This document shows positions 1 to 64,000 of a DNA stretch of 64,000 nt, in pieces. The translations under genes were made by a program, and so were the position numbers. The stretch is taken from positions 1 through 64,000 of the forward strand of contig NZ_FWXR01000002.1 of the NCBI RefSeq assembly GCF_900176465.1. The letters are read 5' to 3'. Source of the stretch: Fulvimarina manganoxydans. Its GTDB lineage: Bacteria > Pseudomonadota > Alphaproteobacteria > Rhizobiales > Rhizobiaceae. The notes below the pieces were generated by a model that made no database searches, was not told the DNA's origin, and was given only the letters and a program-made list of their open reading frames with translations. Numbering within the stretch: the first letter of the stretch is position 1; each line of letters begins with the position of its first letter.

Positions 1-1
1 G

Positions 2-82
2 AAAGTCGCAATCATCGCCGTCGCCAGAAAGCTTCTCACCGTCCTCAACGCCATGCAGAGAGACAAAAAGGCCTTCGCATGA
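2..82 (+). CDS. IS110-family transposase, C-terminal fragment (cut by window edge)
   Basis: The frame opening at the window edge reads KVAIIAVARKLLTVLNAM and runs to a TGA at 80-82. A K-V-A-x-x-A-x-x-R-K-L-x-x-x-L-N-A-M block close to the stop is the usual C-terminus of IS110/IS116/IS902 transposases (Transposase_20). Only the last 26 residues are visible, so I cannot tell whether the element is intact. IS110 elements often lack terminal inverted repeats, so no clear right end can be set. After the stop there is a 10-bp direct repeat (GAAGCGGGTC at 107-116 and 151-160) and a short palindrome at 132-146. These may belong to the element's flank. Confidence 0.75.
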   Translation, partial: KVAIIAVARKLLTVLNAMQRDKKAFA

Positions 83-195
83 ACACAGTTGCCATGCTGC
101 ATGACTGAAGCGGGTCGGGCTGGCGAGAGAATAAGGGCGGCCCTTAGCCCGAAGCGGGTCAAAGGCCTGCTGCCGGCGGATCGTCCTCCATTCGA

Positions 196-1671
196 TCACC
201 CTGCAAAGGCTCCTTGGTCTCCAGTCTGAGCGTTGACCGTATCGCGATCGTGACGGAGGCTTGTCAGGATTAATTCGTAACGGGTCCGCACCGTCTCTGG
301 ATGGATATCCAGCGGCGCCAGATCCTCGATCACCTTGTCCAGCCCGCCGGAGGCATCGACCGTCAATATTCCCGCCAGAACAATCGAGCGCGCATAGCCC
401 TCTTCTGCCTCTTCGCCGTGATGGCCGAGCTTTGCTGCCGCCCATAGGCCGAGATGGCGATCGGCCGAGCAGTGATCCGCGAGCCCTACGCGCCCCCTGG
501 CTGACCAGGGTAGAGAGGTCGTTGCATGGCGGAACTGTTGCGGCTCCTCGTCCTCGGCGAAGGCGATGTTGCTTGCATTGGCATCCGATGCCTTCAGCTG
601 CAGATCATCTGCCGCGTCCACCTCGTCTTTCTCTTCGGCGGAATCTTCGTCTCCGAAGTTCCCTTCCGAGACCGCGTCCAATGCGGATGTGAGGGGGCTC
701 AGAACCTCGCTTGGTTCATCGAGCCCCGTCTGGCTTGGTTCATCGCCGAGACCCGGCAACGCTTCCATGGCGGGCGGCGTCTCGGAAGGCTCGGCTAGTG
801 TCTCTTCGGCGGTGCCGGCAAGAGCTGCGTCATCGAGGAGGCCGTTGAGATCGGCTGCGTCCTCGCCCTCTTCGTCCTCGTCGTTCTGCGCAGCCCCGGC
901 AAAGGCCGTTTCGGGGTCGAAGGCTATTTCGGACGCATCGTCCGAGACCTCCTCCTCTTCGCTGGAAAGGTCGAGCGCCTCGTCCTCCGTGCCGCGATCG
1001 GCGATCTGGAGTGGAAAGTCTGATGGGGCGAGTGCCAGTTCGTCGCCGTCGCGGGCTTCGGCGTCCTCGCCCTCTTCGTCCGCGTCGTTCAGTGTAGCCC
1101 CGGCAAAGGCGGTTTCGGGATCGAAGGCCAACTTGGGCGCGTCGTCCAAGACCTCGTCGTCATAGCCGGAAAGGTCGAGCGCCTCGTCCTCGCCCTCTTC
1201 ATCCTCGTCGCTCTGTTCAGCTCCCGCAAAGGCCTTTTCGGGGTCGAAGGCAAGCTGTGGTTCGTCGTCCGTATCCTCGCCTTCGCTGGAAAGATCGAAC
1301 GCTTCGTCGTCGTCCGAATACGCGCTTTCGCTGTCGTCGGCCTCTGCATCCGGCAGCGGAAAAGCAAAATCGGCGGCGGAAATGGCGGACAGCTCGCCAC
1401 CGAGTGCCGCAGGTTCTTCGGCTTCGTCGTTGACCGACGTCTCCTCCTCGTCTCCGGCCTGCTCGAAAGCCGTCAGATCAAAGGCGCCGGTCGTGGCTTC
1501 CACATCCTCTTCGGAGCCTTCGTCCCCGATGGCATTCTTCGCCAAGCCCTCACCGTCGCCGGAGGCGTGAGCGAAGGCCGCCAGCGTCGCCAAGGCGTCA
1601 TCCTCGATTTGAGGAAGGTCGACCGTCGCCTCGATTTTTGGCTTCGTCGTCTTCTTCATCTGCCTCACCAT
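196..1671 (-). CDS. Highly acidic protein with three internal repeats, function unknown
   Basis: 491 aa; start at 1671 or, two Met downstream, at 1659. I do not recognise a family. Residues about 40-375 are extremely rich in Asp, Glu, Ala and Ser. They contain three roughly 40-residue repeats (about 123-162, 163-203 and 230-271) built around LAFDPExAFAGA followed by an acidic DEDEEGED stretch. The last 100 residues are ordinary in composition and may fold; they include the segment GYARSIVLAGILTVDASGG. There is no signal peptide or membrane segment. The repeats are also visible in the DNA around 880-970, 1080-1170 and 1210-1300. The gene sits beside an IS fragment and downstream of nothing on its strand. 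Opposite-strand ORFs here are composition shadows. Confidence 0.6.
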   Translation of the reverse strand: MVRQMKKTTKPKIEATVDLPQIEDDALATLAAFAHASGDGEGLAKNAIGDEGSEEDVEATTGAFDLTAFEQAGDEEETSVNDEAEEPAALGGELSAISAADFAFPLPDAEADDSESAYSDDDEAFDLSSEGEDTDDEPQLAFDPEKAFAGAEQSDEDEEGEDEALDLSGYDDEVLDDAPKLAFDPETAFAGATLNDADEEGEDAEARDGDELALAPSDFPLQIADRGTEDEALDLSSEEEEVSDDASEIAFDPETAFAGAAQNDEDEEGEDAADLNGLLDDAALAGTAEETLAEPSETPPAMEALPGLGDEPSQTGLDEPSEVLSPLTSALDAVSEGNFGDEDSAEEKDEVDAADDLQLKASDANASNIAFAEDEEPQQFRHATTSLPWSARGRVGLADHCSADRHLGLWAAAKLGHHGEEAEEGYARSIVLAGILTVDASGGLDKVIEDLAPLDIHPETVRTRYELILTSLRHDRDTVNAQTGDQGAFAG

Positions 1672-1824
1672 CCGATTTGGAATGAGGATGGCGAAGAGAG
1701 TTGGAGAATTCGTTTTCCCGGTGCGCGAAATTTGACCAACAGGTCATTTTAGAAAACGAAATTGACATATACAGAGCCTGCACGATGGAAGATCGTGGTG
1801 ACCAGCCGTCATTCGGTGCGACTC

Positions 1825-2604
1825 TCAGGCACTCATCAAATGCGCGACGATCTCGCTGACATGGGCTTTGATGATCCCATGGCCAGGCGCCGGGGGACGG
1901 GAGATCATCATGACCGGCAGGCCCAGTTGCCGGGCAGCCTCGACCTTCGGATAGGATGCCAGCCCGCCGGCATTGCGGCAGATCAAATGGGTGATCCCGA
2001 GGCGCCGAAAGACTACCGCCTCCTCGCCAGGCGTCTTCGATGGGCCTGCGAGGATCACCTCCGCCTTTGGGTGAACCCTTGTCTCCAGGGGCTCGATCAT
2101 TCTGAGCACCGGGCGCAGATCGGGACGCAGCGCCAGCGGCGAAAGATGCTGGCGTCCGAGCGCGACAAAGGGGCGCGCGGCGAAGGGCAGGGCGCTGATC
2201 GCAGCGGTCTCGTCCTCGACGAGGGTCCACTGATCGCCCGGCATTGGCGCCCAAGCTTGGCGCAGCAATTTGAGCAAGGGGATTTCGGCCCGGCTTGCCG
2301 CCGCAGCGGCATGAGCGGCCATCTGCTTGGCGAAAGGATGAGTCGCGTCGATCAGATGGTCGATCCGCTGCTCGATAAGATGGGCGAGAAGGCCATCGAC
2401 GCCGCCAAAGCCGCCGATCCGCAATTCGATACCCGGCGGGCAGCTGGGCTGACGCGTTCGGCCCGCAAGAGACAGACAAACACGGACCTGCGAGGCCGGA
2501 AGATCACCGAGAGCCTTGGCAAGCGCGTTTGCCTCCGCGGTTCCACCGAGCAGGAGAACCCGTTTCGGCGCGTCTCTCCCGTCCTCGCCGTCCAAGGTCC
2601 TCAT
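1825..2604 (-). CDS. cobK: Precorrin-6A/cobalt-precorrin-6A reductase CobK
   Basis: 259 aa, the normal length for CobK/CbiJ. The N-terminal nucleotide-binding loop is LLLGGTAEANALAKAL, and the family signature DATHPFAKQM lies near residue 90. The C-terminal segment has the ISRPPAPGHG motif. The enzyme reduces precorrin-6A to precorrin-6B with NADPH in corrin-ring synthesis. Its start overlaps the end of the solute-binding protein gene by 4 bp, making it the last gene of a response regulator-kinase-binding protein-cobK operon. No other cobalamin gene is in the window, so CobK is separated from its pathway partners. Confidence 0.9.
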   Translation of the reverse strand: MRTLDGEDGRDAPKRVLLLGGTAEANALAKALGDLPASQVRVCLSLAGRTRQPSCPPGIELRIGGFGGVDGLLAHLIEQRIDHLIDATHPFAKQMAAHAAAAASRAEIPLLKLLRQAWAPMPGDQWTLVEDETAAISALPFAARPFVALGRQHLSPLALRPDLRPVLRMIEPLETRVHPKAEVILAGPSKTPGEEAVVFRRLGITHLICRNAGGLASYPKVEAARQLGLPVMMISRPPAPGHGIIKAHVSEIVAHLMSA

Positions 2605-3698
2605 GGAGCAGACCTGTCCCCTACATCGATCGAGGCATACCAGTCGCTGAGAAAGCGCTCCTTCTTCTTCTGATCGAGCCAGGTGAGGAGGCCGGGCCGC
2701 AGGCGGATTGGCAGGAGCGAGGTCGCGCCCTTGAAGCGCTCGCCGAAAAAGGCCTGTTGCGGCGCGCCGGCCGAGACCAGGGGAAAGAGCGACGACTGCT
2801 GTGCGATTACGTCCTGTCCAGCGGGCGAGAGCAGGAAGTCGATGAAACCTTCGGCGGCCAGCGGATGGTCGCTCGAGGCCATGACGAAGGCCGAGCGTGT
2901 CATGACGAGCGCATAGTCCGAGAGAAGCAGAATGCCGATCCGCTCGTCGGCCTCGACGCTCTGAAGCGCATAGGAGCCGATGACATTATAGGCGAGGACG
3001 GTCGTGCCGTCGGCAACGTCGGCGACCATGTCCCCTGTGCAGCAATAGGTGCGGGCCCGCGCTCGGCCGAGCGATTCGACGAGGCGGGACGCCTGATAGC
3101 CGCGCTGGGCGTCCTGGGTCGCGAACATATAGCCGACGCCGGACAGAGCGATGTCATAGGTGCCAACCCGGCCGTTGAAGAAGGCCGGATCGTCGCGGAT
3201 CATGCCGGCAAGGTCGGAGCGGGTCTCGGGCAAAGGGCGGTCGGCGAAGGCCGCACGGTTGAAGACGAGGGCGACGGGTTCGGAGGTGAAGCCGAAAAGC
3301 TCGTTCCGCCAGCGAGCCCATTCCGGTGTCTCGTTCGAGACCGTGATCGGCAGGGCCAGGCCGCGATTGACGAGCTCGACCTGAAGATCCATCGCCGAGG
3401 AGATCACGATATCGGGCGCCTGGTCAGGCTTTGCCCCGAGAACGGCGGCATGAAGCTCGCTCGTGTTGAACTCGGTATAATGGATGTCGATCGTCGGATT
3501 GGCGTCCTCGAAGGCTTCGATCAAGGCCGTCATCGCGACAGTGTCGGTCGCGCTCCAGATGGAAAGGTCGATCGGCCGATCGCCGGCCTCGCCTGTCTTG
3601 CCGCTCTCCAGGCCATGCGAAACAAGAAAGAGAGCACCCGCGAGGCAGAGCCCGACGCCGAGAAGCACGGCGAACAGAGCGATTGGCCGCCATCGCAT
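2601..3698 (-). CDS. Periplasmic solute-binding protein embedded in a two-component operon
   Basis: 365 aa with an N-terminal hydrophobic segment (about residues 5-27) that is a signal peptide or anchor. The mature part looks like a type II extracellular binding protein: IDLSIWSATDTVAMTALIEAF at its start, then a PDIVISSAMDLQVELVNRG hinge region and a C-terminal HPLAAEGFIDFLLSPAGQDV block typical of iron/polyamine-type binding proteins. No permease or ATPase gene is linked. It starts at the last base of the kinase gene, so the two are co-translated. I infer that it senses a ligand for the kinase rather than feeding a transporter. The ligand is unknown. Confidence 0.75.
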   Translation of the reverse strand: MRWRPIALFAVLLGVGLCLAGALFLVSHGLESGKTGEAGDRPIDLSIWSATDTVAMTALIEAFEDANPTIDIHYTEFNTSELHAAVLGAKPDQAPDIVISSAMDLQVELVNRGLALPITVSNETPEWARWRNELFGFTSEPVALVFNRAAFADRPLPETRSDLAGMIRDDPAFFNGRVGTYDIALSGVGYMFATQDAQRGYQASRLVESLGRARARTYCCTGDMVADVADGTTVLAYNVIGSYALQSVEADERIGILLLSDYALVMTRSAFVMASSDHPLAAEGFIDFLLSPAGQDVIAQQSSLFPLVSAGAPQQAFFGERFKGATSLLPIRLRPGLLTWLDQKKKERFLSDWYASIDVGDRSAP

Positions 3699-5146
3699 CA
3701 GGATGGCTCCCCGGCCCGCAGGCCCAAGGTTCCGCCTCGGGGCGCGATCGGCAGAACGAGCGTCGCCTTCAAGCCGCCCTCCGCGCTCTGCCCAAGATCG
3801 AGCCGGCCATCATGGCTTGCTGCCACAGAGGCCGCGATCGAGAGCCCGAGACCCGAGCCGCCATGGCTGCCGCGCGTATAAAAGCGCTCGACGACTTTCG
3901 CGCGCTCGTCGGCCGGAATGCCGGGGCCCGTATCCTCGATCGAAAGAGCCATGGCGGCTCGACCCGAGATTTCGGCCGGTGCGGCGCTCAGCGTCACGGC
4001 GCCGCTAGCCGGGCTATGACGCACGGCATTGTCGAGGAGATTGCGCATGGCTTCGCGAATGGCGATCGCGTCGCCATGGACGTGAAACGGCTCGCCGGAC
4101 GGCGGCAGGTCGACGGCGAACTCGATCTCGGCCGCGCCCTCCGCGCGGATCGCCTCCTCCAGAAGCTGACGCAGGAGAAGCGCCAGATCGACCGGTTCAA
4201 GGCGCGCCTCGTCGGCCCGGTGGATCACCATGGCATGGGAGAGAAGCTGGTTGGTCAGGCGAATGGTGCGCGCCGCCTGGTCGCGCGCCCGCAGGATCGC
4301 CGCTTCGCTTCTCAGGTCGTCGGTCTCGACCGCCATCTGCAATTGGCTGTTCAGCGTCGCAAGCGAAGTGCGAATCTGATGGGCGACATCGGCGATGAAG
4401 GATTCGGCCTGGCCTTTTGAGTGTTTCAGGCGGAGCATGAAGCCGTTGATCGAGGCGATCAGACTTTCGACCTCGCGCGGCGGGACGGCGCGAAGCGGCT
4501 CGAGATCCGATGGTTGGCGCATGCGGATATCGCGTTCGATGCCCGAAAGGGGACGCATGGCGAGGCCGATGCCGGCCCGCGCCCAGGCGATGCCGGCGAG
4601 CGAAAGGGCGGCAAGCGGCACGAGACCCTTGAGGATCAGGTCGTTCTGCATCGCCACGCGCGCCCGGCGGGTCTGACCGATCTGCACGCCGACCCATTGG
4701 GGATCGGCCGAGCCGAGGAGGGTGCGCCCATGCACGACGAAGCGCACCGTCTCGCCGCTATAGGCGTGATCGAAGAAGATCGGCTCGTCCGAGGGCAGGT
4801 CCGGGCCGAGACGATCGTCGAGCGGCAGGTCCGGCGTCCCGGTCAGCGTGCGCCCCTCCCGGTCGAGAATGCGATAGAAGACCCGGTCGCTCTCGGCGAG
4901 CGCGAGAATGTCGAGCGCCGAAGGCGGCAAATCGATATCGACACCTTCCGGGGTGAGGGTGATGCGCTCCAGGACCGAGATCGCCGCGCCGCGCAGGAGA
5001 AGATCATAGGTCTCGTTGGCGGCGCTTCGCGCATAGGTCCACAAGCCGATGGACAGGACCGCGATCAGCACCGCGAAAGCGGCGGTCGCGGCGATCATCA
5101 GCCGTCGGCGGAGGGAATAGGGGCGTGTCTCAGCCGTCGCGGACAT
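3698..5146 (-). CDS. tctE: Sensor histidine kinase, TctE-type
   Basis: 482 aa. Two membrane segments (about residues 17-40 and 172-190) flank a periplasmic sensor region of about 130 residues. HisKA follows, with phospho-acceptor His256 in FIADVAHQIRTSL. The HATPase boxes are all present: NLLDNAVRHSP (N), DTGPGIP (G1), RFYTRG (F) and GSGLGLSIAASV (G2). The residue after the acceptor His is Gln rather than Glu, and RT is followed by Ser rather than Pro; TctE-type kinases often have HQIRTP, so only the Pro is unusual. The start overlaps the regulator gene by 17 bp. Placement opposite tctCBA supports a role in sensing tricarboxylate-like compounds. Confidence 0.85.
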   Translation of the reverse strand: MSATAETRPYSLRRRLMIAATAAFAVLIAVLSIGLWTYARSAANETYDLLLRGAAISVLERITLTPEGVDIDLPPSALDILALAESDRVFYRILDREGRTLTGTPDLPLDDRLGPDLPSDEPIFFDHAYSGETVRFVVHGRTLLGSADPQWVGVQIGQTRRARVAMQNDLILKGLVPLAALSLAGIAWARAGIGLAMRPLSGIERDIRMRQPSDLEPLRAVPPREVESLIASINGFMLRLKHSKGQAESFIADVAHQIRTSLATLNSQLQMAVETDDLRSEAAILRARDQAARTIRLTNQLLSHAMVIHRADEARLEPVDLALLLRQLLEEAIRAEGAAEIEFAVDLPPSGEPFHVHGDAIAIREAMRNLLDNAVRHSPASGAVTLSAAPAEISGRAAMALSIEDTGPGIPADERAKVVERFYTRGSHGGSGLGLSIAASVAASHDGRLDLGQSAEGGLKATLVLPIAPRGGTLGLRAGEPS

Positions 5147-5801
5147 TGGCGATATAGCCGAGGCCGCGAATGGTGCGGATATGGATCGGGGTTCCTTCGA
5201 GCTTGCGGCGAAGGCGTGTCAGCGTCTGTTCGACGGCGTTGAGGGTCGGGGTCTCGTCGAAGGTATAGATGCGGTCGGCGACATCCTCCTTGGTCAGAAC
5301 CCGATCGAGGGAGCCCAGGAAGAGTTCGAGAAGCTGCACCTCGCGCTGGCGCAGTTCGAGATCGACGCCGTTGAAGGTTGCCCGCCGCGCCCCGCGATCG
5401 AATTCGAAGGCGCCTTGCACGAAGCGATTGCTCGCCTCTCCCGACCGGCGCCTGACCAGAGCCCGGCAGCGCGCCGACAATTCGCGCAGGTCGAAGGGCT
5501 TGACCATGTAGTCGTCGGCGCCGACGTCGAGACCGGTAATTCGGTCGTCGATCTCCGAGCGCGCCGTCAGCACCAGAGCAGGGGTGCGGTCACCGCGCCC
5601 ACGCATCGCCCGGAGCACTTCATAGCCGTTCATGCCCGGCAGATTGATGTCGAGAATGACGACGTCGAAACTCGCATGGCGCAGCAGCGCCTCCGCCTCG
5701 GCCCCATTGGTCTCGAGGTCGATCGCATGACCCTCCGCGCCGATCCGCTCGCGGATGGCGTCGGCCAGATCCTGGTTGTCTTCGACGAGAAGAATTCGCA
5801 T
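5130..5801 (-). CDS. tctD: OmpR-family response regulator, TctD-type
   Basis: 223 aa from the ATG at 5801. An in-frame TTG at 5822 would add seven residues, but the canonical receiver start MRILLVEDNQDLADAI favours the ATG. The phospho-acceptor is Asp51 in VVILDINLPGMNGYEVLRAM, and the receiver lysine is in MVKPFDLREL. The C-terminal winged helix has the ELRQREVQLLELFL and VEQTLTRLRRKLEGTPIHIRTIRGLGYI motifs. It is the first gene of the minus-strand operon and diverges from tctC. The four 11-bp-spaced repeats at 5917-5956 are its probable binding site. Confidence 0.9.
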   Translation of the reverse strand: MRILLVEDNQDLADAIRERIGAEGHAIDLETNGAEAEALLRHASFDVVILDINLPGMNGYEVLRAMRGRGDRTPALVLTARSEIDDRITGLDVGADDYMVKPFDLRELSARCRALVRRRSGEASNRFVQGAFEFDRGARRATFNGVDLELRQREVQLLELFLGSLDRVLTKEDVADRIYTFDETPTLNAVEQTLTRLRRKLEGTPIHIRTIRGLGYIANVRDG

Positions 5802-5916
5802 GACGACAAAGCCATAGACCAAGGATGGCGGCGGGGAAATCAGGTTTTTCCCCGATCAGGCCCGCGCATTGTCGCCGAATGCCGCCGCGGATTGCCGCAC
5901 TGCACCATGAAAAGAT

Positions 5917-5956
5917 GTCAGTTTCCCGTCAGTTAGCGGTCAAGAACGCGTCAGTT
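5917..5956. promoter_or_regulatory. Four tandem GTCA-type direct repeats, 11-bp period (putative TctD operator)
   Basis: GTCAGTT occurs at 5917, 5928 and 5950, with GTCAAGA at 5939. The four copies are spaced exactly 11 bp apart and so lie on one face of the helix. OmpR/PhoB-family regulators bind tandem direct repeats with 10-11 bp period. The block lies 116 bp from tctD and 166 bp from tctC in a 320-bp divergent intergenic region, the expected place for the regulator's operator. The rest of the region (5802-5916 and 5957-6121) shows only a good Shine-Dalgarno before tctC. Confidence 0.7.
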
Positions 5957-6121
5957 CCTGCTAATAGATGAAGCAACCGGGAGGGAGAACCCGGACGTCT
6001 GTCGCCGATCCGTTATGGATGTGAGCGGCGTGCGCTCTTCGAGCGGACAGGGCCGGGCATCGTCCCAAAGCGACGTTGGCCGCTTATGAAAAGACGAATT
6101 CGACACTTGGGAGGAAATCAC

Positions 6122-7096
6122 ATGAGATTGAGACTGTTCGCTTCGACCCTGATCGCCGCGACCGTCTTTGCCGGCGTTGCCATGGCGCAGGATATCGAAC
6201 GCCCCGAATGCATTGCGCCGGCTCAGCCCGGCGGCGGCTTCGACCTCACCTGCCGCATCGCCCAGAAGGGCCTCGAAGGCGTGATCGCCAACCCGATCCA
6301 GGTGACCTTCATGCCCGGCGGCATCGGCGCCGTCGCGATCAACCTCTTCAACACGACCCGCACCGACGATCCGAACGCCATCGTCGCCTTCTCGTCCGGT
6401 TCGCTCCTCAACATGGCGACCGGAAAATATGGCGAGTGGAACGAGGATGACGTGCGCTTTACGGCGACCGCCGGCACGGACTACGGCGCTGTCATCGTAC
6501 GCGCCGATTCCGAATATAAGACGCTCGCCGATCTGATGGCCGCCCTCAAGCAGGATGTGGGCTCGGTGGTTCTCGGCGCCGGTGGCTCCGTCGGATCGCA
6601 GGATTGGATGAAGGCGGCGCTTCTGGTTCGCGCCGAAAATCTCGACCCGCGCCAGATGCGCTATGTTGCCTTCGATGGCGGCGGCGACGCGATGTCGGGC
6701 CTCCTCGGCGGTTCGATCCAGGTCTATACCGGCGATGTGGGCGAGATGATCTCTCAGCTCGACGCCGGCACCGTGCGCATCCTCGCTGTCATGAGCAAGG
6801 AGCGCCTGCCCGAGCCCTTCGCCGACATTCCGACGACGGCCGAGCTCGGCTATCCCGATGCCGAATGGGCCATCCTGCGCGGCTATTACATGGGCAAGAA
6901 CGTCTCGGACGAGGCTTACAATGCCTGGGTCGACGCCTTCAAACAGGCCTATGGCACCGAGAAGTGGCAGGAGACCGTGAAGGCCCAGGGCCTGCAGGTC
7001 TATTCGGTCGCTGGCGAGGAGTTCAATCAGGAGATCCTGGGGCGGGTCGACCGCATGCGGCAAATCGCGAAGGAAGCCGGTCTGATCCAGGAGTAA
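6122..7096 (+). CDS. tctC: Tricarboxylate-binding receptor TctC (Bug family)
   Basis: 324 aa from the ATG at 6122, which has a GGAGG eight bases upstream; an earlier in-frame start at 6086 lacks support. A Sec signal peptide (MRLRLFASTLIAATVFAGVAMA) is followed by IERPECIAPAQPGGGFDLTC. The PGGGxD loop is a hallmark of Bug/TctC receptors that bind carboxylates. Further typical segments are VVLGAGGSVGSQDW and YVAFDGGGDAMSGLLGGSIQ. It is the periplasmic component of a tripartite tricarboxylate transporter with TctB and TctA downstream. The real substrate is not evident. Confidence 0.9.
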   Translation: MRLRLFASTLIAATVFAGVAMAQDIERPECIAPAQPGGGFDLTCRIAQKGLEGVIANPIQVTFMPGGIGAVAINLFNTTRTDDPNAIVAFSSGSLLNMATGKYGEWNEDDVRFTATAGTDYGAVIVRADSEYKTLADLMAALKQDVGSVVLGAGGSVGSQDWMKAALLVRAENLDPRQMRYVAFDGGGDAMSGLLGGSIQVYTGDVGEMISQLDAGTVRILAVMSKERLPEPFADIPTTAELGYPDAEWAILRGYYMGKNVSDEAYNAWVDAFKQAYGTEKWQETVKAQGLQVYSVAGEEFNQEILGRVDRMRQIAKEAGLIQE

Positions 7097-7123
7097 TAGG
7101 GCTCTCTCCCTTTTGATTATAGT

Positions 7124-7179
7124 CCTCTCATAGTCGTGCCGGCCGCCCAGTCTTCAGGCCGGCACGATCGGTTGAGAGG
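7124..7179 (+). other. Long intercistronic stem-loop between tctC and tctB
   Basis: TCGTGCCGGCC at 7134-7144 pairs perfectly with GGCCGGCACGA at 7157-7167, giving 11 bp with a 12-nt loop. An outer 7-bp stem, CCTCTCA (7124-7130) with TGAGAGG (7173-7179), extends it. There is no T-tract, so it is more likely an mRNA-stabilising or attenuating element after the receptor gene than a full terminator. Confidence 0.65.
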
Positions 7180-7276
7180 GATGCGCCTTGGCTTTTTGCG
7201 AAGGTGCTCGAACACGGGCCGGCGCCTTGGCGATTCGAAACGCCGGCATGTCTCAACTCTTTCGAAAGACACGACG

Positions 7277-7720
7277 ATGGCCGATCGGCTGTTTGCCGGC
7301 GCCCTTTTGATCGTCGCGATCGCCTACACCTATATTGCGTTCGCGATCCTCAAGGCGCCTTTCCAATACGATCCGCTGGGGCCCGAGAGCTGGCCGCAGA
7401 TCCTCGGATGCGTGGCGATCCCGTGCATCCTCTATGTGCTGTGGCGTCCAGACGTCGCGAGCTTCGATCTGGAAATGCCGACCTGGGCCCGTGTCGGAGC
7501 CCTGTTCGTGCTGCTTATGGCCTATGCCTGGGTGTTCCAGCCGCTCGGCTTCATCCTGTCGACGCTGATCTTCTGCTTCCTGCTCTCCTTGATGCTGGGG
7601 GCCAAGCCGCTCAAGGCCGGCCTGTTCGGCATCGTCACTGGCGTCGCCGGCTATTTCGTCTGCACCCGCCTTCTTGAATTGAACCTGCCTGCCGGCAAGC
7701 TCTTCGTCGGGCTTCTCTGA
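7277..7720 (+). CDS. tctB: Small tricarboxylate transporter membrane protein TctB
   Basis: 147 aa from the ATG at 7277 (MADRLFAGALLIVAIAYTYI); longer in-frame extensions run back through the tctC-tctB hairpin and are not credible. Four hydrophobic segments are visible (about residues 5-25, 40-56, 72-105 and 112-130), the standard TctB topology. Residues GPESWPQILG form the conserved first loop of the family. It is the small membrane subunit that works with TctA and TctC. Confidence 0.88.
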   Translation: MADRLFAGALLIVAIAYTYIAFAILKAPFQYDPLGPESWPQILGCVAIPCILYVLWRPDVASFDLEMPTWARVGALFVLLMAYAWVFQPLGFILSTLIFCFLLSLMLGAKPLKAGLFGIVTGVAGYFVCTRLLELNLPAGKLFVGLL

Positions 7721-7734
7721 AAGAGATCATCGTC

Positions 7735-9267
7735 ATGGACGCAGTCTTTTCGGGGCTCGCCTCCGGTTTCGCGACCGCTCTCGACCCCTTCAACCTCATG
7801 CTCGTGCTCGTCGGTTGCTTTGCCGGCACACTGATCGGCGCGCTTCCGGGCATCGGCCCGATCAACGGTGTCGCCATCCTCTTGCCGATCGCCTACGGCC
7901 TCGGCTTCAAACCGGAATCGGCGATCATCCTGCTCGCCGGCATTTATTACGGCGCCGAATATGGCGGCCGTATCTCTTCGATCCTGCTCAATGTTCCGGG
8001 CGATGCCGGCGCCGTCATGACGACGCTCGACGGCAATCCAATGGCCCGGAAAGGCGAAGCGGGCAAGGCGCTGTCGCTCTCGGCCGTCGCCTCCTTCGTC
8101 GGCGGCACTTTCGCCGTTATTCTGATGACGTTGTTCGGCCCGCTCCTGGCGGCCTATGCCGTGACCTTCTCGCCATCGGACTATGTGGCGCTGATGGTTT
8201 TCGCCTTCGCCTCGCTTGCCTCTCTCGTCGGCTCCAATCCGGTCAAGACGCTGCTCGGCGCCGTCATCGGCCTGATGCTCGCCTCGATCGGCATCGACGC
8301 CAATACGGGCGTTGCGCGTTACACCTTCGGCATCCCCGATATTCTCGCTGGCATCGACTTCCTGGTCGTTGTCATCGGCCTGTTCGGCATGGCCGAACTG
8401 ATCCATCTGGTCGAGCAGCAGGCGCGGGGAACGCTGAAGACTCTCGAGATCGACAAGAGCTTCGTCACCATGGCCGATCTCGCGCGGACCAAATGGACGA
8501 TCCTGCGCTCCTCCTGCATCGGATTCTTCATTGGCATTCTGCCGGGAACCGGCGCCTCGGTCGCCTCGGCCGTTGCCTATGGCACCGAGAAGCGCGTCCA
8601 GAACAATCCGAAGAGCTTCGGCGAGGGCGACATCCGCGGTCTTGCCGCGCCGGAAGCGGCGAACAACGCGGCGGCCGGCGGCGCCATGGTGCCGATGCTG
8701 ACCCTCGGCATTCCGGGCTCGGGCACGACCGCGATCCTTCTCGGCGCGCTGCTTCTCTTCAACGTCACGCCCGGCCCGCTGATGTTCCAGCAGCGTCCCG
8801 AAATCGCCTGGGGCCTCATCGCCTCCATGTATATCGGCAATATCGCGCTTCTGGTTATCAACCTGCCGCTGGTCGGCCTGTTCGCCCGGCTCCTGACCAT
8901 CCCGCAGCAATATCTGACCCCGCTGATCGCCGTTCTTGCCTTCATCGGTGTCTATTCGATCGTCTCCAACCCGCATGATCTCTACATGATCACGCTTCTC
9001 GGCCTGTTCGGCTGGATCATGCGCAAGCTCGGCTTCTCGCTGGCGCCGGTCATTCTGGGCTTCGTCCTTGGCAGTCTGTTCGAGAACAATCTGCGCCGGG
9101 CTCTGTCGATCTCGGCCGGCGACTGGACCATTCTCCTCCAGTCCTGGAACTCGATCGTCCTCTACGTGCTGACGGCGATCGTGGTCATCGTGCCGATCTG
9201 GTACGGACGCCGGGTCGCGGCCCGCAACGCTCGCTCCGAAGACGAATCTCCCAAGGCCCCCGCATGA
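7735..9267 (+). CDS. tctA: Large tricarboxylate transporter membrane protein TctA
   Basis: 510 aa with about 11-12 membrane segments. Characteristic TctA motifs are GTLIGALPGIGPINGVAILLP near residue 40, YGAEYGGRISSILLNVPGDAG near 85, FFIGILPGTGASVASAVAYG near 270 and GAMVPMLTLGIPGSGTTAILLGAL near 320. It is the ion-coupled permease of the tripartite system. It starts 14 bp after tctB, and its stop overlaps the next gene's ATG (ATGA at 9264-9267). Confidence 0.93.
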   Translation: MDAVFSGLASGFATALDPFNLMLVLVGCFAGTLIGALPGIGPINGVAILLPIAYGLGFKPESAIILLAGIYYGAEYGGRISSILLNVPGDAGAVMTTLDGNPMARKGEAGKALSLSAVASFVGGTFAVILMTLFGPLLAAYAVTFSPSDYVALMVFAFASLASLVGSNPVKTLLGAVIGLMLASIGIDANTGVARYTFGIPDILAGIDFLVVVIGLFGMAELIHLVEQQARGTLKTLEIDKSFVTMADLARTKWTILRSSCIGFFIGILPGTGASVASAVAYGTEKRVQNNPKSFGEGDIRGLAAPEAANNAAAGGAMVPMLTLGIPGSGTTAILLGALLLFNVTPGPLMFQQRPEIAWGLIASMYIGNIALLVINLPLVGLFARLLTIPQQYLTPLIAVLAFIGVYSIVSNPHDLYMITLLGLFGWIMRKLGFSLAPVILGFVLGSLFENNLRRALSISAGDWTILLQSWNSIVLYVLTAIVVIVPIWYGRRVAARNARSEDESPKAPA

Positions 9268-10316
9268 TCGATGCCTATCGGCCGGTATTCCTGGCCATTG
9301 GGGCCGCGCTTCTCGGCGCGGCCCTTTTCAGCCTTCTGGGCGCGCCTGCCGGAGCCCTTGTCGGCTCGACCCTGGCTGTCACCGCCGTCGCCGCCTTGCG
9401 CTGGCATCCGCGCGTGCCGGGAACCTTGCGCAATCTCGGCTTCACGACGATCGGTGTGACGCTCGGCGCCGGCGTCACCCCCCATTTCGTCACCGATGTC
9501 TTGCGCTTCCCGATCAGCCTCTTTGCCCTGACCGTCACAATTCTGATCGTCATGGTCTCGTCGAGCTTCGTCCTTCGGCGCTTTTTCGGTGCGGCGAAGA
9601 CTACGTCCATTCTCGCTACCTCGCCGGGCGCCTTGTCCTATTCCCTGTCGCTGGCGACCGATCGCCCCGGCGCCGAGGTCGACATTCCCTTCGTGATGGT
9701 TCTGCAGAGCCTTCGCCTCCTTCTCATCACCCTGCTTTTGCCGCCGATCGTCGCCATCGTCGATCAGGCAAGCGGTCAGGAGAGCATGGCGACGCTCGCG
9801 CCCCATACGCTCAATCTTCCCGTCAGCATCGTTTTAATCGCCCTGTCGGCCGGCCTCGGCTATGTCGCCGAGAAGATCCGCATTCCCGCCGCCTATCTTC
9901 TCGCCGGCGTGGTTCTCAGTGGCCTCGGCCATGGCGTCGGCCTTCTGGAAGGGAGGCCATCCACCTTCCTCACCTTTTTCGGCTTCTCGCTGGCTGGTGC
10001 TGTCATCGGGGCACGGTTCTCTTCGATCACACGTGATCAGCTCCGCGCGCTTTTCTTCGCCGGATGTACCGCGACGGGGCTTGCGGTCGGCCTGTCGGGG
10101 GCGGTGAGCGCGCTCGTCGCCCATCTTCTCGATCTGCCCTTCGGCCAGGTCTGGGTCTCCTTTGCGCCCGGCGGCGTCGAAGGGATGAGCGCCATGGCCC
10201 TCTCGCTCGGCTACGACCCGGCTTATGTGGCGACCCACCACATCTTCCGCCTGCTTCTCCTGATCGCGGTCCTGCCACTCTTCGTGCGCCCGCCCAAGGC
10301 GACTGAGGGCGGTTGA
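9264..10316 (+). CDS. AbrB-family integral membrane protein
   Basis: 350 aa, about ten hydrophobic segments arranged as a duplicated unit: two similar blocks each with a G-x-x-x-G-A-rich helix (GFTTIGVTLGAGVTPHF and FGFSLAGAVIGARFSSIT). This is the AbrB/AmoA-like membrane family (PF05145), not the DNA-binding AbrB. Members often lie next to tripartite tricarboxylate transporters, but their function is not firmly known. Translational coupling to tctA by a 4-bp overlap suggests it acts with that transporter, perhaps as an exporter or auxiliary permease. Confidence 0.8.
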   Translation: MIDAYRPVFLAIGAALLGAALFSLLGAPAGALVGSTLAVTAVAALRWHPRVPGTLRNLGFTTIGVTLGAGVTPHFVTDVLRFPISLFALTVTILIVMVSSSFVLRRFFGAAKTTSILATSPGALSYSLSLATDRPGAEVDIPFVMVLQSLRLLLITLLLPPIVAIVDQASGQESMATLAPHTLNLPVSIVLIALSAGLGYVAEKIRIPAAYLLAGVVLSGLGHGVGLLEGRPSTFLTFFGFSLAGAVIGARFSSITRDQLRALFFAGCTATGLAVGLSGAVSALVAHLLDLPFGQVWVSFAPGGVEGMSAMALSLGYDPAYVATHHIFRLLLLIAVLPLFVRPPKATEGG

Positions 10317-10526
10317 TCCGACGTCCGGACGTTACGGCCGCAAATCCGATCGAGCCCGCGCGGCGCTAACCGAGGCGCGGCGGGGTTCCCGGCCGACGGG
10401 CATGTCGGTTTCACGAAAGGAAACGGCTAGATTCTTCTTCCGTCTTCTCGGGCTGCCAATCTATAATGGATTACCTGATCGCCTTTTAATGTGTTCGAAT
10501 GAGCGATCTGGATTGGGGACCCGCTG

Positions 10527-11261
10527 ATGCCGCAGATCGGCCACCAGACGAAAGAACGCGCCTGTCTCGAACTCGTCGATCGACTCGCCAAGCTCGAGAC
10601 GATCGATGCCGTTCGCGAATCCATCTTGGGAATTCTCGGGGATTACGGCGTCGAAAAGCTGATCGTGACCCATGTGCCGGCGGGAAAGGATCGCCTGCGT
10701 CCCCATGTTCTCCTCGAACATGGCTGGGCGGACTGGCTGGCCCATTACGATCGCCACCGCTACTTCATGCATGATCCGGTCGGGCGTCATTGTTTCTCGA
10801 CGGTCGAGCCTTTCGCTTGGTCGGAAGCCCCGATCGATCTCGATGCCCAGCCGCTGGCCCTCAAGGTCATGGACGAAGCGGCCGCTATCGGCATGCGAAC
10901 GGGTTTCTCCGTGCCGGTGGTCGATCTTTACGGCTATCACGCGGTCATTTCGATGGGTGGTCGGGCGATCTCGATCGATGCCCACGAAAGACGGCTGCTC
11001 CAGCTGCTGAGCTATTACGTCCATGGCGCAGCGGTGCGGATCAATCGCATCCGACGCGATGGCCCGGCGTTGAGCCAGCGTGAGAAGGAAATTCTCGTCC
11101 AATATGCGGCGGGCCATCGCAGCCCACAGATCGCACAGGCGCTCGGGATCAACATCGAAACCGTGACGACCCATGTCAAACGGGCTCGCTCGAAGCTGAA
11201 GACCGAGACCATCACCCAGACCGTCGTCGAAGCGTTGAGGACGAAGCAGATCACGCTTTGA
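10527..11261 (+). CDS. LuxR-family acyl-homoserine-lactone-responsive regulator
   Basis: 244 aa. The N-terminal autoinducer-binding domain (about residues 15-165) keeps the family's invariant residues in the stretch WLAHYDRHRYFMHDPV and PFAW, which provide the Trp, Tyr, Asp and second Trp that contact the acyl-homoserine lactone. The C-terminal LuxR helix-turn-helix reads LSQREKEILVQYAAGHRSPQIAQ, then TVTTHVKRARSKL. It lies 368 bp upstream of luxI on the same strand, so it is the probable cognate receptor. The 210-bp region before it contains TATAAT at 10462-10467, a possible -10 element, with no convincing -35. Confidence 0.92.
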   Translation: MPQIGHQTKERACLELVDRLAKLETIDAVRESILGILGDYGVEKLIVTHVPAGKDRLRPHVLLEHGWADWLAHYDRHRYFMHDPVGRHCFSTVEPFAWSEAPIDLDAQPLALKVMDEAAAIGMRTGFSVPVVDLYGYHAVISMGGRAISIDAHERRLLQLLSYYVHGAAVRINRIRRDGPALSQREKEILVQYAAGHRSPQIAQALGINIETVTTHVKRARSKLKTETITQTVVEALRTKQITL

Positions 11262-11629
11262 TGGCGTGATTGCTGCCCATCGCAGGCTGATCAAGGCGCC
11301 GGAGGGCAATGCGTATTCGCACGCCCAACGCTCTTTTGCGCCGCGTGAGTTCGCGGCGATTGCGCGATGTCGGGGAATACCCAGATCGGTCGTCGGCCTC
11401 AGTCCGTCGGGGCTGGGAACCCATGCCTAGAAGCCCGTTGACGTAACTCGCCTTGGCGGCCTGCCGCCGGCTCTTTCTCCGCCCCACGAACAATCTCGCA
11501 TTGCCATTTATCTTGGCGTGTATAACGGCGGCTTCGCGCCACAATTATTCGTTGCTGTCCCCCTTTACGGGGATACCGGCGCTTTTCCTCTCATGGTTCT
11601 CCTGACCCAACGAAACAGGAGATGCCGCC
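11262..11629. other. luxR-luxI intergenic region
   Basis: This 368-bp stretch has no credible ORF. It contains one dyad near luxI (listed separately) and a TATAAC at 11521-11526. A TTGCCA lies 14 bp before the TATAAC, too close for an ordinary sigma-70 promoter. The region before it shows nothing I can interpret. Confidence 0.5.
11556..11575. promoter_or_regulatory. 20-bp imperfect dyad, candidate lux box
   Basis: TCCCC at 11558-11562 pairs with GGGGA at 11569-11573 around a CTTTAC centre; the outermost T/A pair at 11556/11575 also matches. The size (20 bp) and position (55 bp before the luxI start) suit a LuxR-type operator, although the sequence is not the Vibrio consensus. It could instead be a stem-loop in the luxI leader. 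Confidence 0.35.
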
Positions 11630-12295
11630 GTGATCCAGATCGTTGTCGTTGATGCCGGCAAGCGTGAGCTTTATGCCGATGAAATCGATGCCTATTTCCG
11701 CCTTCGTGCCGATGTCTTCGTCACGGAGTTGAAATGGAGCGCGATGACCGTGGTCGACGGGCGTGAGCGCGATCAGTTCGACCATGAGGAGGCCATTCAC
11801 GTGCTCGCGCTCGACGATGGTCGGGTCGTCGGCGGCGTCCGATTGCTCCCGACGACGCGGCCGGTTCTGATCAACACGGTCTTTCCCCAGGCGATCGCGA
11901 CGCCGCTTGAAACCGGGCCACGCTATTTCGAGTGGTCGCGCATCTTTACGGTAAAGTCCCATCGCGGCGAGGGCGCGCTATCGCCAACGACCGGCGCGAT
12001 CATCTGCGGCCTGTTCGAGTATCTCGTCGCGATCGATTGCGCGAGCCTCCACGCCGTCGGCGAGACCTGGTGGATGCCGCGCTTCATCGGGCTTGGGCTC
12101 GAACCACGTCCGCTCGGAATGCCCTTCGATCACGAGCATTACTCGCTCGTCGGATTTACCATCGTTCCGAGCGCCGAAAAGGTGGTTCGGATGAAGGAAA
12201 TCTACGGTTTTGGCGACCACCGCTTCTATCGCCCGGCGCTCGAGCGCGCCGCGACGAACCCGAATCTCTCACTCATTTCGGAAGATGTCCGATGA
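11630..12295 (+). CDS. Acyl-homoserine-lactone synthase, LuxI family
   Basis: 221 aa. All residues classically invariant in LuxI synthases are in place: Arg26, Phe30 and Trp36 (RLRADVFVTELKW), Asp48 and Asp51 (RDQFDHEE), Arg71 (GGVRLLPTT), Glu101 and Arg104 (FEWSRIFT). The C-terminal half has the acyl-pocket segment ETWWMPRFIGLGL. It makes an acyl-homoserine lactone from S-adenosylmethionine and acyl-ACP; the acyl chain cannot be predicted here. The ATG has GGAG upstream. Its stop overlaps the start of the next small ORF (ATGA). Confidence 0.93.
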   Translation: MIQIVVVDAGKRELYADEIDAYFRLRADVFVTELKWSAMTVVDGRERDQFDHEEAIHVLALDDGRVVGGVRLLPTTRPVLINTVFPQAIATPLETGPRYFEWSRIFTVKSHRGEGALSPTTGAIICGLFEYLVAIDCASLHAVGETWWMPRFIGLGLEPRPLGMPFDHEHYSLVGFTIVPSAEKVVRMKEIYGFGDHRFYRPALERAATNPNLSLISEDVR

Positions 12296-12501
12296 ACGCA
12301 ACGATCCAATATGAAGAGGCCGTCCGCGAGCTCTTTCAGAGCCTCGTCGACAAGATCGGGCCTAGAGAGCGCACCACGCTGCTCGCCTTCCTGCATCTGT
12401 CCCAGAGCGCCGACGTATCTGTGGAATTGTCGGGAACGTCCAGCGGTGATCTGCGGCTGGAGGTCAGGGCAGCCGAAGAGCGGCGGCAGCTGCACTCCTA
12501 A
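12292..12501 (+). CDS. 69-aa hypothetical protein translationally coupled to luxI
   Basis: The ATG at 12292 overlaps the luxI TGA in an ATGA arrangement. The protein begins MNATIQYEEAVRELFQSLV. It looks like two amphipathic helices (about residues 6-36) followed by a polar strand-rich tail; there is no Cys, signal peptide or membrane segment. I recognise no family. Coupling to the synthase suggests a role in quorum sensing, for example as a small modulator of LuxR or LuxI, but this rests on position only. An overlapping minus-strand ORF is a shadow. Confidence 0.6.
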   Translation: MNATIQYEEAVRELFQSLVDKIGPRERTTLLAFLHLSQSADVSVELSGTSSGDLRLEVRAAEERRQLHS

Positions 12502-12617
12502 AATCAGAAGCTACATTTGCGCCGGGATCGAGCGCATCGCGTGACGCCCTTCGACTTGGTGGCGATACGAGGCACAGCACGGAAGAGTCGCTTCGCTTTT
12601 CCGTCCCCTGGCGCCCC

Positions 12618-14321
12618 TCAACTTGCGCGGATCGCCGGAATCGTGATCCTGACGACCAGTCCCTCCGGCTCGAAGCGCCGCTCGATCGAGCCGCCGAGCT
12701 CGCGCTCGATATTCATGTCGATAAGCCTCGTGCCAAAGCCCTTTCGGGTGGGTTCGCTCATCGGCGAGGACGTGGCGGACCGCTCGCGCCAGACGAGAGC
12801 GATCGAATCGCCCTCATGTTGCCAAGTCACGGAAATCGCGCCGTCATTACCGCCGACCGCGCCGTATTTCAAAGCATTGGTCGCCAGTTCATGAAAGGTG
12901 AGGCCGAGTGCCTGGGCCGCTGCCTCGTCGACCTCGATGGCCGGCCCCTCGATCTCGCAATTCTCCATCTCCTCGCCGAAGACCTGCCCGAGCTCGGCTG
13001 ACAGCAGATCGCCGATTGCCGCGCGCCGGCGTGCCGACTGGTTGAGCATTTCCTGGGCGGCTGCCATCGCTCCGAGACGGGCGGTGTAAGAGCCCATGAA
13101 TTGCTCCAGATCCTGCGAATAGCGGCCCGTCTGACGGGCGATCGCAAGAACGCGGGTGATCGAGTTCTTGATGCGATGGTTCATTTCCCGCAGCAGGAGA
13201 TCTTTCTGTTCCAAGCTGCGCGAGGTCGTGTCCGCCAGGGCCGCGACGGCTTCGGCGCGCCGAGCTTGGGAGAAGGCGAGAAGTGCGAGCATCAGGGCGA
13301 GCATGATCCCGGTCATCGCAAGAAGAAGGGCGGGCAGATCGGAGGCCGAGCGGGCAAATGACGCATCCGGACGCATGGCGAGGATCCAGCTGCGCCCGCC
13401 GGCCGACAGGCGACGAACCGTCGAGAAGGGATGAATGCCTCCTGTATCCCGACCCGGTGTTTCGAAGAGAAGGCTCTCAGGCGCGATCGCGCTGTCATAG
13501 AGCTGCAGGCTCACCGGCAGATCCTGACCGACGGAGAGGGCCGCGAAGACCAGGTCTCCAGCCCGGAAGGGCGCGTAGATGAAGCCATCCGCAGCCAGGA
13601 TCGCTTCTGCCGTGCCGAGGAGCGATCCCGAGCTCACCTCGCGAAGCGGAAGATAGATCAGGAACCCGCGTTGACGGTTTTCGTCGATCTCCTGGACGAG
13701 TTGGACAGGCGCGGTCGCCGAGGGAAGTCCCGTGACAGCGGAGCGCAGAATGGCGCTGCGCCGAATGGGATCGGAAAACATGTCATAGCCGATTGCGGCC
13801 TGGTTGCGCCGATCCTGGGGCTCCAGGAGCCGAATGGGCGTGCGCACGTCCATATCCGTCGCTTCCGGAAAGATGCCACGGTCATTGCCATAGGTTTGAG
13901 CCAGGGTGCGATCGAAGGTCGCCTCGTCGCCGGTTTCGATCGACTGGGCATAGCCAATGCCCTGAATGCCCCCATAGTGCCCTTCGATGTCGAGATTGCC
14001 GATAAAGTCGGCAAATCCCGCGCGGTCGGCCCCGCGATCCGATGTTCGCAGATAGGCTCGGGTGGCCTGGAGAAGGGAAATGTGAAGGCTCACACGGTTC
14101 TGAAGCCGGGCGGCCGCATCGTCCGCAAAGCCCTCGAAGCGCAGGCGATCGCCCTCCGTATCTGAGCGCCAGACGTAAGCCGATAGCGCCAGCGCGAAAG
14201 CCGACGAGACGAGGAAGATGATGGCGGGTAACAGAAATTTTCGCAACGAACCCCAACCCAATGTCCCGGCGCGCGGGTGTGGGCGGCCGAACGTCCCGAC
14301 AAGTCGAAGGGAAAACGGCAT
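12618..14321 (-). CDS. CHASE-domain sensor histidine kinase of the HWE type
   Basis: 567 aa from the ATG at 14321, which has AAGGGAAA just upstream; the longer in-frame extension is Arg-rich and unlikely. Membrane segments at about residues 29-51 and 328-350 enclose a periplasmic CHASE domain with the GIGYAQSIETGDEATF segment. The cytoplasmic part has acceptor His382 in EMNHRIKNSITRVLAIARQ and the WRE triplet in LVWRERSA, which define HWE/HisKA_2 kinases. These act in alphaproteobacterial general-stress and light pathways. It converges on the luxI operon; no response regulator is adjacent. Confidence 0.85.
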   Translation of the reverse strand: MPFSLRLVGTFGRPHPRAGTLGWGSLRKFLLPAIIFLVSSAFALALSAYVWRSDTEGDRLRFEGFADDAAARLQNRVSLHISLLQATRAYLRTSDRGADRAGFADFIGNLDIEGHYGGIQGIGYAQSIETGDEATFDRTLAQTYGNDRGIFPEATDMDVRTPIRLLEPQDRRNQAAIGYDMFSDPIRRSAILRSAVTGLPSATAPVQLVQEIDENRQRGFLIYLPLREVSSGSLLGTAEAILAADGFIYAPFRAGDLVFAALSVGQDLPVSLQLYDSAIAPESLLFETPGRDTGGIHPFSTVRRLSAGGRSWILAMRPDASFARSASDLPALLLAMTGIMLALMLALLAFSQARRAEAVAALADTTSRSLEQKDLLLREMNHRIKNSITRVLAIARQTGRYSQDLEQFMGSYTARLGAMAAAQEMLNQSARRRAAIGDLLSAELGQVFGEEMENCEIEGPAIEVDEAAAQALGLTFHELATNALKYGAVGGNDGAISVTWQHEGDSIALVWRERSATSSPMSEPTRKGFGTRLIDMNIERELGGSIERRFEPEGLVVRITIPAIRAS

Positions 14322-14570
14322 TTTCCCTTGGAATTCAAGGCCAAATTTCGAGCAGACGGGACGCGCGGAGCGAAGCTGCCGCGTAAGCCTATGATAAATC
14401 TGAAACGAATTTTTCGGGTCGGACTTGGCACCTTCGTCCGCCCTTGAGCCATGAATACGAAGAGGATCTCGTCCCCATCGCGTGTTCTCGCTCAGTGCTT
14501 GCCGCAAGCGGCGGCGTCGCGGCGAAGGCCCGCGACGCCTGACCCGGCGCGCCAGAGGCAAGTGGCAAGC

Positions 14571-15764
14571 TTAGATTGCCGCAAATCCACGTTCGAGATC
14601 GGCCTTCAGATCCTCCGGGTCCTCCAATCCGATCTGAAGCCGGATCAGCGGTCTGTCGCGGCGGCTCGTCGCGACGGTTCGATCGGAGAGGTCGACGAGC
14701 ACCGCAAGGCTTTCGTGACCGCCCCATGAATAGCCGAGGCCGAAGATGTCCAGCGCGTCCAGAAACCGTTTCGCTGCCGCGACGTCGCAGTCGAGCGAGA
14801 CCGCGAAGAGGCCGCTCGCTCCTGAAAACTGGTTCTTGAACGCCGCGTGGTCGGGGAAGGAGGGCAGGGCCGGATGGAGGACGGCCGACACCTCACTACG
14901 GGCTTCGAGCCAGGTCGCGAGCGCAAGAGCGCTTCGCTCGTGATGGCGCAAGCGTACACCCATGGTCTTCAGACCTCGGATCACCAAAAAGGTGTCGTCG
15001 GGGGCGGCGTTGACGCCGAGCTGCATCTGCGCGTCGCGGAGTCGTTTATAGGTTGCTTCATTGGCCGAGACCGACCCCATCAGGAGATCGGAATGACCGC
15101 CGGGATATTTGGTAAGGGCATGGATCGACAGATCGACCCCATGCTCTAGCGGGCGGAAGAGGAGGGGGGTCGCCCAGGTGTTGTCCAGCATGGTGACCGC
15201 CCCATGCTCGCGGGCGATCGCCGCGACGGCTTTGACATCCATGATCTCGAACGTGTTCGATCCGGGCGATTCGAGGAAGACGACCGAGGTTTCCGGGCGC
15301 ATCAGATCGGCGATCCCGGCGCCGATATGGGGATCGAAATATTCGACGCTCGCGCCGAGCCTCGCGAGCATCTTGTCGCAAAAGACCCGGGTCGGCGTAT
15401 AGACCGAATCGACGATCAGCACATGGTCGCCTGCCGAGACGAAGGCCAGAAGCGGCAGTGTCACCGCAGCAAGTCCCGACGGGACGAGGACGGTCCCGAA
15501 GGCGCCTTCGAGTTCGCTCAGCTGGTCTTCGAGGGCCGTCGTCGTCGGGGTTCCGCGCAGGCCGTAGCTATAGGCCAGTGACTGGCGGCCCGACATCGCC
15601 GCGGTCGATTCGAACAGGACGGTCGAACCATGAACGACTGGAGGATTGACAAAGCCGTGTAAGGACATCGGATCATAAGGAGGATGAACGAGTCGGGTAT
15701 CCTGACGCTGCTTTTGCCGGTTTTCTTCGCTTTTCTTGCTCAAGGGCTTTGCTCTTTGCTTCAT
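14571..15764 (-). CDS. metC: Cystathionine beta-lyase MetC
   Basis: 397 aa from the ATG at 15764. It is a Cys/Met-metabolism PLP enzyme: Lys219 in HALTKYPGGHSDLLMG binds the cofactor, and the phosphate-binding loop is VPSGLAAVTLPLLAF. The N-terminal substrate region YSYGLRGTPTTTALED and the C-terminal SWGGHESLAVL segment match cystathionine beta-lyases rather than gamma-synthases. It converts cystathionine to homocysteine, pyruvate and ammonia. It diverges from aapJ across about 200 bp. Confidence 0.88.
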   Translation of the reverse strand: MKQRAKPLSKKSEENRQKQRQDTRLVHPPYDPMSLHGFVNPPVVHGSTVLFESTAAMSGRQSLAYSYGLRGTPTTTALEDQLSELEGAFGTVLVPSGLAAVTLPLLAFVSAGDHVLIVDSVYTPTRVFCDKMLARLGASVEYFDPHIGAGIADLMRPETSVVFLESPGSNTFEIMDVKAVAAIAREHGAVTMLDNTWATPLLFRPLEHGVDLSIHALTKYPGGHSDLLMGSVSANEATYKRLRDAQMQLGVNAAPDDTFLVIRGLKTMGVRLRHHERSALALATWLEARSEVSAVLHPALPSFPDHAAFKNQFSGASGLFAVSLDCDVAAAKRFLDALDIFGLGYSWGGHESLAVLVDLSDRTVATSRRDRPLIRLQIGLEDPEDLKADLERGFAAI

Positions 15765-15961
15765 AGTTGGGCGACGCGAGCGGTGCTCAGATATCGCAGT
15801 GCGAATTTCAAGGCACGTACTTGACCTGCCCATTTCTTTGTCATGAGATAGACGAGGCTAATGGTGAGGTAGAGTGATCAATCGCCGAAGGGCGTTGGAC
15901 GTCGCTTCCGCCGTTCGTCGACGATTTGCCGACACAAAACAAACCCAACAGGGAAAAACAA

Positions 15962-16981
15962 ATGAAGTTGAACCTCCTGACTGCAGCACTCGGCCTCTCC
16001 GTCGCGGCTTTCGCGACCGCCGGCGCGTCTGCGCAGACGTTGGATACCGTGAAAGAGCGCGGCACCCTGCGCTGCGGCGTCAACACCGGTCTGCCGGGCT
16101 TCGCTTCTCAGAACGACCAGGGCGAATGGCAGGGTCTCGACGTCGATTACTGCAAGGCGATCGCCGCTGCCGTTTTCGGTGATGTGTCCAAGGTCCAGTA
16201 TTCGCCTCTTTCAGCCGTTCAGCGCTTCCCTGCGCTTCAGAACAACGAGATCGACGTTCTGGCGCGCAACACGACCTGGACGATGGATCGCGACACGACG
16301 CTCGGCCTTGCCTTCGCCGGCGTCAACTACTATGACGGCCAAGGCTTCATGGTGAAGAACGACCTCGGCGTCACCTCGGCCCTCGAGCTCTCCGGCGCGA
16401 CCGTTTGCGTCCAGTCCGGCACCACGACCGAGCTCAATCTCGCCGATTATTTCGCCACCAACAATATGGACTACAATCCGGTGGTCATCGAGTCCCAGTC
16501 GGACGTCAACTCGGCCTATGACAGCGGTCGTTGCGATGTCCTGACGACGGACGCTTCGGGACTGGCCGCCTCGCGTCTCGAAATGGCCAATCCGGATAAC
16601 CACACGATCCTGCCGGAGATCATCTCCAAGGAGCCGCTCGGACCGGCTGTGCGCCAGGGCGACGACCAGTGGTTCAACGTGGTCAAGTGGACGCATTATG
16701 CGCTTCTCAACGCCGAAGAGCTGGGCGTGACCCAGGAGAATGTCGAGGACATGCTGAAGTCCGAGAACCCGGAAATCCGCCGTCTCCTCGGACAGGACAA
16801 GAACTATGGTGAGGCGATCGGTCTCGATCAGGACTGGGTCGTCAACATCATCAAGGGTGTCGGCAATTACGGCGAAATCTTCGAGCGCAATATCGGCGTC
16901 AACACGCCGCTGAAGATCCAGCGTGGCCAGAATGCGCTGTGGACCGATGGCGGTCTTCAGTACGGCATGCCGATTCGCTGA
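15962..16981 (+). CDS. aapJ: General L-amino-acid-binding protein AapJ
   Basis: 339 aa from the ATG at 15962, ahead of which lies only a weak purine-rich site. The Sec signal is MKLNLLTAALGLSVAAFATA followed by GASAQ. The mature protein starts TLDTVKERGTLRCGVNTGLP, typical of family 3 polar amino-acid-binding proteins of the AapJ/BztA group. A tail with GQDKNYGEAIGL and NIGVNTPLKIQRGQNALW is specific for this group. It delivers many L-amino acids to AapQMP. Confidence 0.93.
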   Translation: MKLNLLTAALGLSVAAFATAGASAQTLDTVKERGTLRCGVNTGLPGFASQNDQGEWQGLDVDYCKAIAAAVFGDVSKVQYSPLSAVQRFPALQNNEIDVLARNTTWTMDRDTTLGLAFAGVNYYDGQGFMVKNDLGVTSALELSGATVCVQSGTTTELNLADYFATNNMDYNPVVIESQSDVNSAYDSGRCDVLTTDASGLAASRLEMANPDNHTILPEIISKEPLGPAVRQGDDQWFNVVKWTHYALLNAEELGVTQENVEDMLKSENPEIRRLLGQDKNYGEAIGLDQDWVVNIIKGVGNYGEIFERNIGVNTPLKIQRGQNALWTDGGLQYGMPIR

Positions 16982-16999
16982 TCGGGCGGACCTGGGCCG

Positions 17000-17027
17000 G
17001 TGGGCGCGCCGACTGAGGCGCGTCCAC
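17000..17027 (+). other. Intercistronic stem-loop between aapJ and aapQ
   Basis: GTGGGCGCGCC (17000-17010) pairs with GGCGCGTCCAC (17017-17027) through 11 pairs, one of them G-U, around a 6-nt loop. No T-tract follows. It lies just after the binding-protein gene and likely protects that part of the mRNA. Confidence 0.6.
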
Positions 17028-17106
17028 CCCTTCGTCGCCGGTGACGCCGAGAGGGCCATAGCCCCCCTTTTAGCGGCGCCGGACCCCTCGTATCGGGAAA
17101 ACCTGA

Positions 17107-18309
17107 ATGTCCGCCGAGATTGAAGCCCGCTCCGGGCCGCCTCGGGGCGCAAGGACGTCGTCCTCGCTCCTCAACGATCCCACCTTCCGGTCGATCGCGA
17201 TCCAGGTGTCGCTGATCCTTGCACTGGTTCTCTTTGCATGGTGGTTGATCGACAACACGGCCCGCAATCTTGCGGCAGCCAATATCGCTTCCGGTTTCGG
17301 CTTTCTGTGGTCGCGGGCTGGCTTCGACATCGCCCAGACGCCGATCGAATATTCGAGCTCCGAGACGTATGGGCGGGCGATCTTCGTCGGCATCGTCAAC
17401 ACATTGATCGTCGCGGGCGCGGGTATCGTCTTTGCGACCATTGTCGGCTTCATCGTCGGCATCGGACGGTTGTCGCAGAACTTCCTGATCCGGCTTCTGT
17501 CGACCGTCTATGTCGAGACGTTCCGCAACATCCCGACGCTTCTCGTCATCCTGTTCTGGTATTTCGGCGTCCTTTCCGTTCTGGATGGTCCGCGCGGGCT
17601 GGAAGAGAACGCTTTCGGCTTCTACCTGACCAATCGCGGCCTGCAGACGCCGCTCGTCCTGTTCGATCCCCTGGCTTGGCTGACCTTCGCCGCCTTCGTC
17701 ATCGGCGTTCTCGCGGTGGTCGTGCTCGCCCGCCAGAACAAGAAACGCCAGCTCGCCACCGGCGAGCGCCGTCCGATCTTGTGGCCGGCTCTCGGTCTCA
17801 TCATCGGCTTGCCGCTGATCACATTCCTTGTCACGGGCATTCCCGCCACGATCGATTATCCGACGCCTTCGCGTTTCAATCTGCAAGGCGGTTTTCAGAT
17901 CAGGCCGGAATTCATTGCGCTGTTCCTGGCGCTGTCGATCTACACGGCGGCCTTTATCGCTGAGATCGTGCGCGCCGGCATTCTGTCGGTCGCCAAAGGG
18001 CAGACCGAGGCGGCATCAGCCCTTGGCCTGCGGCGCGGTCTGACATTGCGTCTCGTCGTGGTGCCCCAGGCCTTCCGGGTGATCATTCCGCCGCTGACCA
18101 GCCAATATCTCAACCTCACCAAGAACTCTTCGCTCGGTCTTGCCATCGGCTATCCCGAGCTCGTCGCCATCGGCTCGACCGTTCTCAACCAGTCGGGTCA
18201 GTCCATCGAAGTCGTGATGATCTGGATGACCGTCTATCTGACGATCAGCCTGACGGTCTCGGTCTTCATGAATTGGTTCAACGCCAAAATGGCGCTGGTC
18301 GAGCGGTAA
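17107..18309 (+). CDS. aapQ: General L-amino-acid ABC permease AapQ
   Basis: 400 aa, the usual length for AapQ. It has about eight membrane segments, with a long loop between the first helices and the core. The inner-membrane permease EAA motif is AAFIAEIVRAGILSVAKGQTEAASALGL near residue 290, followed by RLVVVPQAFRVIIPPLTSQYLNLTKNSSLG. It forms a heterodimer with AapM and uses AapP as ATPase. It is 125 bp after aapJ and 12 bp before aapM. Confidence 0.93.
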   Translation: MSAEIEARSGPPRGARTSSSLLNDPTFRSIAIQVSLILALVLFAWWLIDNTARNLAAANIASGFGFLWSRAGFDIAQTPIEYSSSETYGRAIFVGIVNTLIVAGAGIVFATIVGFIVGIGRLSQNFLIRLLSTVYVETFRNIPTLLVILFWYFGVLSVLDGPRGLEENAFGFYLTNRGLQTPLVLFDPLAWLTFAAFVIGVLAVVVLARQNKKRQLATGERRPILWPALGLIIGLPLITFLVTGIPATIDYPTPSRFNLQGGFQIRPEFIALFLALSIYTAAFIAEIVRAGILSVAKGQTEAASALGLRRGLTLRLVVVPQAFRVIIPPLTSQYLNLTKNSSLGLAIGYPELVAIGSTVLNQSGQSIEVVMIWMTVYLTISLTVSVFMNWFNAKMALVER

Positions 18310-18321
18310 GGGATAGCCAGG

Positions 18322-19818
18322 ATGCAGGAACAAGTCGCTCGCTTCGTCGCAACCGACGAGAAGCCCGCTCTGCCACCACCACCCGGCGACCATGGCTTCT
18401 TCGGAACGGTCCGCAAGAACCTCTTCGCCACACCGATCGACAGCGTCCTGTCGATCATCGCCGGCATCTTCATCGCCTGGGGTGTCTGGAACATCCTCGA
18501 ATGGGCGATTTTCGACGCTGTCTTCACCGGCTCTGACCGCGAAGCCTGTCTGGTGGAAGGCGGCGGCCATGGCGGCGCCTGCTGGGCCTTCATCAACGCC
18601 AAATTCGGCCAGTTCATCTATGGCGTCTATCCGATCGCCGAGCGTTGGCGCGTGAATCTGTCCTTCGCGCTCCTGGCGATCCTCGCGGCCGGAATACTTA
18701 TTCCGAAAGTACCCTATAAGGCCATCAACGCGGTCTTGCTCTTTGCGGTCTTCCCGGTCGTCACGCTCGTCCTTCTTACGGGCGGCCGCTTCGCCTTTTC
18801 GGGCGGCGAGCTTGCGCTCGTCTTCCTGATCGCAGGCGCGTTGACGGTGAGCGGGGTGGCCGCGCGGCCCGATGTCACTTCTTCGCGGATCGAGATGCGC
18901 ATCGCAGTCTGGCTTCTTGTCGCCGGTGCGGCGGCGATGCTCCTGTCGAATGTCGTCAGTGCCGGGTCGGTGACCTTCCTCGATTTCCGTTTCTCTATTC
19001 TGACGCTCGTCGCCTTTCTGGCCTCGCTCGCTGCGGTCGCTCTAGCCGCCTACATGGCGATCACGGTCTCGGCCGCGACGGAGTGGTTCAAGCTTCTGAC
19101 GCCCGTGATCGCGGCGATCCTGTTTGTCTGGGTGATGACCGCGAATTTCGGTCTGCGCCCCGTACCCACCAATCTCTGGGGCGGCCTGATGCTGACCCTG
19201 GTTGTCGCCTTGAGCGGGATCGCCGCCTCGCTTCCGCTCGGCATCCTCCTCGCCCTTGGTCGTCGTTCGGATATGCCGGCAGTGAAGCTGATCTGCGTGG
19301 TCTTCATCGAGTTCTGGCGCGGTGTACCTCTGATCACCGTTCTGTTCATGGCCAATTTCATGCTGCCGCTCTTCATGCCCGAGGGCGTCAGCTTCAACCA
19401 GCTTCTTCGAGCGGTCGTCGGCGTCGCGCTGTTCGCGGCCGCCTATATGGCGGAGGTGATCCGTGGCGGCCTTCAGGCGATTCCGAAGGGCCAGTATGAG
19501 GGCGCCGATGCCATGGCGCTCACCTATTGGCAGAAGATGCGGCTGGTCATCCTGCCCCAGGCGCTGAAGCTGGTGATCCCGGGGATCGTCAACACCTTCA
19601 TCGGCCTCTTCAAGGATACGAGCCTCGTCTACATCATCGGCCTTGCCGATCTTCTCGGCACGGTGCGGCGCGGCTTCAACGATCCGACCTGGATCACGCC
19701 CTCGACGCCGGCCACCGGCCTCATCTTCGCGGCCTTTGTCTTCTGGCTCTTCTGCTTTTCCATGTCGCGCTACTCGATCTTCATGGAGCGCCGGCTCGAT
19801 ACGGGCCACAAACGGTAA
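18322..19818 (+). CDS. aapM: General L-amino-acid ABC permease AapM, unusually long
   Basis: 498 aa; rhizobial AapM proteins are about 380-390 aa as I recall them. The N-terminal part ([22 protein letters not shown]) and the C-terminal permease core ([26 protein letters not shown], then [12 protein letters not shown]-like segments) are typical. Between them, residues about 115-255 add roughly five hydrophobic segments, including [17 protein letters not shown] and [20 protein letters not shown]. This looks like an insertion into the loop before the core, not a frameshift, since the reading frame is continuous and codon use is even. It ends 12 bp before aapP. Confidence 0.9.
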
Positions 19819-19830
19819 GGATAAGACTTC

Positions 19831-20619
19831 ATGTCGCTCGCAACCGAAACCGACACCGCCCCCGCCAAGCGCATGGAGGTCTCCGACGAGGTCGCCGTGC
19901 AGATGATCGACGTCAACAAGTGGTATGGCGAATTCCACGTCCTGCGCGACATCAATCTCACTGTCTACAAGGGTGAGCGCATCGTCGTCTGCGGACCGTC
20001 CGGGTCCGGCAAGTCCACCATGATCCGCTGCATCAACCGGCTGGAGGAGCATCAGCGGGGCCAGATCATCGTGGATGGCACCGAACTCACCGGCGATCTG
20101 AAGAAGATCGACGAGGTGCGCCGCGAGGTCGGCATGGTGTTCCAGCACTTCAATCTCTTCCCCCATCTGACGATCCTGGAAAACTGCACGCTGGCGCCGA
20201 TCTGGGTGCGCAAGATGCCGAAGAAGAAGGCGGAGGAGATTGCTATGCACTATCTCACCCGCGTGAAGATCCCGGATCAGGCGCACAAATATCCCGGTCA
20301 GCTGTCGGGCGGCCAGCAGCAGCGCGTGGCGATCGCCCGCTCGCTCTGCATGAACCCCCGCATCATGCTCTTCGACGAGCCCACCTCGGCGCTCGATCCG
20401 GAAATGATCAAGGAAGTCCTCGACGTCATGGTGGGTCTTGCCGAGGAAGGCATGACCATGCTTTGCGTGACCCATGAAATGGGCTTTGCCCGTTCGGTGG
20501 CGAACCGTGTGATCTTCATGGATCGCGGCCAGATCGTCGAACAGAACGAGCCCCAGGCCTTCTTCGACAATCCGCAGCATGAGCGCACCAAGCTCTTCCT
20601 TTCGCAGATCCTGCATTGA
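19831..20619 (+). CDS. aapP: General L-amino-acid ABC ATPase AapP
   Basis: 262 aa ABC ATPase of the polar amino-acid type. Walker A is [19 protein letters not shown], the signature is [15 protein letters not shown], Walker B is [15 protein letters not shown] and the H-loop is [20 protein letters not shown]. It ends in the family tail [18 protein letters not shown]. It energises AapQM and is the last gene of the operon. Confidence 0.94.
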
Positions 20620-20640
20620 CCCAGACCGGCGATCGCTAAT

Positions 20641-20702
20641 GGGCAGTCATAGGCGGGCGGGGCTGTCTGCCAGCTTTCTTCGCTCGCCCCATGCTGCCCT
20701 TT
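20641..20702 (+). terminator. Possible terminator after aapP
   Basis: GGGCAG (20641-20646) pairs with CTGCCC (20694-20699), and inside it GGGCG (20655-20659) pairs with CGCCC (20685-20689). A short TTT follows. The structure is imperfect with a large loop, so this is a weak call. Confidence 0.3.
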
Positions 20703-20789
20703 GTCGATAAAATTGGCTGACCATTAATTGGTCGGAACACCTGATCACATTTTCCGTTATCGCCGGAATGCCGATCGGAGGGTCATGGA

Positions 20790-21980
20790 TTGGGCGAGCG
20801 CGATGACAAACCGAAGGCTGTGAGCCCCTCGGTCACCAATTTCTCTCCCACCCTCGGCCTCGTGACGCGACAGACATTCGAAAGCGGCCCGCGATGGGCG
20901 GTCATCGGCATCTTCTTCATTCTGCTGTTCGGCGGGCTCTATCTCACGGCCAGCTTCGTCCTTCCGGTCATTATCGCCGTTCTCTTCGCGCTGGTGATGA
21001 GCCCGATCGTGCGCTTTCTGCGCCGGCGGCTGAAGATCTGGGAGCCGATTTCCGCGCTCGTCCTCGTGGTCGGCTCGCTTTTGTTCATCACGCTCGGCTT
21101 CTACATGCTGAGCGATCCGATCGCGAATATCGTCTCCGACGCGCCGCGCTATGCGCGGGCCGTGGACTCGGAGATCCGCACCATGCAGGCGCGGATCGAG
21201 AGGCTGCGGACGGCCTCGCGAAGCCTGGAGCAAAGCGACTCTCTTCCGCCATCGCCCTTCATCCGCCCCGAAGAGCAGCGGCCGGCCGATCAGGGCCCCC
21301 AGGAAGTCGTCGTCCAGAATCCGGGCCTTCTCGACAATGCGGCGAACGAACTCCCGACGATCATCGCCTCGATTCTGTTCTCGCTGGTGTTTCTGTTCTT
21401 CCTTCTGGCCTCGGGAGATCTCTTCTATCAGAAGCTTGTGCGGCTGATGCCGACGCTTTCGGATAAGAAGCGGGCCCTTCACATCGCCCATGACATCGAG
21501 CGGGAGCTGTCGCGCTACTTCCTGACGATCACCTTGATCAACACGATGCTCGGCATTGCGGTGGGAACGTCCCTCTGGCTGGTCGGCATGCCGGGTGCGC
21601 TCGTCTTCGGAGCGCTTGCGGGGCTCCTGAACTTCATCCCCTATCTCGGCTCGCTTTTCGGCATGGGCCTTGTCGGGGTCATTGCACTTGCCGAATTCGG
21701 CGATCTCGCCGCCGCCGCGCCGCCGGTTCTCGCCTATCTCGCCTGCACCACGATCGAGGGTCAGTTCGTGACGCCGATGATCGTCGGGCGACGGCTTCAG
21801 ATGAATGCGGCAGCCGTCTTCCTCTCGGTCGCCTTCTGGGGCTGGATCTGGGGCGTCGTCGGCATGTTCCTGGCCGTTCCCCTTATGGTCGCGATCAAGG
21901 TCTTTGCGACCTATGTAGACGGGATGCAGGCCTTTGGGGCCTTTCTATCAGGAGAAGACGCGCCTGATGATGAGAGTTGA
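20790..21980 (+). CDS. AI-2E (PerM/YdiK) family membrane protein
   Basis: 396 aa from a TTG at 20790. GGAGGG at 20777-20782 is 7 bases before it, whereas the ATG at 20785 would be too close and runs quickly into a stop in its own frame. About eight membrane segments: two N-terminal pairs, a soluble central stretch rich in polar residues (about 110-190), then four C-terminal helices with FGALAGLLNFIPYLGSLFG and WGWIWGVVGMFLAVPLMVAIK, the family signatures. Family members export AI-2 or move ions in a few species; here the role is unknown. The gene stands alone. Confidence 0.85.
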   Translation: MGERDDKPKAVSPSVTNFSPTLGLVTRQTFESGPRWAVIGIFFILLFGGLYLTASFVLPVIIAVLFALVMSPIVRFLRRRLKIWEPISALVLVVGSLLFITLGFYMLSDPIANIVSDAPRYARAVDSEIRTMQARIERLRTASRSLEQSDSLPPSPFIRPEEQRPADQGPQEVVVQNPGLLDNAANELPTIIASILFSLVFLFFLLASGDLFYQKLVRLMPTLSDKKRALHIAHDIERELSRYFLTITLINTMLGIAVGTSLWLVGMPGALVFGALAGLLNFIPYLGSLFGMGLVGVIALAEFGDLAAAAPPVLAYLACTTIEGQFVTPMIVGRRLQMNAAAVFLSVAFWGWIWGVVGMFLAVPLMVAIKVFATYVDGMQAFGAFLSGEDAPDDES

Positions 21981-22038
21981 CCTCCGGGACCGCACCCTTC
22001 GACCAGGATGAGGGTCGGCCTCCGCTGGTTGGCCAAAA

Positions 22039-22069
22039 GGAAAGCCGGACGTTCATCGTCCGGCTTTCC
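22039..22069 (-). terminator. Strong rho-independent terminator for the 27-aa gene
   Basis: A perfect 13-bp stem, GGAAAGCCGGACG (22039-22051) with CGTCCGGCTTTCC (22057-22069), closes a 5-nt loop. Read on the minus strand the stem is followed by TTTT. It lies 53 bp past the stop of the minus-strand small gene. It also sits 58 bp after the AI-2E gene on the plus strand, where an A-rich rather than T-rich tract follows. Confidence 0.75.
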
Positions 22070-22121
22070 AAAAACCTCAAAAAAGATTGGTGTCGATCGA
22101 TGGCCCTCAAGGCCTTGAGCT

Positions 22122-22205
22122 TCAGAGAGCCCCGATGACCATCGCCCCCACAAAGGCGAACGCGGCACAGATCATCAACATGTTCAAAGAACGTGCGATT
22201 TCCAT
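22122..22205 (-). CDS. 27-aa single-pass membrane peptide
   Basis: ATG at 22205 to TGA at 22122. The peptide starts MEIARSLNMLMICAAFAFVG and continues hydrophobically to a Leu at position 27, so residues about 8-27 form one membrane helix with a single Cys. A near-ideal Shine-Dalgarno, GGAGGAGA, ends about 8 bases before the ATG, and the strong terminator at 22039-22069 follows. Together these mark a real short transcription unit below the usual length cut-offs. I do not recognise a named family; it resembles the short membrane peptides common in rhizobia only in general character. Confidence 0.75.
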   Translation of the reverse strand: MEIARSLNMLMICAAFAFVGAMVIGAL

Positions 22206-22636
22206 TAGCCAGTCTCCTCCAACGGATGGGTGTCATACGCTTGCTGCGGACCACCACCCTGACGCTTCTACCGTGAGAGACGCGACGAAGTCACGAAACC
22301 TTTCACGGCTGTCACGGACGTTAACGCAAGATCGACCATCTCAAAAGCCCTTTTCGACGCTGCACCGCACAGGAAAATTGGCCGACTTCAAAAAGACCGC
22401 ATTCGTCGCCGCGAGTACGAATATATATGGGAAGATTAGATATCGGCCGTGCCTGTTTATCATCGTCTGAACGACTCGCTTTAATGAGCGAAAGACTGGA
22501 ATTGTCTCGGAGTGGGACAAATTCCCGGCTTTCATTTCGACTTAGCGCTGGTTCTTTCCGATGCGAGACTTTCGAGCGCCGGACCCGCAGTGATTGGAAT
22601 CGAGCTTGTCCTGCGGTGTCGGGCGTTGCCTGATGC
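22206..22636. other. Gap upstream of the 27-aa gene
   Basis: 431 bp with short non-convincing ORFs. An AT-rich patch (ATATATATG around 22420-22432) stands out against the GC-rich background and may be part of a promoter. Nothing else is interpretable. Confidence 0.4.
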
Positions 22637-23929
22637 TCATTCGCTTGGCCGTCCTCGATCAGCTTGGATCAGGCGCTCAAGACGGTCCGCGATGGTCAGG
22701 GCCTCCCAGTCCCGGCCAAAGCGCGTGACAATCGAAACGCCCAGCGGCAGGCCGGCGGAGGTCGTGAGCCCTGGCACATTGACGACTGGATTACCGGTGA
22801 GCGTCCAGAGCTTCGCCATCGTCGGATCGCCGGTCGAAGCCAGCCCCGCGGGCGGTGGACCGGAGGCGGAGGGGACAAGGAGAGCGTCGACGGTTTCGAA
22901 CAGGCTCGTCGCCGCCTTTCTCGCAAGGCGTGCGCAGCGCCGGGCGCCGTCATAGGCGTCGGGCTCGACAGTGGCGCCCTCATCGAGAATGGCCCGTAGT
23001 TTCGGGCCAAGCCTGTCGCCGCCGCTCACATGTTCATGCATCAAGGCCCGTGCCGCCTCGAAACCCTGAATCGTTCTGTGGGAATCGCGGCCTTCACTCA
23101 AGGCGGCGGGTTCGGCGAGATCGACGATGCGCGCGCCGGCCCGTTCTAGGAGCCGCGCGGCCGCGCCGATCGCCTCCGTCATCTCGTGGTCCAGGTGATC
23201 GTCGACCTTCGCGCGATAAAGCCCGATCTTCAGGCCATTGGCATCCGCGGCGCTTAGAGAGGTGAGGGGACGGCCTGTGATGCGCTCTGCGAGAAGAGCG
23301 AGATCGGCAACGCTCGCGGCAAAGAGGCCCGCCGTGTCGAGGGACCAGGAGAAGGTCTTCATGCCGACCGTCGGCAGCAGCCGGAAGCTCGGCTTAAAAC
23401 CGGCAATCCCGCAGAAACTTGCTGGTCGGATGACCGAACCTCCCGTCTGCGATCCAAAGGCCGCCGCGACGAAGCCGGCCGCGACAGCCGCCGCCGAACC
23501 GGAAGAAGAACCGCCCGGCGTGTGGCCTGGCGCGACCGGATTGCGCGTGTCCTTCGGGTCGATCGAGGCCAATTCCGTCGTGACAGTCTTGCCAATGATG
23601 GTCGCGCCCGCGCTGCGCGCCATGGCGACGAGCGCCGCATCAAAGCGCGGTCGATGCCCTTCATAGAGAGGGGAGCCCATCTCAGTCGGCATGTCATGGG
23701 TGTCGAAGATGTCTTTGACCCCGATACTTATGCCCGCGAGCGGAGCCTCCGTCGATTGGCGGGCGTCGTCCTCGGCAAGACAGACAAAGGCGCCGATCTC
23801 GCTATCCCCGGCCGCGATCCGTCGGCGGGCGGCTTCGATCGCATCGACCGCTGTCATGCGCCGATCCTCGATGGCTTTCAGGATGGCGCCGACATGAAGG
23901 CGCGGCGCCTCGAGTGGATGATCGGTCAT
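22637..23929 (-). CDS. Amidase-signature hydrolase
   Basis: 430 aa amidase-signature enzyme. The catalytic Ser-cisSer-Lys triad is visible: Lys72 in IGVKDIFDT, the cis-Ser in GGSSSGSAAA (141-143), and the nucleophile Ser165 in QTGGSVIRPASFCG. It hydrolyses an amide; the substrate is not evident. The C-terminal region (ALLVPSASGPPPAG) resembles small aliphatic and urethane-type amidases. It diverges from the ornithine decarboxylase gene over 157 bp, which may indicate joint amine/amide metabolism. Confidence 0.85.
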   Translation of the reverse strand: MTDHPLEAPRLHVGAILKAIEDRRMTAVDAIEAARRRIAAGDSEIGAFVCLAEDDARQSTEAPLAGISIGVKDIFDTHDMPTEMGSPLYEGHRPRFDAALVAMARSAGATIIGKTVTTELASIDPKDTRNPVAPGHTPGGSSSGSAAAVAAGFVAAAFGSQTGGSVIRPASFCGIAGFKPSFRLLPTVGMKTFSWSLDTAGLFAASVADLALLAERITGRPLTSLSAADANGLKIGLYRAKVDDHLDHEMTEAIGAAARLLERAGARIVDLAEPAALSEGRDSHRTIQGFEAARALMHEHVSGGDRLGPKLRAILDEGATVEPDAYDGARRCARLARKAATSLFETVDALLVPSASGPPPAGLASTGDPTMAKLWTLTGNPVVNVPGLTTSAGLPLGVSIVTRFGRDWEALTIADRLERLIQADRGRPSE

Positions 23930-24085
23930 GACGGTCCTTTCACTGACTTCTCAGACGCGGTATCGGGTTCACCGCCCGGCCTTTGGCGGGATTTGCTCGA
24001 GACACGCGGCCCGCCGCGCTTGTCCATGGGCGCGGGCGCCCGACTTTGCGGGAAACGACAGCGACGCGATAGGAGACTTCTCGCC

Positions 24086-25306
24086 TTGCAAAGCTTTTCC
24101 ACTGCCAAGGATGCTGCGCTCCATCTGCGCCCGGACGAGCCGGTCTATTGCTTCCGCCCCGAAGTGCTCAAGGCCGATGCCAAGGCGTTCGTGGACGCCT
24201 TTCCCGGCGAGACCGCCTATGCGGTGAAGACCAATGGCGAGCCGCTGGTCCTCGAAACGCTCGCAAAGGCGGGGATGCGCATCTTCGACGTCGCCTCGCC
24301 TGGCGAGTTCGCGGCCGTGAAGGCGGCAAGGCCTGACGCTGAGATGCTCTATATGCATCCTGTGAAGGCGCAATCGGATATCCGGCTTGCCCTCGAAACC
24401 TACGGGATACGCGTCCTGGCCCTCGACCATGAGGACGAGGTCGCCAAGGTTCTGCGCATCGTGCGCGCGCTCGATCTCGATCCCGGCACGTTGACGATCT
24501 TCGTGCGGCTCCAGACCAAGGGCCATGCGATGTACGAACTATCAAAAAAGTTCGGCGCCGCCCCGGCTCATGCGGTGGAGCTTCTGCAGCGCTGCCATCG
24601 GATCGGCTTCAAGGTCGGCATCTGTTTTCATGTGGGCTCGCAGATCGAGGATCCCGACACCTATGAGCGCGCGCTCGCCTCGGCCGATTGGGTGCGGAAC
24701 AGGGCTGACGTGCCGCTCGCCGGGCTCGATGTCGGCGGCGGATTTCCAGCCGAATATGGCCACGATCCGCGCCGCAAGAAGCCTGATATGCCGGGCTTTC
24801 CTGAGATCATGACGCAACTTCGCAGCGATCTCGACGAATGGGGCTTTTCCGATATTCCGCTCGTCGCCGAACCCGGCCGGGTCATCGTCGCCCGTTGCTT
24901 CTCGCTGATCGTCCGAGTGCTCCTGCGCAAGGGCAAGAGGCTCTATATCAATGACGGGATCTGGTCGTCCTTGTCCGATTCCTGGACCGGCAAAATCACG
25001 CTGCCCGCCCGCTTTATTCCCGATCCCGCGCGCACCCATCGCAACGGCAATCCGGACCGGATCGAAAGCTTCAAAGTGTGTGGGGCGACCTGCGACTCGG
25101 TCGATATCCTGTCGCGGCCCTTCTGGCTGCCGGAAACGGTCGATACGGGTGATTGGATCGAGATCGGCCATATCGGGGCCTATTCGCTATCCCTGCGCAC
25201 CCGGTTCAACGGCTTTTATCCCGACACTTTCGTCGAGGTGACGACCCCCTTCGACGAGGGCGAGGCGGCGGAAGGCTATGCGAGCCTTGAGACGATGGCC
25301 GACTGA
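24086..25306 (+). CDS. Type III PLP-dependent ornithine/lysine decarboxylase
   Basis: 406 aa from a TTG at 24086, which has AGGAGA at 24071-24076. The longer in-frame extension overlaps the divergent amidase and is rejected. The alanine-racemase-fold family is clear: PLP Lys48 in AYAVKTNGEP, the FDVASPGEF segment, GICFHVGSQ, GLDVGGGFPAEYG and VAEPGRVIVA, and the C-terminal catalytic Cys in CGATCDSVDIL. It decarboxylates ornithine and/or lysine to putrescine and/or cadaverine. The 25307-25472 region downstream has no gene. Confidence 0.88.
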   Translation: MQSFSTAKDAALHLRPDEPVYCFRPEVLKADAKAFVDAFPGETAYAVKTNGEPLVLETLAKAGMRIFDVASPGEFAAVKAARPDAEMLYMHPVKAQSDIRLALETYGIRVLALDHEDEVAKVLRIVRALDLDPGTLTIFVRLQTKGHAMYELSKKFGAAPAHAVELLQRCHRIGFKVGICFHVGSQIEDPDTYERALASADWVRNRADVPLAGLDVGGGFPAEYGHDPRRKKPDMPGFPEIMTQLRSDLDEWGFSDIPLVAEPGRVIVARCFSLIVRVLLRKGKRLYINDGIWSSLSDSWTGKITLPARFIPDPARTHRNGNPDRIESFKVCGATCDSVDILSRPFWLPETVDTGDWIEIGHIGAYSLSLRTRFNGFYPDTFVEVTTPFDEGEAAEGYASLETMAD

Positions 25307-25472
25307 TCCTCTGCCCCTCGGGTCGCGCCGAGCGCCTCGATCCGAATGATGCGCCACGACAAAAGGCGGCGCGCGGACCCGCTTGGTCCACCAGCCGCCA
25401 TGACACATGAACACCGCATCGCCCTTGTAAGGATAGAGGGGCGCTGCTTTGTCGAGATTTGAAGAGCCTCGC

Positions 25473-25817
25473 TCAGCCGGCCTTGCGTTGGGACAGGGTG
25501 ATGACCTTGGAGCGCCCGCTTCCCCGGACCGCTTCTGCTTTGAAAGCTTCGGCCTGTTCGCGCAGGAGATCGCCCTTGGCCCCCGCCAGCCGGCGCAATT
25601 CGGCGAGCTCGCAGCCCAGGATCACCTCGAAGCCGAGCGTACGCAGATGCACACGGGCATAGCAGAAGAAAGCCAGCTTCACGCGAGTGACGGATGGAAT
25701 CGTCGCAATCAGCGCCTCGCGCGCTTCACCATCGGTCCGAATCAGCTGTGCCAGCATGTCGAGCGCAACGGGGCAGGTTTGTTCGTTGATCAGACTATCG
25801 GGTTGAGACGGGGTCAT
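25473..25817 (-). CDS. Conserved-looking 114-aa hypothetical protein
   Basis: 114 aa from the ATG at 25817, with a weak AGGA upstream. An in-frame extension up to 26120 is possible but includes no ribosome site and looks non-coding. It is predominantly helical and includes RVKLAFFCYARVHLRTLGFE; the C-terminus is basic (RGSGRSKVITLSQRKAG). No signal peptide or membrane segment. I do not recognise the family. Confidence 0.55.
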   Translation of the reverse strand: MTPSQPDSLINEQTCPVALDMLAQLIRTDGEAREALIATIPSVTRVKLAFFCYARVHLRTLGFEVILGCELAELRRLAGAKGDLLREQAEAFKAEAVRGSGRSKVITLSQRKAG

Positions 25818-26147
25818 CGTCGTCCTCGCGGGTGGAAGGTCAGCATTCCTTTCGCCGGCGGTCATGTCAGCAACGCAGCACGGCGCTTCATGCGCGATAA
25901 ACGCGAAAATACCCGACATATCTGGTGCAAGCCTGGAAAGCTGCAGAGCCAGACTTTTCAGGTTCGAATTATTTTGCAAGCTTATGGTGTCGATCCGAGT
26001 GCGATATGCGGACTGCCCATGCGGGCCGGCCGAGCCATTGGGCAAACTGGCCGACTGAACCGCGTCAAATCTCGCTTCTTCTTCATCCATTCGAACCGAT
26101 GCCGTCTCGGGAGAAGGCAACCCGCCGGATCGTTGCGCCTTGCGGCT
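25818..26147. other. Gap between the 114-aa gene and zur
   Basis: 330 bp, somewhat lower in GC. I see no gene, hairpin or operator that I can support. Confidence 0.4.
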
Positions 26148-26579
26148 TTATCGGCACTCGGCGCACAGGCCCTTTAATTCCACCGTCGCGCGCGTCGGCA
26201 GAAAGCCGCGCTCGCGGGACACACGTTCGATCTCCCGATTAACGGCTTCGTCCTCGATCTCGTCGACGAGACCGCAATTCTCGCAGATGGCGAAGGCGAC
26301 CGTCGAATGGCCGCTGCAGGCTTCGTGCTGACAGGCGACGAAGGCGTTGAGGCTTTCCAGCCGATGGACGAGCCCCTTCTCCATGAGCTTGTCGAGCGCG
26401 CGATAGATCTGCAACGGCGCGCGAAGACCGTCGCCGCGCAGCCTATCGAGGATGGCATAGGCGGTGAGAGGTTTTTCCTGCTCGCGCAGGGCCGAGAACA
26501 CCATCGATTGGTTGCGGGTGAGCTTTGTCGGCGCTTCGTATGAATGCGCGTGGTCGTGGCCCATCTCAGCTTTGGCCAT
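26148..26579 (-). CDS. zur: Zinc uptake regulator Zur (Fur family)
   Basis: 143 aa from the ATG at 26579, overlapping the end of znuB by 14 bp. The Fur-type winged helix is LTRNQSMVFSALREQEKPLTAYAIL; APLQIYRALDKLMEKGLVHRLES is the recognition region. Metal residues include CQHEACSGH, CENCG and a C-terminal LCAEC pair that builds the structural zinc site, as in Zur rather than Fur. The N-terminus is unusually His-rich (MGHDHAHSYE). It represses zinc uptake genes when zinc is sufficient and is co-transcribed with znuCB. Confidence 0.9.
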   Translation of the reverse strand: MAKAEMGHDHAHSYEAPTKLTRNQSMVFSALREQEKPLTAYAILDRLRGDGLRAPLQIYRALDKLMEKGLVHRLESLNAFVACQHEACSGHSTVAFAICENCGLVDEIEDEAVNREIERVSRERGFLPTRATVELKGLCAECR

Positions 26580-27420
26580 AGCCGTCTCCTTTCGATAATC
26601 GAGCTCGCCCATCGGCGGCCCGTCCGAGGCGAAACCCCGAAGGAAGAGGCAGGAGCCCGAGAACGAAAAGGCTGAGCGCCGCCACCACGATCGATGGGCC
26701 TGATGGCGTATCCCAATGCAGCGAGCCGAAAAGACCCAATATCACCGCTAGAGCTCCAAAGAGCGCCGCAAGGCCGGCCATGACTTCCGGGCTCGCCGCA
26801 AATCGCCTTGCCGTTGCGGCCGGGATGATCAGCATGGCAGTCACCAGAAGCGCGCCGACAAGTTTCAGCGCGATCGCGACGACGGATGCCAGAAGCAGCA
26901 TGAAGACGAGGTCGGCAAAGGCCGGATCGAGCCCCTCGGCTTCGGCAAGCTCGCGATTGACGGTCGCGGCAAAAAGCGGATGCCAGATCGCGGCGAGGAT
27001 CGCGAGGACGATGGCCCCGCCGACATAGATCGCCAGAATGTCGAAGCGTGAGACCGCAAGGATGTCGCCGAAGAGATAGCCCATCAGATCGATGCGCACC
27101 CAGGTCATGAAGGCAAGCACCACGAGCCCGATCGCGAGTGCCGAATGGGAGAGAAGGCCGAGGAGCGCGTCGGACGAGAGCGAGCCGGTGCGCCTGAGCC
27201 CAAGAAGCGCGAAGGCGACCAGCGCCGAGACCGCAAAGACGGCGAGCGTCGTATCGATCTCGAACAGGAAGGCGCAGGCGACGCCGAGAAGCGCGGCATG
27301 GGAGAGCGTGTCGCCGAAATAAGCCAGGCGCCGCCACACGACGAAACAGCCGAGCGGGCCGGCCACGATCGCAACGCCGACGCCGGCGACAATCGCCCGA
27401 GTGAAGAAATCGTCGAGCAC
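26566..27420 (-). CDS. znuB: Zinc ABC permease ZnuB
   Basis: 284 aa from a GTG at 27420, directly after the znuC stop. It has about eight membrane segments of the ABC-3 metal permease family; FVVWRRLAYFGDTLSHAALLG is the conserved N-terminal motif and VGALLVTAMLIIPAATARRFA the central one. It forms the channel for zinc with ZnuC and ZnuA. Confidence 0.92.
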   Translation of the reverse strand: MLDDFFTRAIVAGVGVAIVAGPLGCFVVWRRLAYFGDTLSHAALLGVACAFLFEIDTTLAVFAVSALVAFALLGLRRTGSLSSDALLGLLSHSALAIGLVVLAFMTWVRIDLMGYLFGDILAVSRFDILAIYVGGAIVLAILAAIWHPLFAATVNRELAEAEGLDPAFADLVFMLLLASVVAIALKLVGALLVTAMLIIPAATARRFAASPEVMAGLAALFGALAVILGLFGSLHWDTPSGPSIVVAALSLFVLGLLPLPSGFRLGRAADGRARLSKGDGYGQS

Positions 27421-28329
27421 TTACGAATGCCTTCCCGTTTCGTCTGTCCCGGTGGACGCGCCCGCACCTTGTCGCGACGTCTCTTCCAGATGGTGATGAA
27501 TGTGATGATGATGGTGGTCGTGCCCGCAGCTATCGGCATGGCCATGAGCGCTTGCCAATCCGTTCGCAAGAGCGATCCGGCCGTTCGGCAGATGGACATG
27601 ATCATGGTCATGTTCGTAGACGGCGAGGGCTTCGGCCGCCCGGTCGCCGAAAAGGCGGCGATATTCCGGCGTCGCCGCGACCGCCCTTGGCGAACCCTCG
27701 CAACAGACATGGCCGTTGAGGCAGACCACCCGATCGGTCGCAGCCATGACCACGTGAAGGTCGTGGGAGATCAGGAGGACGCCGCAGCCCATGTCGTCGC
27801 GCACGCGCCGGATCATCTCGTAGAGCGCGACCTCGCCGCCGAAATCGACGCCCTGGACTGGCTCGTCGAGCACGAGAAGATCGGGATTGCGCGCGATCGC
27901 GCGCGCCAGGAGAACGCGCTGGAATTCGCCGCCCGACAGGCTCCGCACCTCTGCCGAGGCAAGATGCGAGACGCCGGTTTCGGCCATCGCCGCCTCGATC
28001 CGCTTGGAGTCAACGCGTCCGGTCAACCGCATGAAACGGGCGACGTCGAGCGGCAAGGTCCAATCGATCGCAAGCTTCTGGGGCACGTAGCCGACGGTGA
28101 GGTTTCGCCGTTTGCGAGCCTCGCCTTCGTCCGGCTTCAGAATGCCGAGCGCGAGCTTGGCGCTGGTCGATTTGCCGGCACCGTTCGGCCCGATCAGCGT
28201 CACGATCTCGCCGGGCGCAATGGAAAAGGTGATGCCGCGCACGAGCCAGCGCCCGCTTCGCCGAATGCCGGCGCCGCTCAGGCTTATCAACGGGGCTTCG
28301 TCAGGATGCGCCAGCTTTTCGTGTTTCAT
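27421..28329 (-). CDS. znuC: Zinc ABC ATPase ZnuC with a His-rich tail
   Basis: 302 aa from the ATG at 28329. Walker A GPNGAGKSTSAKLALG, signature LSGGEFQRVLLARAI and Walker B LLVLDEPVQGVDFGGE are intact. The last 70 residues hold His-rich stretches (YEHDHDHVHLP and GHDHHHHHIHHHL) that may buffer or donate zinc. Only some ZnuC proteins have such a tail. It diverges from znuA across an 81-bp operator region. Confidence 0.92.
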   Translation of the reverse strand: MKHEKLAHPDEAPLISLSGAGIRRSGRWLVRGITFSIAPGEIVTLIGPNGAGKSTSAKLALGILKPDEGEARKRRNLTVGYVPQKLAIDWTLPLDVARFMRLTGRVDSKRIEAAMAETGVSHLASAEVRSLSGGEFQRVLLARAIARNPDLLVLDEPVQGVDFGGEVALYEMIRRVRDDMGCGVLLISHDLHVVMAATDRVVCLNGHVCCEGSPRAVAATPEYRRLFGDRAAEALAVYEHDHDHVHLPNGRIALANGLASAHGHADSCGHDHHHHHIHHHLEETSRQGAGASTGTDETGRHS

Positions 28330-28344
28330 GGGGTTGCTATCGCA

Positions 28345-28363
28345 TATGTTATACTGTAACGCA
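28345..28363. promoter_or_regulatory. Zur-box-like dyad 1 (znuC side)
   Basis: ATGTTATACTGTAAC contains the inverted pair GTTA/TAAC (28348-28351 and 28357-28360) around a central TACTG. It resembles alphaproteobacterial Zur boxes, which are AT-rich palindromes with GTTATA-type half-sites. It lies 15 bp from znuC. Confidence 0.6.
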
Positions 28364-28376
28364 ACCGTTATCGGCA

Positions 28377-28394
28377 ATGATACGATATAACATG
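28377..28394. promoter_or_regulatory. Zur-box-like dyad 2 (znuA side)
   Basis: ATGATACGATATAACAT at 28377-28393 has ATGATA/TAACAT-type half-sites and on the minus strand reads ATGTTATATCG, almost repeating the first box. The two dyads are about 31 bp apart (three helical turns) between the divergent znuC and znuA genes. Confidence 0.6.
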
Positions 28395-28410
28395 TAGCAG
28401 GAGATCACCG

Positions 28411-29448
28411 ATGCCCTCACGTCTCTTCAGCGCCGCCACGACCGGGCTTCTCGCCTCTGTCGCTTTCGCGGCGACCGCCGGCAGCGCATGGGCCGAACCC
28501 AAAGTGGTCGCCTCGATCAAACCGATCCAGTCCCTCGTCGCGGGCGTGATGGAAGGCGTCGGCGAGCCGGAGCTTCTGGTTCAGGGCGCGGGTTCCCCTC
28601 ATGGCTATCAGCTGAAGCCCTCTCAGGCGGCCTCGCTGTCCGATGCCGACATCGTCTTCTGGGTCGGCCCGGAGCTCGAGACGTTCCTGCGCAAGCCCCT
28701 GGAAACGCTGGCGGCGGGAGCGCAGTCGGTTCCCCTCGACAAGACCGAGGGCCTCAAGCTCATGACCTTCAAGGAAGGCCACGATCATGATCACGGCGAA
28801 GGCGGTGAGCATGCTTCCGGTGAGGGCGATCACGACCATGAAGAGGCCGGTCACGACCATGAAGAGGCCGGTCACGAGCATGAAGACCATGCCGAGGGCG
28901 AGGAAGGCCATCATCACGCCGCCGGCTCGCTCGATCCGCATATCTGGCTCGACCCCGACAATGCCAAGGTGATGGTCGGCGCGATCGAGACGACGCTTGC
29001 CAAAGCCGATCCCGACAACGCCGAGACCTACAAGGCGAATGCCGAAAAGCTCGATGCGCGCCTCGACAAGCTAACCGCCGACACCGAAGCGGCGCTCGCG
29101 CCGGTCAGGAGCAAGCCCTTCATCGTCTTCCATGACGGCTATCAATATTTCGAGGATCGCTTCGACATTCATGCAGCCGCCGCGCTGACCGTCAGCCCGG
29201 AACTCAGCCCCGGCGCCGAGCGGGTCGCCCATGTCCGCGAGGAAGTGGTGGAGGAAGGCGCGCTGTGCGTCTTCGCGGAACCGCAATTCGAGCCGCGCCT
29301 GGTCTCGACCATCATCGAGGGCACGAAAGCCAAGTCGGGAACCCTCGATCCCCTTGGCGCCTCGTTGACGGACGGACCGGATCTCTATTTCGAACTGATC
29401 CATAATCTGTCGTCGTCTCTGGTCGACTGCCTCGGCTCACAGAGCTAA
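28411..29448 (+). CDS. znuA: Periplasmic zinc-binding protein ZnuA
   Basis: 345 aa. The signal peptide ends near AWAEPKVVASIKPIQSLVAG. Metal ligands are in GSPHGYQLKPSQ, HIWLDPDNAK and VFHDGYQYF. A mobile His-rich loop (about residues 123-175) holds tandem HDHEEAGHDHEEAGHEHEDH repeats; the DNA shows a matching direct repeat near 28836-28880. A GCAGGAGAT Shine-Dalgarno precedes the start. It captures zinc for ZnuBC and is expected to be repressed by Zur. Confidence 0.93.
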   Translation: MPSRLFSAATTGLLASVAFAATAGSAWAEPKVVASIKPIQSLVAGVMEGVGEPELLVQGAGSPHGYQLKPSQAASLSDADIVFWVGPELETFLRKPLETLAAGAQSVPLDKTEGLKLMTFKEGHDHDHGEGGEHASGEGDHDHEEAGHDHEEAGHEHEDHAEGEEGHHHAAGSLDPHIWLDPDNAKVMVGAIETTLAKADPDNAETYKANAEKLDARLDKLTADTEAALAPVRSKPFIVFHDGYQYFEDRFDIHAAAALTVSPELSPGAERVAHVREEVVEEGALCVFAEPQFEPRLVSTIIEGTKAKSGTLDPLGASLTDGPDLYFELIHNLSSSLVDCLGSQS

Positions 29449-29524
29449 ACGGGCGAGAGCCCCGGCTTTACCCCGCCGCAGAAGGAGGGCATGAGGGGCG
29501 TATCTCATAAGGGAGGGAGTCCCC

Positions 29525-30973
29525 ATGCCCATCACACTCGGCCTCGATCTCGGCACGTCCTCGCTCAAGGCGCTTCTCGTCGGTGAGGACGGCACGCCCA
29601 TCACTTCGGTGACCGAAAGCCTGACGGTCGAACGGCCTCATTTCGGCTGGTCGGAACAGAATCCGGAAAGCTGGATCGTCGCCTGCGAGGCCGCGCTTTC
29701 CAGGCTTCAGGCCGATTATGGCGAGGCGCTATCGGCCGTCGAGGGCATCGGTCTCTCTGGCCACATGCATGGGGCGACCCTGGTCGGAGCCGACGGCTCG
29801 GTCCTGCGTCCCTGCATCCTATGGAACGACACACGTTCCAGCATCGAGGCCGCCGCTCTCGACGACGACGAGGCGCGTCGGATCACCGGCAATATCGTCT
29901 TTCCGGGTTTTACCGCGCCCAAGCTCGATTGGGTCCGCGCCAACGAGCCGGAGATTTTCGCCAAGATCGACAAGGTGCTCCTGCCCAAGGACTATCTTCG
30001 TCTGTGGCTAACGGGCGAGGCCGTTTCGGAGATGTCGGACGCGGCCGGCACATCCTGGCTCGATACCGGAGCGAGGGACTGGTCGGATCGCATGCTGGAG
30101 CGGACCCATTTATCTCGCGCCCATATGCCCCGGCTCGTGGAGGGCACCGAGCGCTCGGGCGATTTGAGACCGGAGCTGGCCGAGCGTTTCGGCATGAAGC
30201 GTGGCGTCGTCATTGCGGGCGGTGCGGGCGACAATGCGGCTTCGGCCTGCGGCGTCGGCCTGTCGGAGCCGCGCACGGGCTTTCTCTCCCTCGGCACCTC
30301 TGGCGTCCTCTTCACCCCGAGCGCCGGCTACGAGCCGGCCCCCGAGACCGCGATCCACACCTTCTGCCATGCGCTTCCGGGCCTATGGCACCAGATGGGC
30401 GTCACGCTGTCGGCCGCCGGTTCGATCGAATGGTTGTCGCAGATCCTGAAGGAGAAGCCCGGCGATCTGACGGGCGCGCTTGGCGAGACGATCGGCGAGC
30501 CCGGCCGCGTGACGTTCCTTCCCTATCTCGCGGGCGAACGCACACCGCACAACAACGCCGCCATTCGTGGCGTCTTTGCCGGGCTCGACGCGGCGACGGG
30601 GCGCGAGGCGCTGACTCAGGCGGTCCTTGAAGGCGTTGCCTTCTCCATGCGCGACTGTCTGGAGGCGGGGGCCGAGGCTTCGCGCCCGCATCAGCTCATC
30701 GCGGTCGGGGCCGGCGCCCGCTCGGCCTATTGGCTCGAATTGATGGCGACGGTTCTGGGTGTCGAGATCGTCCTGCCCGAAGCCGGTGATTTCGGTGCGG
30801 CCCTTGGCGCTGCCCGTTTGGGAGCCTGCGCGGCCACCGGCGCCGATCCGAAGACGATCATGACGACGCCGCCCGTCGCCAAGCGCTTTGCTCCGCGCGA
30901 GGAACTGCGCCAAGCCTATGAGGAGTCCTATCGCCGCTATCGGGCGCTCTATCCGATGGTGTCGGCTCTTTGA
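29525..30973 (+). CDS. xylB: Xylulokinase XylB (FGGY family)
   Basis: 482 aa, the family's usual length. The first phosphate loop is LGLDLGTSSLKALLVGEDG; substrate-binding segments include GLSGHMHGATLVG and LWNDTRS; the second FGGY region has GAGARSAYWLELMATVLG. It phosphorylates D-xylulose in the pentose pathway. GGGAGGGAG precedes the ATG. No xylose isomerase or transporter is in the window, so the physiological sugar may differ. Confidence 0.88.
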   Translation: MPITLGLDLGTSSLKALLVGEDGTPITSVTESLTVERPHFGWSEQNPESWIVACEAALSRLQADYGEALSAVEGIGLSGHMHGATLVGADGSVLRPCILWNDTRSSIEAAALDDDEARRITGNIVFPGFTAPKLDWVRANEPEIFAKIDKVLLPKDYLRLWLTGEAVSEMSDAAGTSWLDTGARDWSDRMLERTHLSRAHMPRLVEGTERSGDLRPELAERFGMKRGVVIAGGAGDNAASACGVGLSEPRTGFLSLGTSGVLFTPSAGYEPAPETAIHTFCHALPGLWHQMGVTLSAAGSIEWLSQILKEKPGDLTGALGETIGEPGRVTFLPYLAGERTPHNNAAIRGVFAGLDAATGREALTQAVLEGVAFSMRDCLEAGAEASRPHQLIAVGAGARSAYWLELMATVLGVEIVLPEAGDFGAALGAARLGACAATGADPKTIMTTPPVAKRFAPREELRQAYEESYRRYRALYPMVSAL

Positions 30974-30998
30974 CGAATACGGTCGCCAAGTAACCACT

Positions 30999-31014
30999 CA
31001 GACTCGAAAGTCTG
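30999..31014. other. Small hairpin after xylB
   Basis: CAGACT pairs with AGTCTG around a CGAA loop, 25 bp after the xylB stop. There is no strong T-tract. Confidence 0.45.
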
Positions 31015-31044
31015 GCTGGAATTCATTATATGAGAAGAGGGATA

Positions 31045-31066
31045 CGCCCCGGCCGAAGCCGGGGCG
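31045..31066. terminator. GC-rich hairpin, probable bidirectional terminator
   Basis: CGCCCCGGC (31045-31053) pairs with GCCGGGGCG (31058-31066) around a 4-nt CGAA loop, 9 bp in all. On the plus strand it is followed by CCCCTTCGTTACTTT. It may end both xylB on the plus strand and the small minus-strand ORF at 31075-31161. Confidence 0.55.
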
Positions 31067-31074
31067 CCCCTTCG

Positions 31075-31161
31075 TTACTTTGCTATCATGACGATAAGCG
31101 CCGCTAACGCTATCGCCACAGACAAAGCTTGAAGGGTTAGGCTGACGGATTGATGGTCCAG
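31075..31161 (-). CDS. Possible 28-aa membrane peptide with CTG start
   Basis: The minus-strand frame from 31161 reads (L/M)DHQSVSLTLQALSVAIA and ends ALIVMIAK at a TAA (31077-31075). Residues about 11-26 would form one membrane helix. GAGGG lies 7 bases before the CTG and a 9-bp terminator-like hairpin lies just past the stop. There is no ATG, GTG or TTG in frame before it, so the start would have to be CTG, which is rare. The orderly hydrophobic pattern is the main argument. Confidence 0.35.
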   Translation of the reverse strand: MDHQSVSLTLQALSVAIALAALIVMIAK

Positions 31162-31182
31162 TGGCCTTCCCTCTTTTGCGTT

Positions 31183-31203
31183 GGGGCGGGGCGATCCCGC
31201 CCC
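31183..31203. terminator. Second GC-rich hairpin in the xylB-meaB gap
   Basis: GGGGCGGG (31183-31190) pairs perfectly with CCCGCCCC (31196-31203) around GCGAT. The T-content after it is modest. It may close the minus-strand meaB transcript or the plus-strand xylB transcript. Confidence 0.45.
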
Positions 31204-31472
31204 TTCGACGCGCTTTTATCTTCTACTTTGCGGAAATTTTCGGCAACCGAAATTGGAAATTCGGCATCCAAAAGATTTGCCATTGCCGGCCATGTCTATA
31301 AACTCTGAGAAGAATTATTAAGTCGGCAGGATTATTTGCTTTTGTGCCTCGGCCGCTGTGAGCGCCGGTGCAATTTTTTGCTTTCGGATTAAAGAAGTCC
31401 GGTCGTCCGATAGCCCGTTGCTCACTCCGTTATTTGCAATGGGTGGTCGAGCGCGGCGACTGACGACTGCAG
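31204..31472. other. AT-richer remainder of the xylB-meaB gap
   Basis: Notably lower GC than its surroundings between about 31210 and 31390 (for example TGCGGAAATTTTCGG and GAAGAATTATTAAG). No gene, repeat or operator can be supported. Confidence 0.4.
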
Positions 31473-32471
31473 TCAGCGCGTCTCCGCCACCCCCAACCGG
31501 TCGAGAAGTTCGCGGGCCATGGCGCTGGGCGACCGGTCGCCCGCACGGACCTGGGATTCGGCGTCCGATAACGCCGTTCTCGCCTTACGCGTGCCGAGCA
31601 CGCGGCGGCGCAGTTCTTCATCGACCGCCCGCTCCAGCCAGCGCACCCTTTGGCCGGCGCGTTTTTCGGTAAAGGCGCCCGTCTCTTCCTGAATCTTACG
31701 GAAGTCGCCGACCGTCTCCCAGAGTTCGGCAAGTCCGGTGCCTTCCATCGCCGACACACAGGCGACCGGCGGTTTCCATGCGGCGGATTTCGGGGCCATG
31801 ATATCGAGGGCGGCGCGGAGCTCAGCGGCGGCCTTGCGGGCGCGTTTCAGATTGTCGCCGTCGGCCTTGTTGACGACGACGATGTCGGCAACTTCCAAAA
31901 TGCCCTTCTTGATTCCCTGCAATTCGTCGCCGCCCCCCGCAATGGTGAGGAGCACGACGAGATCGACCATTTCCGATACCGTGACCTCTGACTGGCCGAC
32001 GCCGACCGTTTCCACGATGACCACGTCGTAACCGGCCGCCTCGCATAAGAGCATGGTCTCGCGCGTTTTCCCGGCGACGCCGCCAAGCGTGCCCGATGTG
32101 GGGGAAGGGCGAATGAAGGCGTTCGGCTCGGTTGCGAGGCGCTGCATGCGCGTCTTGTCGCCGAGGATCGAACCGCCGGTGCGGATCGAGGAGGGATCGA
32201 CCGCGAGGATCGCGACTTTGTGCCCCTTCTGCGCAAGCATCATGCCGAAAGCGTCGAGAAGCGTCGACTTTCCAGCGCCTGGCACGCCCGAAAGCCCGAT
32301 GCGGATGGCACGGCCGGTCTTGTGGATCAGCCCATCGAGAATGCTCGCGGCCTTGGCGCGGTGGTCCGCGCGGGTGGATTCGACGAGCGTAATCGCTCGG
32401 CTGAGCGCGGCTCGGTCGCCGGACGCGATGGCATCGGCAAGGGCCGCCGGATCACTCGCATTCAACGCCAT
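31473..32471 (-). CDS. meaB: Methylmalonyl-CoA mutase chaperone GTPase MeaB
   Basis: 332 aa from the ATG at 32471, which has AGAGGG upstream; ATGs at 32489 and 32543 are alternatives. P-loop GLSGVPGAGKST at residues 59-70, the DPSS segment (LAVDPSSIRTGGSILGDKTRM), the switch region VETVGVGQSE and the NKAD guanine motif are all present. It protects and loads adenosylcobalamin into methylmalonyl-CoA mutase or a related mutase. The mutase is not in the window. Confidence 0.88.
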   Translation of the reverse strand: MALNASDPAALADAIASGDRAALSRAITLVESTRADHRAKAASILDGLIHKTGRAIRIGLSGVPGAGKSTLLDAFGMMLAQKGHKVAILAVDPSSIRTGGSILGDKTRMQRLATEPNAFIRPSPTSGTLGGVAGKTRETMLLCEAAGYDVVIVETVGVGQSEVTVSEMVDLVVLLTIAGGGDELQGIKKGILEVADIVVVNKADGDNLKRARKAAAELRAALDIMAPKSAAWKPPVACVSAMEGTGLAELWETVGDFRKIQEETGAFTEKRAGQRVRWLERAVDEELRRRVLGTRKARTALSDAESQVRAGDRSPSAMARELLDRLGVAETR

Positions 32472-32780
32472 CACCCTCTCGCTTCGCATCTCGTCAGACG
32501 GTCTCGATGCCTGCCTGATAAGGAGTTCGATGGCAATGGACATGCCGCTCGCAAAATTGATGAAAGGGCGATCTGCAATTTCAAGTAAATACGGCGCCTC
32601 CGGCGCGCGGCAAGATGACGTTCAGCATGGGCTCAGGGACTTTTTCCCGTTTGATCGATCGAGACCAAAGAGATCGCGTACGACCCTTTCAGTACCTGGA
32701 ACAGTTTTGATATGTTTGGGTTGGGTACCATAGGAGTCGTCGGTTCTCGGCGGTTCCCGAAACTTTGGGAGAGTTAGAAT
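32472..32780. promoter_or_regulatory. meaB-pqqA divergent intergenic region
   Basis: 309 bp that must carry the pqqA promoter. I see the AT-rich segment ACAGTTTTGATATGTTTGGG at about 32700-32720 as the likeliest core, but no confident -35/-10 pair. GGGAGAG at 32768-32774 gives pqqA a good Shine-Dalgarno. Confidence 0.4.
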
Positions 32781-32858
32781 ATGGCCTGGAACAAGCCCGT
32801 CATCACCGAAGTCTGCGTCGCGATGGAAATCAACGGCTACATGCCGATCGAATTCTAA
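32781..32858 (+). CDS. pqqA: PQQ precursor peptide PqqA
   Basis: A 25-aa ORF starting MAWNKPVITEVCVAMEINGY and ending MPIEF. The conserved Glu (in EVCVAMEINGY, first E16) and Tyr20 are the pair, E-x-x-x-Y, that PqqE joins to make pyrroloquinoline quinone. A Shine-Dalgarno lies 8 bases upstream. It is the first gene of pqqABCDE and is too short for ordinary gene finders. Residues preceding the E-x-x-x-Y core match typical PqqA peptides (MxWxxPxxxEx). Confidence 0.95.
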   Translation: MAWNKPVITEVCVAMEINGYMPIEF

Positions 32859-32859
32859 G

Positions 32860-33825
32860 TTGCTTCGCAGCAGCGCAGATCGCCGCGGGCGGGGAGATCC
32901 CCGTCTGCGGCTTTTGGTGTTGGGGTCGGCGGCCGGCGGCGGCTACCCCCAATGGAATTGTTTGTGCGAGACGTGCCGCCTGTTTTGGGCGGGCGACAAA
33001 CGCGTGACCGCCCGAAGCCAATCCTCCATCGCGGCGAGCGCCGATGGCGAGACTTGGCTGCTCCTCAACGCATCGCCCGATTTGCGCCAGCAGATCATGA
33101 CGCTCGGCCCCATGCGTCCGGACGCGACACCGGCGGCCGACGAAGGCGCCAAGCGTGCCTCGCCGATCGGCGCGGTGCTAATCACCAATGGCGATGTCGA
33201 TCACACGGCCGGCCTCCTGACGCTTCGTGAGAAGCAGACCTTTTCTCTTTACGGCACCGGCGGCGTTCTCGATATCGTCGGCGCCAATTCGGTTTTTTCG
33301 GTTCTCGATCCAGCGCATGTCGCGCGTCGTGCAATCAAGATGGGCGAGCCCTTCGAACCGGTCGCTGGTCTCGAAGTCGAATTGTTTTCCGTTCCCGGTA
33401 AGGTGCCCCTCTATCTTGAGACCGACCAGGTCGATGTCGGTGAAGAGAGCGAGATGACGGTCGGCGTCCGCCTCTCGGCGCATGGACGCACATCCTATTA
33501 TATTCCGGGCTGTGCCCATGTTCCGGAGAGCCTGCGCGAAAGGCTGCGCGGCGCCGACGCTCTTCTCTTCGACGGGACTGTCTTCGAGGACGACGAGATG
33601 AGCCGCGCCGGTGTCGGCGCCAAGACCGGGCGCCGCATGGGGCATATGCCGATCGCCGGGGAGGGCGGAAGCCTCAGGGCCTTCAATGGTTTGGATATCG
33701 GTTCGCGAATCTATATCCATATCAACAACACCAATCCGATCCTGATCGACGGATCGCGTGAACGAGAAGCGATCGAGGCCGAAGGCTGGCAGGTCGCCTA
33801 TGACGGGATGGAGATCGAACCATGA
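32860..33825 (+). CDS. pqqB: PQQ biosynthesis protein PqqB
   Basis: 321 aa from a TTG at 32860, directly after pqqA. The true start may be slightly later, since the family core begins LRLLVLGSAAGGGYPQWNC at about residue 17. It is a metallo-beta-lactamase-fold protein: LITNGDVDHTAGLLTLR, YIPGCAHVPESLRERL and a Cys pair CLCETC for zinc. Its role is thought to be hydroxylation of the cross-linked precursor. Its stop overlaps pqqC (ATGA). Confidence 0.93.
   Translation: MLRSSADRRGRGDPRLRLLVLGSAAGGGYPQWNCLCETCRLFWAGDKRVTARSQSSIAASADGETWLLLNASPDLRQQIMTLGPMRPDATPAADEGAKRASPIGAVLITNGDVDHTAGLLTLREKQTFSLYGTGGVLDIVGANSVFSVLDPAHVARRAIKMGEPFEPVAGLEVELFSVPGKVPLYLETDQVDVGEESEMTVGVRLSAHGRTSYYIPGCAHVPESLRERLRGADALLFDGTVFEDDEMSRAGVGAKTGRRMGHMPIAGEGGSLRAFNGLDIGSRIYIHINNTNPILIDGSREREAIEAEGWQVAYDGMEIEP
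32874..32914 (+). terminator. Attenuator-like hairpin at the pqqA-pqqB junction
   Basis: CGCAGA (32874-32879) pairs with TCTGCG (32904-32909), and inside it CGGGG (32890-32894) pairs with CCCCG (32899-32903) across AGAT. CTTTT follows at 32911-32915. Such structures are known to let pqqA be expressed far above the enzyme genes. It overlaps the start region of pqqB. Confidence 0.6.
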
Positions 33826-34589
33826 GCGAGATGATGTCGCGGGAGGCTCTGGAAGCCGCGCTTCGAGCCATTGGCGAGGAGCGTTATCATTCGCGCCATC
33901 CCTTCCAGATCCTGCTTCAGGAAGGGCGTCTGACCCGCGAGCAGGTCCAGGCCTGGGCGCTGAACCGCTATTATTACCAGTCAATGATCCCGGTGAAGGA
34001 CAGCTTCATTCTCGCCCGCCTCGGCACCGTCGAATTGCGGCGGGAATGGCGGGAGCGCATCATCGATCATGACGGCTCCGAGAGCGAGCGCGGCGGCATC
34101 GAGAAATGGATCGCCCTGACCGATGGCGTCGGGCTCGATCGCGACTATGTCATGTCTGGGCGCGGCATCTTGCCGGGAACGCGCTTTGCCGTCGACGCCT
34201 ATGTGCATTTCGTGCGCGAGCGCTCGCTTCTGGAGGCGATCGCTTCGTCTCTGACCGAACTTTTCTCGCCGAGTGTCATCGGCGTTCGCAACAAGGGCAT
34301 GCTCGCCCATTACGACTTCATCTCGAAAGAGACGCTGGCCTATTTCGACAAACGCCCGGTTCAGGCCAAGCGGGATTCCGATTTTGCGTTGACCTATTGC
34401 CTCGACCATGCCCGCAATCGCCAGGAGCAGGAAGCTGTCATCGACGCGCTGAAGTTCAAATGTCAGGTGCTCTGGACCCAGCTCGACGCGCTGTACCACG
34501 CTTATGTCGAACCGGGCCATCTGCCTTTCGACGCCTGGCGGCCGGGCGAGGCAGGCACGGCTGGCGAAAGCGAAAGCCGCGCCGCATGA
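33822..34589 (+). CDS. pqqC: PQQ synthase PqqC
   Basis: 255 aa oxidase of the TenA/PqqC fold. Typical segments are RYHSRHPFQILLQEGRLTREQVQAWALNRYYYQ, LTDGVGLDR and YVHFVRERSLLEAIASSLTELFSP. It is cofactor-less and catalyses the final eight-electron oxidation and ring closure to PQQ. It overlaps both neighbours by 4 bp. Confidence 0.95.
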   Translation: MSEMMSREALEAALRAIGEERYHSRHPFQILLQEGRLTREQVQAWALNRYYYQSMIPVKDSFILARLGTVELRREWRERIIDHDGSESERGGIEKWIALTDGVGLDRDYVMSGRGILPGTRFAVDAYVHFVRERSLLEAIASSLTELFSPSVIGVRNKGMLAHYDFISKETLAYFDKRPVQAKRDSDFALTYCLDHARNRQEQEAVIDALKFKCQVLWTQLDALYHAYVEPGHLPFDAWRPGEAGTAGESESRAA

Positions 34590-34867
34590 GCGGGACGATC
34601 GATGGGACAAGTGTCCCGAAACTGCCGCGCGGCGTGCGCTTTCGCGAGGACAAGACTCGAGGTGGCTATATTCTCGTCGGGCCCGAACGCATCTTCAATA
34701 TCGACGGCGTCGCGGTCGAGATCTTGAAACGCGTCGATGGCGAGACGAGCTTGGATGGGATCGTCGCCGATCTTTCCAAGGTCTTTGCAGCGAGCGACGA
34801 CGTCATCCGCCCGGATGTCGAGGCCTTCTTTCTCGACCTTCGCGACAAGCAGATGCTGACGCTTTGA
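34586..34867 (+). CDS. pqqD: PQQ chaperone PqqD
   Basis: 93 aa from the ATG at 34586, overlapping the pqqC stop. It is a small RiPP recognition element: PKLPRGVRFREDKTRGGYILVGPER, then IFNIDGVAVEILKRVDG and the RDKQMLTL end. It binds PqqA and presents it to PqqE. The downstream gap to pqqE is 102 bp. Confidence 0.92.
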   Translation: MSGTIDGTSVPKLPRGVRFREDKTRGGYILVGPERIFNIDGVAVEILKRVDGETSLDGIVADLSKVFAASDDVIRPDVEAFFLDLRDKQMLTL

Positions 34868-34969
34868 GACAAAACAACAAAAACGCGGGGCGCCGACGTC
34901 GGCAAGCCTGCGAATGGGGAGCGAGAGCGGATTGATAGAACGGCTCATCGCATCCAGGGAGGACTTGAG

Positions 34970-36115
34970 ATGAGCGAAACCCTACTCGATCGTCGTGACG
35001 CGCCCGCTCCGAGCCGGCCGCCGCGCCCCGAGCCCCCGATTGGGCTCCTGGCCGAACTCACCCATCGCTGCCCCTTGCGGTGTACCTATTGTTCGAACCC
35101 GATCGAGCTCGAAACCCGCTCGGCAGAGCTCGACACCGAGACCTGGAAGCGCGTGTTCACCCAGGCCGCCGAACTTGGCGTCATTCATGTCCATTTGTCC
35201 GGCGGCGAACCGACGGCGCGCAAGGATATCGTCGAGCTGACGCGCCATGCCGCCGAGGTCGGTCTCTATACCAATCTCATTACCTCCGGCGTCGGCGTCT
35301 CCGAGGATCAGCTCGATGCCTTGGTCGAGGCCGGCTGCGACCATATCCAGCTGTCGATGCAGGGTGCCGATCCCGAAATCACCGTCGCGGTCGCCGGCAT
35401 GAAGGGCGCGTTCGAGCGCAAGCAGGCCTTCGCCGAGCAGGTCGTCCGGCGCGGCGTGCCCTTGACGCTGAATTCCGTGATCCACCGCCAGAACATCCAT
35501 CAAGTGCCGGTGATGATCGAGAAGGCGGTCGAATTTGGCGCCAAACGCATCGAGATCGCCCATACCCAATATTACGGCTGGGCGCTGAAGAACCGTGCGC
35601 AACTGATGCCGGCCAAGGCCGATGTCGATCGCACCATCGAAGAGGTGAAGGAGGCGCGCGAGCGACTGAAGGGCACCCTCGTCATCGACGCCGTCTTTCC
35701 GGATTATTACGCGCGCTATCCCAAGCTCTGCAACGGTGGCTGGGGGACGCGGACCTTGAGCGTCACGCCGTCGGGCAAGGTGCTGCCCTGCCACGCTGCC
35801 GAAACGCTCAAGCATCTGGACTTCTGGACCGTGCGCGACCATGGCCTGGCTGATATCTGGTACGAGTCTCCCGCCTTCGAAGCCTATCGCGGCACTGGCT
35901 GGATGAAAGAGCCTTGTCGGTCTTGCGAGCGGCGTGAGGTCGACTTCGGTGGCTGCCGCTGTCAGGCGCTCGCTTTGACGGGCGACCCGAATGCCACGGA
36001 TCCCGCCTGCATCAAGTCGCCCCATCACGAGCGGATCGGCGATCTGGCCCGCACCGAAGCGAGCCTCTCGACCGATCCCGGCGCGGTGACCTATCGCAAT
36101 TTTGGCGCGGCCTGA
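34970..36115 (+). CDS. pqqE: PqqA peptide cyclase PqqE (radical SAM)
   Basis: 381 aa radical SAM/SPASM enzyme. The cluster-binding CxxxCxxC is Cys34, Cys38 and Cys41 ([11 protein letters not shown]), and the SPASM region has [21 protein letters not shown] and the CRSCERR, CRCQ and later Cys ligands. It forms the Glu-Tyr carbon-carbon bond in PqqA. GGGAGG precedes the ATG. No pqqF protease is in the window. Confidence 0.95.
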
Positions 36116-36137
36116 GGTCGCTGCCGCACCCTCAGGC
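36110..36137 (+). terminator. Hairpin at the end of pqqE
   Basis: GCCTGAGG (36110-36117), which includes the pqqE stop, pairs perfectly with CCTCAGGC (36130-36137) over a 12-nt loop. It has no T-tract, so it is a likely mRNA 3' end or a rho-dependent site. Confidence 0.4.
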
Positions 36138-36181
36138 GAGGGCCGGCGGAAGCGATGAAGCCCGCTGACCTCGGCTTTGCA

Positions 36182-37039
36182 TCAACCGCGCGTGCGGCTC
36201 ATGCCCTCCTTGGCGGGGGCATAATTTGGGTCGAGCTGGGCGGCCCGGGCGTAGGAACGATAGGCCTTCTGCCGATCGCCCTGACGTTCCAGAAGGATCG
36301 CCTGGTTCGTCCAATATTCGGCCTTGGTCTTGTCGAGCTTGAGGGCAGCCGCGAAATCGGCGGCGGCATTCTCCACATCGCCGAGCGCCAGATAGGACAC
36401 CCCTCGGCCGGAATAGGGCTCGGCGGCGGTCGATTGCAGCGAGATCGCCTTGGAGAAATCCTCGATCGCCTGGGCGTGTTGGCCGTCCAGCTGATAGAGC
36501 AGGCCGCGATTGTGATAGGCGCGCGGATCGGTCGTCTTCAGATCGATCGCCGATTGGAAATCCGACAGCGCTTCCCGGTTTCGGCCGGCCAGACGATAGA
36601 TATTGCCGCGTCCGATATAGGCCGAGGCATAGTTCGGATTGATCTGGATCGCGCGGTTGTAGTCTTCGACGGCCTTCAGCCGTTCGCCGGTCTGGCGATA
36701 GATCAGCGCCCGGTTCGCATAGGCCTGATAGAAATTCGGATCGAGCTGGATCGCCTTGGTAAAGTCTTGGATCGCGAGCGCATATTGCCCCGAACGACCA
36801 TAGGCCGTGCCGCGCACGTTATAGGCTTCCGGATCGCTTGGATTGGCGGTGACCGTCTGACTGAGCGAGGCGATATTCTGTTCCAGGCCCTGGTTCTGAT
36901 CGAGGGCGATCGCCGTGACCAGAGGTTCGTTCCCGGTCTGACAAGCCGACAGCCACAGGGCGGCCGACATGATCGCTCCAGCGCGCAAGGCACGGGAGGC
37001 GCAGATCGTCGAACGAAGATGGGGCGCAAGCAGCGTCAC
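36182..37039 (-). CDS. TPR-repeat lipoprotein
   Basis: 285 aa from a GTG at 37039 with AGAGG upstream; a TTG at 37075 would add 12 residues. A lipoprotein signal ends at ALWLSAC with Cys as the modified residue. About six tetratricopeptide repeats follow (for example AYNVRGTAYGRSGQYALAIQD and AYIGRGNIYRLAGRNREALS). It is a periplasmic or outer-membrane scaffold, NlpI-like in architecture. Its partners are unknown. Confidence 0.8.
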   Translation of the reverse strand: MTLLAPHLRSTICASRALRAGAIMSAALWLSACQTGNEPLVTAIALDQNQGLEQNIASLSQTVTANPSDPEAYNVRGTAYGRSGQYALAIQDFTKAIQLDPNFYQAYANRALIYRQTGERLKAVEDYNRAIQINPNYASAYIGRGNIYRLAGRNREALSDFQSAIDLKTTDPRAYHNRGLLYQLDGQHAQAIEDFSKAISLQSTAAEPYSGRGVSYLALGDVENAAADFAAALKLDKTKAEYWTNQAILLERQGDRQKAYRSYARAAQLDPNYAPAKEGMSRTRG

Positions 37040-37289
37040 GGGGCAGGCCTCTTTTTCGGAATTTCGCTTTTCCAACAGCTCTTAACGAGGCCAGATTAGA
37101 CCGGCGCGCCAAGCGATTCCAGCGACCGCTGCCGATCGGCCTCGTGACTGTTGCGCGGCGACCATGGGCACCCTGTCGCATCGGCGACCATGGTCAAAGA
37201 CAAAAGGCGCGGTCGACTTGCCGCCGGCCACGCCTGTCAGTCCGATTCACTTGATCGTCCGACGCGAAAAGACGCGCCGGTCGGCTTTG

Positions 37290-37511
37290 TCAGCGGCCGC
37301 GGCCGGCCACGATGCCTTCGCGCTGGGCCTGCTTGCGCGCCAGCTTGCGGGCGCGGCGAACGGCTTCGGCCTTCTCGCGTGCGCGCTTTTCCGAGGGCTT
37401 CTCGAAGAAGTTGCGCTGCTTCATCTCGCGGAAGACGCCTTCGCGCTGCAGCTTCTTCTTGAGCGCGCGGAGGGCTTGGTCGACATTGTTGTCACGAACG
37501 AGGACTTGCAC
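37290..37511 (-). CDS. rpsU: 30S ribosomal protein S21
   Basis: 73 aa: [20 protein letters not shown], then [22 protein letters not shown] and a basic tail. This is S21, which helps the small subunit start translation. The 5' region at 37512-37570 has a small inverted repeat (GGGACGGTC/GACCGCCC) that may influence expression. Confidence 0.96.
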
Positions 37512-37857
37512 TGAGCGTTCCGTCTTTCAGTTTGGCAAAAAGGGGACAATCACGCGGGACGGTCAGACCGCCCGAGAAAATTCGGTCGCGCGCCCTTAGC
37601 AGACCTGTTGCACCCTGTCGAGATGGATTCGGCCGAGCACTATCCGGCGCCTCGACCCTGTCACGCGTAAAGCGCTCTTAGAAGCGATGTCGGACCGTTG
37701 GGTGGATTGACGTTAGGTCACGAATGATGTCCCAGTTTGTCGCATTCGATCGGGCCGGGAAGCGATCTTCGGTGTCCGACCGTGTGTCGGCTGGTGGTTC
37801 TCGTCATGCGCGCCATATCGGCCGCACCTAAACGATGATGATGAATGAGGATAGCCT
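37512..37857. other. rpsU upstream region
   Basis: 346 bp between divergent rpsU and the next gene. It contains the inverted repeat at about 37557-37574; no promoter can be called with confidence. Confidence 0.4.
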
Positions 37858-38790
37858 ATGGCGATCGGCGAATACCGGCGTGAAAGATATCAGACGGCAT
37901 CGACAGCAAGGCAGCGCAGCCTGTCCTGGGGAGCGATCGTCGCCGGCGTTGTCCTCGCGATCGCCCTGCAACTGATGCTCGGGCTTCTCGGCCTCGGCAT
38001 CGGTCTTGGCGGCGTTCCGGGGAGCGACCGGGCCGTGACGGCGCTGGCCTCCACAGCCGGAATCTGGTCGATCGCCGTCGCCTTGATCGGCCTCTTCGTC
38101 GGCGCCTTCGCCGCGGCGCGGCTCGGCGGCGTAACGGAGACCCTCGACGCCGTGCTCCATGGTGCCATAACCTGGGCGGTGGCGACGCTTCTCGTCGTGG
38201 TGCTTCTCGCAGGCACGGCTTCGGCCGTGCTCGGCGGTGCCTTTGGCGCGATCGGCGCTTCGATCGAAGGGCTGAGCCGCGCGGCCATCGCGATGACGGC
38301 GAGCCGTGGGCCGGACGGCGCGCTGCCGGATGCGATCCGCTCCGACCTGCGCTCCATTCTGAGTGCCGGATCGACGAATGAGGCGGCAGAGGGAGCGCTC
38401 GCCGCCGAACCGACCGGCGGGGATGAGGTAAGCGCCGCCGCCGAGACGAGGGCGGACGCCGCGTCGACGAACCCGGCCGAGACGATCGCGACGGTGGCCT
38501 CGGGCCTCTCCGAGACGGCGGGCGATGACGAACGCGAGGCGGCCGTCCGGGCAATCGCCGAAGCATCCGGGCTGTCGACCGACGCCGCCCGGCAGAAGCT
38601 CGCGACCTATCAGCAGGAATTTGATCAATTCGTGCGCGAGGCGCGCCAGGCAGCGGACAACGCCGCGCGCACGGTCGCAGCGTCCTCCTTCTCGGCCTTC
38701 GTCGCGCTTCTGCTCGGCCTCGTCGTCGGCTCCCTCGGCGGTCTTTTGGGTCGCAGCGGGAGCGGTCGGACAAGTCGCGACGCCGGCTGA
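37858..38790 (+). CDS. Membrane protein of unknown function
   Basis: 310 aa with four hydrophobic segments (about residues 24-50, 62-88, 100-125 and 272-300). The first three are Gly/Ala-rich (SWGAIVAGVVLAIALQLML). The region between 130 and 265 is polar and Ala/Glu-rich, with likely coiled coil before the last helix (EASGLSTDAARQKLATYQQEF). I do not recognise the family with confidence; similar proteins are annotated in rhizobia as PhnA-like. It is preceded by GAGGATAGCCT. Confidence 0.65.
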   Translation: MAIGEYRRERYQTASTARQRSLSWGAIVAGVVLAIALQLMLGLLGLGIGLGGVPGSDRAVTALASTAGIWSIAVALIGLFVGAFAAARLGGVTETLDAVLHGAITWAVATLLVVVLLAGTASAVLGGAFGAIGASIEGLSRAAIAMTASRGPDGALPDAIRSDLRSILSAGSTNEAAEGALAAEPTGGDEVSAAAETRADAASTNPAETIATVASGLSETAGDDEREAAVRAIAEASGLSTDAARQKLATYQQEFDQFVREARQAADNAARTVAASSFSAFVALLLGLVVGSLGGLLGRSGSGRTSRDAG

Positions 38791-39207
38791 TACCGGCGGA
38801 CATATGAAAGCATCGCCTTCGACTATCCGCTGGCAGCCCGAGCGGCGTCTGAGCCGATTCCCGGACAGGGATTAACCCCAGGGATCAATTCAATTGTCCG
38901 GATAAGACGCCATAGGGCGAGAACGAGATCATCGGGCAAGGCCTCACGCCCGATGCTTGGCGCCTCCTGATATCGGGTCGAATCGCCCGATCGGCCCTCG
39001 AAGCATTCGATCATGAGGGCGCAGCCATGCGCGCGTCACGATGACATTTGCATGACGCGGGAGGATGAGCCGCTTTTTGGTTCTCCGAGGCGCGGATAAG
39101 CCTGGTCAGGCCCCTTAAACGTCGCGTGGCCCGGTGCTCGGCGATCCGTTTCGGCCTATGCATGCCCGCCTTCCGAAAGGGCCGGAAAATTCTTGGGCAG
39201 AAGGTGC
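38791..39207. other. Gap before tRNA-Phe
   Basis: 417 bp with no ORF that I can support. It holds nothing but the promoter described next. Confidence 0.4.
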
Positions 39208-39236
39208 TGGACAGGGCAAAATCGCTTCTCTATAAG
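39208..39236 (+). promoter_or_regulatory. Probable sigma-70 promoter for tRNA-Phe
   Basis: TGGACA at 39208-39213 and TATAAG at 39231-39236 are separated by 17 bp. Initiation would fall near 39243, about 54 bases before the tRNA. Confidence 0.55.
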
Positions 39237-39296
39237 GCGCCCATCCCGAGCGCAGACGGCCCACATGGCCGGCTCAGACAGGCGCCGCTCGGAAAT

Positions 39297-39372
39297 GCCC
39301 AGGTAGCTCAGTTGGTAGAGCATGCGACTGAAAATCGCAGTGTCGGCGGTTCAATTCCGTCCCTGGGCACCA
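39297..39372 (+). tRNA. tRNA-Phe (GAA)
   Basis: 76 nt with encoded CCA. The acceptor GCCCAGG pairs with CCTGGGC, the D arm is GCTCAGTTGGTAGAGC, the anticodon loop is ACTGAAAATC with anticodon GAA and the T arm carries GGTTCAATTCC. It is a standard cloverleaf for Phe. Confidence 0.97.
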
Positions 39373-39569
39373 CTTTTGATTTTGACATCAGTCCGTTCCG
39401 CAGCTTCGTCTCGGCAGTCGTTCTGCTGTAGGAGGGGACAGCTTTTCACCGGCCGTGAATGGCGCGATTGGTGGGGCGTTCGGGCCGAGCGGGACCACCG
39501 CAGAAAGCCGGGAGAGGGTGTCGAGCTATGCCGAGGCCTCGCTCGACGCGCTTCCCACAGTTTGCAGAC

Positions 39570-39701
39570 CTATTCCATCATGCCCGGATGGCGGCGGCGA
39601 TAGTCGGCCTGGAGGCGACGAGCCTCGATGATGCTCTCGCCGAGCCCTTTCAGGGCGTTGGCGAAACGGGAAAATCCTGTGCGGCGGCTGGTGGGCTTCA
39701 T
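39570..39701 (-). CDS. 43-aa basic small protein
   Basis: ATG at 39701 with AGAGGA 8 bases upstream. The peptide starts MKPTSRRTGFSRFANALKGL and is a basic amphipathic helix ending in Arg-rich RRLQADYRRRHPG. It recalls the short Arg-rich DUF1127-type proteins of alphaproteobacteria in size and composition, without a certain match. The upstream in-frame extension to 39860 is rejected because the strong ribosome site sits at the internal Met. Confidence 0.6.
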   Translation of the reverse strand: MKPTSRRTGFSRFANALKGLGESIIEARRLQADYRRRHPGMME

Positions 39702-39971
39702 GGCGTTGTCCTCTTTCCTGCTGGCTAACGCATCGGACGCAGAGGCCTCGCTCTTGCGTCTGATGTCGGTGCTGCAGTGCAATATAAGGGACGCTGATGG
39801 AGTGAGGGACCGGCCTCGCCGCAAGGCAGCTATGCACGTCCGCAGAAGGCTTTCTTTCAACAGTCTTCGGTTTGGACCTGTGGCCAGGAGATAAGCCCAT
39901 GTGGCGCCTGGACGGTTCAGCGGCCCAATGCACCAGCATCTTGGGCCGCTGGTTTGGGCTTTGTTCTGCCC

Positions 39972-42299
39972 TCAGCGACGCTTTATGGCTGCTGCGAGAG
40001 CATCTGCAAGGGCGCCTTGTTGTTGCGTCTCCTTGCGCGGGGCGCGATCCGATCCGGCCTTGGTGCTTAGCTGGTTCGTCGGCTTTCCAGGACCTTGCCG
40101 GCGGTCGGTCTGTCCCGCTTCCGGCATCTCGCTCTTCATCGTCAGTGAAATGCGCTTGCGCTTCACATCGACCTCGATGACGCGCACAGTCACCACTTGC
40201 CCGGTCTTCACCACATCGGCCGGGTCTTTCACAAAGCGGTCGGCGAGCTGGGAGATGTGGATCAGGCCGTCTTGATGGACGCCGATATCGACGAAAGCGC
40301 CGAAGGCGGCGACATTGGTCACGGTGCCTTCCAGCGCCATGCCGGGCTTGAGATCGGTGATCTCGTTCACGCCGTCTGTGAAGGATGCGGTCCTGAAGGC
40401 CGGGCGGGGATCACGGCCCGGCTTTTCGAGCTCGGCGATAATGTCCTTGACCGTCGGCAGCCCGAAGCCGTCGCCCACGAAGCGGCCTGGATCGACAGAT
40501 TTAAGGGCCTGCGGATCGCGCATTACCTGGGCGACGTCCTTGCCGATCGCCGCGACGATCTTGCGGGCGACCGGATAGGCTTCCGGGTGAACGGCCGAGG
40601 CGTCGAGCGGCTCTTTGCCATGGGCGATGCGCAGGAAGCCGGCGCATTGCTCAAAGGCCTTGGGCCCGAGCCGCGGCACTTTCAGGAGCTTGCGGCGACT
40701 ATCGAAAGGGCCCTCGCGATCGCGATGGGAGACGATCGCTTCGGCGAGCGAGGGGCCGAGGCCGGCAACGCGTGACAGAAGCGCGGCCGAAGCGGTGTTC
40801 AGATCGACGCCGACGGCGTTCACCGCATCCTCGACGACGGCGTCGAGAGCCTTGGAGAGGCGCGCCTGATCGACATCGTGCTGATATTGGCCGACGCCGA
40901 TCGCCTTCGGATCGATCTTGATGAGCTCGGCCAGTGGGTCCTGAAGCCGCCGGGCGATGGACACCGCGCCGCGGATCGAGACGTCCACATCCGGCATTTC
41001 CTTCGACGCGATCTCGGACGCTGAATAGACCGAAGCGCCCGCCTCGCTGACGACGGCCTTGACCGGCTTTCTGCCCTTCAGCGCCTTGATCACCTCGCCG
41101 GCCAGCTGCTCGGTCTCCCGGCTCGCCGTGCCATTGCCGATTGCGACAAGCTCGACGCCATGTTGTTCGATGAGTTGGGTGAGTTTCGCCATCGCCCCGG
41201 AAACATCGTTGCGCGGCTGGAAGGGATAGACCGTAGCGCTATCGACAAGCCTGCCCGTCGCGTCGATCACGGCGACCTTGACGCCCGTGCGAATGCCCGG
41301 ATCGAGGCCCATTGTCGCCTTGGCGCCTGCCGGCGCTGCCAGAAGGAGATCCTTCAGATTGCGCGAGAAGACGCGGATCGCCTCGTCGTCGGCGCCTTCC
41401 TTCAGCATTGTCATCATCTGGGTCGAAAGGCTCGGCTTCAGCTTGGACCGCCACACCCAGCGCGCCACGCCGAGAAGCCATTCGTCGGCGGGGCTCGCAG
41501 CGCTGCCCATGCGAATGCGGTTGTGACGCGCGATCATCGCCTCGACCGGTTTGACGCTGGACGGATCCTCCGCATCCACCTCGATGTCGAGGCTTATGAT
41601 GCCTTCGCGCTCGGCGCGCAGCAGCGCCAGAACCCGGTGGCTCGGTGCTTTGGCCCAGGATTCGGTGTGGTCGAAATAGTCGGAAAACTTCGCGCCTTCC
41701 TCTTCCTTGCCTTTGACGACCTTGGCTCGAAGTTCGGCCTTCGCGACGAGATGGTTGCGGATGTCGCCGACGAGGGCGGCATTCTCTGCCATCGTCTCGC
41801 CGACGATGTCGCGTGCGCCTTCGAGCGCGGCCTTCACATCCGGCACTTCGGCGGTGACGAAGCGGGCGGCAAGCGCTTCCGGGTTGGTGGAGCGGTCCGA
41901 GAGGATCGTCTCGGCCAGCGGCCCGAGCCCCTTTTCACGCGCCGCCTCGGCACGATTGCGCCGTTTCGGGCGGAAGGGAAGATAAAGGTCTTCGAGCGCG
42001 ACGCGGGTGGTCGTCGCCATGATGGCGACGACGAGCTGGTCGGTCAGCTTGCCTTGCTCGCGGATCGATTTGAGCACCGCCTGCCGGCGCGCCTCGAGAT
42101 CGCGCAGATAGGTCAGCCGCGTTTCGAGCGTGCGAAGCTGGGCATCGTCGAGACCGCCAGTCGCTTCCTTCCGGTAGCGAGCGATGAAGGGCACCGTCGC
42201 GCCGCCGTCGATCAGTGCGACCGCCGAGGCAACCTGCTCGGAGCGCGCGCCGATCTCCTCGGCGATGATCCTCTCAGGGGAAGCGGGCGTCGGTGTCAT
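39972..42299 (-). CDS. tex: Tex-family S1 RNA-binding protein
   Basis: 775 aa from the ATG at 42299 (an ATG two codons upstream is the alternative). Tex N-terminal domain with [17 protein letters not shown], a YqgF-like RNase H fold with [17 protein letters not shown], a helix-hairpin-helix pair ([24 protein letters not shown]), then a C-terminal S1 domain ([26 protein letters not shown]). It is a conserved transcription/RNA-associated protein. The C-terminal tail is Lys/Gln-rich and disordered. Confidence 0.93.
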
Positions 42300-42562
42300 G
42301 AGCATTCTTTCTTCAGACGAAAAGGAGGGGCCGAAGGCTGGCGACGGCCCCTGTGGCCAATGCCATTCCCTTAGCATTCCGACGATTCGAAGACAGTCTT
42401 CGCAAAGGCTGAGAACGCTCGATCCCGATCGTCGATCGGGGATCTCGTTGGCCGGCCATCTTCGTCGTCGCCTTTGGCGACCCCCGTCTTTGCGACGATG
42501 GTCGCCATCCGTCTCGGCACGCCGGGTGTCGACTGACCGGCAGGGTCCGGTAAGCGTTCGCC

Positions 42563-44185
42563 TTACGCTTTGGCCATATGCTCGAAGAGACGGGCGACGG
42601 CCTCAGCGCCGGGGTCCTTGTGGCCTTTGAGATGATTTGCGCCGAGATAGGCGGCCCGGCCGGCGCCTGCCCGGGTCATTCTTGCGGTGTCGTCGGCACC
42701 CTTGCGGGCCGCTTTCGCCGCTTCGGCAAGGCCTTGGTCAAGCGCGTCGAGGGCGGGGGTGAGCGCGTCGATCATGGTGCGGTCGCCCGGTTTTGCGCCA
42801 CCGATCTCCTGCATGCGGGCAAGGCCTGCCTTGAGGGCGTCCGGCATCGAGGCGCCCCCTTCGGCCGCCTCGCCGGATGCGGCGAAGAAGATCGCGAGAA
42901 GAACGCCAGACGAGCCGCCCATGGTCTGGCCGAGTTCCAGGCCGATCGCGCGCAGAAGCTTGGTGCGATCGGCAAGCGGCAGACGGTCCATGGCTCCGAT
43001 CAGCGCTTCGGCCGCATGGGAAAGCGTCGAGCCCGTATCGCCATCCCCGGACTTTGCGTCGAGCGCGTTGAGATCGCTCTCGGCCTCGATCATCGCCTTG
43101 CAGCAACCGGTCAGGAAGGCGCGCAGCTCGGGATCGTCGCTCGGCGCGGGCGCGGACGGCGTCAGCTTGTCCGGAAGAGCCACCGTCTTCGGCTCACCAA
43201 CGGCCTTCACACCCGGCCAGGCGGACAATGCGACCGGCCGCGAGAGCCAATCGAGTTCGCTGTCGTCGGCGGTGAAAAGCGAGATCGAAAAGCCGCGCAT
43301 GTCGAGCGACGTCATCATCGGCGCCGGCCCGACCATATGGCGAATGCGCCGACCGATCGTGGAGCGGGCGAGATCGTTTGCAAGAACCCCCATTTCCAGG
43401 GAGGAAACGCCGCCGAGATTGTTGAGAAGCGCGACGAGTGGCGCGTCCGAGGCGCCTTTGCCGAGCTTGTCGGCCATTGCCTCGATTGCGCCGGCCGCGC
43501 CTTTGAAGTCGATCTGCTCGACACCTGGCTCGCCATGGATGCCGAGGCCGAGTTCGGCCATGCCGTCCGGAATGCGCTCTTCCTTCGGCGAACCCGGCAC
43601 GGTGCAGGTGTCGAGTGACAGGCCGATGCTCTTGATTTTCTCGATGGCTTTCGTCGCCGCCTGTGAGATTGCAGGCAGGTCGGCACCGTCCTCGGAAAGC
43701 GCGCCGGCGATCTTGTGGATGAAGAGCGTTCCGGCAATGCCGCGAGGCGAGGGAAGGTCGGGCAGCGCGATGTCGTCACCGACGATGACCATCTCCACCT
43801 TCAGCCCTTGTTCGCGAGCGCGCTCGGCCGCGAGGCCGAAATTCAGCCGGTCGCCGGTATAGTTCTTGACGACCAATAGGCAGCCGGCAGCGCCGGTGAC
43901 GGCGAGGATCGCGGCAAGCACCGCGTCGACGCTGGGCGAGGCGAAGACGTCGCCGCAGACGGCTGCCGTCAGCATTCCTTCGCCGACGAAACCGGCATGG
44001 GCCGGCTCGTGCCCCGAACCGCCGCCCGAGATGATCGCGACCTTCGATCGATCCCAGTCGCTGCGCAGGACGACCCGGATATGCGGGAAGCCGTCGAGCC
44101 TTGCGAGCTTGCCGTCGGAGGCTCGGATGAGGCCGTCCACCGCCTCGGTGACGATGTCGTCCTTGCGATTGATGAATTGCGCCAT
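42563..44185 (-). CDS. Dihydroxyacetone kinase, DhaK-DhaL fusion
   Basis: 540 aa. The N-terminal DhaK part has [19 protein letters not shown] and the covalent substrate-binding His217 in LGLGIHGEP. The C-terminal DhaL part begins near residue 350 and has the metal/ATP-binding aspartates in [13 protein letters not shown] and [12 protein letters not shown]. The fused ATP-dependent form phosphorylates dihydroxyacetone or a similar short ketose. It stands alone, 196 bp from the amidase operon on the same strand. Confidence 0.9.
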
Positions 44186-44381
44186 GCTCGGCCCTCCCTC
44201 AAAAGTCCGGGCGGCTTTCGCCCTTGATCGATCTCTCGCCGAGAGCGCCGGCCTGCCTGCCGTCGCCCTCCGCTTGAAACCGTATCTATGAGGGATCCCG
44301 GCCGTGACGATGCCTTATCGGCGAAGAGGCGGGGAGCGGCCGGTCTCGGGCGCAGGTCCTTTGAAGGATCGACATTGCCGG

Positions 44382-45770
44382 TCAGGCTCTGTCCGACAGG
44401 GCTTCTTCGATCGCCTCGCCGATCGAGCATGCGACGTCTTCGGCAAAGGGCGCGGCCGCGATCTGGACGCTCGCTTTCAAGCCGCCGGTCGTCACTGGAC
44501 CCGGAACCGACAGGGTCGGCAGGCCGAGAAAGGAGAAGACGCGGGTGAATTTGGCGATCGAGACCATCACCCGCGTCATCGCCTCGCTCGCCCCGACCTC
44601 CACATCGGCCGAGATCGGCGGCAGGCTGGGCATGGTCGGCGTCAGCACGGCGTCGCATTCGGACAGGACTTCGGCCATGAAGCGTTCGAGGAAGACACCC
44701 TTGATCTGCAATGCCCTGAGATAAATCGGGGCGGGGACGCCAAGGCCCTGGATCAGCCGCGCGCGAACCTGTTCGCCATAGTCCTCGGGCCGTGCGCGCA
44801 TCGTATCAAGATGGATCGCGCCGGCCTCGGTCATGGCGACGAGATTGGCGAGCTCGATGACGTCTTCGAGCGGCGGCAGCTTCGGCCGGACGATCTTCGC
44901 GCCGGCCTTCATCAGGATCGTTTCGGCCTCGCCGAGAAAGGTGACGACTTCGGGCGCGAGATCCTCGGTGAAGAAGCCGGAATCGGGGATGGCGATGGTG
45001 AGATCGCTGACCGAGGGGCCTTTGGCCGGGATGGGCGCTACGTCGAGGCAGGCGGGATCGCGATCGTCGGCCCCCGAAATCAGGCGGGTGATCAGACGCG
45101 CATCGGCGACCGAGCGCGCAAGGGGGCCGACGCAATCGAGGGAGTGGGACAAGGGCATGGCGCCGAAACGGCTGACGCGCCCTTGCGTCGGCTTCAGCCC
45201 GACGACGCCACAACAGGCGGCGGGCAGTCGGATCGAGCCGCCGGTGTCGGAGCCGAGCGCGGCAAAGACCGTATTCGAACCGACGGCGCTGCCGGAGCCC
45301 GACGAGGAACCGCCGGCGATCCGCGCCGGATCGAGCGGGTTGCAGGCCCTGCCGAAATGGGCGTTGAAGCCGGTCGGCCCCATCGCGAATTCCGACATGT
45401 TGAGCCGGCCAAGATGGATCTGCCCGGCGGTATCGAGGCGCCGGATCACCGTTGCGGTGTGCGACGCGATCTCATCCTTGCGGATCTTCGAGCCGCAGCC
45501 GGTCACCTGTCCTGCCCGGTCATACATGTCCTTGTGGGCGAGGGGCACGCCATGGAGCGGGCCTAGGAGGCGGCCGGCGGCAAGGGCCTCGTCGGCGGAT
45601 CGGGCCGCCGCCCGGGCGCTCTCGTCTTCGATGGCAATGAAGCTGTTGAGGCTCGGCTGCAGGGTTTCAGCGCGCTCGATCGCCAGATCGGTGAGTTCGC
45701 GCGAGGAGATCTGTTTGTCGCGGATCGCGCTAGCGGCTTGGATCAAGGTCCAGGCGAGCGGTTCGGTCAT
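44382..45770 (-). CDS. Amidase-signature hydrolase paired with a small protein
   Basis: 462 aa from the ATG at 45770. The triad is Lys80 (PLAHKDMYD), the cis-Ser in GGSSSGSGS (155-157) and nucleophile Ser179 in SDTGGSIRLPAACCG. It overlaps the preceding small ORF by 4 bp, an arrangement like GatC-GatA or AtzG-AtzE, where a small subunit assists an amidase. It belongs to the AtzE/GatA branch by length and sequence. The substrate is unknown; neighbouring genes suggest amides or ureides. Confidence 0.86.
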   Translation of the reverse strand: MTEPLAWTLIQAASAIRDKQISSRELTDLAIERAETLQPSLNSFIAIEDESARAAARSADEALAAGRLLGPLHGVPLAHKDMYDRAGQVTGCGSKIRKDEIASHTATVIRRLDTAGQIHLGRLNMSEFAMGPTGFNAHFGRACNPLDPARIAGGSSSGSGSAVGSNTVFAALGSDTGGSIRLPAACCGVVGLKPTQGRVSRFGAMPLSHSLDCVGPLARSVADARLITRLISGADDRDPACLDVAPIPAKGPSVSDLTIAIPDSGFFTEDLAPEVVTFLGEAETILMKAGAKIVRPKLPPLEDVIELANLVAMTEAGAIHLDTMRARPEDYGEQVRARLIQGLGVPAPIYLRALQIKGVFLERFMAEVLSECDAVLTPTMPSLPPISADVEVGASEAMTRVMVSIAKFTRVFSFLGLPTLSVPGPVTTGGLKASVQIAAAPFAEDVACSIGEAIEEALSDRA

Positions 45771-46003
45771 CGTGCGGCGCCTTTCGATCGGGCCAGGCGC
45801 GCGATCGCCGCGCCATAGGCGTCGGGCTCCACATAGAAGAGATCCCGGCCCTTGGTCAGATCGGTCATGACGCAATGGTCGAAGGCGCGGCGGGCCTGCG
45901 CGGCGACGGCGATCGCTTCCCCCTTGAGAGGCGCACGTGCCAGCGTCTTGCGAATGAGGCGGGCCGCTTCGTCGACGGGGTCGGGCTCGGTCAGATCAGG
46001 CAT
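45767..46003 (-). CDS. 78-aa protein coupled to an amidase
   Basis: ATG at 46003; starts MPDLTEPDPVDEAARLIRKT. Two helical stretches are likely (about 9-20 and 24-42); it contains one Cys. It overlaps the amidase start by 4 bp (ATGA). By position it is analogous to AtzG/GatC/HpxX small partners, but I see no clear sequence similarity. The function is inferred only from coupling. Confidence 0.55.
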   Translation of the reverse strand: MPDLTEPDPVDEAARLIRKTLARAPLKGEAIAVAAQARRAFDHCVMTDLTKGRDLFYVEPDAYGAAIARLARSKGAAR

Positions 46004-46355
46004 GGCTGGAACCTTGTGAGTTGCGCGGGAAGGGAGCCTCGACATCCTGTGTCATCGCCAAATGAATGCCGAGGAGGCAGACAAGACGCGGGTTCGCCGA
46101 GACAGCCCCAGAATGGCCGGCTCGGCGATGGCTCGGGTACGGATCGGCCAGGGATGGATATGACATGCTGCACTGCGAATGGAGCGAGTTTGTCCGGACA
46201 TATACATATAGTCAATCACCCTTGCCGGATTTATGGTTCGGCAGGTTCGACCGACGAAACCGGGATACGTGTCTTTGCCCGGCCTGGCGTTCCGCTATAG
46301 CGATCGAGGCGATGCGCGATGCGTCCGCCGCAGACCGAGAATGAGAGGAGCCGGC
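46004..46355. promoter_or_regulatory. Divergent control region between the amidase operon and GntR gene
   Basis: 352 bp. The palindrome TGTCCGGACA (46191-46200) is followed by the AT-rich run TATACATATAGTC. Such sequences are good candidates for a GntR-family operator or promoter, but I cannot assign them exactly. Confidence 0.4.
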
Positions 46356-47165
46356 GTGTCGTCCGATGCTGCGCGCAAGCGGAAAAGGCGTGAGAGCGGC
46401 GTGGAGACAGCGACCGGGCCTGTGCAGGACAACTCATTCGCTCGCACGCCGCTCTATCTTGCGCTGGCCCACGATCTGGAGGGCCGCATCCGGGACGGGC
46501 GGCTTCCGCTCGGCTCGTTGCTGCCGCCGGAGCCGGACCTTGCCGCCGAGTTCGGCGTCTCGCGCCATACGCTTCGTCAGGCCATTCAGCGGCTCAGACG
46601 CCTCGGCCTCGTCAGCGCCAAGAAGGGCGTGGGTACGACCATTTGCGAGGCCGACGCGTCGAGCGCCCGCCGCTTCGTCTCGGCGTCCCGCGCGGATTTG
46701 AGCGAACAGGCCGAGGGCACCGACTTCACCATTTTCGAGAGCGCCTCCGTGCGTGCGCGTGGGTCTCTGGCGAGCGAGCTCGCTTGCCGGCCGGGGCGGG
46801 AATGGTTCACACTGAAAGGCACGCGCTCGGAGATCGGCGCCGACCGGCCGATGGCGCTGGATGAGGTCTATGTGGACCCGCGCCTTGCCGAAACGCTCAA
46901 AGCCATGAACCCGATCCGCCAGGCGATCTTTCGCCTGGTCGAAGAGGTGACGGGCGAACGCATTGCTGAAATTCGGCAAACGATCCGCCCCGTCATCCTT
47001 GATCGCCCGACGGCCGAGGTCTTAAACGCGCAAGCTGGCGAGCCCGCGCTCAAGATCACGAGAGCCTATTTCAGCCCCAGCGGACGGCTTTTGGAACTCT
47101 CCTATCAAACGCTGCCGGCCGATCGCTTCGCCTATACGACAGTGTTGCGCGATGTGACGGCCTGA
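46356..47165 (+). CDS. GntR-family regulator, HutC/UTRA type
   Basis: 269 aa from a GTG at 46356, which has GAGAGGAG 5 bases before it; an ATG at 46341 is the alternative. The wHTH is GSLLPPEPDLAAEFGVSRHTLRQAIQRLRRLGLVS. The C-terminal UTRA domain ends in LEISYQTLP-type sequence (LLELSYQTLPADRFAYT). It controls neighbouring genes, most likely the dipeptide transporter downstream and the amidase operon upstream. Confidence 0.86.
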   Translation: MSSDAARKRKRRESGVETATGPVQDNSFARTPLYLALAHDLEGRIRDGRLPLGSLLPPEPDLAAEFGVSRHTLRQAIQRLRRLGLVSAKKGVGTTICEADASSARRFVSASRADLSEQAEGTDFTIFESASVRARGSLASELACRPGREWFTLKGTRSEIGADRPMALDEVYVDPRLAETLKAMNPIRQAIFRLVEEVTGERIAEIRQTIRPVILDRPTAEVLNAQAGEPALKITRAYFSPSGRLLELSYQTLPADRFAYTTVLRDVTA

Positions 47166-47594
47166 TGCGTCGCGGTCGAAGGCCCTGGGGTGCCCTCGAA
47201 TAATGAAGCGGCATGCCCATTGTATGCGCATTGAGAATGGGATGCCTAATCCGTATACAGTCGACGCCTGCGCCCGCGTCGTTCCGATCGTCGAGAGCGC
47301 GGTTGGCGTCTGAAGCCGAGGACCACCGAGCGAATTTTTTGGCGTCCTCGTTTGGACGTGTTCGGAGAAGGCTCCCATCCCGTGCCAATCCGCGTCGAGG
47401 GCTGCCCTGAGCCAGGTGGCCGACCGATGGCGATGAGCGCCCGGCGATTGAAGATTGCGCGCTTCTCTTGCGCCGGGGAGTGGATCGCGTCGGGCTAGCG
47501 TCGCTGCTTGGCACGCCCCTTGCAAAGCCACCCATGAGGCACCCGCCAGCCTCACGAGCCAACCGCTTTCGCCAATCGGGTAAAAGGATCGCCC
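47166..47594. other. Region upstream of the dipeptide transporter operon
   Basis: 429 bp without a supported gene. The operator-like half-sites at 47221-47260 are listed separately. The rest has no recognisable feature apart from the start region of dppA-like gene 47595. Confidence 0.4.
47221..47260. promoter_or_regulatory. Possible GntR operator pair
   Basis: TGTATGCG at 47221-47228 and CGTATACA at 47252-47259 form an imperfect inverted repeat with 31-bp centre spacing. CGTATACAG followed four bases later by CGCC also occurs upstream of the TRAP operon (55974-55982). GntR-family sites commonly contain TGTATAC-type cores. Confidence 0.4.
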
Positions 47595-49199
47595 ATGTTT
47601 CTCAAGCCGCTTCGCAGCGCCGCTCTGGCCGTCGCTACTGTCGCGCTCCTCTCGACCTCGGCCCTGGCCGCGGGCACATTGCGCGTCGGCATGACGGCCT
47701 CCGACATTCCGCTGACCACCGGCCAGACCGACCAGGGCGGTGAGGGCATGCGCTTCATGGGCTATACGGTCTATGACAGTCTCATCAATTGGGACCTCTC
47801 CAGCGCCGATAAGCCTTCCACCCTGACGCCGGGCCTTGCCACCGAATGGTCGACCGATCCCGAGGATCGGACAAAATGGACCTTCAAGCTGCGCGAGGGG
47901 GTCAAGTTCCATGATGGATCGGACTTCACCGCCGATGCGGTGGTCTGGAATCTGGATAAGCCCCTCAACGACCAGTCCGAGCAATATGATACGCGCCAAG
48001 CCGCGCAAGGCGCGAGCCGCATTCCCTCCATCGCGAGCTATAAGGTCGTCGATCCTTTGACGGTCGAGATCGTCACCAAGGCGCCGGATGCGACGCTGCC
48101 CTATCAGATCGCCTGGATCATGTTCTCCTCACCGGCCAATTGGGAGGCCAATGGCAAGGACTGGGAAAAGGTCGCGGCGAACCCCTCCGGCACCGGCCCA
48201 TGGAAGCTGACAAGCTTTGTGCCGCGCGAGCGCGCCGAACTCGTTCCCAACACTGATTATTGGGACGAGAACCGTATCCCGAAGCTCGACAAGATGGTGC
48301 TGATCCCGCTCCCCGAGCCGAATGCCCGCTCATCGGCGCTTTTGTCGGGCCAAGTCGATTGGATCGAAGCGCCGGCGCCCGATCTCGTTCCGGCGCTCGA
48401 AGGCAACGGCTTCGAGATCGTCTCCAACGCCTATCCGCACAACTGGACCTATCACTTCTCGCGCCTCGAAGGCTCGCCCTGGAACGACATCAATGTCCGC
48501 AAGGCCGCCAATCTCGCCATCGACCGGGCGGGGCTGAAGCAGCTTCTCGGCGGCCTGATGATCGAGGCCAAGGGCTTCATGCCGCCGTCATCACAATGGT
48601 TCGGCAATCCCGAATTCGATGTGAAATACGATCCTGACGCGGCCAAGGAGTATCTCGCCAAGGCCGGCTACGGGCCGGACAAGCCGCTGACGGTGAAGGC
48701 GCTGATCTCGCCATCGGGATCGGGTCAGATGCTGCCGCTGCCGATGAACGAGTTCATCCAGCAAAATCTTGCGGAAGTCGGCATCAATGTGGATTTCGAG
48801 GTCGTCGAGTGGAACACGATGATCAATATCTGGCGCGCCGGCGCGGCCGATCCGTCCGCCCAAGGGGCTCAGTCCATCAACTTCTCTTACTTCATTCAGG
48901 ACCCGTTCACCGGTCTCATCCGGCATCTGTCCTGTGACCTCATCGCGCCCAATGGCACCAATTGGGGCCATTACTGCGATCCGGAGATGGAGGACCTGTT
49001 CAAGCAGATCCGAAACACCTTCGATCCGGCCGAGCAGGACAAGGTCTTGCAGAAAACCCACGAGAAATACGTCAACGACGCGCTCTTCCTCTTCGTTGCC
49101 CACGACGTGGCGCCGCGCGCCATGAGCCCGAAGGTGAAGGGCTTCGTCCAGGCCCAGAACTGGTTCCAGGATTTCTCGACGATCTCGATCGAAGAGTAA
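47595..49199 (+). CDS. Dipeptide/oligopeptide ABC substrate-binding protein
   Basis: 534 aa with a signal peptide (MFLKPLRSAALAVATVALLS, cleavage near ALAAG). The mature start TLRVGMTASDIPLTTGQTDQG is typical of family 5 binding proteins. Also present are the FKLREGVKFHDGSDFTADAVV signature and the hinge segment NVRKAANLAIDRAGLKQLLGG. It delivers peptides, opines or amide-containing compounds to the permeases downstream. The substrate is not evident. Confidence 0.9.
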   Translation: MFLKPLRSAALAVATVALLSTSALAAGTLRVGMTASDIPLTTGQTDQGGEGMRFMGYTVYDSLINWDLSSADKPSTLTPGLATEWSTDPEDRTKWTFKLREGVKFHDGSDFTADAVVWNLDKPLNDQSEQYDTRQAAQGASRIPSIASYKVVDPLTVEIVTKAPDATLPYQIAWIMFSSPANWEANGKDWEKVAANPSGTGPWKLTSFVPRERAELVPNTDYWDENRIPKLDKMVLIPLPEPNARSSALLSGQVDWIEAPAPDLVPALEGNGFEIVSNAYPHNWTYHFSRLEGSPWNDINVRKAANLAIDRAGLKQLLGGLMIEAKGFMPPSSQWFGNPEFDVKYDPDAAKEYLAKAGYGPDKPLTVKALISPSGSGQMLPLPMNEFIQQNLAEVGINVDFEVVEWNTMINIWRAGAADPSAQGAQSINFSYFIQDPFTGLIRHLSCDLIAPNGTNWGHYCDPEMEDLFKQIRNTFDPAEQDKVLQKTHEKYVNDALFLFVAHDVAPRAMSPKVKGFVQAQNWFQDFSTISIEE

Positions 49200-49211
49200 T
49201 CCGAAAGCTCC

Positions 49212-49247
49212 TCGGGCGGCCTGCCTGCGACACGCCGGGCCGCCCGA
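49212..49247 (+). other. Intercistronic stem-loop after the dipeptide-binding gene
   Basis: TCGGGCGGCC (49212-49221) pairs perfectly with GGCCGCCCGA (49238-49247) around a 16-nt loop. No T-tract. It separates the binding-protein gene from the permease gene 108 bp later. Confidence 0.6.
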
Positions 49248-49307
49248 TCGCCTGATCCGCATTCCAGTCATGCCGGCCTACCGCGCCACGAAAGGGCCCG
49301 TCACGCC

Positions 49308-50261
49308 ATGCTCGCCTATACGCTTCAGCGTCTTCTCTACGTCATTCCGGTGGCGTTCGGCGTCAGCGTCATCTGCTTCATGCTCGTCCATATCGCGCCT
49401 GGCGATCCGCTGACGGCGGTCATGCCGATCGATGCGACGGCCGAACAACAGGCCGCGATGCGGGCCGAATATGGCTTTGACCGGCCGCTCCCGGTCCAAT
49501 TCGCGATCTGGCTCACCAATGCGCTTCAGGGTGATCTCGGCGCGTCCATCGCCACGGGCCGCCCGGTCGCCTCGGAAGTCTCGCGGGCCGTCGGCAACAC
49601 GCTGATCCTCGCCTTCACCGCCTCGCTCATCGGCTTTCCGCTCGGCATTTTCTTTGGCTTCGTCGCCGGCATCTTCAAGGACACGCTGATCGACCGGGCG
49701 GTCACGGCCTTCGCCATCACGGGCGTCTCGGTACCCAATTACTGGCTCGGTATCGTCCTCGTCGTCATCTTCTCGGTGACATTGGGCTGGCTGCCCTCCA
49801 TGGGGGCGGGGCCCGGAGGCTCGACCAACTGGGCCTGGGACTACGAGCACTTGCGCTTCATCATTCTGCCGGCGGTGACGCTCGCGGTGGTGCCGATGGG
49901 CATCGTCACCCGGACCGTTCGGGCGCTGGTCGGCGACATTCTCTCCCAGGACTTCATCGGCGCGCTCAAGGCCAAGGGCCTGTCGCGCTTTGGCGTCCTA
50001 CGCCATGTGGTGCGCAATGTGACGCCGACGACGCTCTCCGTCGTCGGCCTGCAACTCGGCTATCTTCTTGGCGGCTCGATCCTCATCGAGACGGTGTTCA
50101 ACTGGCCGGGCACCGGCTTCCTTCTCTCCAACGCCATCTTTCAGCGCGACCTGCCGCTGCTCCAGGGCACGATCCTCGTCCTCGCGCTGTTCTTCGTCTT
50201 CGCCAATCTGATCGTCGACCTTCTGCAGCCGCTCGTCGATCCCCGCATCAAGCGAGGCTGA
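49308..50261 (+). CDS. Dipeptide ABC permease, DppB type
   Basis: 317 aa, six membrane segments. Starts MLAYTLQRLLYVIPVAFGVS and has the DppB/OppB core GDPLTAVMPIDATAEQ and the EAA-like DFIGALKAKGLSRFGVLRHVVRNV. It ends in LVDLLQPLVDPRIKRG. Partner of the next gene; together they form the channel. Confidence 0.9.
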   Translation: MLAYTLQRLLYVIPVAFGVSVICFMLVHIAPGDPLTAVMPIDATAEQQAAMRAEYGFDRPLPVQFAIWLTNALQGDLGASIATGRPVASEVSRAVGNTLILAFTASLIGFPLGIFFGFVAGIFKDTLIDRAVTAFAITGVSVPNYWLGIVLVVIFSVTLGWLPSMGAGPGGSTNWAWDYEHLRFIILPAVTLAVVPMGIVTRTVRALVGDILSQDFIGALKAKGLSRFGVLRHVVRNVTPTTLSVVGLQLGYLLGGSILIETVFNWPGTGFLLSNAIFQRDLPLLQGTILVLALFFVFANLIVDLLQPLVDPRIKRG

Positions 50262-50269
50262 GCGCACCT

Positions 50270-51181
50270 ATGTCCACCACGATCGACACGAAGACCGTCA
50301 AGGCCAATCCGAGACCGGCCGCAGAAGAAGCGCCCGCCAAGTCCAAGGGCTATTGGCATGGCGTCGGCGCGCGCCTCATCCGCGATCCCGTCTCCATGAT
50401 CTGCGCGGGCCTTCTCGCTCTCTTGCTCGGGGCGGTCGTCTTCGCCCCGCTCCTGCCTCTGGCCGATCCCTTCACCGGCTCGATGGTGTCGCGCCTGAAG
50501 CCCATCGGGACGGAGGGCCATATCCTCGGCACCGACGAACTCGGCCGCGATATGTTCGCGCGGCTCATCTATGGCGGCCGGCTGACATTGATGCTGGGCC
50601 TTCTGCCCGTCGCCTTCGCCTTCGCGATCGGGACGTGCCTTGGCGTTCTCGCCGGCTATGTGGGCGGCTGGCTCAACACGGCGATCATGCGCACCGTCGA
50701 CGTCTTTTTCGCCTTTCCCTCTATCCTTCTCGCCATCGCCATTTCGGGCGCGCTGGGCGCCGGCATCGTCAACTCGCTGGTCTCACTCACGATCGTCTTC
50801 ATTCCGCCGATCACCCGTGTCGCCGAAAGCGTCACCGCCTCGGTCCGCTCTCTCGAATATGTCGATGCCGCCCGGATCTCCGGCGCCCATCCGCTCACCG
50901 TCGTGCGGGTGCATGTTCTCGGCAATGTCATGAGCCCGATCTTCGTCTATGCGACGAGCCTCACCTCGGTCTCGATGATCCTCGCGGCGGGCCTGTCCTT
51001 CCTTGGCCTCGGCGTGAAGCCGCCCGAGCCGGAATGGGGTCTGATGCTGAACACCCTGCGCACCGCGATCTATATCGATCCGGTTCTGGCCGCGCTCCCC
51101 GGCGCGATGATCTTCCTCACCTCGCTCTGCCTCAACCTCCTTTCCGACGGCCTGCGCTCGGCCATGAACATCAAGGACTGA
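50270..51181 (+). CDS. Dipeptide ABC permease, DppC type
   Basis: 303 aa, six membrane segments; N-terminal soluble arm, then HILGTDELGRDMFARLIYGGRLTL, the DppC signature, and EYVDAARISGAHPLTVVRVHVL, the EAA motif. It pairs with the DppB-like protein. 8 bp after it and 4 bp before the ATPase gene. Confidence 0.9.
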   Translation: MSTTIDTKTVKANPRPAAEEAPAKSKGYWHGVGARLIRDPVSMICAGLLALLLGAVVFAPLLPLADPFTGSMVSRLKPIGTEGHILGTDELGRDMFARLIYGGRLTLMLGLLPVAFAFAIGTCLGVLAGYVGGWLNTAIMRTVDVFFAFPSILLAIAISGALGAGIVNSLVSLTIVFIPPITRVAESVTASVRSLEYVDAARISGAHPLTVVRVHVLGNVMSPIFVYATSLTSVSMILAAGLSFLGLGVKPPEPEWGLMLNTLRTAIYIDPVLAALPGAMIFLTSLCLNLLSDGLRSAMNIKD

Positions 51182-51185
51182 GCCC

Positions 51186-52286
51186 ATGACGGATACACGA
51201 GACGCCGACATTCCCATCCGGCGGAAGGTACAGGAAAAGACAAAGGCGGCCGATCGCGGCGGACCGGCCCAGCCGCTGGTCATCGCACGCGATCTGAAAT
51301 GCCACTTTCCCGTCCGCAAGGGCGTGTTCAATCGCAAGGCCACTGCGGTCAGGGCCGTCGACGGCGTCTCCTTCACCGTCGAAAAGGGCGAGACGCTCGG
51401 CATCGTCGGCGAATCCGGCTGCGGCAAGTCGACGACGGCAAGGCTCTTGGTTGGGCTCACTGGGCTCAATGCGGGCGACCTCATCTTCGACGGCGATCGG
51501 CTCGGCGAGGATCTCTCGCTCAAGGAGCTCTGGGACGGCGTCCAGATGGTGTTCCAGGATTCCTACGCCTCGCTCAATCCCCGCCTGACCATCGAGGAGA
51601 CCATCGCTTTCGGCCCGAAGATGCGGGGTGTTGCGAGCGGCGCGGCGCGGCGCCTTTCCCATGAGCTTCTGGAGCGCGTCGGCTTGGCGCCGGGCCGCTT
51701 TGCCGGCCGCTATCCGCACGAACTCTCCGGCGGTCAGCGCCAGCGCGTGAACATCGCCCGCTCGCTCGCCATGAAACCGCGCCTCGTCATCTTGGACGAA
51801 GCCGTCTCGGCGCTCGACAAATCGGTCGAGGCTCAGGTGCTCAATCTCCTGAAGGAGTTGAAGGACGAGTTCGGCCTGACCTTCGTCTTCATCTCCCACG
51901 ACCTCAATGTGGTGCGCTACATCTCGGACCGGATCATGGTCATGTATCTCGGCGAGGTGGTCGAGATCGGTCCGGTCGGCTCGGTCTGGGACAAGCGCGC
52001 TCATCCCTATACGGCGGCGCTCTTTGCCGCGATGCCGTCCATGGACCCGGACAACCGGACCGAGGTTCCCCCGCTCCTGGGCGATCCGCCGAACCCGATC
52101 GACCCGCCCTCCGGCTGCCGGTTTCACACACGATGCCCCTTTGCCGAAAGTGTCTGCTCAGCGGCCAAGCCCAAGATCGTCGCGGTCGACGGCGCTCAAG
52201 GGCACGAGGCGGCCTGCCACATGCTCGACCCCGTCTCCGGCCATTCGAAATCGGCCGGCGGCGCCCATCTGGAGGCTGCCGAATGA
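51186..52286 (+). CDS. Dipeptide ABC ATPase, DppF type
   Basis: 366 aa. Walker A GESGCGKSTTARLLVGL, signature LSGGQRQRVNIARSL, Walker B LVILDEAVSALDKSVE and the H-loop FISHDLNVVRY. The C-terminal oligopeptide-ATPase extension has CRFHTRCPFAESVC, the Cys motif shared by such ATPases. Its stop overlaps the start of the partner ATPase (ATGA). Confidence 0.9.
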   Translation: MTDTRDADIPIRRKVQEKTKAADRGGPAQPLVIARDLKCHFPVRKGVFNRKATAVRAVDGVSFTVEKGETLGIVGESGCGKSTTARLLVGLTGLNAGDLIFDGDRLGEDLSLKELWDGVQMVFQDSYASLNPRLTIEETIAFGPKMRGVASGAARRLSHELLERVGLAPGRFAGRYPHELSGGQRQRVNIARSLAMKPRLVILDEAVSALDKSVEAQVLNLLKELKDEFGLTFVFISHDLNVVRYISDRIMVMYLGEVVEIGPVGSVWDKRAHPYTAALFAAMPSMDPDNRTEVPPLLGDPPNPIDPPSGCRFHTRCPFAESVCSAAKPKIVAVDGAQGHEAACHMLDPVSGHSKSAGGAHLEAAE

Positions 52287-53299
52287 GCCACACGACGCCC
52301 AATCTCCTCGACATCGAAGGGCTGGAGGTCCGCTTTCACGGCGAGCGGACGGTCCATGCGATCAACGGCCTCGATCTTACGCTCAAGCCCGGGGAGGTGA
52401 TGACCATTCTGGGCGAATCCGGCTCTGGCAAGTCGGTGACGCTCAAGGCGCTTTTGAAGCTCCTGCCGGAAAAACGCACGGCGATGAGCGGCGCCATGCG
52501 TGTGGACGGCATCGACGTCATGGCGCTCACGGGCAGGGCCTTGTCGGATTATCGCGGCAAGACGGTCTCGATGATCTTTCAGGAGCCGGCGCTCGCCCTC
52601 GACCCGGTCTATACGATCGGTGACCAGATCGCCGAGGCCGTGATCCGTCATGAACGGGTCTCCAAGCGCGAGGCGATGGATCGCGCCCTCGACATGCTGA
52701 AGCGTGTGCGCATCCCCTCGCCGGAAAGCCGACTGAAGAACTATCCCCACGAAATGTCCGGCGGCATGCGCCAGCGCGCGATGATCGCTCTCGCGCTCGC
52801 CTGCAAGCCGGACCTTCTGCTCGCCGACGAGCCGACGACGGCGCTCGACGCGACGGTGCAGATCCAGGTGTTGCTTCTCCTGCGCGAGCTGCAGAAGGAG
52901 TTCGGCATGGGCATCATCTTCGTCACCCATGATATCGGCGTCGCGGTTGAAATCTCCGACCGCATTGCCGTCATGTATGCAGGAAACATCGTGGAGGAGG
53001 GGAGCGTCGCGGAGATCATCAAGGACCCGCGCCACCCCTATACGAAGGGCTTGCTCGAAGCCAATCTCCACGATGCGGACCCGTCCGAGACGCTGACCTC
53101 GATCCCCGGCTCGCCGCCGCCCCTCGATGTGAAGCCGGACCATTGCTCCTTCGCGCCACGCTGCGCTTATGCCGAGGCGCGCTGCTTCAAGGCTCTGCCG
53201 CCAGTGCTGAAGCCTGGACCTGGCCGCCGCGTCGCCTGCATTCTGGAAGAGGGGCGGGCGCCGGTGATGACCCCGGCGCGCGAGCCCGAGCCCGCCTGA
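52283..53299 (+). CDS. Dipeptide ABC ATPase, DppD type
   Basis: 338 aa from the ATG at 52283; the longer in-frame extension is inside the previous gene. Walker A GESGSGKSVTLKALLKLL, signature MSGGMRQRAMIALAL, Walker B LLLADEPTTALDATV. The Cys motif is CSFAPRCAYAEARC. With the DppF-type partner it completes an SBP-B-C-F-D operon in which F precedes D. Confidence 0.9.
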   Translation: MSHTTPNLLDIEGLEVRFHGERTVHAINGLDLTLKPGEVMTILGESGSGKSVTLKALLKLLPEKRTAMSGAMRVDGIDVMALTGRALSDYRGKTVSMIFQEPALALDPVYTIGDQIAEAVIRHERVSKREAMDRALDMLKRVRIPSPESRLKNYPHEMSGGMRQRAMIALALACKPDLLLADEPTTALDATVQIQVLLLLRELQKEFGMGIIFVTHDIGVAVEISDRIAVMYAGNIVEEGSVAEIIKDPRHPYTKGLLEANLHDADPSETLTSIPGSPPPLDVKPDHCSFAPRCAYAEARCFKALPPVLKPGPGRRVACILEEGRAPVMTPAREPEPA

Positions 53300-53306
53300 C
53301 CTCATC

Positions 53307-53413
53307 TTTAGAGTGAAACGCGACCAAGTCGGGTGGCATGTTCACTCTAACCTCTTGTTTGTCGTAAGCCGTGATCCAAAAAGTCGATCAACTTTTTGGC
53401 GTCTTACTCTAGG
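53307..53413. repeat. Palindromic intergenic repeat element, about 107 bp
   Basis: TTAGAGTGAA (53308-53317) pairs with TTCACTCTAA (53341-53350). CCAAAAAGT (53376-53384) pairs perfectly with ACTTTTTGG (53391-53399). The outer ends TTTAGAGTGAAAC and GTCTTACTCTAGG are imperfect inverted repeats of one another. The layout resembles the palindromic intergenic elements scattered in rhizobial genomes. It fills the gap between the transporter operon and the amidase gene. Confidence 0.6.
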
Positions 53414-53424
53414 AACTCGTCGTC

Positions 53425-54639
53425 ATGCTGATCGAGACCGATCCCGTCCGCGCCTTCATGCCCTATCCACCCGTGGCGGTGCCGAACGCGGCCGAAGGGC
53501 CGCTCAAGGGCCTGACCTTTGCGGTCAAGGACCTTTTCGATGTGGAAGGTTATCGAACCGGCTGCGGCTGCCCGCTGAAGCTCGCCATGAGCGAGGTGAA
53601 GACGAGGACGGCGCCAAGCGTCCAGAGGCTTCTTAATGCCGGCGCCAAATTCATGGGCAAGACCCATACGGACGAACTCGCCTGGTCGCTCTACGGCCTC
53701 AATGCCCATTTCGGCACGCCGATCAATCCGGCCGCGCCCGACCGCATTCCCGGCGGCTCGTCCTCGGGATCGGCGGCGGCGGTGGCGGCGGGGCTCGTCG
53801 ATTTCGCCGTTGGCACCGATACGGGCGGCTCGGTGCGCGCGCCGGCGAGTTTCTGCGGGCTCTGGACCCTGCGGCCGACCCATGGCCGCGTATCGCTCGA
53901 GGACTGCATGGAACTTGCCGCGAGCTTCGACACGTTCGGACTGTTCGCTCGTGAGGCGAAAACGCTGCTTGCCGCGCTGGAGGTGGTCTCGGGCGAGGAC
54001 GTTGTCACTCTGCCCGCTGAGCCACGGCTGCTGGCACCCGTCGATATGGTGGCGCAGCTGAAGCCCGAACCGCGTGCGGTCTATGACGAGACCTTCGGCG
54101 GCCTTTCCGCAAAGCCGGTCGAAGTCTATCCAGACGGCGGCGCGAATGCCCTTTACGACGCCTTCCGTCTTTTGCAGGCGGCCGATGCCAAGCGGGCAGT
54201 CGTGCCCTTCATACAGACTTCCGGCATGCCGCTCGCCGCCGGCATCGATGAGCGCGCCGCCTTCGCCGCAGGCTTGAGCGAGGCGGAAGAGGCTGAAGGC
54301 AATGCGGTCCGTGACCCCTACCGCGCCTTCATCGACGACCTTCTCGGCGACGACGGCGTCCTGCTCGCGCCCGTCGTCCACGATGCCGCCTTTCACCTCG
54401 ATGCGGGACGGGATGTCTTCGACGGCTTTCGGCACGATGCGATGCGGCTCTTATGCGTTTGCGGCATGAGCGGCCTGCCGCAGGTGGTGTTTCCGGCCGG
54501 AACCGTCGACGGCGCGCCCTATGGCCTGTCGATGATCGGACCGCGCGGCTCCGATCTTTCGCTGGTGAGGCTCGCCGCGCGATTGTTCGGAACGCTGGCG
54601 CGGCCGACGCCGAAGATCGTCGCCCTGACGCCCGCCTGA
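53425..54639 (+). CDS. Amidase-signature hydrolase
   Basis: 404 aa. The triad is Lys35 in FAVKDLFDV, the cis-Ser in GGSSSGSAAA (112-114) and Ser136 in GTDTGGSVRAPASFCG. It begins directly after the repeat element, 125 bp past the transporter operon, so it may use the transported compound. It resembles small aliphatic amidases; the substrate is unknown. Confidence 0.86.
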   Translation: MLIETDPVRAFMPYPPVAVPNAAEGPLKGLTFAVKDLFDVEGYRTGCGCPLKLAMSEVKTRTAPSVQRLLNAGAKFMGKTHTDELAWSLYGLNAHFGTPINPAAPDRIPGGSSSGSAAAVAAGLVDFAVGTDTGGSVRAPASFCGLWTLRPTHGRVSLEDCMELAASFDTFGLFAREAKTLLAALEVVSGEDVVTLPAEPRLLAPVDMVAQLKPEPRAVYDETFGGLSAKPVEVYPDGGANALYDAFRLLQAADAKRAVVPFIQTSGMPLAAGIDERAAFAAGLSEAEEAEGNAVRDPYRAFIDDLLGDDGVLLAPVVHDAAFHLDAGRDVFDGFRHDAMRLLCVCGMSGLPQVVFPAGTVDGAPYGLSMIGPRGSDLSLVRLAARLFGTLARPTPKIVALTPA

Positions 54640-54642
54640 CCC

Positions 54643-55296
54643 TTATCGCGACAGGGCCCGGGCGATCTGGCGCGCGGCCGCCCGCACCGGCGCGACGATC
54701 GGGATCGACAGGCGGCCGCTCAAAGTCTCGGCCGCTTCCGCAAGAGGTCCGCCGCCGATGATCACGGCTTCGGCGCCGAGCTCGTCGCGGGCCCTCCGGC
54801 AGGCTTCATGAAGGGCCGCTGCCAGGTGTTCGGGCGAAGAGACGAGGGCGTGCGGATCGCCCTCGGTGAGGACGGTGCCGAGGAAGTTGGGTTCGTGGCC
54901 AAAACGTCGGACGCGCTCGGCGATCGCCGCGACGAGACCCGGCGTCGTGGTGGCGACGGCAAAGCGACGGCCATCGGCGTTCGCCTCCGCAAAGCTTGCC
55001 TCGCCAATGCCGGCGGCGGGGAGGTTCGGGTGAAGGGTTCGTACGGCCTCGATCCCCGGATCGCCGAAAGCCGCGACGATGACGGCTCGCGCATCGCCCC
55101 TGTCAAGAATTGTCCGCGCCAGGGCCGAAACGGCCTCGGCCCCGACCGAAAGACCCTCTTCGTCGGTGATCATGGAGGGGCCGAAGGGCGCCGTCAGACC
55201 GATGATCGAAAGGCTTGGCGCCTCGGCTCTTGCAATGGCGGTCATCGCCTCGGTCGTGGTCTCGGAGCTGTTAGGATTGAGAAGATAGACCGTCAT
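54643..55296 (-). CDS. Asp/Glu/hydantoin racemase-family protein lacking both catalytic cysteines
   Basis: 217 aa from the ATG at 55296. The family fold is clear: MTVYLLNPNSSETTTEAM, then AVIVAAFGDPGIEAV and EAVIIGGGPLAEAA. In racemases the loop before F-x-D-P and the loop after V-x-x-G each hold a catalytic Cys; here they are Ala76 and Gly182. The only Cys is in HEACRRARDELG. It cannot work by the standard two-Cys mechanism. It converges on the amidase gene, 3 bp apart, and is divergent from the RidA gene. Confidence 0.75.
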   Translation of the reverse strand: MTVYLLNPNSSETTTEAMTAIARAEAPSLSIIGLTAPFGPSMITDEEGLSVGAEAVSALARTILDRGDARAVIVAAFGDPGIEAVRTLHPNLPAAGIGEASFAEANADGRRFAVATTTPGLVAAIAERVRRFGHEPNFLGTVLTEGDPHALVSSPEHLAAALHEACRRARDELGAEAVIIGGGPLAEAAETLSGRLSIPIVAPVRAAARQIARALSR

Positions 55297-55438
55297 TTGA
55301 CCTTCGGGCGACAAGAGGCGGGAAAACGCGGGGGGTATGGGCCGTCTCAGCCCATCGAGCCCGCGCCGAGACATGAGCTCTGGACCGCCATCATGGCGGG
55401 CCATCGCCGGCGACACCAGTTAAAAAGGACAGAAAGCC

Positions 55439-55906
55439 ATGAGCGATCCGATCGAGACCAAGCTGGCCGAAATGGGCCTGTCCCTGCCCGAGAGTTCCCC
55501 CTCCCGGGCGAATTTCCTGCCCTTCAAGCGTACGGGCAATCTTCTCTTCCTCGCCGGCCAGATCTGCGAGTGGGAGGGCGTGCCGAAGGTCTTCGGTCCG
55601 GTCGAGCCGGGCTATGATCTTGCTCAAGCGAAGAAGGCTGCCGAAATGTGCGCGCTGAACCTTCTCTTCAACATGCGCGAGGCGGCAGGCTCCCTGTCCA
55701 ATGTGGCGAGCATCGTCCGGCTCGGCGGCTTCGTCTCGGCTCCCCCCGGCTTCGGCGAAGGGCCGATGATCGTCGACGGCGCATCCGAACTCTTCATCGC
55801 CCTTTATGGCGATGCCGGCCGTCACGCCCGAACGGCGGTCTGCGTCTCCTCCCTGCCGGCCAACGCCCTCGTCGAAGTGGATGCGGTCGTCGAATTGCGG
55901 GAATGA
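55439..55906 (+). CDS. RidA/YjgF/YER057c/UK114 family protein
   Basis: 155 aa. Family segments are FKRTGNLLFLAGQICEWEG and HARTAVCVSSLPANALVEVDAVV; the conserved Arg of HARTAV is present, which in RidA binds the substrate's carboxylate. Such proteins hydrolyse reactive enamine/imine intermediates released by PLP or amino-acid enzymes and frequently accompany amine or pyrimidine catabolism genes. AAAGGACAG precedes the ATG. Confidence 0.85.
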   Translation: MSDPIETKLAEMGLSLPESSPSRANFLPFKRTGNLLFLAGQICEWEGVPKVFGPVEPGYDLAQAKKAAEMCALNLLFNMREAAGSLSNVASIVRLGGFVSAPPGFGEGPMIVDGASELFIALYGDAGRHARTAVCVSSLPANALVEVDAVVELRE

Positions 55907-55973
55907 GCCTATCGCCTGGGGAGAAAGGGATGGCGCAAAAATGCTGTACAATCCATCGCCTTTTTGCCTTCTT

Positions 55974-55982
55974 CGTATACAG
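55974..55982. promoter_or_regulatory. CGTATACAG motif shared with the dipeptide operon
   Basis: CGTATACAG is followed four bases later by CGCC, just as at 47252. It lies 129 bp before the TRAP binding-protein gene. GTACA elements (55947 and 56007) are nearby. It may be an operator for one of the two GntR regulators in this block. Confidence 0.4.
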
Positions 55983-56110
55983 GAATCGCCTGATATGGAG
56001 GTGTCGTACATGATAAGTGATTGAAATTCGGAAATGGCACATCTCTTGCAGTGCAGCATCACGGGCGCCTTCGAGCCCGCCCTCGATCTGATCGCTGAAG
56101 GAGACATGCC

Positions 56111-57196
56111 TTGGAACGTCGCAAATTTCTCACCGGTGCCGCCTTCGCCGCTTCGGCAACGCTCGCCGCACCGACCGTTGCGAGAGCTCAGCAGAGCTTT
56201 TCCTGGAAAATGACGAATGCCTATGGGCCAGGCTCGCCCTTCTATGTCGAAGGCCCTGGCAGCCCGACCGACTTCTGCAAGAAGGTCGCCGCCCTGTCGG
56301 ATGGCCGTCTGACCATCCAGCATTTCGCGGCCGGCGAGCTTATTCCGGCTCTCGAGGGCTTCGATGCCGTCCAGAACGGCATCGTCGAGATGAATGCCGC
56401 CAACGCCTATTTCTGGGCCGGCAAGATTCCAGCCGCTCAGTATTTCACGACGGTGCCCTTCGGGATGGACGTGAAGGGCACCAATGCCTGGCTCTATAAT
56501 GGCGGCGGGATCGAGCTGTGGCACGAGCTCTACGAGCCGCTCGGAATGATCGCCTTTCCAATGGGCAATACCGGCGTTCAGATGACCGGCTGGTTCCGCA
56601 AGGAGATCAAATCGGTCGAGGACTTCAACGGCCTCAAAATGCGCATTCCGGGTCTCGCCGGAAAAGTCTACGCCAAGCTTGGCGTCAATGTGCAGCTTCT
56701 ACCGGGCGGCGAGATCTTTCCGGCGCTGGAACGCGGGGTGATCGACGCGGCCGAGTTTGTCGGGCCCTTCCAGGATCGGCGTCTTGGCCTGCAGAAGGCT
56801 GCGAAATACTACTACACCACCGGCTGGCACGAGCCGAACAACGTCACCGAGCTTTTGATCAACAAGGCCGCCTGGGACAGTCTGCCGGCGGATCTGCAGG
56901 AGATCGTCAAGATCGCCGCCATGGCCTGCAATGTCGAAAGCAATTCCTGGTGCGACGCCACCAATGCCGAGGCGATGACCGATCTCGTCGACAATTTCGG
57001 CGTCGTCGCCCAGCCTCTGCCGGATGAAGTCGTCGAGGCGCTGCGCCCGATCACCGCCGAAACGCTCGAGGAGGGCGCGGCCGCCGATCCAACCACCCGG
57101 AAGGTCCATGACGCTTATATGGCCTTCAAGAAGCAGTATGGCGACTGGGCCGACGATTCGGCCGAGCCTCTCCTTCCCCTTCTCTACAAGTCGTAA
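56111..57196 (+). CDS. TRAP transporter solute-binding protein DctP-type
   Basis: 361 aa from a TTG at 56111 that has AAGGAG 7 bases upstream; the ATG at 56106 is out of frame. The N-terminus MERRKFLTGAAFAASATLAA is a twin-arginine signal, suggesting folded export. DctP-family sequence runs from SFSWKMTNAYGPGSPFYVEG to EDFNGLKMRIPGLAGKVYAKLG and GGEIFPALERGVIDAAEFVGP. It binds a carboxylate-type ligand for DctQM. Confidence 0.9.
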   Translation: MERRKFLTGAAFAASATLAAPTVARAQQSFSWKMTNAYGPGSPFYVEGPGSPTDFCKKVAALSDGRLTIQHFAAGELIPALEGFDAVQNGIVEMNAANAYFWAGKIPAAQYFTTVPFGMDVKGTNAWLYNGGGIELWHELYEPLGMIAFPMGNTGVQMTGWFRKEIKSVEDFNGLKMRIPGLAGKVYAKLGVNVQLLPGGEIFPALERGVIDAAEFVGPFQDRRLGLQKAAKYYYTTGWHEPNNVTELLINKAAWDSLPADLQEIVKIAAMACNVESNSWCDATNAEAMTDLVDNFGVVAQPLPDEVVEALRPITAETLEEGAAADPTTRKVHDAYMAFKKQYGDWADDSAEPLLPLLYKS

Positions 57197-57199
57197 CCC

Positions 57200-57742
57200 A
57201 TGTTGGATCGCCTTTTGCGTCTGGCGAACGGAGCGGATCGCTTCGTTCGCCTCGTCGGCGAGATCATGGCCTGGACGGGTCTCGCCATGGTCCTCGTCAT
57301 CGCCTTCAATGTCTGCGCCCGGTATCTGTTCTCCTTCGGAGCCGTGGCCCTGCAGGAGACCGAATGGCATCTCATGGCCGTCGGCGCCCTGTTCGGCATG
57401 TCCTACGGGCTCAATCGGGGCGAGGAGGTCCGGGTCGACGTTCTCTACGGGAACTTCTCGGCGCGGACGAAGCGGATCGTCAACGCGGTCGGCGCTTTCC
57501 TCCTCGCGCTTTCGGCTCTCGCCATCGCCTATCTGGCGCTGCGCTTCGTCTCCCAGTCCTATGCCTTGGGTGAGGGGTCGGCCGATCCCGGCGGGCTTCC
57601 GGCCCGCTGGGCCTTGAAGGCCGCAATTCCTATCGCCTTCGCCCTTCTCGCCCTCCAGGCCCTCGTCGCCTTTCTGCGCGATCTTGCGGTTCTCCTGCGC
57701 GGAGAAGACGCCATGGCCGCGCCCGTGCCTTCGGAGAGCTGA
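57200..57742 (+). CDS. TRAP transporter small permease DctQ-type
   Basis: 180 aa with four membrane segments (about residues 24-45, 55-75, 90-115 and 132-155). Typical is ALQETEWHLMAVGALFGMSYGLNRGEEVRVD. It is the small subunit of the TRAP permease. Its stop overlaps the start of the large subunit (TGATG). Confidence 0.88.
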   Translation: MLDRLLRLANGADRFVRLVGEIMAWTGLAMVLVIAFNVCARYLFSFGAVALQETEWHLMAVGALFGMSYGLNRGEEVRVDVLYGNFSARTKRIVNAVGAFLLALSALAIAYLALRFVSQSYALGEGSADPGGLPARWALKAAIPIAFALLALQALVAFLRDLAVLLRGEDAMAAPVPSES

Positions 57743-59073
57743 TGGACATGCCCTTCAATGAAATTCTCGCGCTGGCGATGATCGGCGCGTTCTTCCTTCT
57801 GCTTCTCGTCGGATTGCCGGTGCCGATCTGCCTGGCCGTCACCGGCTTCGTCTTCGGCTATATCGGTTTCGGCGACATGCTGTTCGGCCTGCTGCCGGCC
57901 CGCATCTTCGGCGTCGTCACCAACTACACGCTGCTGGCGCTTCCGCTGTTCATCTTCATGGGCATCATGCTGGAGCGGTCCAAGATGGCCGAGGATCTCC
58001 TCGATGTCATCGGTCTGGCCATGGGGCGGCTGCGCGGCGGCATGGCGCTCGCCATCGTGCTCGTCGGCGTCCTGATGGGCGCGGCTTCCGGCGTCGTCGG
58101 CGCGACCGTCGTCACGGTCGGTCTGATCGCGCTCAATCCGCTGATCCGGCGCGGCTACGACAAGGGCGTCGCAGCCGGCGTCATCTGCGCCTCGGGAACC
58201 CTCGGGCAGATCATCCCGCCAAGCCTCGTCCTGATCCTTCTGGCCGACATCATGGGCGAGTCGGTCGGCACGCTCTTTGCCGCCGCGCTGATCCCAGGTC
58301 TGATGCTGGCCGGGCTCTTCGTCGCCTATATTCTCATCTTGGGTTTCGTCCTGCCGGACAAGGTTCCCCCGATCCCGCTCGAAGAGCGGCAGGCCGTGTC
58401 TGGACGCGATCTTTTCATTCGGGTCCTGAAAGTCGTGGTGCCGCCGCTCGCCCTGATCTTTCTGGTGCTCGGTTCGATCATTGGCGGGATCGCGGCGCCG
58501 ACGGAAGCCGCCGCCATGGGCGCTTTCGGCTCGATCCTGCTCGCCCTCGTTTCAGGACGTCTCAGTCTCAAGGTCATGACCGAGGTGGTGCGGGGCGCTT
58601 TCGTTACCAGCGCCATGGTCTTCTTCATTCTGATCTTCGCGCAGGTCTTCTCGCTGGCCTTTCGTGGTCTTGGAGGCGAGCGCTTGGTTCAGGATGCCTT
58701 CGCCTTCGTGCCTGGTGGCATCGACGGACAGCTTCTCTTCCTGATGCTGCTCCTCTTCGTTCTCGGCTTCTTCCTGGAATGGATCGAGATCTCCTATATC
58801 GCTCTGCCGCTTTTTCTGCCGGTGCTGCACCAGTCGGGCGTGGACCTCGCATGGGTCGCGATCCTCGTCGCGGTCAATCTTCAGACCTCGTTCCTGACAC
58901 CGCCCTTCGGCTGGGCCCTGTTCTTCCTGAAGGGTGTCGCCCCGCCGGAGCTGAAGACCTCCGACATCTATCGTGGTGTCATTCCCTTCATCGTCCTTCA
59001 GCTCTTCGGGCTGGTTCTTGTCTATCTCTTCCCGTCGATGGCGCTCTGGCTGCCCGACGCGATCGGCTGGTAA
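57742..59073 (+). CDS. TRAP transporter large permease DctM-type
   Basis: 443 aa with about 12-13 membrane segments. DctM signatures are FIFMGIMLERSKMAEDLLDVIGL, GAASGVVGATVVTVGLIALNPLI and ASGTLGQIIPPSLVLILLADIMGESVG. It is the sodium-coupled permease. Confidence 0.93.
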   Translation: MDMPFNEILALAMIGAFFLLLLVGLPVPICLAVTGFVFGYIGFGDMLFGLLPARIFGVVTNYTLLALPLFIFMGIMLERSKMAEDLLDVIGLAMGRLRGGMALAIVLVGVLMGAASGVVGATVVTVGLIALNPLIRRGYDKGVAAGVICASGTLGQIIPPSLVLILLADIMGESVGTLFAAALIPGLMLAGLFVAYILILGFVLPDKVPPIPLEERQAVSGRDLFIRVLKVVVPPLALIFLVLGSIIGGIAAPTEAAAMGAFGSILLALVSGRLSLKVMTEVVRGAFVTSAMVFFILIFAQVFSLAFRGLGGERLVQDAFAFVPGGIDGQLLFLMLLLFVLGFFLEWIEISYIALPLFLPVLHQSGVDLAWVAILVAVNLQTSFLTPPFGWALFFLKGVAPPELKTSDIYRGVIPFIVLQLFGLVLVYLFPSMALWLPDAIGW

Positions 59074-59088
59074 AGGAGGCTTTTCGCC

Positions 59089-60675
59089 ATGCTGCATTCC
59101 GCATCGGGGCTCAATGGCTGCGTCAGCGCCCCGCATCTGTCCGCCGCCCTTGCCGGTCGCGACGTCCTTGCCAAGGGCGGGACTGCGATCGAGGCGATGG
59201 TCGCGGCGGCGGCCACCATCGCCGTGGTCTATCCGCATATGAACTCGATCGGCGGCGACGGATTCTGGATCGTCCAGGAGCCGGGCAAGGCGCCGGTGGG
59301 CATTTCCGCCTGTGGCCGCGCGGCGGCGCTCGCAACGCCTGAATTCTACGCAAGTCATGGCCATCACGACACCATCCCGGCGCGCGGCAGCCTGGCGGCC
59401 TTGACCGTGCCGGGCACGATCTCCGGCTGGGCGAAGGCCTTGGACATGGTGCCCGAAGACCGGCGCCTGCCGCTCGGCGATCTTCTCGCTGCCGCCGAAG
59501 CCTATGCCCGGGACGGGATCGTCGTCACCGGCAATCAGAGCGACTGCACCCGCGCCAAGCTCAGCGGGCTGAAGGACGTTCCGGGCTTTGCCGAGATCTA
59601 TCTGCCCGGCGGCGAACCGCCCGAAGAGCGCAGCATCCTGAAGCAGCCGGCGTTGGCCGAGACCTTCGCGACTCTCGCTCGCGAGGGACTGGAGAGTGCC
59701 TATCGCGGCAGTCTCGCACAGACCCATGCGGCTTTTCTGGAGGCCGAAGGCTCGCCCCTGCGGTTCGGCGATTTCGAGCGGTTCGAGGCCGAGATCGTCG
59801 AGCCTTTGTCGACAGAACTGTCGGTTGGAACGGTGTTCAACATGCCGCCGCCGACGCAAGGGGTCTCGTCGCTGATGATCCTTGCTCTGTTCGACCGGCT
59901 GAAGGTCGCGCTCGGCGAAGGGTTCGATCATGTCCATGGGCTGGTGGAGGCCACGAAACAGGCCTTCATCTTGAGAAACCAAGGCCTCGGCGACCCGGAT
60001 TTTATGGAGAGGGCCGCAAGCGAATGGCTGCGCTCCGAAGACCTCGATGCGCTCCATGCCAGGATCGATCGAAAGCGCGCACTGCCTTGGCCGCACGAAG
60101 CGAAAGATGGCGACACGATCTGGATGGGCGCAGCCGACAGTGAAGGCCGCGTCGTCAGCTTCATCCAGAGCGTCTTCTGGGAGTTCGGGTCCGGCCTGAC
60201 TTGCCCCGACACCGGCGTCGTCTTTCAAAATCGCGGCGCGGGCTTTTCCCTGAAAGCCGGCCCCAACCAGCTCGGCCCCGGTCGCCGGCCGTTCCACACG
60301 CTCAATCCGGCGCTTGCCCATCTGAAGGACGGACGGATCATGGCCTATGGCACCATGGGCGGGGAAGGACAGCCCCAGACCCAGGCCGCGATCTTCTCGC
60401 GCTATGCGATGTTCGGCCAGGGGCTGCAGCAGGCCGTCACCGCGCCGCGCTGGCTTCTCGGTCGCACCTGGGGCGAGGTGACGACGTCGCTGAAATTAGA
60501 GGATCGCTTCTCGCCGTCGCTTGTCGCCGAACTCGAGGCTTGTGGGCACGAGATCGAGATGATCGCGCCTTTCTCCGATCTTGCCGGTCATGCCGGCGCC
60601 GTCGTGCGTCACCCCTCCGGCGTCATCGAGGGCGCCAGCGATCCGCGGGCCGATGGCGGCGCGGCCGCGTTCTGA
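59089..60675 (+). CDS. GGT-fold amidohydrolase, HpxW-like
   Basis: 528 aa Ntn-hydrolase of the gamma-glutamyltransferase family without signal peptide, so cytoplasmic. The predicted self-cleavage nucleophile is Thr343 in KDGDTIWMGAADSEG; ordinary GGTs have TTH there. The C-terminal half has FWEFGSGLTCPDTGVVFQNRG and TMGGEGQPQTQAA, as in the HpxW oxamate amidohydrolase of purine catabolism. It probably cleaves oxamate or a related amide rather than glutathione. It follows the TRAP operon by 15 bp, so the transported compound is a likely substrate. Confidence 0.78.
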   Translation: MLHSASGLNGCVSAPHLSAALAGRDVLAKGGTAIEAMVAAAATIAVVYPHMNSIGGDGFWIVQEPGKAPVGISACGRAAALATPEFYASHGHHDTIPARGSLAALTVPGTISGWAKALDMVPEDRRLPLGDLLAAAEAYARDGIVVTGNQSDCTRAKLSGLKDVPGFAEIYLPGGEPPEERSILKQPALAETFATLAREGLESAYRGSLAQTHAAFLEAEGSPLRFGDFERFEAEIVEPLSTELSVGTVFNMPPPTQGVSSLMILALFDRLKVALGEGFDHVHGLVEATKQAFILRNQGLGDPDFMERAASEWLRSEDLDALHARIDRKRALPWPHEAKDGDTIWMGAADSEGRVVSFIQSVFWEFGSGLTCPDTGVVFQNRGAGFSLKAGPNQLGPGRRPFHTLNPALAHLKDGRIMAYGTMGGEGQPQTQAAIFSRYAMFGQGLQQAVTAPRWLLGRTWGEVTTSLKLEDRFSPSLVAELEACGHEIEMIAPFSDLAGHAGAVVRHPSGVIEGASDPRADGGAAAF

Positions 60676-60694
60676 TCGTCGAAGGGAGGGGCGA

Positions 60695-61579
60695 ATGGGC
60701 TTTGATCGACGCGATGGGCGCGAGCGGGATCCGGCTGGGAGCGCGAGGCGGGCGAAGGGTGCGGAGAAGGGTGGCAGGCCGCTCGCTCGGCTGGTAGATC
60801 GGCGGGCGGACAATCCATCGGGGCGAGCGGGCATGAGTGGTGAGGCGAAGGGAAAGGCGCAAGCCCAGGGGCAGCGCGCGGTCCATAGCGATCTCATCGC
60901 CGAATGCCTTGAGACGGAGATCGTCGATGGCACGCTATCCGCCGGTGCCAAGCTCGACGAGACGGCGATCGCCGAACGTTTCGGCGTTTCGCGCACGCCG
61001 GTCCGCGAAGCCTTTCTCATCCTCGTGTCCCGTTCGCTCGCCGAGCGCGTGCCCTATCGCGGCGTCGTCGTCTGCGATCTCTCGCCCGAGCGCATCGAGG
61101 AGATGTTCGAGGCGATGGGTGAGATCGAAGGCCTGTGCGGTCGTCTGGCAGCGGGTCGGATGAGCCCGAGCGAACGGGCGGCGCTGTCGAAGCTTCACGG
61201 ATCCATGTGCGAACTCGCGGCCGCCGGGCGCTTCGAAGACTATGAGCGGGCGAATGGCGAGCTCCACGAGATGATCCATCTCGGCACCCATAATAGCGAT
61301 CTGATCGACATCGCCCATGGCATGCGCGTCAAGCTCGCTCCCTTCCGGCGCTCCCAGCTTCTCAATCGCGAGCGGGCCGAGCAATCGAATGCCGAACACG
61401 AGGCCATTGTCGAAGCGATCGTCGAGCGCGACGCGATCACGGCCGAGCGTCGCCTTCGTCTCCATCTGATCCGCTCGGCGCAGACTTATATTGCCTCGCT
61501 CAACGCCCGTATCGGGGATGCCAAGACGCAAAAGGCGGATGCGGCCGAGAAAGCCAGACGCGCCGGGCGCCAGGCCTGA
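60695..61579 (+). CDS. GntR-family regulator, FCD (FadR) type
   Basis: 294 aa from the ATG at 60695, which has GGGAGG 6 bases before it. The ATG at 60833 (248 aa) starts MSGEAKGKAQAQ and is the alternative; the extra 46 residues are Arg-rich. The wHTH is AGAKLDETAIAERFGVSRTPVREAFLILV. The FCD domain has metal-binding candidates in NGELHEMIHLGTHN and SNAEHEAIVEAI. It likely senses the carboxylate handled by the upstream TRAP/HpxW operon and controls it. Confidence 0.85.
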   Translation: MGFDRRDGRERDPAGSARRAKGAEKGGRPLARLVDRRADNPSGRAGMSGEAKGKAQAQGQRAVHSDLIAECLETEIVDGTLSAGAKLDETAIAERFGVSRTPVREAFLILVSRSLAERVPYRGVVVCDLSPERIEEMFEAMGEIEGLCGRLAAGRMSPSERAALSKLHGSMCELAAAGRFEDYERANGELHEMIHLGTHNSDLIDIAHGMRVKLAPFRRSQLLNRERAEQSNAEHEAIVEAIVERDAITAERRLRLHLIRSAQTYIASLNARIGDAKTQKADAAEKARRAGRQA

Positions 61580-61615
61580 TACGGTGTCCGACTGGTTCAG
61601 TCGGGCTCCGTATCA
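61577..61615 (+). terminator. Large two-part hairpin after the FCD regulator
   Basis: TGATACGG (61577-61584) pairs with CCGTATCA (61608-61615), and inside CCGACT (61588-61593) pairs with AGTCGG (61599-61604) around GGTTC. The internal loop is TGT/GCT. It begins at the stop codon and has no T-tract. It probably ends the transcript. Confidence 0.5.
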
Positions 61616-61717
61616 AAGCCCGCACGGCGTTTGAGCGCCTTTAAAAAAGTACGGTTCGCGGAGCGATCAAACGGATTTCATCTGCCAAGGCCGGACCGAG
61701 ACAAGACAAGGAAGGGA

Positions 61718-62740
61718 ATGTCCATGCGGCTTCCGAAAATCGACAAGTTCGTGCTCGCGCTGGCGGCGGCCGTGATCCTTGCGATCCTCTTTCCCGAACC
61801 GGGCCGGACTGGCGGACTGCTCCATTGGGATTATGTCACCACTTACGGCGTCTGCGCGGTCTTCTTCCTTTACGGTCTGACGCTCGCGCCCGAGCGGATG
61901 AAGCATGGGCTGACGCGCTGGAAGGCGCATATCGTCGTCGTGTTGACGACCTTCGGCTTGTTTCCGGCCGTGGTCCTGCTGGCGGTGACGCTGTTTCCGG
62001 GCGCCTTGCCGGAGGCGGCGGAAATCGGCTTCTTCTATGTCGCGGCTCTCCCCTCGACCGTCTCCTCCTCGGTCGCCATGGTTTCGCTCGCGCGCGGCAA
62101 CGTGCCGGTCGCCATCTTCAACGCGACCCTGTCGAGCCTGCTCGGCGTCGTTCTGACGCCGGCCTTGATGGCCTGGTATCTGCAATCGAGCGGAGCGCCG
62201 GTGCCGCTTCTACCGACGATCTTCAAGGTGGTGCTTCTGGTCCTTCTGCCGATCATCGTCGGGCAGGTAGCCCGGCACTGGCTCGGCGGCTGGGCTGAGC
62301 GGCACAAAGCCGTCATCAAGCTCGCCGATCGTGGCATCATCCTTGCGGTCGTCTACGGGGCCTTTTCCAATTCGGTGGCCGACGGCGTCTGGCTGCGCCA
62401 CGATCCGCTGGTCGTTGCCGAAATCGCCGTGGCAGCGATCGTGCTTTTCTTCGTGATTTATGCCGCGACCGTTCTGGTCTCCAAGCTTCTCGCTATGTCG
62501 GAGGAGGACGTGATCGCGGTCGCCTTTTGCGGCTCGAAGAAATCGCTGGCCGCCGGCGTGCCGCTTGCCCCCGTCATTTTCGCGGGACGCAGCGATGTGG
62601 GGCTGATCATCCTGCCCATCATGCTGTTCCACTTCTTCCAGCTATTGATCGTCAGCTTCATCGCCGCGCGCGCCGGCCGGCGACCGGAGGCCGAGGAGGA
62701 TACGCTTTCGAGCCGGAGCGAGCCTGCAAAGGTCGCCTGA
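61718..62740 (+). CDS. SBF-like (bile-acid:sodium symporter fold) membrane protein
   Basis: 340 aa from the ATG at 61718; the ATG two codons on has equal claim. GGAAGGG precedes it. About nine to ten membrane segments; FFYVAALPSTVSSSVAMVSLARGN and VAFCGSKKSLAAGVPLAPVIF are the crossed-helix signatures of the YfeH/SBF-like family. It may be a sodium-coupled transporter or exporter; the substrate is not evident. Confidence 0.85.
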   Translation: MSMRLPKIDKFVLALAAAVILAILFPEPGRTGGLLHWDYVTTYGVCAVFFLYGLTLAPERMKHGLTRWKAHIVVVLTTFGLFPAVVLLAVTLFPGALPEAAEIGFFYVAALPSTVSSSVAMVSLARGNVPVAIFNATLSSLLGVVLTPALMAWYLQSSGAPVPLLPTIFKVVLLVLLPIIVGQVARHWLGGWAERHKAVIKLADRGIILAVVYGAFSNSVADGVWLRHDPLVVAEIAVAAIVLFFVIYAATVLVSKLLAMSEEDVIAVAFCGSKKSLAAGVPLAPVIFAGRSDVGLIILPIMLFHFFQLLIVSFIAARAGRRPEAEEDTLSSRSEPAKVA

Positions 62741-62774
62741 CCGCCGCAAGACAAGATGCATGGTTCGTGGTGTC

Positions 62775-62802
62775 TTGGCGCGGCTCGAACCCTTTGCGCC
62801 AA
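62775..62802. terminator. Hairpin after the SBF-like gene
   Basis: TTGGCGC (62775-62781) pairs with GCGCCAA (62796-62802) over a 14-nt loop. No T-tract; a weak call. Confidence 0.35.
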
Positions 62803-62933
62803 AGCACAGAGGGCGGCGCGCTGTCGAGCGTGCGGCGCTCTTGTTGCATTCTACCTCGCAACGTTTTCTCCCCACGCGTCGTTTTTAACGCGCGGGCAGC
62901 GGCTCCGCAGACCCTTAAAGACGCGGAGATCAT

Positions 62934-63968
62934 ATGCAGGCTTGGGCGCAGACGCAGACGCAAAACCTGGCCGACGCCGCCAGTGGGCAACCTCAAACCT
63001 TGGATCAGGCGGTCACTCTCGAGCCCGCTTTCGCGCTCGGCAAGATCGAAGACTGGGTCATCGGTTTCCAGAAGCTACTGCCCAACATCGTCGTCGGCCT
63101 CGTTGTCATTGCGATCTTCTGGATGGTCGGATGGCTGTTCGACCGGGCCTTCAACCGCTGGGCGCGTCGTCATTCCCGCGACAATCTCGGCGAGGTGCTG
63201 GGTGCCTTCGTCAAATGGCTCATCATTCTCTTCGGCACGCTTATCGGTTTGACGATCGTCATTCCCTCGCTCAACCCGGCTGACCTGCTCGCGGGTCTCG
63301 GCATCGGCTCCGTCGCCATCGGTTTCGCCTTCAAGGACATTCTGCAGAACTGGCTGGCCGGGCTGCTTCTCCTTATCCGCCAGCCTTTCCAGGTGGGCGA
63401 TCAGATCGTCGTCAACGGCTATGAGGGCACCGTCGACTGGATCGAGACCCGGGCGACGATCATCACGACCTATGACCGCCGACGGGTGATCATCCCGAAT
63501 GCCGACGTTTATTCCAACGCCGTCACCGTCAACACGGCCCATGCGGTGCGGCGCTCTCAATATGATATCGGCATCGGCTATGGCGACGTCATGGAGCAAG
63601 CGCGCGCCGTGATCCTGAAGGCGCTCGGCGAGACGCCGGGCGTCGAGGCCGAACCCAAGCCGGAAGTTCTCGTCATGGATCTCGCCGCCTCCTGGGTAAC
63701 GCTCAGGGCGCGGTGGTGGACGAGTTCGAAGCGCACCGATGTGGTCCATGCCCAGGCCGCCGCTTTGGAGCGCATCAAGACGGCGCTCGACGCGGCCGGC
63801 ATCGACATGCCCTTCGACACCAAGGTGCTGCTCTTCCACGACCAAAGCGAAGAGATCGACGGCATTCGCGGCCGCCAGCGCGAAGGCTGGCCGAAACCGA
63901 CGAGCGGTCCGGCGCCGCGGCCCGCGCGCTTGGTTGGCGTTGAGGACGATCAGACGGGGAGAGACTGA
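62934..63968 (+). CDS. Small-conductance mechanosensitive channel, MscS type
   Basis: 344 aa. Three membrane segments (about residues 45-65, 80-105 and 112-140) are followed by the pore helix LLAGLGIGSVAIGFAFKDILQNWLAG, then the beta domain with GDQIVVNGYEGTVDWIETRATIITTYDRRRVIIPNADVYSN. It releases solutes on hypo-osmotic shock. The C-terminus is extended and polar. The start at 62934 has GGAGA upstream. Confidence 0.9.
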   Translation: MQAWAQTQTQNLADAASGQPQTLDQAVTLEPAFALGKIEDWVIGFQKLLPNIVVGLVVIAIFWMVGWLFDRAFNRWARRHSRDNLGEVLGAFVKWLIILFGTLIGLTIVIPSLNPADLLAGLGIGSVAIGFAFKDILQNWLAGLLLLIRQPFQVGDQIVVNGYEGTVDWIETRATIITTYDRRRVIIPNADVYSNAVTVNTAHAVRRSQYDIGIGYGDVMEQARAVILKALGETPGVEAEPKPEVLVMDLAASWVTLRARWWTSSKRTDVVHAQAAALERIKTALDAAGIDMPFDTKVLLFHDQSEEIDGIRGRQREGWPKPTSGPAPRPARLVGVEDDQTGRD

Positions 63969-63978
63969 GGGGGCGAAA

Positions 63979-64000
63979 ATGGGAGCAAGAGAGGACCTTT
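63979..64000 (+). CDS. Start of a further ORF cut by the window end
   Basis: ATG at 63979, with GAGGGGG about six bases before it, opens a frame reading MGARED. Only seven codons are present, so whether it is a real gene cannot be judged. Confidence 0.35.

Follow-up and report, generated by a model that had tools for sequence, protein, structure and literature searches.

The genome of Fulvimarina manganoxydans carries a short array of four direct repeats in the gap between tctDE-like regulatory genes and the tricarboxylate transporter genes tctCBA. What is this array for? Which protein would bind it, and which of the two diverging gene groups does it serve? Comparing sequences among relatives offers an answer to these questions: the TctD-like response regulator encoded next to the four repeats very probably uses them as its operator at the tctCBA promoter, where activation would proceed via two tandem dimers.

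The array and its neighbouring genes

Within the window (the whole 64-kb stretch of DNA that was analysed), GTCA starts at positions 5917, 5928, 5939 and 5950, a step of exactly 11 bp, and the seven-letter words at these positions are GTCAGTT in three units and GTCAAGA in one. Both the period and the words had been given in a preliminary description of this DNA and are borne out by the letters. The units read as follows, with their conservation in the divergent loci described further below.

5917..5927, plus strand: half-site unit 1, GTCAGTTTCCC; GTCAG in 12 of 12 four-unit divergent loci
5928..5938, plus strand: half-site unit 2, GTCAGTTAGCG; GTCAG in 12 of 12 four-unit divergent loci
5939..5949, plus strand: half-site unit 3, GTCAAGAACGC; GTCAA in 11 of 12 four-unit divergent loci; over the -35 position of the putative tctC promoter
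5950..5960, plus strand: half-site unit 4, GTCAGTTCCTG, promoter-proximal; GTCAG in 12 of 12 four-unit divergent loci

How unusual is such an array? It is the sole exact four-copy match in the window, and when up to three mismatches are allowed the window holds two four-copy matches, both in the array, with 0.24 expected from shuffling. The three-copy pattern occurs at three places in the 4.82-Mb genome, two of them inside the array (none for the reversed-pattern control), and the four-copy pattern is found in 28 of the 297 genomes of the family, F. manganoxydans counted.

The array sits between tctDE, accompanied by a gene for a solute-binding protein, and tctCBA; the Pfam domains of these neighbours agree with the divergent tctDE/tctCBA region that had been proposed.

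2601..3698, minus strand: ABC-type solute-binding protein, possible sensory partner (Pfam; kinase fusions in relatives)
3698..5146, minus strand: tctE-like histidine kinase with 2CSK_N and HATPase_c (Pfam)
5130..5801, minus strand: tctD-like OmpR-family response regulator, receiver PF00072 plus Trans_reg_C PF00486, proposed binder (Pfam)
6122..7096, plus strand: tctC, periplasmic receptor (Pfam); GGAGG at 6110-6114 precedes the ATG at 6122, and the frame is also open from 6086
7136..7720, plus strand: tctB (Pfam); the real start may be further in
7735..9267, plus strand: tctA (Pfam)
9264..10316, plus strand: AbrB-type membrane protein, probably the final gene of the operon (Pfam; gene order as on three Roseobacteraceae plasmids)

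How far can the regulator be called TctD? Its NCBIfam scores are 185.5 bits for QseB (cut-off 345), about 184.2-184.7 for TctD, 176.1 for RppA and 174.7 for PmrA, all below cut-off; for the TctD equivalog NF012023 the curated cut-off is 337 bits and the regulator reaches 184.7. A second regulator in the same genome scores higher on the TctD model than the one next to the array (192.9 versus 184.2 bits). The regulator is TctD-like by gene neighbourhood and kinship, and not a curated equivalog.

In Salipiger and Azospirillum argentinense a domain search finds kinase and solute-binding protein in a single chain, ordered 2CSK_N, HisKA, HATPase and binding domain (L201 4668-7076 and L205 4662-7202); judging by annotation and length, the same fusion is present in Sulfitobacter, Palleronia and two further Azospirillum. 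This suggests that kinase and solute-binding protein may form a three-part sensor. The AbrB-type protein 3' of tctA (9264-10316) has counterparts on the three Roseobacteraceae plasmids (L201-L203) and may belong functionally to the transporter operon.

Conservation among relatives

Relatives of the regulator were gathered from the family, the order, named genomes and plasmid records. The 69 candidate loci, six of them hand-picked from a set of 80 loci, gave 67 distinct ones after removal of two with near-identical upstream regions (lists L155 and L089 compared; L155 carries the array). A divergent tctC is present in 31 of the 67, with regulator identities of 45-100%; all six hand-picked loci fell in the non-divergent set. 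Does the repeat persist where the gene order does? The pair G[AT]CAG-N6-G[AT]CAG lies within the gap on the tctC strand in every one of the 31 divergent loci, where 500 single-base shuffles give 0.044 of 31, a figure that overstates the strength of the result because related loci are not independent samples. On the other strand the same pair occurs in one of the 31. Of the spacings from 6 to 22, only 11 (31 loci) and 22 (13 loci) were found at two or more loci. Where regulators are 45-50% identical, the gap shows little common sequence except the repeats and a downstream TA. The check proposed in the preliminary description, conservation of the 11-bp repeats in relatives with the same gene order, did not refute the proposal.

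Its repeat word needs refining. GTCAGTT is not the general unit: the half-site common to the loci is G[AT]CAG, mostly with a T just before it, and copy 3 usually reads GTCAA. The number of units also varies, with four in 12 of the divergent loci, three in one and two in 18. Four-unit loci have regulators at least 66% identical to that of F. manganoxydans and two-unit loci at most 52%, while locus L159, at 63%, has three units and a degenerate fourth. Among the plasmid records Maritalea has four units and three Roseobacteraceae have three plus a degenerate fourth. Four copies mark one regulator group; distant relatives carry two.

In the non-divergent loci, where target genes were sought in one genus, the pair precedes the regulator gene in 8 of 36 in this orientation and in 2 of 36 on the opposite strand. 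The first wide scan, over 112 regulator-match loci including duplicates, had found the pair upstream in 23 on the tctC strand and in 6 on the other, and in 2 in a coding-region control. Of the 40 plasmid matches listed, 16 were read (two of them extended), and the strict G[AT]CAG pair is present at the expected target or regulator gap in 13. It was not found in those gaps in Burkholderia, Novosphingobium and Vibrio. The best pair score in the 16 records is 12/12 in eight, 11 in six, 10 in Maritalea and 8 in Vibrio; the Ensifer, Burkholderia and Novosphingobium records have no gene annotation in the region, hence no named target genes.

Phase of the repeats to the putative tctC promoter

Where does the array lie relative to the promoter? 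In an alignment of the 31 divergent loci on the last half-site (copy 3 for L159), T stands at +15 in 27 and A at +16 in 29, and up to +29 these are the only other well conserved columns beyond the half-site. Their equivalent in the window is T5965-A5966, which would be the start of the following element.

5965..5970, plus strand: TAGATG, putative -10 element for tctC, with its TA at +15/+16 from the last half-site (alternative register TAATAG at 5962-5967)

The last half-site ends 10 bp before this putative -10, and the penultimate unit spans the -35 position. PhoB acts at Pho boxes by class II activation, its operator taking the place of the -35; by analogy, the layout of the array is that of a class II activator that replaces the -35. 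A match to a sigma-70 promoter with two hexamers was not found in 5780-6130, which says little since only 0.1 was expected by chance. Presence of the repeats in all 31 divergent loci at a fixed distance from the -10-like TA supports what had been proposed for them, a layout of the OmpR family and an operator for the adjacent regulator.

Positions 5977-6121 of the window would form a leader of about 145 nt from the putative tctC start point to the ATG. The distance from the last unit to tctC is 162-173 in the seven loci of the family whose regulators are at least 74% identical, that of F. manganoxydans counted. Is there an RNA element in this leader? No Rfam match was found in 5700-6300 at E up to 1, and the leader folds no better than shuffles (z -0.21); such an element was set aside.

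The site goes with the target genes

Where gene order differs, which genes does the site accompany? Three Azospirillum plasmids have tctC-type genes, tctB and tctA followed by tctDE in the same direction, and there the pair is upstream of the first tctC-type gene; no pair was found upstream of tctD. One genus contributes six genomes in which a regulator of 62-64% identity stands without an adjoining tctC and without an array. A search of these genomes for the pair with the phased TA returned 16 places, and 32 in the reversed control, so that the positions and not the counts carry weight: five of the 16 lie before tctC (in five of the six genomes, about 12 kb from tctD), four before a citrate lyase ligase gene (in four of the six, about 9 kb from tctD) and seven elsewhere. 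Of the target genes at these nine sites, Pfam identified four, and the other five closely resemble those four. A four-unit array was also sought in this genus; the one match in the six genomes (G441) is a tandem repeat by its letters. In Microvirga the gap that holds the pair separates tctD from a gene resembling ATP-citrate lyase; in Phyllobacterium it separates the regulator from an ABC transporter. When gene order changes, it is the target promoter, and not the regulator gene, that the motif accompanies. Loci L226, L229, L231 and L232, from four genomes, have a TctD-type site between a tctA gene and the citrate lyase ligase gene.

Can the motif be used to find further targets in F. manganoxydans itself? 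The pair with TA occurs at two places in its genome and at two in the reversed control; neither is the array, which the pattern misses because unit 3 reads GTCAA. The pattern TGWCAGN5YGWCAG finds seven places, one of them the array, against eight in the reversed control. As these counts are not above the control, no further targets are claimed in this genome, and a genome-wide regulon drawn from the motif, with pattern counts at or below the reversed control, was set aside.

Alternative readings of the array

Could the array be a chance or neutral tandem repeat? Duplication readily makes short repeats, and of the 29 four-unit places in the family two fall in a single GTCAGGCCCCG tandem repeat. 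In the array, however, the units agree over GTCA and, for the most part, over no more than one to three bases after it, which is not the picture of a fresh tandem duplication, and this divergence of letters outside the first bases rules out a tandem-repeat origin. Against the pair in all 31 divergent loci, far above shuffling, and the reversed four-copy control in none of the 297 genomes, chance is a vanishingly improbable reading. Does the array instead serve chiefly the autoregulation of tctD, repressing or activating tctDE leftward, with the tctC promoter controlled otherwise? The gap is common to both directions, and TctD of P. aeruginosa reportedly controls its own gene (PMC4513871). Six of the 18 loci with two units have the first of these just 12-20 bp from the tctD start, so that binding there should touch tctD expression. 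Unit 3, GTCAA, also reads on the opposite strand as TTGAC, a -35-like word, but no -10-like word is seen by eye 16-18 bp past it on the tctD strand, and it was set aside as a -35 for tctD. The conserved phase, moreover, is to the TA on the tctC strand, and in rearranged gene orders the site remains with tctC and parts from tctD; a chiefly autoregulatory role is unlikely.

Would PhoB bind the array instead of TctD, tying the transporter to phosphate limitation? F. manganoxydans has phoB, and PhoB half-sites are likewise GTCA direct repeats with about the spacing seen here (PMC4513871, PMC8041468). The four-unit layout is not unique to tct, because 16 of the 29 four-unit places in the family lie before btaA (DUF3419), with the same period, seven at tctD/tctC and six elsewhere, the two in the tandem repeat among them; btaA and btaB are PhoB-regulated in Sinorhizobium (PMC3972451), and by analogy btaA is an expected PhoB target. 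Yet P. aeruginosa PhoB prefers GTCA(C/T) half-sites (PMC8041468), and base 5 is C or T in 60 of the 64 half-sites of the 16 btaA arrays and in 0 of the 28 of the seven tct arrays, where it is G or A in 28 of 28. The tct and btaA arrays show one scaffold with a different letter at base 5. The tct arrays also track tctD/tctC across families and the site goes with tctC and citrate lyase genes, all of which makes a Pho box a very unlikely reading. What about a mixed box of four parts, with two units for each regulator, in which PhoB and TctD compete or cooperate? In six P. aeruginosa promoters a TctD motif lies 22 nt further on from a PhoB box (PMC4513871). Four half-sites are in register here too, and unit 3 deviates, being GTCAA in six of the seven tct arrays and also in three of the 16 btaA arrays. 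The PhoB-type half-site of that report is (T)GTCAT, however, and no unit of the seven tct arrays has C or T at base 5; the P. aeruginosa tctD and opdH-tctCBA promoters themselves, too, have the TctD motif alone. A mixed box is accordingly very unlikely, and both PhoB readings are disfavoured by base 5 of the half-sites.

The btaA arrays (L114-L117, L120-L123, L128, L129 and L133-L138), with their 11-bp steps, are probable four-unit Pho boxes. The btaA gene was not found in the F. manganoxydans genome, and the 3.7 kb of sequence surrounding its phoB hold no GTCA pair. Besides the tct array, this genome has just one further array of three GTCA units, L003 near 1501-1526 (G000 C46:112717-112742, minus strand). 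All three of its units are GTCAT, an open frame of 458 codons or more lies behind it, and it is probably a Pho box.

Recognition helix and half-site letters

What in the regulator might read these letters? Among the 31 divergent loci, the 13 with three or four units have the recognition helix EQ(T/I)..RLR; another 16 have E(L/V)Y..RLR, and the remaining two EQY or EQH. Base 2 of the last half-site, read by eye, is T in all 13 EQ(T/I) loci and A in 15 of the 16 E(L/V)Y loci; the EQY and EQH loci have one T and one A. A simple rule for base 2 is broken by the six genomes with a distant tctD: their helices are of the EQT type, yet the two half-sites differ, with GACAG first and GTCAG second at tctC and the opposite order at the citrate lyase ligase gene. 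The helix classes are also clades, so the shift at base 2 may be a single event.

A broader scheme can be drawn from these letters. The 11-bp GxCA repeats phased to the -10 would be a scaffold common to alphaproteobacterial TctD-type regulators and PhoB, with base 5 as the main separator (G/A versus C/T), base 2 shifting with the helix (EQT versus ELY) though not strictly, and one tct lineage having doubled the site for two dimers. We offer this scheme tentatively and think it less likely than not, the more so because T and A half-sites occur together in a genus whose helix is of the EQT type.

A possible mechanism

How would the array work as an operator of the TctD-like regulator? TctE, perhaps together with the co-encoded solute-binding protein, would phosphorylate TctD; the solute-binding protein is given a sensory part because in Salipiger and Azospirillum argentinense it forms one chain with the kinase. 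Phosphorylated TctD would bind as head-to-tail dimers, two 11-bp units per dimer, so the four units could hold a pair of dimers next to each other on the same face of the helix; both TctD as the binder of the array and the number of dimers are inferred from the sequences. The proximal dimer, over the -35 position and ending 10 bp before the -10, would recruit RNA polymerase in the class II manner of PhoB. Activation rather than repression is proposed from the phase to the -10, and is not a given at tctC because P. aeruginosa TctD opposes PhoB at common promoters (PMC4513871). With tctCBA switched on, the cell would take up a tricarboxylate. This is most likely citrate, whose role as signal or substrate is deduced from the citrate-lyase target genes in relatives.

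Relation to known systems and significance

Operators of the QseB/PmrA type are also direct repeats with 11-bp steps, and the regulator belongs by sequence to the same sub-branch of the OmpR family; the PmrA half-site, CTTAA, is another word than GTCA. With Pho boxes, those before btaA in the family included, the array shares the 11-bp direct repeats, the GTCA core and the four tandem units, and differs from them in base 5 (G/A here, C/T there) and in the neighbouring genes. The closest precedent by regulator family and target operon, both identical, is P. aeruginosa, where TctD regulates its own gene and opdH-tctCBA via a TctD motif and where four-part PhoB/TctD sites stand in six other promoters at which TctD opposes PhoB (Bielecki 2015, PMC4513871). 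There the four-part sites are thus boxes for two regulators in other promoters, whereas the four units of the present array belong to a single type and stand at the promoter of the transporter; the two motifs are compared by description. An alphaproteobacterial TctD operator was not found among the literature matches listed, a set with most subscription journals outside its coverage. The kind of site is already known, an ordinary gene switch and no new system. What is added here are the alphaproteobacterial letters, the number of units, the phase and the contrast at base 5.

What follows from this? A probable operator with its promoter phase is now defined to the base, conserved, and open to footprint or reporter design. 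How TctD and PhoB, related regulators with near-identical DNA sites, each keep to their own has been a live question since their cross-talk in P. aeruginosa was reported (PMC4513871), and the array offers a natural comparison for it. Since relatives have the same site at a citrate lyase ligase gene and at one resembling ATP-citrate lyase, the signal or substrate for this branch of transporters may well be citrate. If the tentative scheme of one scaffold and changing letters were true, paralogous regulators would be told apart by a readable specificity code, and a regulon for citrate uptake and breakdown would come with it.
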